Shown here: in pieces, positions 1-36,462 of the stretch
How the letters are laid out: the number at the start of each line of letters is the position of its first letter
Position numbering within the stretch: the first letter of the stretch is position 1
Source: Sphingobacteriaceae bacterium
GTDB lineage: Bacteria > Bacteroidota > Bacteroidia > Sphingobacteriales > Sphingobacteriaceae
DNA: 36,462 nucleotides
NCBI GenBank assembly: GCA_947479815.1
Contig: CANKAT010000026.1
Location: 1 to 36,462, forward strand
Direction: 5' to 3'
Position numbers and translations under genes: made by a program
The notes under the pieces: model-generated
Seen by the model: only the letters and a program-made list of their open reading frames with translations
Databases searched by the model: none
What the model was told of the DNA's origin: nothing

Positions 1-165
1 GAGGTATGAGGTATGAACATGGCAAAAAGCAATAAATTTCAAAATATTACTGAATTGTCCTTTGTCTTTGATCCTTGGTCTTGGTTCTTGGTTCTGTTAT
101 CAGTTATCTGTTGTCAGTTGTCTGTTATCAGTTATCTGTTGTCTGTTATCTGTTATCAGTTGTCA

Positions 166-181
166 CCCGATAGCTATCGGG
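166..181. repeat. 16-bp palindrome CCCGATAGCTATCGGG, copy 1
   Basis: A perfect self-complementary 16-mer inside the heptamer array. Removing 15 nt of it restores an intact TTGTCAG heptamer and the 7-bp phase of the flanking array, so it reads as an insertion. No T-run follows, so it does not look like an intrinsic terminator. Confidence 0.9.
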
Positions 182-340
182 TTGTCTGAGGTATGAGGTA
201 TGAGGTCAGAGTTATGAAATATGAAGTCAGAGGTCTGAATTCGGAAAAAAGCGGTAAACTTCAAATTAGCGCTGAATTTTCTTTTGTCTTTGATCCTTGG
301 TCTTTGCTCTTGGCTCCTTTGGTTCTGTTATCTGTTGTCA

Positions 341-356
341 CCCGATAGCTATCGGG
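341..356. repeat. 16-bp palindrome, copy 2
   Basis: Identical to the copy at 166-181 and again preceded by TTGTCA and followed by a TTATCTG heptamer. Taking out 15 nt regenerates TTGTCAG here too. Confidence 0.9.
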
Positions 357-550
357 TTATCTGTTGTCTGAAGTAAGAGGTATGAAAAAAGTAGAAAATT
401 TCAACTAGCACTAACAGTCCTTGATCTTTGATCCTTGGTCTTGGTTCTTGGTTCTGTTGTCAGTTATCAGTTATCGGTTATCTGAGGCACTACTATGAAA
501 TGAAGCAGAATCTATCTCAATACTCACTACTCAATACTCCCTACTAAATA

Positions 551-3163
551 CTAAGCCTTCAACACCCTCTGAATCTCATCCAACTTCATTAATGCCTCAA
601 CGGGTGTGAGCGTATTCACATCCAGGTTGTTTAACATATCCCTGATTTTAACCAATACCGGATCATCAATGGAGAACATCTGTAACTGATAAGCCTGTTT
701 CTGAACTTTTTTGAGACTATCCTTAATATCTTCGCCTCCGGTTCTTTCCTGCTCCAGGCGTTTCAGGATTTCATTGGCCCGGTTAACCAATTGCTGAGGC
801 ATGCCGGCCATTTTTGCAACATGAATTCCAAAACTATGCTCACTTCCACCTGGTACCAGCTTTCGCAAGAAAATGACCTTGTTACCAAGCTCTTTAACAG
901 AAACATTAAAATTCTTGATTCTATTGAATGAATTTGTTAATTCATTTAACTCGTGGTAATGCGTTGCAAATAGGGTTTTTGCCTGAGCAGTTGGATGATT
1001 ATGAAGATATTCAGCGATTGACCACGCTATGGATATCCCATCATAGGTACTGGTTCCTCGACCTATCTCATCCATTAGAATCAAGCTTCTGGGTGATAGA
1101 TTATTCAAAATGCTAGCCGTCTCGTTCATTTCAACCATGAAGGTTGATTCGCCTGAAGTAAGGTTATCAGAAGCTCCAACACGGGTAAATATTTTATCAA
1201 CGATCCCAATCTGAGCTTCTTTTGCAGGTACAAAGCATCCCATTTGAGCCATCAGAACGATCAGCCCGGTTTGCCTTAACAAGGCCGACTTACCCGACAT
1301 ATTCGGACCGGTAATGATGATAATTTGCTGATTATCATTATCTAGAAAGACATCATTGGTAATGTATTCTTCGCCAGCTGGAAGATGCTTTTCGATTACC
1401 GGGTGTCTTCCCCCTTTGATGTCGATTATCGTACTACCATCGACAAGCGGCTTGACATAATAATTTTTGATGGCCAGATTTGAAAAATTCAATAAAACAT
1501 CTAACTGCGCCACTAATTGAGCGTTAAGCTGTATAGGCTTGATGAATTCGGAAAGTGCATAGGTCAACTCATGATATAAGCGGGTTTCCAATACCTGAAT
1601 CTTTTCTTCTGCCCCCAGAATCTGCTCTTCATATTCCTTCAATTCGGGTGTAATGTAGCGTTCAGCATTGACCAAGGTTTGTTTCCTGAGCCATTCTGCA
1701 GGTACTTTGTCTTTATGAGTATGTGTTACTTCCAAATAATACCCAAATACATTATTAAAAGCAACTTTAAGTGATGGAATACCAGTAATCTCTGCTTCCC
1801 TTTTTTGAATTTCAAGCAGATATCCTTTACCGCCAAAAGCGATTTTTCGCAAGCGATCAAGTTCTTCATCAACTCCATCAGCAATTACACTACCCTTGAT
1901 TAGCATGACCGGAGGGTCCGGATTTAATTCCCGCTCAATTCGATCACGAATCAAAATGCAAGGATTCAACTGCTCGGCAATAGTTTTTAACGCGTAATTA
2001 GTAGCATCTTGGCAAATTTCTTTCAAATTGAATATGGCATATAATGCACGTTTCAACTGCATTACTTCTCTCGGATTGGCCTTCTGAAGTCCAATTTTAG
2101 AGATCAGTCTTTCCAAATCACCGATCTGTTTCAATTCACTAAGCAAATTTTCACGTAGTTCCTCATTATTGACCAGAAATTCAACCACATCTAGGCGCTC
2201 TTGGATAGGTTTTTGTTCTTTAAGTGGCATAATGATCCAGCGTCGAAGCAATCGTGCACCCATGGGTGAACAGGTCTTATCCAAAACATCCACCAAACTA
2301 ACAGCATTTTCATTGGCAGAACCAATTAATTCTAAATTTCGAATCGTGAAGCGGTCAAGCCACATATATCGATCCTCTTCTATTCTTGAAACTGAAGAAA
2401 TATGCTGAAGATTACGATGCTCAGTTTCATTCAGATAATGCAAAGCAACACCTGCTGCTGTGATAGCTAAGGGTAATTTTTCAATACCAAACCCTTTTAA
2501 AGAATTAACTTCAAAATGCTTCAGGAGAATTTCACTGGCATAATCACCACCGTAAGCCCAATCATCAAGGTGGTAGGTATAAAAACGATCACCAAATGTT
2601 TCTACAAAATCACGCTGCCTGCTTTTCTGAAAAATTACCTCACTGGGCTTGAAACTTTGAAGAAGCTTATCAATATAATCGGCATTACCCTGGGCTACTA
2701 AAAATTCGCCGGTCGAAATATCAATGAATGCGATACCCAATGAATTTTTCTCGAAATAAAGTGAAGCCAAGTAATTATTTGTATTCTGCTGAATAATATT
2801 GTCACTGTATGAAACTCCAGGAGTGATCAACTCAGTCACTCCGCGTTTTACAATCGTTTTGGTTGTTTTAGGATCTTCCAGCTGGTCGCAAATGGCTACT
2901 CGTTGACCTGCTCTAACTAATTTAGGTAGATAAGTTTCTAAAGAATGATGTGGAAAACCTGCAAGCTCGGTATGTGTGCCGGATCCATTTCCACGTTTTG
3001 TGAGAACAATTCCTAGAATTCCTGATGCCTTTACCGCATCCTGACCAAAAGTTTCATAAAAATCACCCACACGAAACAATAACAATGCACCAGGGTATTT
3101 AGCCTTGATGGTATTGTATTGCAGCATTAAGGGGGTTTCCTTCTGTTCGGTCTTTTTCGACAA
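551..3163 (-). CDS. mutS: DNA mismatch repair protein MutS
   Basis: MutS recognises base mismatches and small loops in DNA and starts mismatch repair with MutL. The 870-residue product has the usual length. The N-terminal mismatch-binding motif is present (F35-Y-E37 in GDFYETFG). The ABC-type ATPase domain has a Walker A near residues 618-625 (GPNMSGKS) and a Walker B with DEIGRGTST. The ORF opens with TTG ([12 protein letters not shown]), which fits the N-termini of relatives; the next in-frame Met, at residue 13, would remove conserved sequence. The stop codon TAG coincides with the start of a heptamer array (AGTATT-type words) that runs to position 1. The gene appears to be transcribed alone. 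The assignment is secure. Confidence 0.97.
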
Positions 3164-3332
3164 ATCAATAATTATTTAAAGGATAAAGTTAATGGATTGT
3201 TAAGGTTTTGGAAGATTTGTGGAAAACTGTTTGATGGTGGGAAATTCTTGTGATTTAATTACTGGCCTAAATGTAAATTTTAAACGCCCGGTAGATCTAA
3301 ATCAGAAGAAAATAAAAATCAAATTGAAAATT

Positions 3333-4376
3333 CTATTGAATACTAACGCAATAACTTGTTTTATGTCTGTAAACCTGACCTGGCCGAAGTAGTGTTGAAG
3401 GAAATTCAGGAATATTTATAGCATTACAATGATGCTGTGTCTCGAAACAAAATCCTGAAAATGGTTCATAGAACTGTCCATTTCTAGCATTTGTATTTCC
3501 AAGGTGAATTCCTGTATAAAAATGAACCGTTGGTTCATCTGTAAAAACCTCTAATTTTATTCCGCTTTTTTCAGAATATGCTGATGCCGCCATACCGTAA
3601 GCACCATAATCTTTATCCAAAACAAATGATTGGTCGTATCCTGAATCAGGGTCCCAATCCTTATTAATCTGCCTTAAACTAGTAAAATCATATTTTGTTC
3701 CATATACAGAAAGTGTTTTACCATTCGCAAGATTATCAGGATACTGACCAAGATAGAATCTGGAAGGTATTTGTACCCAATGATCGTCTATCCTACCAGA
3801 TCCATTCAGATTAAAGTAGTCATGATGGGTTAAATTGATTGCCGTTGCTTGATCTGTTATTGCCTCCGTATCAATAATCAATTCATTTTCATCATTCAAA
3901 GAAAAGCAGATCGAAACCTCTAGATTTCCGGGGTAACCTTCCTCAGCATCTTTACTCAGGCACGACATTCTAAGCTTCCCAGCAGAAAGTTGGTCTGAAT
4001 TTTCGACATGCCATACCTTAGTGTCAAAACCTTCAAAGCCACCATGGATTTGGTGCGGAGGAATATTGGGTGATAATTGATATATTTTTCCATCAATTAC
4101 CATAGATGATTGACCTACCCGATTTGCGTACCTGCCAACAATAGCACCCAAGTAAGATTTATTATTCAAGTATTCAGAGGATAAATAGTGTTCCATCGTA
4201 TCAAAGCCAAGAACGATATCTAGTAGGTTACCGGTTCGATTGGGAACTTTATACGACTGGATTATAGCTCCTAAATTACTGATGCAAACCTCCACGCCTG
4301 CATTGTTTCTAAGAGTAAAAAGAAAAACATCTTCCCCATTATGCTTAAACAAAGCCTCTGACTGTACTATCTTCAT
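3333..4376 (-). CDS. galM: Galactose mutarotase (aldose 1-epimerase)
   Basis: This enzyme interconverts the alpha and beta anomers of galactose or glucose and feeds the Leloir pathway. The 347-residue length is typical. Family motifs are visible: GRYANR, HGGFEGFD with a substrate-binding His, LTHHDYFNLNG with the catalytic His, and a C-terminal FETQH containing the catalytic Glu. No signal peptide is seen, so it should be cytoplasmic, unlike several secreted Bacteroidota GalM proteins. The gene diverges from the RNA methylase at 4483 across about 100 bp; I found no clear TAnnTTTG promoter there. No other galactose gene is adjacent, so the sugar specificity is not settled by context. Confidence 0.9.
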   Translation of the reverse strand: MKIVQSEALFKHNGEDVFLFTLRNNAGVEVCISNLGAIIQSYKVPNRTGNLLDIVLGFDTMEHYLSSEYLNNKSYLGAIVGRYANRVGQSSMVIDGKIYQLSPNIPPHQIHGGFEGFDTKVWHVENSDQLSAGKLRMSCLSKDAEEGYPGNLEVSICFSLNDENELIIDTEAITDQATAINLTHHDYFNLNGSGRIDDHWVQIPSRFYLGQYPDNLANGKTLSVYGTKYDFTSLRQINKDWDPDSGYDQSFVLDKDYGAYGMAASAYSEKSGIKLEVFTDEPTVHFYTGIHLGNTNARNGQFYEPFSGFCFETQHHCNAINIPEFPSTLLRPGQVYRHKTSYCVSIQ

Positions 4377-4482
4377 GATTTATATGTAGTATTTAGACAA
4401 GATTTAATCCAAGGGTTCAAAATACTGCAAAAACTCGAATAATATATATAGCTCTTTCAATTTGAACAAGCTATTTTTGAAC

Positions 4483-5019
4483 ATGCGAAAATTAAAAACA
4501 GAAGAACTGGGCCGCGTAGGTATTGACGACTTCAAAAAGCAGGAAAAACTACCCCTTGTTGTAATTCTTGATAATGTACGAAGTATGCATAATATTGGTT
4601 CGATCTTTCGTACTTCAGATGGTTTCGCCATTAAAAAGCTTTACCTGTGCGGAATTACTGCTCAACCACCGCATCGAGAAATTGAAAAAACAGCACTTGG
4701 AGCTACTCAATCAATAGAATGGGCGTATTCAGCAGATGTTTGCGATGCAATTAAAGAGTTGAAAAACGATGGATACACAATCATTGCCATAGAACAGGCA
4801 GAAAACAGCACCATGCTGAATAATTATGATCCAGATAAGTCCATGAAATATGCACTGATTTTTGGCAATGAAGTAAATGGCGTAAGCGACGAAGCCATGA
4901 ATTTGATTGATACCTGCATAGAGATCCCACAATTTGGCACCAAGCATTCTTTTAATATTGTGGTATCAGCAGGAATTGTGCTTTGGGACTTTTATGCTAA
5001 ACTAAGATTAAATAGTTGA
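4483..5019 (+). CDS. TrmH/SpoU-family RNA 2'-O-methyltransferase
   Basis: A SPOUT-class enzyme that transfers methyl from S-adenosylmethionine to a ribose 2'-OH in tRNA or rRNA. The 178-residue protein carries the three SpoU motifs: DNVRSMHNIGSIFRTSD near the N-terminus (motif 1), ALIFGNEVNGVSD (motif 2), and IPQFGTKHSFNIVVSAGI (motif 3), which form the knotted AdoMet site. It has only the catalytic domain and lacks the N-terminal substrate-binding domain of RlmB. A reading frame extends upstream to a TTG at 4462, but the ATG at 4483 (MRKLKTEELG) starts where relatives start. The target nucleotide cannot be told from sequence. Confidence 0.9.
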   Translation: MRKLKTEELGRVGIDDFKKQEKLPLVVILDNVRSMHNIGSIFRTSDGFAIKKLYLCGITAQPPHREIEKTALGATQSIEWAYSADVCDAIKELKNDGYTIIAIEQAENSTMLNNYDPDKSMKYALIFGNEVNGVSDEAMNLIDTCIEIPQFGTKHSFNIVVSAGIVLWDFYAKLRLNS

Positions 5020-5051
5020 AATTAATTATATCAGAATCAGAATCAGAATAC

Positions 5052-5095
5052 AAAAAAACACCCTGACTTTCTCCATTACGGATTAAAGCAGGGTG
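5052..5095 (-). terminator. Intrinsic terminator of gltBD
   Basis: On the minus strand, CACCCTG pairs with CAGGGTG around a partly paired loop, followed by a run of seven T residues. It lies just beyond the gltD stop codon. It also lies downstream of the plus-strand methylase gene and could serve both. Confidence 0.8.
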
Positions 5096-5113
5096 CCAAT
5101 AATTTTTACAAGT

Positions 5114-6589
5114 TTATAAGTTCACATATTCAATGATACGATCCTTGCTTGGCAAACTAGTTTTGCCCATCAAGAACTCATCTGCTTTACGAGCAGCTTC
5201 CCTACCCTCAGAAATAGCCCAAACTACTAAAGATTGTCCACGTCTCATATCACCTGCTGCAAAAACTTTATGAATATTAGTCTGATATTGACCTTCAACT
5301 GCTTTAACGTTCCCCCTGGTATCAAGTTCGAGCCCTGTGTTTTGAACAAGCCCCTCATACTGAGGATGAAGGAATCCCATAGCTAATAATATAAGCTGGC
5401 AAGGAATTTCTCGTTCAGAACCTTCTACTTCATTAAACTTTACCGGACGGCCTAAAGGATCAAGTTCCCAGCTTACATCAGAAACAAGAATTGCCCTTAG
5501 TTCACCTTTATCATTACCTAAAAATTCTTTGGTATTGATGCCCCAGAACCGTTCACATCCTTCTTCATGCGAGCTTGTTGTTTTTAGAATCATTGGATAA
5601 GTTGGCCATGGCATTTGTTCATTACGTTGGGCCGGTGGCTGTACCATTAGCTCAAACTGCTTGACTGAATTAGCATGTTGCCTGTTGGAGGTTCCTACAC
5701 AATCAGATCCCGTATCACCACCACCAATTACCACTACATCCTTACCTGTAGCAAGAATGCGCTCACCCGGTATTGCAGACTTACTTACATCTTTATTCTG
5801 TTGCTTTAGGAAGTCCATTGCAAAATGAATTCCTTTAAAATCACGACCTGGAATAGTTAAATTACGAGGAATAGTAGATCCAGTCGCCATAATTACTGCG
5901 TCATGTTTGTCAATAAAGGCTTTCATATCATCCTTTACTCCAATTTCAGTATTACAAATAAACTTGATGCCTTCTTGCTCCATTACACTCAAACGACGAT
6001 CAATCACTGATTTTTCAAGTTTAAAATCTGGAATTCCATAGCGCAATAAACCTCCCGGATGATCATCTCGTTCATAAACAACCACTGTATGACCTGCTTT
6101 ATTCATTTGTGCTGCTGCAGCTAATCCTGCAGGACCTGAACCTATGATGGCGACATTCTTACCCGATCTTGAAATTGGTGCATTCGGCTTCACAAAACCT
6201 TTTGAAAACGCAATTTCAATGATATGTCTTTCTATCTCCTCAATCGCTACTGCTGGTTTATTGATTCCAAGTACGCAAGCAGACTCGCAAGGTGCCGGAC
6301 AAATACGACCTGTAAATTCAGGGAAATTATTAGTAGAAGCAAGAATAAGATAGGCATCTTCCCATTTACCCTGATAAACTGCATCATTGAACTCAGGAAT
6401 AACATTCCCAAGCGGACAGCCTGAATGGCAGAAAGGGATTCCGCAATTCATGCATCTTGCTGCTTGCTGATTTAGTTTTTCAGGCGCATACTCCTGAACA
6501 AATTCATTATAATTTTCTAATCGCTCGACAGGGGCAATTTTGTTAGGAAGCTCCCTGTCATACTCTTTAAATCCTGTAACTTTTCCCAT
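5114..6589 (-). CDS. gltD: Glutamate synthase (NADPH) small subunit GltD
   Basis: The beta subunit of GOGAT takes electrons from NADPH through FAD and passes them via [4Fe-4S] clusters to the large subunit, which makes two glutamates from glutamine and 2-oxoglutarate. The 491-residue protein has an N-terminal ferredoxin-like region with Cys motifs ([17 protein letters not shown], then [13 protein letters not shown]), an FAD-binding [10 protein letters not shown] near residue 150, and an NAD(P)-binding GGGDTGSD. Its ATG overlaps the gltB stop codon by one base (TAATG), which implies translational coupling. It is the last gene of the two-gene operon, before a strong terminator. The assignment is secure. 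Confidence 0.96.
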
Positions 6590-9500
6590 TATCCTGCTGA
6601 TTGCTGTAATTGTTGTTGCTGTAAAACCTTTTTGTACTCTGAAGGAAACACTTTTATAAATGATTTAGACGCATTATCCCAGTCATCAAGAATATATTTA
6701 GCAACCTGACTTTGGGTAAGCTGGAAGTGCTTGTTGAGCAAAATCAAGATCTCTTCTACATCTTTAGGAGTGAGTGGATCCAATTCTACCATTTCGGTAT
6801 TACAATTAGTTATAAAAGAATGATCGGCATCATAGACCCAGGCTATACCGCCGCTCATTCCAGCAGCAAAGTTACGTCCTGTTTTACCCAGTATTAGGGC
6901 TCTTCCCCCGGTCATGTATTCGCATCCATGATCACCAACGCCTTCAACCACTGCAATTGCACCTGAATTTCTAACTGCAAAACGCTCACCTGCCTGACCT
7001 CTGACAAATAATTCACCCGAAGTTGCTCCATATAGAGCCACATTTCCGATGATGATATTATCCTGTGACAAAACCTTACTCTTTACAGACGGATAAATAG
7101 CCAGTTGAGCTCCTGAAAGACCCTTTCCAACATAATCATTTGCTTCACCAGTCAATTCAAAGGAAATACCCTTAGTACAAAATGCACCAAAACTCTGTCC
7201 GGCAGAACCTGTAAACTTATAATTTATGGTATTATGAGGTAAACCTGCCGACTGATATTTTTTAGTAATCTCATTCGATAGTAATGTACCGGTAGTGCGA
7301 TCTGTATTTTTAATATCAAAGTCTGCAAATACTGGCTCTTTTGTATCTATCGCATTTTTGGCCTGTTCTACTAGTTTCCAATCCAGTATATTATCCAGAT
7401 TATGATCCTGTTTCTCACTATTATAGAGAGACATACCCGATGGATTATCCATAGCGTATAAAATATCTGAGAGATCGATGTTTTTAACTTTCCAATGATC
7501 TACATCATCACGCATTTTAAGACACTGAACCCTTCCAACCATATCATTAATGGTTTTGAATCCCAATTCAGCCATAATTTCACGTAATTCTTCGGCAATG
7601 AATCTGAATAGATTAACGATGTGTTCCGGCTTACCTGAAAATAGTTTTCTTAACTCTGGATCCTGGGTTGCAACACCAACAGGGCAAGTATTCAAGTGAC
7701 ATTTACGCATCATGATACAACCACCGGCAACCAGAGCTGCAGTAGCAACACCCCATTCTTCTGCACCCAGAAGGGTAGCGATGGCAATATCCTTACCAGT
7801 TTTTAGCTGCCCGTCGGTTTGAAGTACAACTCTGCTTCTTAATTTATTCTTTACTAAAGTTTGCTGAGCCTCTGCAAGTCCAAGTTCCCAAGGCAAACCA
7901 GCATGCTTGATGGATGTCAAAGGAGAAGCTCCTGTTCCACCATCGTAGCCAGAGATAAGGATCACATCAGCATGCGCTTTGGCTACACCAGCTGCGATTG
8001 TACCTACACCTGCTTTAGAAACAAGTTTTACACTTATTCTGGCAGCACGATTTGCATTTTTTAAGTCAAAGATTAGCTGAGCAAGATCTTCAATTGAATA
8101 GATATCATGATGTGGTGGTGGTGAGATCAATCCTACACCGGGAGTTGCATGACGAACCTTAGCAATCCATTCATCAACTTTATCTCCGGGTAACTGACCA
8201 CCTTCGCCGGGTTTAGCACCCTGAGCCATTTTTATCTGTAATTCATCTGCATTGGTTAGGTAGTTTGCAGTAACACCAAACCTACCGGATGCAATCTGCT
8301 TAATTGCTGAACGCATAGAACCACCATCTGCCAAAGTCTCATATCTCAATTCATCCTCTCCACCTTCACCCGTATTACTTTTTGCACCAATACTATTCAT
8401 TGCAATTGCAAGAGTACTGTGTGCTTCATGTGAGATTGATCCGAATGACATCGCACCGGTTGCAAATCGTTTAAGGATAGTTTCTACAGGTTCAACTTCG
8501 TCTAAAGATACCGGCTGACGGTGATGTGCAAAGTCAAGTAAACCACGAATAGTGTATAGGGAATCAGTTTGTTTATTAATATACTGCGCATATTTCTTAT
8601 ACACTTCGTAATTATTGGTTCTGGTTGAATTCTGCAATAAATGAACGGTTTCAGGGTTAAAAAGATGAGCTTCACCCTTTCTTTTCCATTGATATACACC
8701 ACCTTCAGGCAGCAATTTGGCTTCTACACCTGTGCGTCTAAAACCCTGATAATGCTTGCGCAATGCTTCCTCAGCCAAATCGTCAAGCCCCATGCCGCTT
8801 ATACGTGAAACAACCCCTGTAAAATAATTTTCAATTACATCCTGATTCAATCCGATGATCTCAAAAATTTGAGCACCATGATAAGACTGAAGAGTAGATA
8901 TTCCCATTTTAGAAAATATCTTTAGAAGTCCATCGTTAATTGATTTAGTATAATTTTTATATAAAGCCTTCAAATCCAATTGAGTATCTAGCTTCTCATC
9001 AGTTTTTAATTTATGAATAGTTGCAAGTGCTAGATAAGGATTAACCGCAGTTGCACCAAAAGCAATAAGGCATGCAAAATGGTGAACTTCCCAAACATCA
9101 CCAGCTTCAACCATGATTCCTACAGCACCGCGCAAACCTTTTTTAATCAGGTGATGATGTACCGCAGAAACAGCGAGCAATGATGGAATTGGTGCATGCT
9201 CAGAGTCAATTGCACGATCTGAAAGAATCAATACCTCAAAACCATCATGAACGGCATCTTCAGCATATCTGCACAATCGATCTAAGCCTCTTTGTAAAGA
9301 ACCTGATTGTGCATCAGCTTTAAAATAAGTTTGCAATGTTTTGGCTTGAAAAGATCCGGTGTCAATACTTCTGATCTTTTCGAGCTCCGTATTACTTAAT
9401 ACAGGATGAGGTAAAGCCACACAATGACAGTGCATTTCATCTTCATCTAAGATATTACCATTATTACCCATGAATCCGGCAAGACTCATAACCAAACGCT

Positions 9501-11115
9501 CGCGAATTGGGTCAATTGGCGGATTAGTTACCTGTGCAAACAATTGTTTAAAGTAATTTGCCAGGTGTTGAGGCCGGTCAGAAAAAACTGCCAATGGGGT
9601 ATCAGTACCCATAGAACCAATTGCTTCTTTACCTGTAAGTGCCATTGGCATGATCAAGGTTTCAATATCCTCACGGGAAAAACCAAATACCTGCTGATAT
9701 TTAAAGGTTGATTCATTAGACAATTGGGTAAAAGCTACTCTAGGCTCATCCAGGTCTTCCAGTCTAATCTTATATTTTTCAAGCCAGGTTCCGTAAGGTT
9801 GTTGTGCAGTAATTTCCTTTTTTATCTCTTCATCTTCAATAATTTCACCTTTCACGGTATCCACAACCAACATCTTACCTGGCTGTAAACGTCCTTTCTT
9901 AATTACTTTAGACTCATCAACAGGTAAAACACCTGCTTCTGAAGCAACAATTATCTGATCATCACTAGTAATCACAAAACGCTGCGGACGAAGCCCGTTA
10001 CGGTCAAGGGTAGCACCAATTAAATGACCATCAGTAAAGGCAATGGCTGCTGGCCCATCCCATGGTTCAATTAATGTTGCATGGTATTCATAAAATGCCT
10101 TTGTAGCAGGATCCATTTGCTCGTTACCATCCCATGCTTCAGGGATAAGCATCATCATAACATGCGGCAATGAACGTCCACAATGGAATAACAATTCGAT
10201 CACATTATCAAGGCAGGCAGAATCTGATTGATTATTATCGATAACTGGTAATAGCATATCCATCTCTTCTTTTGAGAAAAATGGAGATGCAAAAGAGCGA
10301 ATACCAGAGTAAAACCAGTTCAAATTACCTTTTAGCGTATTAATCTCGCCGTTATGGGCAATAAACCTGAAGGGTTGTGCAAGACGCCAAGATGGAAAAG
10401 TATTGGTAGAAAAACGCGAATGGATCATACCAAAAGCAGAAGTCAAATTAGCCTCATTCAGATCAGGAAAATAGATCCGAACCTGACTACTGGTAAACTC
10501 TCCTTTATAAATGATGACATTTTGAGATAATGAAACAATATAAAATTGCTGCTCTGCCCCTATTACAGTTTCTCTTACTGATTTAGTAATATGGTTTTTA
10601 AGTACATATAATTTACGCTCAAAATCTTCAGCACTATGAATATTGGCAGGTTTAGAAATAAAGACCTGCTCGATATCCGGCTCAGAAGAAAAAGCAGCTT
10701 CACCAATGATACCCGCATTAACAGGAACCTTCCGGTATCCCATTATCGTTAAACCTAGCTTTTCTGCCGCTTTGCCAATCGCCATGCGGCATGCCTCTTT
10801 AATTGTTGCCTTTTTAGGCAGAAATATCATGCCTACGCCATAAGTACCCGCTTTATCGAGATTGATATTAAGCTTATTAGCTTCTAGTTTAAAAAAATCA
10901 TGAGGGATCTGAATTAATATCCCTGCCCCATCACCTGAATCCGGATCACAACCGCATGCACCGCGGTGTTCCATATTTTCTAAAATAGTAAGGGCATCAC
11001 TCACAATTTGATGTGATTTCTTTCCCTTAATATTAGCAATAAAACCAACTCCACAGGCATCATGCTCCATTGAAGAGTTGTATAAACCTTGTGTTTGGCT
11101 GTCAGTATTTGTCAT
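6589..11115 (-). CDS. gltB: Glutamate synthase large subunit GltB
   Basis: The alpha subunit of GOGAT hydrolyses glutamine and channels ammonia to an FMN site that reductively aminates 2-oxoglutarate. The chosen start (MTNTDSQTQGLY, 1508 residues) puts the class II amidotransferase Cys in EHDACGVGF after a short propeptide, as in the family. The longer frame to 11196 adds 27 residues that are not family-like. Visible parts are IAHNGEINT in the glutaminase domain, the FMN/2-oxoglutarate-binding half with GEGGEDELRY, and the [3Fe-4S] Cys motif CHLNTCPVGVATQ near residue 1140, then the C-terminal beta-helix (GXXG repeats). It is co-transcribed with gltD. Confidence 0.96.
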   Translation of the reverse strand: MTNTDSQTQGLYNSSMEHDACGVGFIANIKGKKSHQIVSDALTILENMEHRGACGCDPDSGDGAGILIQIPHDFFKLEANKLNINLDKAGTYGVGMIFLPKKATIKEACRMAIGKAAEKLGLTIMGYRKVPVNAGIIGEAAFSSEPDIEQVFISKPANIHSAEDFERKLYVLKNHITKSVRETVIGAEQQFYIVSLSQNVIIYKGEFTSSQVRIYFPDLNEANLTSAFGMIHSRFSTNTFPSWRLAQPFRFIAHNGEINTLKGNLNWFYSGIRSFASPFFSKEEMDMLLPVIDNNQSDSACLDNVIELLFHCGRSLPHVMMMLIPEAWDGNEQMDPATKAFYEYHATLIEPWDGPAAIAFTDGHLIGATLDRNGLRPQRFVITSDDQIIVASEAGVLPVDESKVIKKGRLQPGKMLVVDTVKGEIIEDEEIKKEITAQQPYGTWLEKYKIRLEDLDEPRVAFTQLSNESTFKYQQVFGFSREDIETLIMPMALTGKEAIGSMGTDTPLAVFSDRPQHLANYFKQLFAQVTNPPIDPIRERLVMSLAGFMGNNGNILDEDEMHCHCVALPHPVLSNTELEKIRSIDTGSFQAKTLQTYFKADAQSGSLQRGLDRLCRYAEDAVHDGFEVLILSDRAIDSEHAPIPSLLAVSAVHHHLIKKGLRGAVGIMVEAGDVWEVHHFACLIAFGATAVNPYLALATIHKLKTDEKLDTQLDLKALYKNYTKSINDGLLKIFSKMGISTLQSYHGAQIFEIIGLNQDVIENYFTGVVSRISGMGLDDLAEEALRKHYQGFRRTGVEAKLLPEGGVYQWKRKGEAHLFNPETVHLLQNSTRTNNYEVYKKYAQYINKQTDSLYTIRGLLDFAHHRQPVSLDEVEPVETILKRFATGAMSFGSISHEAHSTLAIAMNSIGAKSNTGEGGEDELRYETLADGGSMRSAIKQIASGRFGVTANYLTNADELQIKMAQGAKPGEGGQLPGDKVDEWIAKVRHATPGVGLISPPPHHDIYSIEDLAQLIFDLKNANRAARISVKLVSKAGVGTIAAGVAKAHADVILISGYDGGTGASPLTSIKHAGLPWELGLAEAQQTLVKNKLRSRVVLQTDGQLKTGKDIAIATLLGAEEWGVATAALVAGGCIMMRKCHLNTCPVGVATQDPELRKLFSGKPEHIVNLFRFIAEELREIMAELGFKTINDMVGRVQCLKMRDDVDHWKVKNIDLSDILYAMDNPSGMSLYNSEKQDHNLDNILDWKLVEQAKNAIDTKEPVFADFDIKNTDRTTGTLLSNEITKKYQSAGLPHNTINYKFTGSAGQSFGAFCTKGISFELTGEANDYVGKGLSGAQLAIYPSVKSKVLSQDNIIIGNVALYGATSGELFVRGQAGERFAVRNSGAIAVVEGVGDHGCEYMTGGRALILGKTGRNFAAGMSGGIAWVYDADHSFITNCNTEMVELDPLTPKDVEEILILLNKHFQLTQSQVAKYILDDWDNASKSFIKVFPSEYKKVLQQQQLQQSAG

Positions 11116-11220
11116 CAAAAATTTAATATTTATAAGCTTACTAAAATAAGAAAAAGCGATATCATTACTTAATTTACAATGATTTTTATCATTCAATCAA
11201 AAAATATCATTTTATATTAA

Positions 11221-11228
11221 CAAAATTA
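11221..11228 (-). promoter_or_regulatory. Candidate -7 element for gltBD
   Basis: Read on the minus strand this is TAATTTTG, a full match to the Bacteroidota TAnnTTTG core. It lies about 105 bp before the chosen gltB start. No convincing TTTG lies at the -33 spacing, so this is a tentative call. Confidence 0.45.
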
Positions 11229-11319
11229 GAATATTTATAATTTATTGCCATTATTGTTGCCACAATGCTATTTCACGCATCAGGTTTATACCTAGAGGAC
11301 AATAATTCCTTTTTTTTTT

Positions 11320-11327
11320 TACTTTTG
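11320..11327 (+). promoter_or_regulatory. -7 promoter element of the SRP RNA gene
   Basis: TACTTTTG matches TAnnTTTG exactly and ends four bases before the predicted 5' end of the SRP RNA at 11331, the spacing expected for the start of transcription. The upstream TTTG element is weak or absent. Confidence 0.65.
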
Positions 11328-11330
11328 TGA

Positions 11331-11430
11331 CGGGCAAGTCTTTTACGACCAGCTCCCTTTGAACTCCCCCAGGGTGGGAACGCAGCAAGGGTAGAAGGTT
11401 GTAGCGGTGCGATAAAAGGTGCTTGCCCAT
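11331..11430 (+). ncRNA. ffs: Small signal recognition particle RNA (4.5S type)
   Basis: This is the RNA scaffold of the signal recognition particle; with Ffh it delivers nascent membrane and secreted proteins to FtsY. The ends pair (GGGCAAG at 11332-11338 with CTTGCCC at 11422-11428). The apical domain shows the conserved asymmetric loop and tetraloop region (GGTGGGAACGCAGCAAGGGT, about 11373-11392), the Ffh-binding hallmark. The length of about 100 nt is that of the short bacterial form without an Alu domain. A T-run directly after the closing stem at 11431 would end transcription. The exact 5' and 3' ends are estimates from pairing. Confidence 0.92.
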
Positions 11431-11438
11431 TTTTTTTT

Positions 11439-11470
11439 ATTTGTCAAATAGCTAATTTGTCGATTTGTCA
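11439..11470. repeat. Octamer array, left flank of the broken S23 gene
   Basis: Four 8-bp words in phase: ATTTGTCA at 11439, AATAGCTA, ATTTGTCG, and ATTTGTCA ending at 11470. They differ from the 7-bp arrays elsewhere in the window. A second octamer array lies on the far side of the pseudogene. Confidence 0.75.
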
Positions 11471-11486
11471 GTGATTACAAAAATCC

Positions 11487-11799
11487 ACTCAGGATACTGT
11501 TATAGTAGAAAAGACATTTCAATTTTCCGTTCAGATTCTTAAATTTTCAGCAATCTTACAAGATCTAAAACAGTTTGTTTTAGAAAACCAATTATTGGGA
11601 TCGGGAATGTCGATTAGTGCAAATACCGGAGAGGCTCAAAATGCAGAATTAAGACTGATTTTATTCATGAATTCAAAACCGTTAAAAAATATTTGAGGAA
11701 ACCGAATATTGGCTGGCATCGCGAAATGAATTACGTAATCATTCAGATTGAATCACTTTAACTGAGCAATTAATCGAAATACAAAAAAATCATAAATAA
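11487..11799 (+). pseudogene. Decayed S23/IVP-type four-helix-bundle protein gene
   Basis: No open frame survives, but stitched frames read like a small S23-type four-helix-bundle protein, the family found in 23S rRNA intervening sequences and as Avd in diversity-generating retroelements. Frame one (11487-11696) gives FVLENQLLGSGMSISANTGE then AQNAE, matching the family's ...QLLRSGTSIGAN.EAQ.AE core, and ends at TGA. One frame over, from 11698, comes EETEYWLAS, matching the E-T-x-Y-W-L helix. A TGA at 11749 precedes a tail, EQLIEIQKNHK. At least one frameshift and two stops are present, and no initiator Met is visible. Octamer arrays flank it on both sides. The family call rests on recalled consensus, not a search. 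Confidence 0.8.
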
Positions 11800-11825
11800 A
11801 ATAATTTTTGCGAGTAAGAACGCAT

Positions 11826-11865
11826 AATTTGCTAATTTGCTCATTCACTAATTTGCTAATTCAAT
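11826..11865. repeat. Octamer array, right flank of the broken S23 gene and leader of fsa
   Basis: Five 8-bp words in phase: AATTTGCT twice, CATTCACT, AATTTGCT, and AATTCAAT. The array ends four bases before the fsa ATG, so it forms the fsa leader. It is related in sequence to the left-hand array, which shares the ATTTG and GCTA strings. Confidence 0.75.
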
Positions 11866-11869
11866 TGAC

Positions 11870-12529
11870 ATGAAATTTTTCATAGACACCGCAAACCTTG
11901 CCCAGATCAAAGAAGCCCAGGCACTCGGTATTTTAGATGGAGTAACTACTAATCCTAGCCTGATGGCAAAAGAAGGCATCACCGGACACCAAAATGTAAT
12001 CAATCATTATAAAGCTATCTGTGCTTTAGTTGATGGAGATGTGAGTGCAGAAGTTATTGCCACCGACTTTGAAAATATGGTAAAAGAGGGCGAAATACTA
12101 GCTGCTCTAGATCCAAAAATAGTAGTAAAAGTACCGATGATTACTGAAGGAATAAAAGCAATAAAATACTTTAGTTCTAAAGGTATCAAAACCAATTGCA
12201 CCCTGGTATTTTCTTCAGGGCAGGCACTTCTAGCTGCTAAAGTTGGTGCAACTTATGTTTCTCCATTTATTGGTCGTTTAGATGATGTTTCTACTGATGG
12301 CTTGACTTTAATAGAAGATATTCGACTTATTTATGATAATTATGGATTCGAAACACAGATACTTGCTGCCTCAGTTCGTCATCCAATGCATATCATTAAC
12401 TGTGCTAAAATAGGTGCTGATGTAATTACAGGTCCATTATCTGCAATGATTGCCCTATCAAAACACCCATTGACTGACAGCGGATTGGCTCAGTTTTTGG
12501 CTGACCACGCAAAGGCTGCAGGGAAGTAA
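11870..12529 (+). CDS. fsa: Fructose-6-phosphate aldolase / small transaldolase
   Basis: A class I aldolase of the TalC/FSA type that cleaves or forms fructose 6-phosphate, or acts as a short transaldolase in the pentose phosphate pathway. The 219-residue length and opening [10 protein letters not shown] are typical. Family residues are D6, N28 in VTTNPS, and the Schiff-base Lys at residue 87 in KIVVKVPM. The C-terminal [16 protein letters not shown] helix is also typical. The sequence alone does not separate aldolase from transaldolase activity. It stands alone between an octamer-repeat leader and a heptamer array that starts at its stop codon. Confidence 0.88.
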
Positions 12530-12606
12530 GGGGGGAAAGCTGAAAGGGGAAAGCTGAAAGCTGAAAGGTTAAAGCCGAAAGCTGAAAGCAAAAAGGGGGA
12601 AAGCCT
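12524..12606. repeat. AGCTGAA heptamer array overlapping the fsa stop
   Basis: About eleven 7-bp words in strict phase, beginning with the word that contains the fsa stop codon (AAGTAAG) and continuing as variants of AGCTGAA (AGGGGAA, AGGTTAA, AGCCGAA). No coding frame runs through it. Confidence 0.9.
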
Positions 12607-12626
12607 AGGGTTATGCTTATAATATA

Positions 12627-12659
12627 AAAAAGCATGGAGCATGAAACTCTATGCTTTTT
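12627..12659 (+). terminator. Intrinsic terminator of fsa
   Basis: A 13-bp stem with one G-U pair (12627-12639 with 12647-12659) around a 7-nt loop, with a five-T run at the 3' end of the stem. It lies just beyond the AGCTGAA array. Confidence 0.8.
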
Positions 12660-12695
12660 GCAATTTTAAGTGTTGTGTTAACAAATAATGAATAG

Positions 12696-13673
12696 TTGAA
12701 ATTGGAAAATATATACGATATTCTAATCATTGGCGGAGGGCCAATAGGCATGGCTTGTGGAATAGAAGCACAGAATGCAGGACTTAGCTATGTGATCGTT
12801 GAAAAAGGATGCATGGTTAATTCACTGTATAATTACCCTGCGAATATGACCTTCTTTTCTACTTCAGATAAACTGGAAATTGGTGGGGTGCCATTTGTGA
12901 GCAACAATATCAAACCAACACGAAGTGAGGCTTTAGAATATTACCGAAGAGTGGCATGTAAATTTAACCTCAATCTGAATTTATTTGAACTGGTTGAATC
13001 TGTTAATAAAGATTCTGGAAAATATATCGTTCATACTAATAAATCTGATTATCAAGTTAAATACATCATTGTATCTACGGGATTCTATGACATTCCAAAT
13101 AAATTAAATATTCCAGGCGAAGACCTTCCTAAAGTTAGGCATTATTATAAAGACCCTCACTACTACGCAAAACAGAAAGTATTAGTGATTGGTTCAAATA
13201 ACTCTTCAGTAGATGCGGCCTTAGAAACTTTTAGAAAAGGTGCTGAGGTTTGTATGGTGATTCGTGAATCAGAGATCGGAGAACGGGTAAAATACTGGGT
13301 CAGGCCCGATATTATAAATAGAATTAAGGAAGGAAGCATCAAAGTCTATTTTAATTCAAGCTTAAGCGCTATCAGCGAACATGAAGTTGAAATAAGTAGC
13401 CATGAAGGTAAAATAACAATAGTCAATGATTTTGTTTTAGCAATGACAGGCTACAAGCCTGATTTTTCATTTCTTAAAAAGCTTGGCATCAAGATCTCTA
13501 CTGATAAACAACAAAGGCCTGAACATGATCCGGTAACAATGGAAACCAATATGAAGGGCATTTACCTTGCAGGTGTGGTTTGCGGCGGAATGGACACTCA
13601 TATTTGGTTCATTGAAAATTCGAGGGTACACGCGGAACGGATAATTGAAAATATTAAATTGATTGATGGGTGA
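12696..13673 (+). CDS. YpdA/Bdr-like bacillithiol-disulfide reductase
   Basis: An FAD- and NADPH-binding flavoprotein related to Bacillus YpdA (Bdr), which reduces oxidised bacillithiol. The 325-residue product has an N-terminal FAD motif GGGPIGMA (about 13-20), the YpdA signature VNSLYNYPANMTFFST including the family's Cys nearby (C34 in EKGCMVN), a second nucleotide-binding motif VLVIGSNNSSVDAALE, and a closing GVVCGGMDT. No CxxC redox pair is seen, so it is not a thioredoxin reductase. The start is TTG, because an in-frame TAG sits directly upstream and no ATG is available. The last codons and stop lie inside a TGATGGG repeat. The role is inferred from the family. Confidence 0.85.
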   Translation: MKLENIYDILIIGGGPIGMACGIEAQNAGLSYVIVEKGCMVNSLYNYPANMTFFSTSDKLEIGGVPFVSNNIKPTRSEALEYYRRVACKFNLNLNLFELVESVNKDSGKYIVHTNKSDYQVKYIIVSTGFYDIPNKLNIPGEDLPKVRHYYKDPHYYAKQKVLVIGSNNSSVDAALETFRKGAEVCMVIRESEIGERVKYWVRPDIINRIKEGSIKVYFNSSLSAISEHEVEISSHEGKITIVNDFVLAMTGYKPDFSFLKKLGIKISTDKQQRPEHDPVTMETNMKGIYLAGVVCGGMDTHIWFIENSRVHAERIIENIKLIDG

Positions 13674-13731
13674 TGGGTGATGGGGGTTGTCAGTTGTCTG
13701 TTGTCTGTTATCAGTGGTCTGACTTTGCGGA
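13664..13731. repeat. Heptamer array overlapping the end of the YpdA-like gene
   Basis: TGATGGG is repeated three times from 13664, and the second copy contains the TGA stop codon in phase. It continues into GGTTGTC, AGTTGTC, TGTTGTC and TGTTATC words. From about 13735 to 13850 I see no gene and no clear repeat. Confidence 0.88.
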
Positions 13732-13853
13732 GAGCATGAATAATGGCAAAATGACAATTTAATTGAGTAGTACTAATAGATGATCATTGATTCAAATAAA
13801 TTCATTCTCTGCTTACTGTTTTATCGTTCCAGCCAGTCAACGGATAACTTAAG

Positions 13854-14107
13854 AATTGAGCCAAGACAAAGGATCAAGAACAAAGGACAATTCAGTGGCA
13901 ATTTGAAATTTTCTGTTTTTTTTCAGACCTTCTGATCTCGCACCTCAGACTTCCTGCTTCAGACAACCCGATAGCTATCGGGTGACAACAGATAAATAAT
14001 AGTATTAAGTACTGAGTATTGAGTATTGCGATAATTTAGCTTCATTTCATAGCAGCACTTCAGACTTCAGACCTCAGACCTCAGACCTCAGACTTCAGAC
14101 TTCAGAC
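13854..14107. repeat. Heptamer-repeat block downstream of the gmhB-like gene
   Basis: A compound repeat in the same order as the unit at the right edge: CCAAGACAAAGGATCAAG-type words, a spacer with CAATTCAGTG and CAATTTGAA, then CAGACCT-type words, a palindrome copy, GAGTATT words, and finally five to eight CAGACTT or CAGACCT words. The last word ends exactly on the CTA that is the complement of the gmhB-like TAG stop. It fills the gap between two genes that end towards each other. Confidence 0.88.
13967..13982. repeat. 16-bp palindrome, copy 3
   Basis: Identical to the copies at 166 and 341. On the minus strand it again follows TTGTCA and precedes TTGTCTG, so the surrounding array is the same element in the other orientation. 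Confidence 0.9.
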
Positions 14108-14593
14108 CTAAATAATTAAACTCAAAACCTCCTCAATCGGTTGATCACTATCAATCAATATACCGGTCACTCCTGCAGCTTCGCCTGCTATGACATCTCG
14201 TTCACGGTCACCAATAAAATAAGATTGAGAAGCATCGATTGCAAAGCGTGCAAGTGCTTTTTCGAGCATCAATGATCCCGGCTTACGACATAAACATTTG
14301 CCATTATATTCCGGATGATGATTGCAATAATATACCTCAGATATTAGCACTCCCTGTTCAGCATAAGTAGTTTTTAATTGAGCATGCATTTGATCAAGAA
14401 CTTCTACGGAATACCAACCTTTAGCAAGACCACCTTGATTGGTAATCACGATCAATAGATATCCCCTATCCTGCAATTTCTTTAAAGCTTTAAAATTATG
14501 TTCAAGCACTTTAAAATCATCAAAACGACATACATAATCGCCTAATTCCTTATTTAATACTCCATCTCGATCCAAAAAAACAGCTTTATTCAT
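14108..14593 (-). CDS. gmhB: HAD-IIIA phosphatase, GmhB-like
   Basis: Probably D-glycero-D-manno-heptose 1,7-bisphosphate 7-phosphatase, which acts in making the heptose of LPS cores, or a related histidinol-phosphatase-type enzyme. The 161-residue protein has the HAD nucleophile motif FLDRDGVLN, the threonine motif VITNQGG, a Lys in CRKPGS, and the acidic motif FIGDRERD. A GmhB-type zinc loop is visible as CNHHPEYNGKCLC. The ATG at 14593 (MNKAVFLDRDG) is chosen over a TTG four codons upstream. It stands alone, with no other heptose gene nearby. Its TAG stop is the first three bases of a heptamer array. Confidence 0.82.
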   Translation of the reverse strand: MNKAVFLDRDGVLNKELGDYVCRFDDFKVLEHNFKALKKLQDRGYLLIVITNQGGLAKGWYSVEVLDQMHAQLKTTYAEQGVLISEVYYCNHHPEYNGKCLCRKPGSLMLEKALARFAIDASQSYFIGDRERDVIAGEAAGVTGILIDSDQPIEEVLSLII

Positions 14594-14694
14594 ACTAATA
14601 TTCAAGTTTCCGAGCTTTTATTGCTTAATTTTTACAATTTCAAATATCAGTAAAAGAAGTATCTTTAGCCTATGAAAATCTAATCAAATTCAAT

Positions 14695-16746
14695 ATGTCT
14701 GAAACAAGTACAAAAAAAGAGTTTAAACCCTATGTGCCATCCAGCAGTTCAGTTGCTGAATTTACTATTAAATCAGTTTTATTAGGCGCCATTTTCGGGA
14801 TTATATTTGGAGCGGCAACCGTATATCTAGCCTTGAAAGCTGGATTGACCGTTTCGGCTTCCATACCAATTGCGGTGCTTGCCATTTCAATCGGAAGAAA
14901 ATTTTTTAAAACAACCATTCTTGAAAACAACATTATACAAACCACCGGATCAGCCGGCGAATCTATTGCTGCCGGAGTTGTTTTCACCTTACCTGGTTTT
15001 CTGTTTTTATCAGCTGGAAGTAACAGTGAATCATTCTTCTCGTATTGGCCAATTTTTTTCCTTGCTGCATTAGGAGGTATTCTGGGAACATTAATGATGA
15101 TCCCCTTACGAAAATCATTGATTGTTGACGAACATGAAAGTCTCCCTTACCCAGAAGGTACAGCCTGTGCTTCTGTTTTAATCGCTGGAGAAAAAGGTGG
15201 CGATTTTGCAAAAACAGCGTATTACGGACTTGCTTTTGCTTTTGGTTATGCCATTCTACAAAAGGTATTTCATTTAATAGCTGAAGTACCTACTTGGGCA
15301 ACAAGGCAAACAAATAGATTCTTTCCTTCGGCTACAATTAATGGAGAAATCACTCCTGAATACCTAGGCGTTGGCTATATCATTGGACCTAAAATAGCAG
15401 GAGTTCTTGTTGCAGGTGGTGTATTTGCCTGGCTAGGACTTATACCACTATTAGCCACACTTGTTCCCGCCGAAACAATTGCCTTTCAATTAGCTAAATT
15501 AGGTCATCTAAAAAACGCCTATGCTCCCGGAGGACCTGGAAACTATGATCCATTGAATATGGTGTTTGAAAATACTGCAATTGCTATCTATCAAGCCTAT
15601 GTTAAACAGATCGGCGCGGGTGCGGTTGCCGCAGGTGGATTTATTACTTTATTAAAAACTATTCCTACGATCATTTCTTCGTTTAAATCAAGCTTGGCTT
15701 CAATGAATAAAAGCAAATCGGAATTAAAAGTGATCAATCGTACTGACAATGATCTTTCATTCAGGATTGTAATCTTTGGTAGCTTGGCTTTGGTTTTACT
15801 CATGGCAATTTTACCACAAATTCCTGGAGATTCGATCTTAAATAAATTACTTATTGGCGTTTTAGTGATCATTTTCGGATTCTTCTTTGTTACCGTTTCA
15901 AGCCGTATCGTAGGTTTAATAGGAACATCATCAAATCCAGTATCAGGAATGACCATTGCCACGTTAATGGGTACCTGCTTAATTTTTATCAGTATTGGAT
16001 GGACGGGCCTCGCCTATGAGCCCATGGCTTTAGTAGTTGGAAGTATGATTTGTATCGCAGCGGCTAATGCTGGAGCCACATCACAAGATCTTAAAACAGG
16101 CTATATAGTGGGTGCAACGCCAAAATATCAGCAACTTGCCTTATTTGTGGGTGCTATAGTATCTGCGGTAGTAATCGGTGTCACCTTATCAATACTTGAC
16201 AGGCCTACCACAGAAATGGCTGCTCAGGGAATAAAACATGCCATTGGAACTGATACCTATCCTGCTCCACAAGGTACCTTAATGGCCACATTGATTAAAG
16301 GATTGTTATCATTCAACCTTGACTGGCAATTTGTGCTTGTTGGTGTATTTTTAGCGATAACAGTTGAATTATGTGGTGTAAAATCACTTTCATTTGCTGT
16401 AGGTGCTTATTTACCCCTTTCAACTACACTTCCAATCTTTGCAGGCGGAGCCATTAAAGGCTTGGTAGATATGAGATCAAAGAAAAATGGAATCAAAGAA
16501 GAAGATGATGAACTAGGACAAGGAAATCTATTTGCTACTGGTTTAGTTGCTGGCGGAGCCCTGATGGGCGTTATTTACGCCTTTATGATGGCTTTTAAAA
16601 GCACAGCTATTCCCGTCGGAAAACTAAATATGGAAGAGCATCTTACTGCAATCCTTGGCTCTGGCGGATACCAGATCATGGGATTTGTATTCTTTATTAT
16701 TATGGGACTTTCATTGTATAAAATAGCTACGAGAAAATTAAAATAA
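14695..16746 (+). CDS. OPT-family oligopeptide transporter
   Basis: A polytopic inner-membrane protein of the OPT family, which imports small peptides or metal-chelate compounds driven by protons. The 683 residues contain about 14-16 hydrophobic segments. Family-like parts are GAIFGIIFGAATVYLALKAG near the N-terminus, ENNIIQTTGSAGESIAAG, the LPYPEGTACASVL motif, and a C-terminal repeat with GATSQDLKTGY and GALMGVIYAF. The substrate is not predictable. It lies alone, with its own terminator at 16749; the barrel protein that follows starts 60 bp on and may have its own promoter. Confidence 0.92.
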   Translation: MSETSTKKEFKPYVPSSSSVAEFTIKSVLLGAIFGIIFGAATVYLALKAGLTVSASIPIAVLAISIGRKFFKTTILENNIIQTTGSAGESIAAGVVFTLPGFLFLSAGSNSESFFSYWPIFFLAALGGILGTLMMIPLRKSLIVDEHESLPYPEGTACASVLIAGEKGGDFAKTAYYGLAFAFGYAILQKVFHLIAEVPTWATRQTNRFFPSATINGEITPEYLGVGYIIGPKIAGVLVAGGVFAWLGLIPLLATLVPAETIAFQLAKLGHLKNAYAPGGPGNYDPLNMVFENTAIAIYQAYVKQIGAGAVAAGGFITLLKTIPTIISSFKSSLASMNKSKSELKVINRTDNDLSFRIVIFGSLALVLLMAILPQIPGDSILNKLLIGVLVIIFGFFFVTVSSRIVGLIGTSSNPVSGMTIATLMGTCLIFISIGWTGLAYEPMALVVGSMICIAAANAGATSQDLKTGYIVGATPKYQQLALFVGAIVSAVVIGVTLSILDRPTTEMAAQGIKHAIGTDTYPAPQGTLMATLIKGLLSFNLDWQFVLVGVFLAITVELCGVKSLSFAVGAYLPLSTTLPIFAGGAIKGLVDMRSKKNGIKEEDDELGQGNLFATGLVAGGALMGVIYAFMMAFKSTAIPVGKLNMEEHLTAILGSGGYQIMGFVFFIIMGLSLYKIATRKLK

Positions 16747-16748
16747 GG

Positions 16749-16773
16749 AACATTCAAAATTTTTGAATGTTTT
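16749..16773 (+). terminator. Terminator-like hairpin after the OPT gene
   Basis: AACATTCAAAA (16749-16759) pairs with TTTTGAATGTT (16761-16771), followed by a short T stretch. The loop is minimal as written, so the inner A-T pairs probably open. It starts two bases after the stop codon. Confidence 0.6.
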
Positions 16774-16807
16774 CATTATTTTCGCATTTTGAAAGAATAT
16801 TTTATTA

Positions 16808-17929
16808 ATGAAAAGAATACTACTAGTACTAACCATACTTTTTTTAACTCAACAAAGTTTTGGACAAGGTTGCGTAGCCGTGAGGCATTTTGGCACCTGC
16901 TCAGCTAACTTGAGTCATAATACATTCGGGAAAGGCGATATTCAGGCTGGAATAAACTATCGTTATTTTAAATCATTCAGGCATTTCAGAGGAACTCATG
17001 AAGAACCTGATCGTATAACCAGTGGTACAGAGGTAATAAACCATTCCAATAACTGGGAATATTCTGCAAGTTACTGGTTATCAGGAAAAACAAATCTGGC
17101 AATTGGAATCCCAACTCAGATTAATGCCCGCTCATCTTTATATGAGCACGGAAGAACTGAAAGGCATCAATCGTTTTCTAGAGGATTAGGAGATATCAGA
17201 TTTGGAATTCAGCAATGGCTGCTTGAACCGGGTTTAAAGTCCTGGAATATTCAAGTTGGATCATCGGTAAAACTTCCTACTGGTAATTATAATGCGTCAG
17301 ATATTTTTTACAATGTAGGGGTAAATGGCAATCCTGAAGTGCGGCCCGTAGATCAATCTATTCAATTAGGAGATGGAGGCCTTGGGCTTATCGTAGAAAC
17401 TCAGATGTATTTAAAACTAAATGAAAAGTTCTATCTCACAACGGGTGCTTTCTATTTGGTAAACCCAAGAGAAACCAATGGGACCAGAACCTTCAGAGAA
17501 AAACTAAGTGCACTGCTTAAAAATGAGGCAATTACATCTGTTCCTGATCAATTTTCATCCAGAATTGCCATGAATTATTCTCCGAATGCAATTTCAAATA
17601 TTTCAATTGGTGGGCGTTATGAAGGTGTTCCTGTGCATGATCTAATAGGTGGAAGTGCTGGATTTAGGCGTCCAGGTAATATTTTATCTGTTGAGCCTGT
17701 TTATTCATATATGAAGAACAATTTAACATTGAATTTTGGTCTTCCCATTGCTGTTCGAAGAAACCGTCCTCAAAGCTATACTGATTTGGAATATTCAAGA
17801 ACTACAGGAGTATTCAGAAATGGTGATGCAGCTTTTGCTGATTATGCAATCAACCTTGGTATACAGTATACTTTTAAAGCAAAACAAAAAACAAAAACTG
17901 AACCTCAGTTTGTAATTCCACAGAATTAA
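16808..17929 (+). CDS. Predicted outer-membrane barrel protein, function unknown
   Basis: The 373-residue protein opens with a classic signal peptide (MKRILLVLTILFLTQQSFGQ) and a mature start with two close Cys residues (GCVAVRHFGTCS). The rest alternates polar and aromatic residues with many GxxxY, FRxG and NxxIG stretches and ends on an aromatic-rich strand (YAINLGIQYTF), as outer-membrane beta-barrels do. It resembles transporter- or porin-like barrels annotated as hypothetical in Bacteroidota; I cannot name a family. It has its own terminator and lies between an OPT transporter and the convergent DUF502 gene, neither of which explains it. Confidence 0.75.
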   Translation: MKRILLVLTILFLTQQSFGQGCVAVRHFGTCSANLSHNTFGKGDIQAGINYRYFKSFRHFRGTHEEPDRITSGTEVINHSNNWEYSASYWLSGKTNLAIGIPTQINARSSLYEHGRTERHQSFSRGLGDIRFGIQQWLLEPGLKSWNIQVGSSVKLPTGNYNASDIFYNVGVNGNPEVRPVDQSIQLGDGGLGLIVETQMYLKLNEKFYLTTGAFYLVNPRETNGTRTFREKLSALLKNEAITSVPDQFSSRIAMNYSPNAISNISIGGRYEGVPVHDLIGGSAGFRRPGNILSVEPVYSYMKNNLTLNFGLPIAVRRNRPQSYTDLEYSRTTGVFRNGDAAFADYAINLGIQYTFKAKQKTKTEPQFVIPQN

Positions 17930-17953
17930 GCTTAATCAAATAAGCTAGAATAG

Positions 17954-17985
17954 AAAAGGCTCAGTTTTATTGACTGAGCCTTTTT
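17954..17985 (+). terminator. Bidirectional intrinsic terminator
   Basis: AAAAGGCTCAG pairs with CTGAGCCTTTT around a loop of about 9 nt, with A residues on one side and T residues on the other. It can serve the barrel gene on the plus strand and, less directly, the murF-alr/DUF502 operon on the minus strand. Confidence 0.85.
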
Positions 17986-18082
17986 CTATTTCAGATATTT
18001 AGAGAAGAAAAATCGAATATAGAGTTAACAGAAGTATAGCTAAATAAAGGCATACCATTTATTTTCTGAAACAGTTAATAGT

Positions 18083-18673
18083 TTATAACTGACTCACGCC
18101 TCCTGAGACAATAAATTTCATCGCTTCACTGGCACTCATTTTCAAAGGTTTTACGCGATCCGCATTCACAAGGCATACTTGACCAGCAAAAGAATACGAC
18201 AATGGAAAGTAAACTGCTACATCACCAGGATATCCAATTTTAGATAGATCTTTATGAGTCAAAAAACCTATTTTCTTTAACCCAGTTTCATTTACCTCAA
18301 CAACCACGGGCTCACTAAACTTTTTGTCATCGCCAACAAATGCCTCAGTAAGATCCTTGAAAGAGGTATAGATTACATTAAAAACCGGCAATCTGTTAAA
18401 CCAGCGGCCAACCCATTTCTTGATAGGGGCTGTTACAAAGTTTGTCACAATAATACCTACAACAATTAGTAGTATGATGACAGTAAGAATTCCAAGTCCG
18501 GGAATATATATAGGCTTACCTGCTTGATCAACCCAAAACACATTGCTTAAATTAAGTGCAGAGTCAACCTTAGAAACCGCCCAATAAATAAAAAATAATG
18601 CAGCAGCAACAGGTAATATGACCAATGCACCTCTTATTAGGTAATTAAATAATGCTTTAATAATTCTATTCAT
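18083..18673 (-). CDS. DUF502 family membrane protein
   Basis: A 196-residue protein with two N-terminal transmembrane segments (about residues 12-32 and 57-80) joined by a short loop and followed by a soluble domain. Family features are GALVILPVAAALFFIYW, the GLGILTVIILLIVVGI second helix, and a later PVVVEVNETGLKKIGFLTH stretch. The biochemical role of DUF502 is not known. Its ATG overlaps the end of murF-alr by 8 bp, so the two are probably co-translated, which suggests a link to the cell envelope. That link is inference from context only. Confidence 0.88.
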   Translation of the reverse strand: MNRIIKALFNYLIRGALVILPVAAALFFIYWAVSKVDSALNLSNVFWVDQAGKPIYIPGLGILTVIILLIVVGIIVTNFVTAPIKKWVGRWFNRLPVFNVIYTSFKDLTEAFVGDDKKFSEPVVVEVNETGLKKIGFLTHKDLSKIGYPGDVAVYFPLSYSFAGQVCLVNADRVKPLKMSASEAMKFIVSGGVSQL

Positions 18674-21125
18674 AATAATATATTCGTTTTACTCGCTGAG
18701 AAATACCAGTCAGAACTTCGTATGGGATGGTATTGAGCTGAGAAGCAATATCTTCAACACGGATAACATCATTAAATACAATAACCTCATCCCCTTCTTC
18801 TACGTCAATACCCGAAATATCGATCATGCACATATCCATACAAATTTTACCAATGGTTGGTACTATTTTACCTTTTACAAGCATTTTACCCATTCCATTT
18901 CCCATCATGCGACTATAACCGTCTGCATATCCTATTTTGACAGTAGCTATGGTGCCGCCATCTGGCATTTTCCCTTGGCGGCTATAACCAACTGTATCGC
19001 CAGCAGGTATCTTTTTAATCTGCGAAATACTGGTTTTCAGCGAAGTTACGGTTTGTAATGGAGAATTATTGCCGAATGAAGAATCAATACCATATAATCC
19101 AATACCTAGGCGCACCATATCGAATCGTGCATTGGGCCACCGAAGAATAGCCGATGAATTTGCCATATGACGGATAAATGAATAACCTAATACTTCCCTA
19201 ATCTTATCGGATAGGTTGACAAAAAGATTTATTTGATGGGATGTATACTCATCATGCTCCGGATTTTCACTGGCAACCAAATGAGAAAATACGCTTTGAA
19301 CATGCATTAATTTATTCAAATTTATAACTGATAACAATTCATCAAGCTCTTCAGGCATAAAGCCTAATCTATGCATGCCCGTATCCAGTTTGATATGTAC
19401 AGGATAATTTTTCAGATTTTTAGTCTTTAAAACCGCCTCAAATTCTTTCAAAACACGAAGAGAATAAATTTCAGGTTCTAATTCATGCTTAATAATAGTG
19501 TCAAATGCCATCACATCAGGACTCATGACCATAATGGGAAGACTTGTTCCAGCTTTCCTTAAGGAAACACCCTCATCGGCATAAGCCACAGCCAGATAAT
19601 CTACCTTATTAAACTCAAGCAAGTTTGCAATTTCAAAACTGCCACTTCCGTAAGAAAAAGCCTTAACCATAGCCATGATCTTGGTTTCTGGGCCAATTTC
19701 AGATTTGTAATAATTAAGATTATGTTCTAAAGCATTCAAATTGATCTCCAGAACTGTTTCATGAACTTTTTGTGTTAAAAGCTGACTGATATTCTCAAAT
19801 CCAAAAGCCCTGGCTCCCTTTAACAAGATGGTCTCATTCTGGAATTTTAAAGTGTGAAATTGATCAAGGAGCTCTGCCGTTGATTTAAAAAATTCAACTT
19901 CGCCAGTAAAAATCGATGCGTATTTGCTGATTTTTTCGCCAACAGCGATTAAGCGATTGACTGATTTATTTGCAAGAAGATGACTAACTTTTTCATAAAC
20001 AAGCTCAGAATCAACTCCTGGAATATCAGAAAGAATCAATGTTCTGCGTGGATGCTGATTTTGCTGCTTTAAAAAATCTAAAGCAATTGCCAGCGAAGAA
20101 AGATCAAGGCTATAGGAATCATCAATTACAGAACAGTTGTTTATGCCATTTTTTAATTCAAGTCTCATCCCTATTGGACTTAGCTTTTCAAGCCTCAAGG
20201 CAGCTTCTTTAATTTCATAACCCAATGCCAGCATAGTTGCCCAACAAATTACAGCATTCTCAATAGATGCCTGATCTTTAAAGGGTATAACTGCTTGCAC
20301 CTCTTCTCCTAAATACAGGGCGTGTAAAACCTGAGAATCATTGCCTAATGCCTCTATTTTAAATATTTTCAGATCAGCAGTTTCATTGAAACTCCAGGTA
20401 AATTTAGTTTTGCCAGGCAAATTTCCCGGATATTCACTCAGATATTTTTTTGAATAAATAAAAAGATCAATATGCTCGAAAAGCTTTAGCTTCTCGTCGA
20501 TCTTTTCTTTGACAGATTTAAAACCCGTTTGATGCGCCTCACCCACATTGGTCAGAATGCCAATAGTAGGTTTAATAATATTGGCCAAATTTTCCATTTC
20601 GTTTGATCTGGATATTCCTGCTTCAAAAACTGCAAAATCATTCAACTCATTCATTTCCCATACAGATACAGGAACACCAATCTGCGAGTTAAAACTCTTA
20701 GGGCTACGAACCATGTTTTGTTCTGAGGAAAGAAGCTGATAAAGCCATTCTTTAACAATCGTTTTACCATTACTTCCGGTAATTCCAATAACGGGATAAT
20801 TAAACTTACTCCTATGAGCGGCAGATAAGGCTTGTAATGCAATTAACGAGTCGGAAACCAAATAAAAATTAGCATCTGCAAATTGGTCAATTGAAAAATC
20901 AGGATCTGAAATCACGAAATTCCTGACTCCCTGTTTATACACTTCTGATATAAAGCTATGACCATCTCTGCGGGCCTTCAAAGCAAAAAACAATGCCTTT
21001 GCAGGATCAATCAACTTCCTACTATCTGTTAGCAAAGTTCTGATAACAGAGCCCTTATCACTGATAAAAGCTTTGGCCTGCAAAATCTTTGTCAACTCTA
21101 CAACGTTATAAGGGAGATGATTCAT
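18666..21125 (-). CDS. murF-alr: MurF-alanine racemase fusion
   Basis: A bifunctional enzyme of peptidoglycan synthesis. The N-terminal half (about 1-450) is MurF, which ligates D-Ala-D-Ala to UDP-MurNAc-tripeptide; its ATP-binding loop is GITGSNGKT at about 114-122. The C-terminal half (about 455-819) is a fold III alanine racemase that makes D-Ala with PLP; the catalytic Lys is in MVKAFSYGSG near residue 485, and the racemase Tyr lies in VGYSRQGK with GYADGYSR after it. This fusion is known in Bacteroidota. Most MurF signature residues appear intact, but the ADGYNANP-like motif of stand-alone MurF is replaced by IDDSYSLDLSS. It is first in an operon with the DUF502 gene and divergent from recX. 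Confidence 0.93.
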   Translation of the reverse strand: MNHLPYNVVELTKILQAKAFISDKGSVIRTLLTDSRKLIDPAKALFFALKARRDGHSFISEVYKQGVRNFVISDPDFSIDQFADANFYLVSDSLIALQALSAAHRSKFNYPVIGITGSNGKTIVKEWLYQLLSSEQNMVRSPKSFNSQIGVPVSVWEMNELNDFAVFEAGISRSNEMENLANIIKPTIGILTNVGEAHQTGFKSVKEKIDEKLKLFEHIDLFIYSKKYLSEYPGNLPGKTKFTWSFNETADLKIFKIEALGNDSQVLHALYLGEEVQAVIPFKDQASIENAVICWATMLALGYEIKEAALRLEKLSPIGMRLELKNGINNCSVIDDSYSLDLSSLAIALDFLKQQNQHPRRTLILSDIPGVDSELVYEKVSHLLANKSVNRLIAVGEKISKYASIFTGEVEFFKSTAELLDQFHTLKFQNETILLKGARAFGFENISQLLTQKVHETVLEINLNALEHNLNYYKSEIGPETKIMAMVKAFSYGSGSFEIANLLEFNKVDYLAVAYADEGVSLRKAGTSLPIMVMSPDVMAFDTIIKHELEPEIYSLRVLKEFEAVLKTKNLKNYPVHIKLDTGMHRLGFMPEELDELLSVINLNKLMHVQSVFSHLVASENPEHDEYTSHQINLFVNLSDKIREVLGYSFIRHMANSSAILRWPNARFDMVRLGIGLYGIDSSFGNNSPLQTVTSLKTSISQIKKIPAGDTVGYSRQGKMPDGGTIATVKIGYADGYSRMMGNGMGKMLVKGKIVPTIGKICMDMCMIDISGIDVEEGDEVIVFNDVIRVEDIASQLNTIPYEVLTGISQRVKRIYYYE

Positions 21126-21184
21126 TACGTAAATTTGTATAAATTTAAAGGAATCCTGTCAAATATTTACGATATTTCAATGCT

Positions 21185-21673
21185 TTGAAAAATGAAACAT
21201 CAATTCCGAAGATTTTTAGCCGAGAACAGGCTAAAGTAAAGGCAGAAAGTTATTGCGCCTATCAGGAAAGATCACAATTTGAAATACGTAATAAACTTTA
21301 TGAATGGGGATTGCATCAAAAAGATGTTGAAGAGATTATATCAGAACTAATAGAACTAAATTTTTTGAATGAAGAACGATTTGCTCTTGCCTATTCACTT
21401 GGAAAATTCAGAATTAAAGGCTGGGGTAAAAACAAGATCAAGCAAGGTTTAAAACTGAAGCGTATCCCGGATAAGTTGATCATAAAATCTCTGAAATCTA
21501 TAGAATATGATGATTATCTGATGATGTTACAGAAAATTTTGCAAAAAAAATCAAATACTATTTCCGAAAAAGATCCATTTAAGAAAAGATATCTTTTAAC
21601 ACGCTTTGCTTCAAGCAAGGGATATGAGTCAGACTTAATCACAGACTTACTGATTAACAATAAGTTAGATTAA
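21185..21673 (+). CDS. recX: Regulatory protein RecX
   Basis: RecX binds RecA filaments and limits recombination and SOS activity. The 162-residue protein shows the RecX three-helix repeats: CAYQERSQFEIRNKLYEWG (repeat 1), LNFLNEERFALAYSLGKFR with KGWGKNKIKQGLK (repeat 2), and KKRYLLTRFASSKGYESDLI (repeat 3). The start is TTG at 21185. The nearby ATGs at 21180 and 21192 are in other frames, and no in-frame ATG precedes the conserved region. recA is not in the window. The gene is divergent from murF-alr by 59 bp. Confidence 0.88.
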   Translation: MKNETSIPKIFSREQAKVKAESYCAYQERSQFEIRNKLYEWGLHQKDVEEIISELIELNFLNEERFALAYSLGKFRIKGWGKNKIKQGLKLKRIPDKLIIKSLKSIEYDDYLMMLQKILQKKSNTISEKDPFKKRYLLTRFASSKGYESDLITDLLINNKLD

Positions 21674-21698
21674 TTGTTATAAAAAAAATAAAAAATAC

Positions 21699-21728
21699 TT
21701 GCCAGAATAGCTTTTCTACATATATTTG
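21699..21728 (+). promoter_or_regulatory. Promoter of tRNA-Gly
   Basis: TTG at 21699-21701, 19 nt of spacer, then TATATTTG at 21721-21728, a full match to the TAnnTTTG core. The predicted transcription start is about 30 bp before the mature tRNA. Confidence 0.7.
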
Positions 21729-21762
21729 TACCTCGGTATTCCTACGGAACACTCACCAAAAT

Positions 21763-21838
<76 letters not shown>

Positions 21839-21847
21839 ATAAGAAAC

Positions 21848-21871
21848 TCCCTCCTCACAGAGGGAATTTTT
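21848..21871 (+). terminator. Terminator of tRNA-Gly
   Basis: TCCCTC (21848-21853) pairs with GAGGGA (21860-21865) around a 6-nt loop, with T residues following. The stem is short, but the position just after the tRNA supports it. Confidence 0.65.
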
Positions 21872-21895
21872 GTTTGAAATAGTAAATAACCATCT

Positions 21896-21964
21896 GCTCG
21901 GATGGTGGATCCCGATAACTATCGGGAGGTAGACACGAGAACGGTTTCGATTACCGTATTATAA
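21896..21964 (+). pseudogene. Broken tRNA-Leu copy with palindrome in its D-loop
   Basis: A 23-bp block at 21887-21909 repeats the leader and 5' end of the intact tRNA-Leu (21972-21994). Where the real gene reads ACT inside the D-loop, this copy has an 18-nt block containing CCCGATAACTATCGGG; the tRNA sequence GGTAGACACG then resumes. The anticodon arm is missing, but a T-arm-like hairpin (ACGGT, loop TTCGATT, ACCGT) follows. No matching 3' acceptor strand is found. It is probably a dead duplicate. Confidence 0.8.
21911..21926. repeat. 16-bp palindrome variant, copy 4
   Basis: CCCGATAACTATCGGG: 7-bp arms identical to the other copies, with the centre AC in place of GC. It lies within the D-loop position of the broken tRNA-Leu copy, flanked by T and A. 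Confidence 0.88.
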
Positions 21965-21980
21965 AATCGTTTAACCATCT

Positions 21981-22066
21981 GCTCGGATGGTGGAACTGGT
22001 AGACACGCAGGACTTAAAATCCTGTGACCCTTAAAGGTCGTGCGGGTTCGATTCCCGCTCCGAGTA
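21981..22066 (+). tRNA. tRNA-Leu (UAA)
   Basis: The acceptor stem GCTCGGA pairs with TCCGAGT, including a G-U first pair. It is a class II tRNA with a long variable arm (GTGACCCTTAAAGGTCGT region). The anticodon loop is CTTAAAA with anticodon TAA, and the T-arm is GCGGG, TTCGATT, CCCGC. CCA is not encoded in full. It is followed by its own terminator and flanked by two partial copies of itself. Confidence 0.96.
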
Positions 22067-22069
22067 CAA

Positions 22070-22103
22070 AAACCCTCTTTACGTATTGTATAGAGGGTTT
22101 TTT
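22070..22103 (+). terminator. Terminator of tRNA-Leu
   Basis: AACCCTCT (22071-22078) pairs with AGAGGGTT (22092-22099), and a T-run follows directly. It is a strong intrinsic terminator. Confidence 0.85.
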
Positions 22104-22127
22104 GTTTTTTACATACAATAAAGTGAA

Positions 22128-22169
22128 TGCGGGTTCGCCCCGATAGCTATCGGGACCCGCTCCGAGTAC
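22128..22169 (+). pseudogene. 3' fragment of tRNA-Leu with palindrome in its T-loop
   Basis: TGCGGGTTCG and CCCGCTCCGAGTAC match the intact tRNA-Leu 3' end at 22041-22067. The two bases of the T-loop and one neighbour (ATT) are replaced by a block holding CCCGATAGCTATCGGG at 22139-22154. The upstream tRNA half is absent. The downstream bases and a second hairpin terminator are also duplicated, so the copy included the terminator region. Confidence 0.82.
22139..22154. repeat. 16-bp palindrome, copy 5
   Basis: An exact CCCGATAGCTATCGGG in the T-loop position of the 3' tRNA-Leu fragment. Confidence 0.9.
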
Positions 22170-22170
22170 A

Positions 22171-22208
22171 AAAAGCCTGATATAAAAGTATTGGGCTTTT
22201 GTTTTTTT
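22171..22208 (+). terminator. Terminator-like hairpin after the tRNA-Leu 3' fragment
   Basis: AAAAGCC (22171-22177) pairs with GGCTTTT (22194-22200), then G and seven T residues. It parallels the terminator of the intact tRNA and shields the toxin-antitoxin promoter from read-through. Confidence 0.7.
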
Positions 22209-22216
22209 TATACGTT

Positions 22217-22246
22217 TTTGAATTCTATTGTAAATACGTATCTTTG
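22217..22246 (+). promoter_or_regulatory. Promoter of the vapBC-like operon
   Basis: TTTG at 22217-22220, 18 nt of spacer, then TATCTTTG at 22239-22246. Both elements match the Bacteroidota consensus exactly. Transcription should start near 22253, giving a very short leader. Confidence 0.8.
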
Positions 22247-22263
22247 ATTTATAAATACGTATC
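22231..22263 (+). promoter_or_regulatory. Paired operator repeats of the toxin-antitoxin operon
   Basis: TAAATACGTATC occurs at 22231-22242 and again at 22252-22263, 21 bp apart (two helical turns), each containing the palindrome ATACGTAT. The repeats overlap the -7 element and the predicted transcription start and end at the vapB ATG. This is the usual position for autorepression by an antitoxin or its toxin complex. Confidence 0.75.
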
Positions 22264-22509
22264 ATGACAACCAAGTTAACATTGACTGTAGAAAAGACAA
22301 TAATAGAAAGGGCAAAATCATATGCAAAGAAAACGGGAAGGAGCCTGTCTGAATTGATTGAGAACTATCTTGAAACAATAACTGAAGAAGATAGTAATTC
22401 GGACATGTCTCCCAAACTTAAAAAGTTAGTCGGGTCGGTTCAATTACCTGCAGACTTTAACTACAATAAAGAATTACGTTCGGCCATTGAAAAGAAACAC
22501 CTACTATGA
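22264..22509 (+). CDS. Antitoxin of a VapBC-like pair (ribbon-helix-helix type)
   Basis: An 81-residue protein whose first half reads as a ribbon-helix-helix DNA-binding fold: a beta strand KLTLTVEKTI, then helices with RAKSYAKKTGRSLSELIENYL. This looks like the DUF6364 group. The C-terminal half (SPKLKKLVGSVQLPADFNYN) is the expected toxin-binding tail. It overlaps the toxin gene by 4 bp (ATGA), which implies coupled translation. It probably represses its own promoter through the two repeats directly upstream. Confidence 0.82.
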   Translation: MTTKLTLTVEKTIIERAKSYAKKTGRSLSELIENYLETITEEDSNSDMSPKLKKLVGSVQLPADFNYNKELRSAIEKKHLL

Positions 22510-22919
22510 TCAGAGTTTTTCTTGACACTAATATTTTGGTCGATTTGATAGCAGACAGGAAGCCATTCAGTAAACATGCAATTGAAATTTTTAAAAGTGC
22601 TGAGGAGCACAAAATGCAACTTTATACTTCATCACATTCAATCGCAACTGCGCATTACCTTCTAAAAAAATATGTGGACGAAAAGGAACTACGAAATATC
22701 CTGTCCAATCTACTGGAATTTCTTGATGTGATTCCTGTCGACCTCGATGTGTTAAAAAAAGGGTTACGCTCCATTCATAAAGATTTTGAAGACGCCATAC
22801 AAATTCTTTGTGCTTCTTCAATCACTGGAATTGATTTCATCGTGACCAGAAATACAAAGGATTTTAAAACAAGTGAAATTGCAGTTTTAACTCCAGATGA
22901 AATGTGTTTAAAATTATAG
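22506..22919 (+). CDS. PIN-domain toxin (VapC-like ribonuclease)
   Basis: A 137-residue PIN-domain protein of the PIN_3 type, expected to cut RNA with divalent metal; VapC relatives cleave tRNA or rRNA. Acidic residues seen are D7 in FLDTN, D96 in DFEDAIQ, and D119 in TRNTKDF. The usual second-position Glu after strand 2 is not obvious: the sequence there is YTSSHSIAT, so activity should not be assumed. It is held in check by the overlapping antitoxin gene. Its place beside duplicated tRNA-Leu pieces suggests arrival by insertion next to the tRNA, although no integrase is present. Confidence 0.85.
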   Translation: MIRVFLDTNILVDLIADRKPFSKHAIEIFKSAEEHKMQLYTSSHSIATAHYLLKKYVDEKELRNILSNLLEFLDVIPVDLDVLKKGLRSIHKDFEDAIQILCASSITGIDFIVTRNTKDFKTSEIAVLTPDEMCLKL

Positions 22920-23301
22920 TTCAGCCACCCCCCTTTCATAAGTAAATAATTTCTTTTCTGTTGCGCAAGCCCGTTATGCCTAATTTTAGGGCGACACTGC
23001 AACTATCAACATTGACTATTATTCACAAATCGTAAACTAAATTCTTAAAAAAACTACTTATATACGATAAAAACCGTAAGTTGGTTTTATATTAAATGGC
23101 ACAAAAGCAAAATTCCATGCTGTAATTAAACAGTTGGTATTCTTTTAACCCCCAAGTTGCTCCATTTTAAAGTATTTTTTTTACAAATCAATTTCTTTAT
23201 AATTAAACCATTGTTGTCTTTTTAACATCATTTATGATGTTGTAAACTCTTTATGGTTACTGGCTTACGTTTATATTTTTATTAATTTACTGTAGAAGAT
23301 T
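22920..23301. other. Gene-free AT-rich interval
   Basis: I see no ORF or RNA gene in these 382 bp. The only clear structure is an inverted repeat at 23224-23241 (AACATCAT, TT, ATGATGTT), about 60 bp before the HipB-like gene, and a T-rich tract near 23175. The interval looks like a decayed spacer between the toxin-antitoxin pair and the regulator. Confidence 0.6.
23224..23241. promoter_or_regulatory. Inverted repeat upstream of the HipB-like gene
   Basis: Eight-base arms AACATCAT and ATGATGTT around TT. The size and position suit an operator for the small XRE regulator that follows, or a weak terminator for vapC. No T-run directly follows. Confidence 0.4.
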
Positions 23302-23523
23302 ATGGAGAGTTCAAAAGTAATAATAGGGTCAATGATAAAATCCCGAAGAAAAGAAAAACGATTTTCACAGAAACACTTAGCTGATCTTCTTGAGGTAGAT
23401 CGTCAATATGTTTGGCGTCTAGAAAATGGCAGAGTTAATTTAACTATGGATTATCTGGATAAAGTGATCCTCCAACTGAATTGTATTAATAAGGATTTTA
23501 TAGTAATCCCAAAAAAAATATAA
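23302..23523 (+). CDS. XRE-family regulator, HipB/y4mF type
   Basis: A 73-residue single-domain helix-turn-helix protein (SRRKEKRFSQKHLADLLEVD, then RQYVWRLENGRVNLTMDYLDKV). The sequence fits the HipB antitoxins that precede hipA kinase genes. Here no HipA or other partner gene follows; the next gene is a LacI regulator 164 bp on. It is either an orphan antitoxin or a free-standing regulator. The repeat at 23224-23241 could be its binding site. Confidence 0.8.
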   Translation: MESSKVIIGSMIKSRRKEKRFSQKHLADLLEVDRQYVWRLENGRVNLTMDYLDKVILQLNCINKDFIVIPKKI

Positions 23524-23687
23524 TCATTAACACCTTCAAGACTCCATTAAGAGTATTTTCAGAAATCGAATATCTGAACTCAAAGGAATAATCTGGAAAA
23601 TATTTAGGAAAATTATATCCACCATATATCTTAAATCTCAATGGCATTAAGAATAATTAATCTTATTTTTAGGCATTCGGGATTAAA

Positions 23688-24725
23688 ATGAAGTTACGCC
23701 AAACCACAATATATGACATTGCAAGGGAATTAAATATATCCAAGTCAACGGTTTCACGCGCTTTAACAAACCACCCGCAAGTAAAAGCTGAAACCCGAAA
23801 GGCCGTTCTTGAACTTGCTGAAAAACTAGATTATCAGCGCAATATGCTTTCCATTAATCTCATTTCAAGAAAAAGTAATCTGATTGGGATTATAGTTCCT
23901 GAATTTGAGACCTCGTTTTTTCCGCAGGTAGTAATTGGTGCCCAAGAGTTAGCGAGTAAATATGGTTATAATGTTATAGTCAGCCAATCGAATGAGAAAT
24001 TCGAGACCGAAGTAGCAAACACCAAGGTAATGCTAGCCAGCCAGGTAGACGGAATATTAGTTTCAATTTCGAAGGAAACACGAGGCTATGAACACTTGAA
24101 AATTTTTCAGAGAAAAGGCATACCGATGGTATTATTTAACCGAGTTTGCGATGAACTGATTGTGCCTAAAGTAGTTATCAATGATTATGAAGCTGCAATT
24201 GGTGCTGTAGAGCACCTTATCCTTACGGGTAAAAAAAGAATAGCTCATCTAGCAGGACCTGATTCATTGATCACGAGCAGAAAACGCTTGAAGGGATATT
24301 TAGATGCCCTAAAGAAACATAAAATTCCAATTGACGAATCATTGATCATCCCATACGATTTTACCTTAGAAAAAGTTAAGATCTATATCCGACATTTAAT
24401 GGAGCTTAAAAATCCACCTGATGGATTATTCATTGCCAATGATCCTGCCGCAATCGAAGCAATCCGTACGATCAAAAATATGGGAATACAGATCCCACAA
24501 CAAATTGGAATTGTAGGTTTCAGTAATGACTATGGCTCCAATCTGATTGAACCTGGACTCAGCACTGTAGCTCAACCAAAAAGGCTCATAGGTAGTACAT
24601 CGATGCAATTATTACTAGACCTCATAGATAAAGACGTCTCGCAATGGAAAGCGGTTACTAAAACCCTTGATTCTGAGCTAATCGTAAGAAACTCAAGCAT
24701 GTTACAGGAATCAGAACCTGACTGA
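23688..24725 (+). CDS. LacI/GalR-family transcriptional regulator
   Basis: A 345-residue regulator with an N-terminal LacI helix-turn-helix (TIYDIARELNISKSTVSRAL) and hinge (about 50-60), then a periplasmic-binding-protein-like effector domain (GIIVPEFETSFFPQVVIGAQ, FIANDPAAIEAI, VGFSNDYGSNLIEPGLSTV). It ends 21 bp from, and facing, the FAD oxidoreductase gene, so it borders the six-gene minus-strand cluster. The paired palindromes at 34738-34768, at the other end of that cluster, are likely targets. The effector is unknown but is probably a sugar or sugar-like intermediate, as in the family. Confidence 0.93.
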   Translation: MKLRQTTIYDIARELNISKSTVSRALTNHPQVKAETRKAVLELAEKLDYQRNMLSINLISRKSNLIGIIVPEFETSFFPQVVIGAQELASKYGYNVIVSQSNEKFETEVANTKVMLASQVDGILVSISKETRGYEHLKIFQRKGIPMVLFNRVCDELIVPKVVINDYEAAIGAVEHLILTGKKRIAHLAGPDSLITSRKRLKGYLDALKKHKIPIDESLIIPYDFTLEKVKIYIRHLMELKNPPDGLFIANDPAAIEAIRTIKNMGIQIPQQIGIVGFSNDYGSNLIEPGLSTVAQPKRLIGSTSMQLLLDLIDKDVSQWKAVTKTLDSELIVRNSSMLQESEPD

Positions 24726-24746
24726 ATCCTATTATTTTTAATCCCT

Positions 24747-27023
24747 TTAAAACACTTGCACCTCAAATATTGCAGCCGGCACACCGCCTGATGGATGTTC
24801 AGGGAAAATGCTTATAGAAGATGTTTTGATCAACTTATCTAAGATCACTTCATTAACCGTCTGATAATTACCTGCCTTTTCAACTATCAGGTTACCTTCA
24901 GCATCTATAATCCTGTAATTTCTGACTGTATGAGGCACAACCCGCTCAGGATGAACCCTTAGGGTTGATTCAAGTGGATGGTCAAAATCTGAATCAAAAA
25001 ATAAAACAATTCGCTTGATCTCAATTGGCTCATCCCAGCTTAAGGTTACAAATGGATGTTCATCATTAAGATAAGCTACCCAAACATTAGCTGCATTCGT
25101 TGGGCGGCACAAGCCATTAATCAAATTTGAAACTTTAAAGGGTTTGATTACAGTAGCTAGTTTAAATGCCAGATTTTGTTCTGCCGGTCTTCTTGAAGGA
25201 AGCCAAAATTCAAAGGAATCGATTCCTATACCATCAGGTGGCAACTGCACTCCACTTGTGGCCACAGATTTGTCATATCTGTTCATTAACATCATGGTTC
25301 CACTTAGAAACATTTTGCTTGTTTGAACTGAAACTAGCTCATTTTTGAGAATACAAACAAAAACATATTGCTCCTTACTTATGATATGATCAAATTCAAC
25401 AGTTAATGTACTTTTGCCTTCGTTTACCGAAAGATTATGTGTTTCAAGGACTATTTCAGGGCTATAATTAATTGCTTTGGCACTGACGCGTAATTGCAGA
25501 CTTAAATTTGAATTTTCTGTTGCATCTACATTAAAACTGATCTTTAGCTGATCTCCAGAGGCAACAGGCAATAACTGGGCAGTAGAATATTCAAGTTTCT
25601 GCCAGTTTCCATCAGCCAAAAATTCTTCAAGTTTATATTCAGAACTGGCACTAAGAACCGCTTGATGTGCTAAATTTGTTCTTTCAGGCGCTAAGCCTGG
25701 AATAAAATGTCCCTTTTGCATCAATTCCTGCCTCAATTCCTGAACTTTTTCAGAATTAGCAAGTTTGGAAGGGGTAATTCCGTTTTTCAGGCAATACTGG
25801 GTTGCTAAACCTATTACTTGTGCCGAATAAGATACCGTGGCCATTACTCTAGCCGAACCAAATGCCACATGACTAGCACTTATAATTCGACCGGCTAACC
25901 ACAAATTTTTAATATTTTTGCTATACATGCATCGTAGCGGGATCTGATAAACCCCTTTTGAATGCCATTGATTACAACCAGGCCTTTCACTAAAAACCCC
26001 GTCGGCAGGATGTAGGTCTAATGACCATCCCCCATAGGAGACCGCATCTGGATGCTCGAGCTGTTCCACAACATCTTTTTGAGAAAGAATATAATCTCCT
26101 TCAAACCTCCTGCTTTCACGCTTACCCGGAATTTGACCGACCCATTCCAAGGTTAAGTTTTCGGCTTCGGGATATTTTCCGGAGTTTTTAACATGATCCC
26201 ATATTCCATAGATTACTTTCCATAATTCCCATTTAATTTCTTCGGTTTGATGTATGGTATCCAACCTTCCTCCGTATTCAAGCCACCAAAGCTTACAACC
26301 ATGAACACTGGTATCATATGAACGGTATTTAACTATTGAAGAAACATCTTTTAAGGCATAAGAAGGAGCAGTAAACATTATTGGACGACCAGCGTCCTTA
26401 GTGAAAAAGTAAATGGAATGCCCTAAAAGTTCGCCATATTCTTTATCGGGTGCAAAACCCTCATCAAATTCATCTTTTGACTCTGCTCCCATCCTGAAAG
26501 CGGCTCCTGCCTGAAATGCCACAATCCCATCACCAGATGAATCACAAAAAAAAGATGCAGATAATATATAGCGGGTAGAATTCTGACTGCAAAATCCAAT
26601 AACCTCTTTGATTACATCGGGAGCAGATTTTACAACTTCATAAACCGCAGTATTCAATAGAAGTGTTAAATTCTGCTCATTTTTTACCTTTTCTAACAAA
26701 ATGGTATCCAGAATTATTGCATTCCCATCGGGATTACGGTACATATTTTCAATCAAGATCTCACTCAAAACCCCTCCTTCTCTTGACCAACGGTTATTGT
26801 TTCCCATGCTTGAGGTTGCTCCTAAAATCCATAATCGCACTTCGCTCGAGGCATTTCCACCAAGTACTGGCCTATCCTGAACCAAAATAACCTTTAAACC
26901 CTCTCTTGCTGCAGCAATGGCTCCGCATGTTCCTGCGATACCACCCCCAATGAAAACCAAATCAGCATTAATTGACTGCTCATTAACTGAACGACCGACA
27001 GAGGAAAACTCACTTTTAATCAT
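24747..27023 (-). CDS. FAD-dependent oxidoreductase with C-terminal beta-sandwich
   Basis: A 758-residue protein of the FAD_oxidored (PF12831-like) group. The N-terminal FAD motif is FIGGGIAGTCGAIAAAREG (about residues 24-42), followed by the family string VLGGNASSEVR. CDSSGDGIVAFQAGA and IWLAGRIISASHVAFGSARV-like stretches complete the flavin fold (to about residue 445). The last 150-300 residues are beta-rich and end in a discoidin/F5-8C-like segment (VTLSWDEPIEIKRIVLFF ... AAIFEVQVF). No signal peptide is seen, so it is probably cytoplasmic. It is the last gene of the cluster. The family has few assigned reactions; oxidation of a sugar-like hydroxyl or amine is plausible but unproven. Confidence 0.85.
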   Translation of the reverse strand: MIKSEFSSVGRSVNEQSINADLVFIGGGIAGTCGAIAAAREGLKVILVQDRPVLGGNASSEVRLWILGATSSMGNNNRWSREGGVLSEILIENMYRNPDGNAIILDTILLEKVKNEQNLTLLLNTAVYEVVKSAPDVIKEVIGFCSQNSTRYILSASFFCDSSGDGIVAFQAGAAFRMGAESKDEFDEGFAPDKEYGELLGHSIYFFTKDAGRPIMFTAPSYALKDVSSIVKYRSYDTSVHGCKLWWLEYGGRLDTIHQTEEIKWELWKVIYGIWDHVKNSGKYPEAENLTLEWVGQIPGKRESRRFEGDYILSQKDVVEQLEHPDAVSYGGWSLDLHPADGVFSERPGCNQWHSKGVYQIPLRCMYSKNIKNLWLAGRIISASHVAFGSARVMATVSYSAQVIGLATQYCLKNGITPSKLANSEKVQELRQELMQKGHFIPGLAPERTNLAHQAVLSASSEYKLEEFLADGNWQKLEYSTAQLLPVASGDQLKISFNVDATENSNLSLQLRVSAKAINYSPEIVLETHNLSVNEGKSTLTVEFDHIISKEQYVFVCILKNELVSVQTSKMFLSGTMMLMNRYDKSVATSGVQLPPDGIGIDSFEFWLPSRRPAEQNLAFKLATVIKPFKVSNLINGLCRPTNAANVWVAYLNDEHPFVTLSWDEPIEIKRIVLFFDSDFDHPLESTLRVHPERVVPHTVRNYRIIDAEGNLIVEKAGNYQTVNEVILDKLIKTSSISIFPEHPSGGVPAAIFEVQVF

Positions 27024-27050
27024 AAACGATAATTAATATTAATAAACAAT

Positions 27051-28745
27051 TTAATTCTTGGAATAGAATACAATTCTTTTTGAAGCTCTCCATGGAATGA
27101 TAGCGAGAATAAAAATCAATACGGCTATGGTGCCCAACAGACCCATATTATCTTTAGTAATTAAGCCCAGAATCATTAAGAGCAATGCTGTAAAAGCGAG
27201 TGCAAAAGCAGTGATTTTCAATCCAAATTTATTTTGTTGTAAAGATTCACTGATTTCTTCATCCGTTAAATTATCCTTTTGAAGCTTTCTTGAGCTTTTA
27301 TAGGTTTGAAATTCTAAATATTGTGGACTAAGATAATTGGCATAATAAGCCCTAACTTCATTAGCTATAAGAAGTAAAAGCGGTACTCCAACTCCTATCA
27401 ACATTTCTTCGGCCCTGCTAAGCTTGAAATCAATAAGGAAGGGTAAAATGATTTTAAAGATTAGATTGATCCCCAAACTGACACAGGTTATGATCAATGT
27501 AGCTTTTCCGCTAAGCCTTTTAGAGAACAAAGCCCAGATAGGCGGAGCTAAAATTGGCCCTCCGGTTATAGCACCCACGCTGAGCGTAACATTCACCAAA
27601 CCACCGATATACGGAACCATAAGTGCAATAGCAATCATTCCTAGTCCAATTGCCCAAGATGACAGTCGGGCCACACTCATGAGTTTACGGTCACTTGCCG
27701 CAGGATTGATTCTACCTTTATAAATATCATTCGTAAATACTGCAGAAACAACATTTAAGGTTGTATTGGCAGATGCAGAAGTTGAAAAATACATTCCGGT
27801 TAGCATCAAGCCCAATAATCCGGGAGGAAGCACTAACTGACAAACCATTAGATATGCATTTTCGGTATCCAAACCTGTCAGGGATGGGTTAATGGTCTTG
27901 TAAATCATTGGCGGCAACATCCATAACACCGGACTAATTAGGTACAAACCTGCAAAAAGATAGGCTACCTTTCTGGCTGATTTACTATCCTTAACACTGG
28001 TATAACGTTGTACAAAGGTCCAGTTACCACCAATATAGAAAATATGGTAAAGTGTAAATGCAATGATAAATACTAGGGTAAATTCACCATTGATCAAATC
28101 AAAAAAGCCCTCTTGTGCATTCGCCTGAAATTTTGATATGCCTCCCGCTGCGTCAAATGAAAGAGGGAGTATGATCAATACCGCAGCAGTTAAGATCACA
28201 AACTGAAGAATATCAGTAACCATTACTGCCCAAAGTCCACCAACAGCAGTATAAGCAATCATAAATAAGCCCATAACAATTGTTGAAGGCATTAAGGGAT
28301 ACCCTAATGAAGCACTGACAAGTTTGGCAACCGGATACAAAACGGTCCCCTTTATGAATAATGAGACCATCATGAAAATATAGATATACGTCTTTTGCAC
28401 TTGAGGACCAAGGCGTTCCTTGATAAACTCAGCAGCAGTCAGGTTACCGGTTGATTTCCATAAGGGAGCCAGATACAAACCGCTGAATAAAGCTCCAATA
28501 CACATGGTCCACTGAATGGTAATGGCTACCCATCCATATTTATAGGCAATTGAACCCCAGGCAACAAATGTTCCAGCCGAAAAAAAGCTCATAAAAAGAG
28601 ACAATCCTCCAATAAACCAAGGCACAGACTCACCTCCTGCAAAAAAAGATTTTAAGTTAATTCCTGTTCTAGAAAATACGAGTCCAATACATAATACGAA
28701 TGCAGAAAAAACAAGAATGACTAGGGTATCAATGGTTGGACTCAT
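27051..28745 (-). CDS. Sodium:solute symporter (SSS family), second copy
   Basis: A 564-residue polytopic membrane protein of the SSS family, using the sodium gradient to import a small solute. It has about 13-15 hydrophobic segments, an early SFFAGGESVPWFIGGLSLFM motif, and the family's AYTAVGGLWAVMVTDILQF stretch. It is 104 bp from, and clearly paralogous to, the symporter gene before it. Shared landmarks are FSAGTFVAWGSIAYK/FSAGTFVVWGGIAYK and FVQRYTSVKDSKSARK/FVQRFLSVKSPSDAKK. The substrate is unknown; the cluster suggests the product or substrate of the lyase and peptidases. Confidence 0.9.
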   Translation of the reverse strand: MSPTIDTLVILVFSAFVLCIGLVFSRTGINLKSFFAGGESVPWFIGGLSLFMSFFSAGTFVAWGSIAYKYGWVAITIQWTMCIGALFSGLYLAPLWKSTGNLTAAEFIKERLGPQVQKTYIYIFMMVSLFIKGTVLYPVAKLVSASLGYPLMPSTIVMGLFMIAYTAVGGLWAVMVTDILQFVILTAAVLIILPLSFDAAGGISKFQANAQEGFFDLINGEFTLVFIIAFTLYHIFYIGGNWTFVQRYTSVKDSKSARKVAYLFAGLYLISPVLWMLPPMIYKTINPSLTGLDTENAYLMVCQLVLPPGLLGLMLTGMYFSTSASANTTLNVVSAVFTNDIYKGRINPAASDRKLMSVARLSSWAIGLGMIAIALMVPYIGGLVNVTLSVGAITGGPILAPPIWALFSKRLSGKATLIITCVSLGINLIFKIILPFLIDFKLSRAEEMLIGVGVPLLLLIANEVRAYYANYLSPQYLEFQTYKSSRKLQKDNLTDEEISESLQQNKFGLKITAFALAFTALLLMILGLITKDNMGLLGTIAVLIFILAIIPWRASKRIVFYSKN

Positions 28746-28849
28746 AATTAAAATTAGTTTAAATGGACTGTAATTAACACTAGTAGTGAAAAACTATAGT
28801 GATGTTGACAATTACTATTTAAAGTGTTAAGCAAAATCGTTTTTAAAAA

Positions 28850-30547
28850 TCACGTTATAAGTTCTTTGTGTTTTAAAATCATTTTCTTCATTCCTAGATG
28901 TATTATGAATGAAATAAGTAAGAGGATAATGCCAAAAATAGCAATAATCATTCTTCCACTATTAGTCATTGATGAAAGAAAAAACAAACCAATTGCACAA
29001 AAAACTAAACTTACGATTATAACTTTTCCTGGGAATGTGTCAAATACTTTTGGCGCTACACCACCCTTTAAAACTTCAATAGAAGAGATGCGTAAATTTT
29101 CAATAGCTGTCCATCCTTTATCAACCTTATTTTTACCTAAATATTCAATTATTATTAGAAGCAAAATAGGAAACAAGACTCCTACTAAAATATCAATATC
29201 ATTACTTTGAATTGAAAGACCAAAACGAAGAATACCACCAAGTATAAAACTTGTTAATGTGACAATACACATTTCCATTAACCCAATGCGGCGACTAAAC
29301 ATACCCCATAAAGTAGGAGCTAATAAGGGTAATACCAATAAAGAGTTAATGGAGATTATTACTTTTTCTGCTCCACCCATACTAGGAATTAGTAAAGCGA
29401 GCATAATTAAGACTAATCCGAGTATGGCAGTAAAAATACGCCCCACTTTAACTAAAACTCTTCCTGATGCTTTTGGGTTGATTAATGGGCGATAAAAATC
29501 AGTAGTTAGAACACCTGCAAATACGTTAAGTTGCCCACTTGCAAAACTGGCTGTTGCAGAAAACATTGCCGCAAACATCAGTCCTAAAACACCAAATGGC
29601 AAAACAGATTTAGCAGCCAAGATATAGGCTTGCTCCGGATTGGCATCAGGATTGATTCCTCGGTAAATTAATGGTGGTAAAAACCATAAAATTGGTGATA
29701 TCAAGTACATAATCCCAAAAATATAAGCAGATTTTTTAGCATCAGATGGCGATTTAACTGACAAAAAACGTTGAACAAAAGCCCATTCTGCTCCACAAAT
29801 AAAAAAGTTAATGGTAACCCATCCTACTAAAAATAACCAGCCATAATCATTCGATGTTGGGGAGAAGAAATTTTGTGGTAGCTTAAGCATTAATTCACCA
29901 AAGTCATCAACTTTAGCTATCATCAAGATTACAACTAGCAATACAACTAATACCAATAAGATAAATTGAACAACATCGGTCATTAGAACGGCCCATAATC
30001 CACCTATCATTGTGTATATAACCACAATAGATCCAAAAATAATTACAGCCCAGGTAAGGGATAGGTATCCTGTGGTCGAATTTCTAAGGAAGTTTCCTTC
30101 ATCTAAAGGGATTAAGGCCACTAAGACAATTGCTAGTGCATAAAATGAAACTGCTACTGCAATCATTTTTTTTATCATCAATGTCCAAGTGTAAAAATGG
30201 AGTCCAATTTTTCCAAATCGTAAATTGATGTATTCTGCCGGTGAGGTTACACCGAGTTGATTCCATTTGCCTGCAACAAAATATCCGGCTAGCAAGGACG
30301 CTACTCCATAACACATATTGATAACTACCGCTACAAGTCCCATTTTGTATGCAATACCTCCCCAAACAACGAAGGTACCCGCTGAAAACATCGTCATAAA
30401 ACTACTAATTCCAGCAGCCCACCAAGGCGCCTGTCTGCTTGCTACAAACATATCTTTTTGATTAGTTGTTCTCTTGGCAGAAAAAAAGGCAATAGCAAAC
30501 ATTCCTAGCACATAAATTATAATTGTGTAGTAATCGAATTTTCCCAT
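28850..30547 (-). CDS. Sodium:solute symporter (SSS family), first copy
   Basis: A 565-residue SSS-family importer with the same membrane layout as its downstream paralogue. The family string YTMIGGLWAVLMTDVVQF and GAEWAFVQRFLSV are visible. Two tandem symporters of nearly equal length in one operon suggest a duplication with divergence, so that related solutes, or two forms of one solute, are taken up. No signal peptide or extra domain is seen. Upstream, 230 bp separate it from the lyase gene, enough for an internal promoter, although I did not find a clear one. Confidence 0.9.
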   Translation of the reverse strand: MGKFDYYTIIIYVLGMFAIAFFSAKRTTNQKDMFVASRQAPWWAAGISSFMTMFSAGTFVVWGGIAYKMGLVAVVINMCYGVASLLAGYFVAGKWNQLGVTSPAEYINLRFGKIGLHFYTWTLMIKKMIAVAVSFYALAIVLVALIPLDEGNFLRNSTTGYLSLTWAVIIFGSIVVIYTMIGGLWAVLMTDVVQFILLVLVVLLVVILMIAKVDDFGELMLKLPQNFFSPTSNDYGWLFLVGWVTINFFICGAEWAFVQRFLSVKSPSDAKKSAYIFGIMYLISPILWFLPPLIYRGINPDANPEQAYILAAKSVLPFGVLGLMFAAMFSATASFASGQLNVFAGVLTTDFYRPLINPKASGRVLVKVGRIFTAILGLVLIMLALLIPSMGGAEKVIISINSLLVLPLLAPTLWGMFSRRIGLMEMCIVTLTSFILGGILRFGLSIQSNDIDILVGVLFPILLLIIIEYLGKNKVDKGWTAIENLRISSIEVLKGGVAPKVFDTFPGKVIIVSLVFCAIGLFFLSSMTNSGRMIIAIFGIILLLISFIIHLGMKKMILKHKELIT

Positions 30548-30777
30548 TATAGTCTTAATTAAATTTTACAAATAATCTTATTTATCAACCCTTAAATACT
30601 AGTATTATAACATTTTTGCCAATGTATTTTTTGAATAACACATAGAACCTTTAATTGAATCAACCTTGCTTATACTCTGAATGTGAGCATTTCAATAGTC
30701 AGTTCAACTAGACTTCACTTAGTTGATTGTAGTCCTTAAAATACAGTCAATTGACGGTCGAGCTTAATTTTTTAATT

Positions 30778-31674
30778 TCACATCAAAATATTTTCTTCTT
30801 GTAGATCTTGTAAAATCAAGTCTAAATCTAGTTTAGCTTGAGTATCTAATTTTGGTAGAGGAACCCTAACATGTAAGGCATCGACAATACCTCTTTTTTT
30901 GAGGATATATTTCGTGAGTTCCATTCGATAAATCATTTGAGCAGTCAATAGTGGAAGACTCATTCTATACAAATTTCGAGCTTTTTTTGCCTCTCCTTTT
31001 AGATGTGCATGATAAATAGCAACATGCAAATCAATGATTTCAGCAGCTGGAAAGGCTCCTAAAGAACCTCGGTTGAGTTCATCAATTATAAATCTTGCGC
31101 CAGCACCGCCAAAAACTCCCAATAAATGCGGCAAATTACTATTCAACAAAGCCGTAATGGTTGGACCCGAAGGGAGGGTTTCCTCTTTAATGTATTTAAT
31201 AGCTTCATTATTTTTTGAAATAAGTATTAATTCTTCAGCATTAAGGCCAGCTCCACTTGGTGAAGGAGCATTTTGAAGTACTATTATTCCATTTGGCAAT
31301 GCCGCAGCGACATCCTGAAAAAACACTCTGTGTTTATCTAAATCCTTTTCAAACTCCTTTGGAGCCATAAGCATAAAATGATCAATACCGTTTTTCATGA
31401 CTTCTTTACCCAAAAGAATGGATTCTTCTTTACTGGAAGCACCAATCCCTGCTACAATAGGCAAACGCCCATCAACTTCTGCAACAAGTAATTTTATTAA
31501 TTCCAACCGTTCGAAGGAAGTCAGATAATTATATTCGCTTGCCAATCCAGGGAAAACAATGCCATGTGCTCCCGCAGCAATTACGAACTGAATAACTTTT
31601 TTCTGTGCTTCCATATCGATTTGATTATCTATGGTAAAACAGGTTGGTATTGCAGGTAAAATTCCTTTTAACAT
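30778..31674 (-). CDS. DapA/NanA-family lyase, atypical active site
   Basis: A 298-residue class I aldolase-type TIM barrel of the dihydrodipicolinate synthase / N-acetylneuraminate lyase family. The Schiff-base Lys is K163 in IKYIKEETLP. Two landmarks differ: the GTTGE loop is GLASEY (43-48), and the conserved Tyr before Asn-x-Pro is replaced by Gln (Q134 in IVLQNAPSP), so the proton-relay Tyr is missing. It is therefore unlikely to be DapA or a standard sialic acid lyase and may act on another 2-oxo acid. The operon context (two symporters, FAD enzyme, exported peptidase) supports a catabolic role. Confidence 0.85.
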   Translation of the reverse strand: MLKGILPAIPTCFTIDNQIDMEAQKKVIQFVIAAGAHGIVFPGLASEYNYLTSFERLELIKLLVAEVDGRLPIVAGIGASSKEESILLGKEVMKNGIDHFMLMAPKEFEKDLDKHRVFFQDVAAALPNGIIVLQNAPSPSGAGLNAEELILISKNNEAIKYIKEETLPSGPTITALLNSNLPHLLGVFGGAGARFIIDELNRGSLGAFPAAEIIDLHVAIYHAHLKGEAKKARNLYRMSLPLLTAQMIYRMELTKYILKKRGIVDALHVRVPLPKLDTQAKLDLDLILQDLQEENILM

Positions 31675-31901
31675 AATTTATTTTTAAAATATTACAAATT
31701 GAATACGGCCCTATTGATGAGCCATTTTTAGTGCATTGGTACTATAATAACTTAACTTGTGCTATTAAATTTTTAAAAAATCGGTAGATCATTTTCCTTT
31801 TGATCTGTAATCCAATTTTTAACTATCACTCTGAATGATCTTGATAATAAATAATTGCCTATTTATTTATATAACTCCTTAATACTTTTCTATGGTATTA
31901 A

Positions 31902-33143
31902 TTATTTCCCTTCAGTCACATCTCTTATCAATCGAAGCCAATTCAGTCCCATCACCTTATTGATACGGGATTGCGAATAGCCAATTGACTTTAATGCTTT
32001 ATACATTTCAGGATAATCACTCGCATCTTTCATTTCTTTTGGAAGAGCAATACCGCCATCAAAGTCTGACCCTAGCGCAACATGATCTTCTCCAACCAAA
32101 CGAATCCCGTAGTCGATAGCTTTAGCCAGTTGATCAGTACCCATTCTATACTCATCTGGTATAACTCCACGAAAGACATAAGGCAAACGTTTAGCAACTT
32201 CTCTATCTGCATCTTCTATAGTCAAAAACGGCTTCTCCACTTCTACCTTTGGTATTGCAGAATTCGGCTTTGAATTTTCCCAATTGAAATATTTAGGACC
32301 ATTAAAGTAGTTCCCAAATTGAAGACCGATTACACCACCTTTGGCCGCAACAGCTTTAGCAGCATCATCAGAAATATTTCTTTTTATATCAACAATTCCG
32401 CGAAAGCCACCATGGGTGAATGCAACTGGATGTTTACTGACATTAGCAGCTTGTATAATTGCATTAGATGAGGCATGGGCAACATTAATAACCATCCCTA
32501 GTTTGTTCATCTCTTCAATTATAGTTTGGCCTTTTTCATTAATGCCATTCCACAATTCTTTACCATTACAAGCATCAATAAATGAATTAGTTTCGTTGTG
32601 AGCAGTGAGTTGCATAGATCTTAGCCCCAAACGATATAGCGCCCTCAGTAGATTTAAATCCCCTTCCATGTCGAAACTTCCTTCAAGATCTAGAATTGCT
32701 GCCATCTTTCCTCGGCTATTGATCTCCTCAATTTGGGAAGCATTTAATGCCAGTTCAATGGTTGCATTGTTTTTTTGTATCTGATCCAGGGCTAATGATA
32801 CCACCCGAAAGGTATTTTTAACCTCAAAATGTCCCGAATAATAAGGCTCAGGTGTATAAACAGAGAAAAACATGGCATTTATTTTTCCCTTCTGTAAACG
32901 TGGTAAATCTACCAGACCATCTGAATAAAATTGGCCTATGTCAAGACCTTGTAAAAGCTGCCGGGACATTACATGAACATGTCCATCCATAACAAATGCA
33001 GGCTCGCTAAGTATTTCAGAAGAACTTAAAGATGGATTTGATCCTTCTAGCAACAAAGTTGAACTTGATGCAGATTTTAGTCCAAATAGATTTTTAGCCA
33101 TTGGAAGGAGAACCATACCTTTAATTAATTCTCTACGTTTCAT
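31902..33143 (-). CDS. Exported M19 membrane-dipeptidase-family enzyme
   Basis: A 413-residue metallopeptidase of the renal dipeptidase family, which often hydrolyses dipeptides with a D-residue at the C-terminus or related amides and lactones. The zinc ligands expected in the family can be placed: D53 and H55 in VMDGHVHV, E154 in LDLEGSFD, H223 in VAHAS, H244 in FTHGG, with D in LGSDFDGG. The N-terminus is a Tat-like signal (MKRRELIKGMVLLPMAKN). Export would put hydrolysis in the periplasm. It lies between the lyase and the conserved exported protein gene, each across an untranslated gap. Confidence 0.88.
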   Translation of the reverse strand: MKRRELIKGMVLLPMAKNLFGLKSASSSTLLLEGSNPSLSSSEILSEPAFVMDGHVHVMSRQLLQGLDIGQFYSDGLVDLPRLQKGKINAMFFSVYTPEPYYSGHFEVKNTFRVVSLALDQIQKNNATIELALNASQIEEINSRGKMAAILDLEGSFDMEGDLNLLRALYRLGLRSMQLTAHNETNSFIDACNGKELWNGINEKGQTIIEEMNKLGMVINVAHASSNAIIQAANVSKHPVAFTHGGFRGIVDIKRNISDDAAKAVAAKGGVIGLQFGNYFNGPKYFNWENSKPNSAIPKVEVEKPFLTIEDADREVAKRLPYVFRGVIPDEYRMGTDQLAKAIDYGIRLVGEDHVALGSDFDGGIALPKEMKDASDYPEMYKALKSIGYSQSRINKVMGLNWLRLIRDVTEGK

Positions 33144-33240
33144 TCGTTTTATTTTTTAAAAAAAGAGACCTCCTACTTCCTCAAAATTATTTCCATCATC
33201 GTATTTACAATTAATGAAAATGAAATATTTGTATTCTGTA

Positions 33241-34638
33241 CTACTTTTTGTTAATAAACTCATACCCTTTTGGTGGCCAAATGCCTGTACTTAGTTCGGT
33301 TGGAGGCCAAGGATTTTTAGGTATATATGGTTCATACCCTTCGCCTGAGTATTTCATTTCCAAAAATGGGGTCTTCTTTAATTTACCACCTTCATTAAGT
33401 GATCGGATACCCATATCAATAATACTACTAGTGAATAGGCTTCGTTCAAAAGGTGCAGGTGGCTTGCCCGTCATAATAAATTGTTCGATATTATAACACA
33501 GGTAGCTAGTGTGATAGCGTCCAACACTCGCATCAAGAACAAATTCTGTAGAAACAATTTTACCATCAGCATGGGCTGCATATGCCCATCCCGACCTATT
33601 ATTCAGGCCATCTGGCCTAGTTTGCAATTGAAATCCATTTAGCATTAGAATTACCCCCCTGGTACCATCAATGTAAGATACTTTTACTGCGTACGGCATT
33701 GTAACTAAATCGCGAATTGAACCTGGAAGCTTAAATGAAATCCTATCATAAGCTGCTTGAACTAATTTCCAGGAAATTTCTCCCGAATCCATTGCAGCCC
33801 AAACCTCATCACCTTTAAGCGTTTGAACGCTTGCAACACCTGTTTCTCCGCCAGCTCTGCGCTCAAGCATTAACTGCAGAATTTCTGTTACATGGAAACC
33901 ATAAGAATCGAGAGTAGATGGTCCAATTGCCACAGCTTCAGTAATTTTTGTACCTAAAGGATGAACTAGATAAGGATCACGCGAGGTATAGGTCAAAGAT
34001 GATCCTGTCATCATAGGAACATTTAGTTCTTTTGCCCGATCAAAAATCCACTTACTATCAAGCCAACTATAAGACAAGGCCTTGTCTGAATAGATTGGAA
34101 CTGATTTATTGGAAGCATCAAATACTCTGAAAATTTGTTCTAAAGTATTCATACGGGGATACATTTTTTCGCCAAAGCGATTATTTGGGTAATCGCCATG
34201 CTCCCCGATGTAAACAACAGCATCAACCGCCAGTTTATCTCCTCCCAGTGTTAATGCATCAGCAATAGTGGGATATAAAGTGACGCCATTTTTTTTGGCC
34301 ATCTGAACACCAATATCATTAGATCCAATTTGCGCAATATACATTGACACTATCTTTATTTTTGGAGGAACTATACCCTGGCCCTGATCCATCGGACTTC
34401 CCAAAAAAAGTTTAGTGCCTATAGCATCCGCATGCGATATACTGAAATATATATTACATATAAAAGCTACTGTTTTAAGTCCATCAGGATTATTTAATTG
34501 ATGGTCGGGTTCTTGGAAAAGAATAGGATTTATACCCTCACTTCCAAAACTCAATCCTGGGACAATTGATAAACTAGCTAAAGCTAAGCCCGTCTTTTTA
34601 ATAAAGTTTCTTCGGTGATTAAATTTTTCTAATTTCAT
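33241..34638 (-). CDS. Conserved Tat-exported protein of unknown function
   Basis: A 465-residue protein with a twin-arginine signal (NHRRNFIKKTGLALASL) from the ATG at 34638; a GTG four codons upstream is less likely. The body resembles proteins annotated hypothetical in Planctomycetes and other phyla. Marked motifs are SHADAIGTKLFLG, YPTIADAL, VVYIGEHGDYP (GEHGDYP at 145-151), and MTGSSLTYT. The early part suggests a Rossmann-like fold with distant likeness to Gfo/Idh/MocA proteins, but the typical NAD motif is not seen. It is the first gene of the minus-strand cluster, next to the operator-like palindromes. I do not assign a reaction. Confidence 0.8.
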   Translation of the reverse strand: MKLEKFNHRRNFIKKTGLALASLSIVPGLSFGSEGINPILFQEPDHQLNNPDGLKTVAFICNIYFSISHADAIGTKLFLGSPMDQGQGIVPPKIKIVSMYIAQIGSNDIGVQMAKKNGVTLYPTIADALTLGGDKLAVDAVVYIGEHGDYPNNRFGEKMYPRMNTLEQIFRVFDASNKSVPIYSDKALSYSWLDSKWIFDRAKELNVPMMTGSSLTYTSRDPYLVHPLGTKITEAVAIGPSTLDSYGFHVTEILQLMLERRAGGETGVASVQTLKGDEVWAAMDSGEISWKLVQAAYDRISFKLPGSIRDLVTMPYAVKVSYIDGTRGVILMLNGFQLQTRPDGLNNRSGWAYAAHADGKIVSTEFVLDASVGRYHTSYLCYNIEQFIMTGKPPAPFERSLFTSSIIDMGIRSLNEGGKLKKTPFLEMKYSGEGYEPYIPKNPWPPTELSTGIWPPKGYEFINKK

Positions 34639-34737
34639 TATATACAACACTTAATACTAATATTTTAGCAATCTAAACTTATATAAATGTATTATTAAGA
34701 GAAAAAAAACTTGACAGAATTCTAACAAAAAAATACC

Positions 34738-34768
34738 GGGAACGGTCCCAAATTTCGGGAGCGCTCCC
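34738..34768. promoter_or_regulatory. Two LacI-type operator palindromes
   Basis: GGGAACGGTCCC (34738-34749) and GGGAGCGCTCCC (34757-34768) lie 19 bp apart, centre to centre, on nearly the same face of the helix. Both have the CG-centred inverted form typical of LacI/GalR-family sites. They sit in the gap between the divergent starts of the Tat-exported protein and the serine hydrolase, about 100 and 160 bp from them. The LacI gene at 23688 is the obvious partner. TTGACA at 34711-34716 is a possible promoter piece, but no good TAnnTTTG was found. Confidence 0.72.
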
Positions 34769-34929
34769 ATAATATTCAGAAGAATTTCTAATTTATATAG
34801 CTATATGATACTATATACCAAACCTAGAGTTGGAAATTTATGCTAGTCAGAATATCTTAATCATTTTTTATGTTAATTCAAAAGCCCAACAGCCTAATAA
34901 ATATGTATAGATTTATAAAAAATAAAATA

Positions 34930-36075
34930 ATGATCAAATTACTTTCTCCAAAAATTACATCCATCCTTTTTCTACTTTTTATTTCATTATCTGGATTTGC
35001 TCAAAATGAAAAAGCAGAAGCTGATTTGGGTGAGATCATGAAAAAACTAGACGTAGTGGGGCTTTCTGTCGCCGTAGTAAAGAAAGGCAATATTATTTAC
35101 AGCCATTCTTTTGGAGTGAAAGATAACACCACCAATGCTCCCCTCACTGATGAAAATATCTTCCGGATTGCTTCGATATCCAAGTCATTCTCAGCCACTT
35201 CAATCATGCAGTTGATAGAAGCTGGAAAGCTTTCACTGGATGATGATTTCAGTAATCTGGTGGGCTTCAATATTAGGAATCCTAAATTTCCGGAAACAGT
35301 AATCACCTTGAGAATGATCTTATCCCATACTTCAAGCATTAACGATAGCCAGGGATATTTTACACTTGATGCCATTAATCCGGCTAAAAACCCAGATTGG
35401 CAAAAATGCTATAGCGATTTTAAACCAGGAACAGATTATCGCTATTGTAATCTAAATTATAACATGATCGGAACCGTGATTGAGAAATACTCAGGAGAAC
35501 GCTTCGATCAATATGTAAATAAACACATCTTAAATCCATTGGGTTTATATGGAGGATACAATGTTGATTCATTGGATGCTATGCGCTTTGCCACTTTGCA
35601 CGAATACAATACAAGCACTAAAAGATTAATCCCATCACCATTAGCTTACGCTCCCAGAAAAGAGGAAATAAAGAATTATGTAATGGGATACAGTACCCCT
35701 ATTTTTTCTCCAACCGGTGGAATGAAAATTTCTGCTACCGACCTTGCAAAATATATGACCATGCATATGAACTATGGTAAATATAAAGGAACCAGAATCA
35801 TGTCAAAGAAAAGTGCCCGCTTAATGCAAACCAAAATATCTGAGGAAGAAGGCTATGGAATGGCAATTGCAAATCGTGAAGATGTTATACCGGGTAAAAT
35901 AATGACCGGACATACTGGTTCAGCATACGGACTATACAGCGCCATGTTTTTTAATCCTAAAGAGAAATTTGGAATTGTGGTGATTACTAATGGCTGTAAT
36001 CCAAGCTCAAGAAATGGACTAAATGATGTTTTAAGGGCTGGAGTGAATAGTTTGTACGAGAATTTTATTAAGTAG
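34930..36075 (+). CDS. Secreted S12 serine hydrolase (class C beta-lactamase fold)
   Basis: A 381-residue penicillin-binding-protein-like hydrolase. Active-site motifs are S82-I-S-K85 (SxxK), YCN in YRYCNLNYN (YxN), and HTG in MTGHTGSAYG. The ATG at 34930 gives a clean signal peptide (MIKLLSPKITSILFLLFISL, ending GFAQ); earlier Met codons at 34870 and 34906 would add a long charged leader. Relatives include D-aminopeptidases, esterases and amidases, so the substrate is open. It diverges from the cluster and shares the operator region, so it is probably co-regulated. Its TAG stop lies directly before a heptamer array. Confidence 0.9.
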   Translation: MIKLLSPKITSILFLLFISLSGFAQNEKAEADLGEIMKKLDVVGLSVAVVKKGNIIYSHSFGVKDNTTNAPLTDENIFRIASISKSFSATSIMQLIEAGKLSLDDDFSNLVGFNIRNPKFPETVITLRMILSHTSSINDSQGYFTLDAINPAKNPDWQKCYSDFKPGTDYRYCNLNYNMIGTVIEKYSGERFDQYVNKHILNPLGLYGGYNVDSLDAMRFATLHEYNTSTKRLIPSPLAYAPRKEEIKNYVMGYSTPIFSPTGGMKISATDLAKYMTMHMNYGKYKGTRIMSKKSARLMQTKISEEEGYGMAIANREDVIPGKIMTGHTGSAYGLYSAMFFNPKEKFGIVVITNGCNPSSRNGLNDVLRAGVNSLYENFIK

Positions 36076-36462
36076 AATCAGGAACCAAGAGCCAAGAACC
36101 AAGAACCAAGAACCAAGAACCAAGAACCAAGACAAAAGATCAAAGACAAAAGACAAAAGATCAAAGACAAAAGACTTTGTAGTGCTAATTTGCGTATTGA
36201 GTATTGAGTATTGAGATAGATTCTGCTTCAGGCTTCAGACCTCTGACTTCAGACCTCTTACCTCAGAAAACAGATAACAGATAACAGACAACTGATAACA
36301 GACAACTGATAACTGACAACTGACAACAGAACCAGGAACAAAGATCAAAGACAAAGGACTATTCAGTGCTAATTTGAGTATTGAGTAAGGAGTATTGATT
36401 ATAGAGTATTGAGTATTGAGATAGATTCTGCTTCAGGCTTCAGACCTCTGACTTCAGACCTC
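36076..36462. repeat. Heptamer-repeat region at the right edge
   Basis: A heptamer array that starts immediately after the S12 hydrolase stop codon. It begins with AACCAAG words, then ACAAAAG and ATCAAAG, a spacer holding GTGCTAATTTG, TATTGAG words, a GATAGATTCTGCTTCAGG link, CAGACCT words, CAGATAA and CAACTGA words (about 19 in one phase), and again ACAAAGATC words. The block at 36213-36257 recurs identically at 36418-36462 (45 bp, offset 205 bp), where the window ends. It is the same element as at 1-550, in the opposite orientation. No coding frame is supported. Confidence 0.9.

Follow-up and report, generated by a model that had tools for sequence, protein, structure and literature searches.

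Tandem arrays of heptanucleotides are an already known kind of bacterial sequence. Direct repeats of TAACTGA, along with other heptamers, have been described in five Bacteroidetes and also in Beggiatoaceae and Cyanobacteria (MacGregor 2015, PMC4679880), and degenerate heptamers occur as (GGGANTN)n in Xanthomonas and as GGGGA(C/T)T in Nostoc (Rehm et al. 2015, PMC4692102). An excess of heptamer arrays has been reported for many prokaryotes, with slippage of the polymerase as the proposed cause (Mrazek 2007, cited in PMC4679880 and PMC4692102). The tandem repeats of Borg elements (PMC9879509) evolve fast and are found both between genes and in frame inside ORFs, as are the arrays that we describe here; unlike the latter, they are perfect, have many unit lengths and reside on extrachromosomal archaeal elements.

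We analysed a stretch of 36,462 nt (hereafter, the window) that makes up all of contig C26 in a draft genome (G000) of 3.2 Mb, assembled into 157 contigs. The MutS protein that it encodes is 97% identical to that of the MAG CAMDKO010000127 and 92% identical to that of Daejeonella sp. JGW-45, so that the host organism can be placed, by sequence identity, in or very near Daejeonella (Sphingobacteriaceae). Without presupposing any core, the genome yielded 237 exact tandem runs distributed in 55 cyclic word classes. The commonest class (37 of the 237 runs), GATAACT, is TAACTGA rotated, and four perfect tandem copies of TAACTGA are present. The preliminary description of this DNA recognised no Bacteroidota counterpart of this complexity, a statement not supported in view of the repeats of those five Bacteroidetes; the parallel that it drew with cyanobacterial heptamers was fair. 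The resemblance to the repeats of MacGregor (PMC4679880) extends to their intergenic location, to the other heptamers found alongside, to the conserved gene neighbourhoods in which arrays appear and vanish, and to their orientation, since those repeats run forward towards start codons and, in a single instance from F. litoralis, follow a stop codon in reverse. However, in those genomes one word mostly stands alone, whereas here many words drift in a single register, composite units occur, and arrays border stops even more than starts. With the repeats of Xanthomonas and Nostoc, our arrays share the outward strand polarity at ORF edges and the inverted pairs, but not the G-tracts able to form G-quadruplexes: the common words lack GGG, and there are dozens of word classes instead of one consensus per genome. 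As in the long simple sequence repeats of Mrazek (2007), known to us through PMC4679880 and PMC4692102, 7 nt is the favoured unit and slippage the proposed origin; those repeats were counted as regular ones, whereas the present arrays are heavily degenerate yet in phase. A literature search retrieved no paper on such arrays in Sphingobacteriaceae, nor any description of a one-substitution word network in common phase, of species-by-species turnover at fixed loci, of an insertion in ispG or of an explicit start-and-stop polarity rule across genera. Among 395 Bacteroidota genomes, four tandem copies of TAACTGA were detected in 12, from several families, and the reversed (uncomplemented) word in one; with this single control word, there is no more than a hint of a word preference.

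The array closest to the beginning of the window is strictly periodic. Between positions 59 and 164, the minus strand carries 16 consecutive GA dinucleotides (164, 157, 150 ... 66, 59) spaced by exactly 7 bp. The lag-7 identity of 62-165 is 0.763, against 0.347 ± 0.046 (z 9; maximum 0.526) in 5000 dinucleotide shuffles, and no other stretch of equal length outside the arrays exceeds 0.526. Lags of 14, 21, 28 and 35 are high too, unlike those that are not multiples of 7. Along this array (56-164, minus strand), words of family A (GATAACA, GACAACT and others) give way in phase to words of family B, in the succession GACAACT/GATAACA... to GAACCAA, GACCAAG, GATCAAA and GACAAAG. The heptamer register and the in-phase change of words put forward in the preliminary description were therefore both confirmed, but the heptamers do not carry on in phase past the interruption that follows, since an 18-bp palindrome (ACCCGATAGCTATCGGGT, 165-182) breaks the 7-bp phase and the next GA spacings are 8, 14, 21 and 21. 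This palindrome recurs at 340-357 and 13966-13983, and its 16-bp core is found 48 times in the genome. The core is also present in 22 of 60 relatives, including genomes without AGA-type arrays such as G043.

Heptamer texture fills positions 1-560 and reappears at 12530-12593, 13661-14107 and 36070-36462. On the minus strand, the palindrome is followed by family C words (TACCTCA, GACCTCA, GACTTCA; 183-238), by two more composite units made of a non-heptameric linker (GACTGTTAGTGCTAGTTGAAATTTTCTAC-like) and C, A and B blocks (239-487), and by family D words (GAGTATT, GAGTAGT; 519-553) that extend from the stop codon (TAG, 551-553) of mutS (551-3163, minus strand), a gene recognised by its Pfam MutS domains. 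On the plus strand, a family E array (GAAAGCT, GAAAGGG; 12530-12593) lies immediately 3' of the stop codon of an aldolase-family gene. At 13661-13712, GATGGGT units, followed by family A on the minus strand, take in the upstream gene's own last codons, which indicates that arrays can be seeded in place. Farther on, B words, linker, palindrome and D words lead to a C array that reaches a convergent stop codon (13862-14107, plus strand), and the last block (36070-36462, plus strand) runs from a stop codon (36073-36075) to the contig end as B, D, a second linker (GAGATAGATTCTGCTTCA), C, A, B, linker, D and C. The contig thus ends inside arrays at both positions 1 and 36462, as do further contigs, among them C82, C138, C31 and C111; arrays therefore fragment the assembly. 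An Rfam search matched no family at the arrays; elsewhere in the window (11325-11432 and 21763-22067) there are an ordinary Bacteroidales small SRP RNA, a tRNA-Gly and a tRNA-Leu.

Similar sequences are scattered across the genome, with 149 BLAST matches to 62-240 in dozens of places. The search for period 7 that had been proposed, applied to 164 kb sampled around array loci, gave 119 period-7 regions, whereas each period other than 7 and its multiples gave 10 or fewer; these counts derive from searches and from stretches chosen around arrays, the smaller stretches of other genomes being a less biased check. At L076:3400-3850, arrays of CTAACCAT CTAACCAA CTAATTA combine units of 8, 8 and 7 bp and have periods of 8, 15 and 23.

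Read on the GA strand, the words define family A as GA[TC]AAC[ATC], B as GAACCAA, GAGCAAA, GATCAAA and GACAAAA, C as [GT]AC[CT]TC[ATC], D as [GT]AGTA[TG]T, E as [GA]AAAG[CGT][CGT] and F as AAGTTAT. The form nAGAnnn that had been attributed to most words holds for the common families but cannot be generalised: GA occurs on one strand in 35 of the 55 classes (64%, versus 65% for random words), and we rejected a universal GA/AGA core. What the words do share is a network of single substitutions. All 24 commoner classes have a neighbour at one substitution (12.0 ± 2.9 in the null), and the largest component gathers 20 of these 24 (null 4.8 ± 1.9). Where families adjoin directly, distinct junctions are in phase in 11 of 12 cases for A-B, 11 of 12 for C-A and 16 of 16 for E-F. 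Phase is lost where a linker or the palindrome separates two families, and congeners have D-B junctions that do not keep it, so that the randomisation of phase at word changes that would have spoken against a single register is found at these junctions but not at the direct ones. Many junctions are copies of a few ancestral ones, since composite units of the type B-linker-C-A, with linker GACTGTTTAGTGCTAATTGAAATTTTCTGCTTTTTTC, recur at many loci. Phase kept through word change is a prediction of descent with substitution. Unit-to-unit identity also declines with distance, from 0.76 to 0.53 over 12 units. Adjacent words are identical slightly less often than after shuffling of their order (90 versus 109 in family A, 10 versus 17 in family C), and a multi-unit order is repeated in only 5 of 76 arrays; multi-unit block duplication is accordingly weak as a general origin of word order.

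The position of the arrays relative to genes is highly constrained. All array clusters but one (33 of 34) lie outside ORFs, the exception being ispG, and arrays commonly start within 10 bp of stop codons. Among runs that lie no more than 25 bp from an ORF edge, those of family A turn their 3' side to the edge in 27 of 27 cases (16 stops, where the word is reversed, and 11 starts, all forward, each start being set at the ORF's first start codon and hence possibly placed too far upstream), and those of families B, D and E turn their 5' side to it in 11 of 11. One strand of each family thus reads outward from the ORF, at starts and stops alike. In this outward strand G outnumbers C at 30 of the 32 stops and 13 of the 14 starts bordered by arrays; at edges that lack arrays, the excess of G is weaker at starts and absent at stops. 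The polarity count within this genome is inflated because composite units share descent, but this does not hold across other Bacteroidota genera with TAACTGA arrays: in four genomes, all five arrays that have a single ORF edge within 30 bp also turn their 3' side to it. The rule agrees with published remarks on Xanthomonas, Nostoc, Beggiatoaceae and Flexibacter. Unstructured A-rich leaders could explain the orientation at starts, but not at stops.

Comparison with congeners revealed a rapid turnover at fixed loci. Across the genus, six in-phase AGANNNN units have from 0 to 122 matches per genome. The 3' flank of mutS carries differing heptamer arrays that start in or at the stop codon in ten congeners and none in eight others; their words are GATATGA/GATGTGA in G001, GAACCAA and GAAAGCT in G007 and GAACAAA in G018, and their length ranges from about 50 bp in G009 to some 550 in the window genome. 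GATATGA/GATGTGA words are plentiful in G008, whose MutS is 97% identical, and in the more distant G001 and G012, but scarce in G000; word sets, therefore, do not track the species tree.

The essential gene ispG (Pfam GcpE, E 1.6e-122; L070:1852-3984, contig C13) contains a heptamer array translated in frame in its inter-domain linker, as a peptide of LSVISYQ.../TTDNRQQ repeats whose length varies by congener (L212-L240). It is absent in G012 and G015, short in G003, G006, G009 and G019, and long in G000, G008 and G016; in G004, a different and independent word, AAGTTGC, occupies the same spot. A 42-bp block (six 7-mers, fourteen codons) is present in one, two and three copies in the sisters G000, G008 and G016, respectively, with exact 42-bp spacing, which is direct evidence, at this one locus, that whole units are duplicated in tandem. 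In ispG, steps of 21 bp or its multiples are at an advantage because they keep the reading frame, and clear 21-bp steps occur in this gene alone; the suggestion that 21 bp reflects two helical turns is thus not supported. By contrast, the idea of copying in 7-nt steps with accumulating errors was upheld by the one-substitution network, the identity decay and the ispG blocks. A dedicated 7-nt copying enzyme finds no support: the genome has no RVT_1 reverse transcriptase, and ispG changed by ordinary duplication of blocks in tandem.

We consider that these arrays are probably heptanucleotide minisatellites, subject to whole-unit tandem duplication, substitution drift and spread of blocks between intergenic sites. 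The exclusive period of 7, the word network, the identity decay, the 42-bp ispG blocks, the turnover at the mutS flank and the in-place seeding at 13661 support this reading. New units would arise whole, through slippage during replication or through unequal recombination, and a substitution in one unit would spread as that unit is duplicated, so that the word drifts but the register cannot change. Pieces of arrays may then seed fresh intergenic sites through recombination; composite blocks with shared linkers do recur at dozens of sites. Growth would be limited mainly by coding sequence, such that arrays reach stop and start codons and, in ispG, an in-frame inter-domain linker. A sequence-specific function would not be needed, the fixed orientation at ORF edges being a further constraint. 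Not everything fits. The slight deficit of identical adjacent words in families A and C is the opposite of what single-unit slippage produces and, like the weak multi-unit order, counts against the simplest slippage model; neither the polarity rule nor co-evolving inverted arms are predicted by a minisatellite origin, and it does not account for the preference for seven; octamer arms exist in G012.

These inverted arms suggest an alternative, in which the arrays are the arms of intergenic hairpins acting as bidirectional terminators or RNA-stability elements, selection or hairpin template switching keeping the arms complementary and generating inverted pairs and outward polarity. We compared one convergent gene pair across the genus: in six species, words of one kind, read outward, border the ends of both genes, and these words vary from species to species; in G012 (L313) the inverted arms downstream of the gene are made of octamers (TTAATATG, CTAATGAG) rather than heptamers. 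Arms are more similar within species (24.2) than between species (14.5; permutation P 1.5e-4), a similarity of which species-wide word dictionaries could be a partial cause. Moreover, this locus folds with z values of -2.4 to -4.6 in G002, G003, G006, G012 and G017, L071 reaches -9.6, and clusters with both orientations of family A show the minus-then-plus order in 9 of 9 cases. However, shuffled sequences fold as well as the window arrays do (z -0.9 to +1.0), and the convergent locus in G000 and G008, where no hairpins are found, gives the same picture, so that the hairpin reading is not general. Most family A clusters, in addition, have a single orientation, and arrays occur inside ispG too. 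At some loci hairpins may contribute to the mechanism, or the arrays may serve as terminators, but as the origin of the arrays we consider hairpins unlikely.

Selection of the 7-bp spacing by a DNA- or RNA-binding protein would explain why the register is maintained through word change, and Csp-type proteins bind heptamers, one protein per heptamer, as quoted in PMC4679880. It seems nevertheless very improbable for arrays whose word classes have no conserved core, whose words are replaced wholesale at orthologous sites and which close congeners lack. A similarly low probability applies to an origin of the arrays from a mobile or templated element that is dispersed, REP/MITE-like or made by reverse transcription, even though composite units of constant block order, with linkers, recur at many loci and the ends near genes are fixed: profile searches found neither RVT_1 (PF00078) nor the Y1_Tnp transposase expected of a REP/RAYT system (PF01797) in this genome, across the genus neither protein shows any trend with array number, array edges fall at varying word positions with no fixed terminus, and the mutS and ispG arrays have been altered in place. 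We found no match to plasmids or phages either, although low-complexity filtering may conceal some. Finally, the 157 contigs, several of them ending in arrays, including both ends of the window contig, could raise the suspicion of an assembly artefact, but similar arrays in congeners of about 10 contigs (G018, G002) and in-frame ispG arrays in independent assemblies make this extremely unlikely.

Beyond the minisatellite origin that we favour, a wider idea may be advanced, tentatively and with less confidence: that heptamer arrays of unrelated bacteria, whatever their word, obey one outward law, that the arms at both edges of an intergenic region co-evolve, and that arrays are built and oriented by hairpin-dependent amplification or by selection at ORF edges. 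Why bacterial satellites favour seven bases has long been asked. In Daejeonella there are 20 species that range from no arrays to more than 100 matches and bear different words at the same loci, together with an in-frame marker, ispG, in which the gain and loss of units can be read, and the orientation rule is a directional constraint that a plain slippage model has to explain.

Follow-up and report, generated by a model that had tools for sequence, protein, structure and literature searches.

Introduction

What has placed the same short palindrome in the loops of two broken tRNA-Leu copies, one on each side of an intact gene? The question is raised by a 36,462-nt stretch of DNA from a Sphingobacteriaceae bacterium (contig C26 of a 3.2-Mb draft genome), which we call the window. 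A first-pass annotation had suggested that the palindrome enters single-stranded loops, with structure rather than sequence as its guide, and had named the GC clusters and double-hairpin elements of mitochondria as a loose parallel. Both are small, GC-rich repeats that form hairpins, encode nothing and lie in AT-rich DNA. Compared by description only, they share with the palindrome that they are small, coding-free hairpin repeats, whereas here the host is bacterial, one conserved palindrome extends across a phylum and there is a tie to GIY-YIG genes.

The tRNA-Leu Locus in the Window and Its Genus

ARAGORN places a tRNA-Gly at 21763-21838 and, on the forward strand, an intact tRNA-Leu with anticodon UAA at 21981-22067. 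Upstream, on the same strand, lies a 5′ piece of tRNA-Leu(UAA) (21896-21936), composed of the 5′ strand of the acceptor and the D-arm, with 21 of 22 flank letters as in the intact tRNA-Leu. From 21896 it reads GCTCGGATGGTGGA, followed by 18 nt (21910-21927) and GGTAGACAC; these 18 nt are the palindrome T-CCCGATAACTATCGGG-A (listed without strand, like all palindromes here), which replaces the ACT found at 21995-21997 in the D-loop of the intact copy. Downstream, a short spacer with a terminator-like hairpin (22068-22128, forward strand) leads to a 3′ piece on the forward strand (22129-22170), holding the T-arm and the 3′ strand of the acceptor, again with 21 of 22 flank letters as in tRNA-Leu. 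Here GCGGGTTCG (22129-22137) and CCCGCTCCGAGTACA enclose the 18-nt palindrome C-CCCGATAGCTATCGGG-A (22138-22155), replacing the ATT of the T-loop (22051-22053 in the intact copy). Comparison with the intact gene confirms that the two broken copies carry palindromes in the D-loop and T-loop, respectively, and revises the size first quoted as 16 nt: in both pieces, 18 nt came in and 3 nt went out. Both pieces are predicted to fold with the palindrome as a hairpin, which in the D-loop has a 7-bp stem and a 4-nt loop. The spacer lacks a GIY-YIG gene, whereas in loci of relatives (L053, L273) such a gene lies between the intact tRNA and the 3′ piece. Directly after the 3′ piece, 22264-22919 encodes a DUF6364 protein and a PIN-domain protein (Pfam), which look like a toxin-antitoxin pair.

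A partial tRNA end displaced from an intact tRNA, as expected of an integrative element, is thus present. In the available part of PMC9897764, tRNA fragments from integration are described as common and, like the pieces here, they adjoin the intact tRNA; the fragments treated in that part differ from ours in having no palindromes in their loops. The pieces could be displaced ends left by phage or ICE integrases, whose loops were later entered by an independent mobile palindrome, and the palindrome indeed also enters the loops of unrelated hairpins. We nevertheless consider this origin unlikely: no integrase was seen by eye among the window ORFs, none of the seven congeners that share the 5′ piece has it without a palindrome, and tRNA copies located through GIY-YIG genes alone hold other palindromes.

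Among the 20 genomes of the genus, the window's included, eight have the D-loop-filled 5′ piece, ten have the intact tRNA-Leu alone and two could not be scored. The first-pass annotation had the palindrome entering existing tRNA pieces, and had itself held that pieces arising with their palindrome already in place would speak against this. The sister species go part of the way towards that outcome: with every shared 5′ piece filled, entry into an existing piece is unsupported at the tRNA. A 3′ part with a filled T-loop was recovered in the genus search only from the window genome and from G002. The latter has three tandem 5′ pieces, its downstream copy adjoins a GIY-YIG-like ORF (below the Pfam threshold), and it has a downstream copy filled in both the D-loop and the T-loop. 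We infer from sequence comparison that the window locus is probably a shrunken version of the layout seen in G002 and in G061, a genome of another family.

Across ten copies from eight species, the 14 stem columns are invariant and all four loop columns vary. A variable loop with a fixed stem is likewise found genus-wide by a search pattern that fixes the stem by construction. Both patterns would suit palindrome-filled tRNA copies that have a function as RNAs or signals, whether as decoys or as processing or regulatory hairpins, with the hairpin kept by selection. The absence of the piece from 10 of the 20 genus genomes argues against such a function, which we regard as rather improbable.

Distribution of the Palindrome

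With two mismatches allowed, the palindrome, mostly TCCCGATAGCTATCGGGA, matches five sites of the window (10 strand-wise matches against 0.02 expected). The window genome holds 48 exact copies of the 16-mer and 65 at up to two mismatches, against none for a reversed-pattern control. The window count, this control and the flank swaps given below rule out simple chance as the origin of the copies. It is present in 22 of 60 genomes drawn from genus to class (window genome included); counts reach 32 in a congener and 25 outside the window's family, and the window genome has the most copies in the genus. At least 118 stretches with the 16-mer occur in the GTDB collection and 42 stretches with the palindrome in IMG/VR. 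Among the GTDB matches listed, 79 of 80 titles name Bacteroidota groups and one reads 'uncultured bacterium'. A search of the open-licence literature gave no match for the 16-mer or a 14-mer.

Clear heptamer arrays contain 18 of the 53 copies found in the window genome at up to one mismatch, and a repeat hairpin family contains 11; among the remaining 24 are four in tRNA-copy loops and several in weaker heptamer arrays. Three isolated settings were seen elsewhere. In L144 the palindrome (1985-2000) begins 2 nt past the end of a Flavo-1 RNA match (1894-1983), in L169 it is separated from such a match by 22 nt, and in L085 (1537) it is read in frame, as judged by eye, within an apparent lipoprotein signal peptide.

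The flank profile of the 215 copies outside the window genome consists of a T before (0.80), an A after (0.80) and nothing else. REP elements, moved by a REP-associated Y1 (HUH) transposase, are likewise short repeated palindromes, some of which have entered other palindromes according to the available part of PMC3733652. It is very unlikely that the present palindrome is one of them. In the flank profile there is neither GTAG nor CGTC, with which REPs tag one end of a 20-40-nt palindrome; the palindrome here is shorter than REPs (16-18 nt) and is biased towards loops, including those of tRNAs, and the window genome has no match to Y1_Tnp (PF01797), on which ground mobilization by a RAYT was rejected.

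The loss of about 3 nt and gain of 18 could also fit a trimmed staggered cut at which non-homologous end joining captured a blunt palindromic duplex. Such capture appears extremely improbable, and was rejected, since Ku (PF02735) is absent from the window genome; it is also absent from most palindrome-rich congeners. Genomes with Ku tend to be poor in palindromes: of the six (among 20) that have it, five contain 0-3 copies and G002 contains 28.

Palindromes in tRNA Loops across Bacteroidota

Removal of copies with less than 30 nt of flank, with N or with identical flanks reduced 281 copies to 263, with L041-L070 and later-fetched loci also left out. Both flanks match one tRNA gene at 19 or more of 22 letters in 11 of the 263, compared to 0-1 in 12 left/right swaps, and these copies mostly lack exactly 3 tRNA letters. 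Together with copies found by eye, there are about 14 loci at which a partial tRNA copy has the palindrome in its D- or T-loop. These comprise Leu (Leu(UAA) in the window genus; G039/G063/G061; L223; L002 of the window genome), Met (L025 of the window genome; L233, a viral contig), Phe (L208), Val (L101), Arg (L203; L260, a viral contig), Pro (L126), Gly (L146), Trp (L103) and a T-arm piece (L200). L002 and L025 each combine an intact tRNA with a downstream T-loop piece. Copies with this palindrome have the D-loop filled if they lie upstream of the intact tRNA and the T-loop if they lie downstream. In L200, near 2290-2370, the acceptor and T-arm of a tRNA-like sequence are complete and the D-arm is replaced by TCCCGATAATTATCGAGA (by eye).

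Partial copies accompany 17 of the 50 distinct intact tRNAs in the collected loci. Compared by eye with the intact gene, all 26 rows (24 partial copies) contain a palindrome or hairpin; most of these loci had been picked by the palindrome, L043 by tRNA similarity, and L358, L364, L376 and L380 by GIY-YIG. The tRNA-Asn copy of L378 contains a palindrome too, again by eye. As an unselected control we took 20 loci of congeners, which largely represent one orthologous cluster; with 90 intact tRNAs, they have a single partial copy, a tRNA-Trp remnant without palindrome in L398; palindrome-filled copies are therefore not a general feature of tRNA clusters. A hairpin test with arms of at least 5 does not discriminate partial copies, as 72 of the 90 intact tRNAs also pass, and we therefore rely on an inserted palindrome visible against the intact copy. 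None of 395 genomes of the phylum matched a strict D-loop pattern, which makes the tRNA form a rare one when counted by genome. Scanning the 263 copies with a T-arm/D-arm pattern yielded nine matches, some plainly not tRNA (L078, L111), compared to a mean of 1.8 and a maximum of 7 in swaps. After removal of the palindrome, ARAGORN recognized L233 only.

Association with Small GIY-YIG Nuclease Genes

The reading by loop entry misses that GIY-YIG genes accompany such tRNA pieces elsewhere. In another family, G039, G063 and G061 combine a D-loop palindrome piece, an intact tRNA-Leu, a GIY-YIG ORF and a T-loop palindrome piece, the ORF of G061 lying between the intact tRNA-Leu and the T-loop piece; G060, G064 and G065 have a single intact tRNA instead. 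The tRNA-Leu locus of the G039 genus has the pieces in three of seven genomes and lacks them in three, and one (G062) could not be scored. Palindrome- or hairpin-filled tRNA copies also occur in the GIY-YIG (Pfam) loci L208 (tRNA-Phe), L223 (tRNA-Leu), L126 (Pro/Thr) and L215 (tRNA-Val). L215 shows the order intact tRNA-Val, GIY-YIG, tRNA copy without anticodon arm, GIY-YIG, second such copy; a hairpin, which is a different palindrome, takes the place of the anticodon arm in these copies. In L126, a tRNA-Thr copy (7700-7809) follows the GIY-YIG ORF, and its T-loop holds another palindrome, CCTGTCTGCCGACAGGCAGG.

Congener loci picked by GIY-YIG alone contain tRNA-Arg, Ser, Asn and Val copies with other palindromes, and a tRNA is present in 7 of 23 small GIY-YIG loci taken from the genus. 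The GTDB sample contains six GIY-YIG ORFs, four of them no more than 250 nt from the palindrome (binomial 0.003). The ORF of L044 has its best PDB sequence matches among UPF0213 / SLX1 GIY-YIG proteins (1zg2, 1ywl, 7wme), a weak similarity that says nothing on substrate. Palindrome-filled tRNA copies and GIY-YIG genes are linked, and this is the larger finding of our analysis.

The window genome has no small GIY-YIG gene, its two matches lying in frames of 601 and 466 aa. No GIY-YIG match was found in the sequenced stretch examined around the palindrome-filled tRNA copies of L203, L146 and L260, and most palindromes have neither a tRNA nor a GIY-YIG gene nearby. GIY-YIG dose was rejected as the cause of palindrome number in the genus because the two do not track each other (G003 has seven GIY-YIG matches and one palindrome). 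In L313 of G039, a GIY-YIG gene (1539-1862) adjoins ACCCTG..CAGGGT repeat hairpins, a repeat that may have a similar tie.

Hairpin Loops and Sequence Preference

A perfect stem of at least 6 within 12 nt of both ends surrounds 40 of the 263 deduplicated copies, whereas 100 left/right flank swaps give 12.3 on average and 20 at most. For tests against genomic background, copies inside ORFs of at least 100 aa were removed, leaving 179 of the 215 copies outside the window genome. With gaps of up to 6, these have a stem of at least 5 in 17.9% and of at least 6 in 8.9% of cases, against 8.2% and 3.3% of random intergenic positions. Measured against the same intergenic interval, for which 170 copies had enough sequence, stems of at least 5 are found at 30 (14.6 expected; 3 of 20000 simulations as high) and of at least 6 at 15 (7.5 expected; 141 of 20000). 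At a stem of at least 7 the excess in this comparison is not significant (6 of 170, 3.1 expected; 1677 of 20000).

Repeat families with empty and filled members show the replacement of loops directly. The repeat hairpin ACCCTGAAACAAGTTCAGGGT of G039 is empty in 21 of 25 rows and loop-filled in four, three with this palindrome (one in G049) and one with TACCGATAGTTATCGGTA. A 44-match repeat of the window genome, extracted at 19 loci, has an empty loop (CCGCATTGACTGGTGCGG or close variants) in 11 and a palindrome-filled loop in four, the remaining four being out of register (L321, L338, L340, L350). The palindrome also occurs inside a palindrome (TCCCG[T-palindrome-A]GCTATCGGGA) and between terminator-like arms (L217, L190, L252, L257, L269). 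Rfam, run on 117 of the 118 listed GTDB loci (all but L227; viral and class loci left out), placed the L139 copy within the gene for RNase P RNA (RF00010, 246 bits); CCCCG and CGGGG enclose it close to the 3′ end of this gene, a position that we take to be helix P19.

Such sites would also be expected if the palindrome inserted anywhere and survived only in the loops of RNAs, terminators and other hairpins, since their stems must be kept: the RNase P RNA and terminator loops are places that tolerate insertions. Moreover, only 36 of the 215 copies outside the window genome lie inside ORFs against an ORF coverage of 82%, and purging therefore acts. That survival explains the bias seems fairly unlikely to us. 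Selection should not favour loops over neutral positions within one and the same interval, which is what is observed for stems of at least 5 (significance being lost at 7), and no function worth protecting is evident in the broken tRNA copies.

The proposed entry into hairpin loops thus holds as a bias, not as a rule. It is carried by the excess across the 263 copies, the empty and filled paralogues, the RNase P RNA and the tRNA loops at about 14 loci. However, most copies have no detectable stem around them, and the window genome alone has no excess (a stem of at least 6 in 2 of 48 copies compared to 3.8 in swaps). With a factor of roughly two, the bias fails to account for most copies.

The suggestion that structure rather than sequence is the guide found no support in the heptamer arrays. 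In the window, heptamer-phased repeat arrays occupy 1-550, 13672-14135 and 36074-36462; they are inverted at the two ends of the contig and contain palindromes in a fixed register. The same palindrome lies in heptamer arrays at 166-181, 341-356 (below the strict period-7 cut) and 13967-13982. In the arrays read, the insertion point is TYA|GTY with one register kept, which means that sequence matters too; each insertion adds a net 15 nt, the same amount as in the tRNA loops. Judging from these sites, an ACT/AGT-like sequence preference seems to act together with structure.

Discussion

Repeated throughout the phylum, the palindrome takes the place of about 3 nt, with a preference for hairpin loops; in the window genome it also occupies ACT/AGT sites in heptamer arrays. 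That it lies in the loops of broken tRNAs and other hairpins, and often adjoins a small nuclease gene, suggests a mobile element of a little-known kind, of which the window genome has remnants only. As the best explanation of the window locus we tentatively propose, at somewhat less than an even chance, the decayed remains of a homing-like element of the GIY-YIG kind at a tRNA gene, with palindromes in its broken tRNA copies. We observe the layout, the loop positions, the 3-to-18 exchange, its recurrence in unrelated families and tRNAs, the GIY-YIG neighbours and the hairpin bias. Speaking against the proposal are the lack of a small GIY-YIG gene in the window genome, the poor match between GIY-YIG and palindrome numbers in the genus, the distance of most palindromes from tRNAs and GIY-YIG genes, the GIY-YIG-free loci L203, L146 and L260, the palindrome-free remnant of L398 and the rarity of the tRNA form.

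In its full form, to judge from relatives, the element would comprise a 5′ tRNA part with a filled D-loop, the intact copy, a small GIY-YIG gene and a 3′ part, or a copy without anticodon arm, with the palindrome in the T-loop or in the anticodon arm. The GIY-YIG nuclease would cut tRNA genes at or near loop sequences, and the element would enter at the cut and leave a working tRNA. As the displaced tRNA ends carry the palindrome at the loop, the recognition site beside the native flank would be removed and the occupied locus protected, a putative immunity by palindrome. The window locus would have lost its nuclease gene, and the mode by which the palindrome is copied likewise belongs to the conjectural part of the scheme.

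One of the closest models is SegB, a free-standing GIY-YIG homing endonuclease of T-even phages, which is reported to be enriched near tRNAs and to drive tandem amplification of a tRNA segment (PMC13096335, available part). In both cases a GIY-YIG gene lies beside tRNA genes. In contrast to SegB, a phage system described in that part of the paper without palindromes or hairpins, the present loci are bacterial and the loops of the tRNA copies are palindromes. As in homing, a tRNA-adjacent locus exists in occupied and empty alleles (8 and 10 in the window genus, 3 and 3 in the G039 genus). The GIY-YIG gene is at the locus in relatives and absent from the window genome. We found no report of palindrome-filled tRNA copies with GIY-YIG genes in the open-licence literature.

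More broadly, such loci might represent an unnamed class of Bacteroidota mobile elements, a possibility that we regard as doubtful. A small GIY-YIG nuclease would spread via tRNA genes, perhaps also other hairpins, and seal its displaced target by an 18-nt palindrome that replaces the loop, with the palindrome as a transposase-free mobile unit entering single-stranded loops.

The palindrome provides an example from bacteria in which short hairpins enter the loops of other hairpins, among them those of tRNA copies and of a ribozyme that is essential. With empty and filled sites both plentiful in nature, the spread of coding-free palindromes becomes testable, and the small GIY-YIG genes of the Bacteroidota become tied to tRNA genes.
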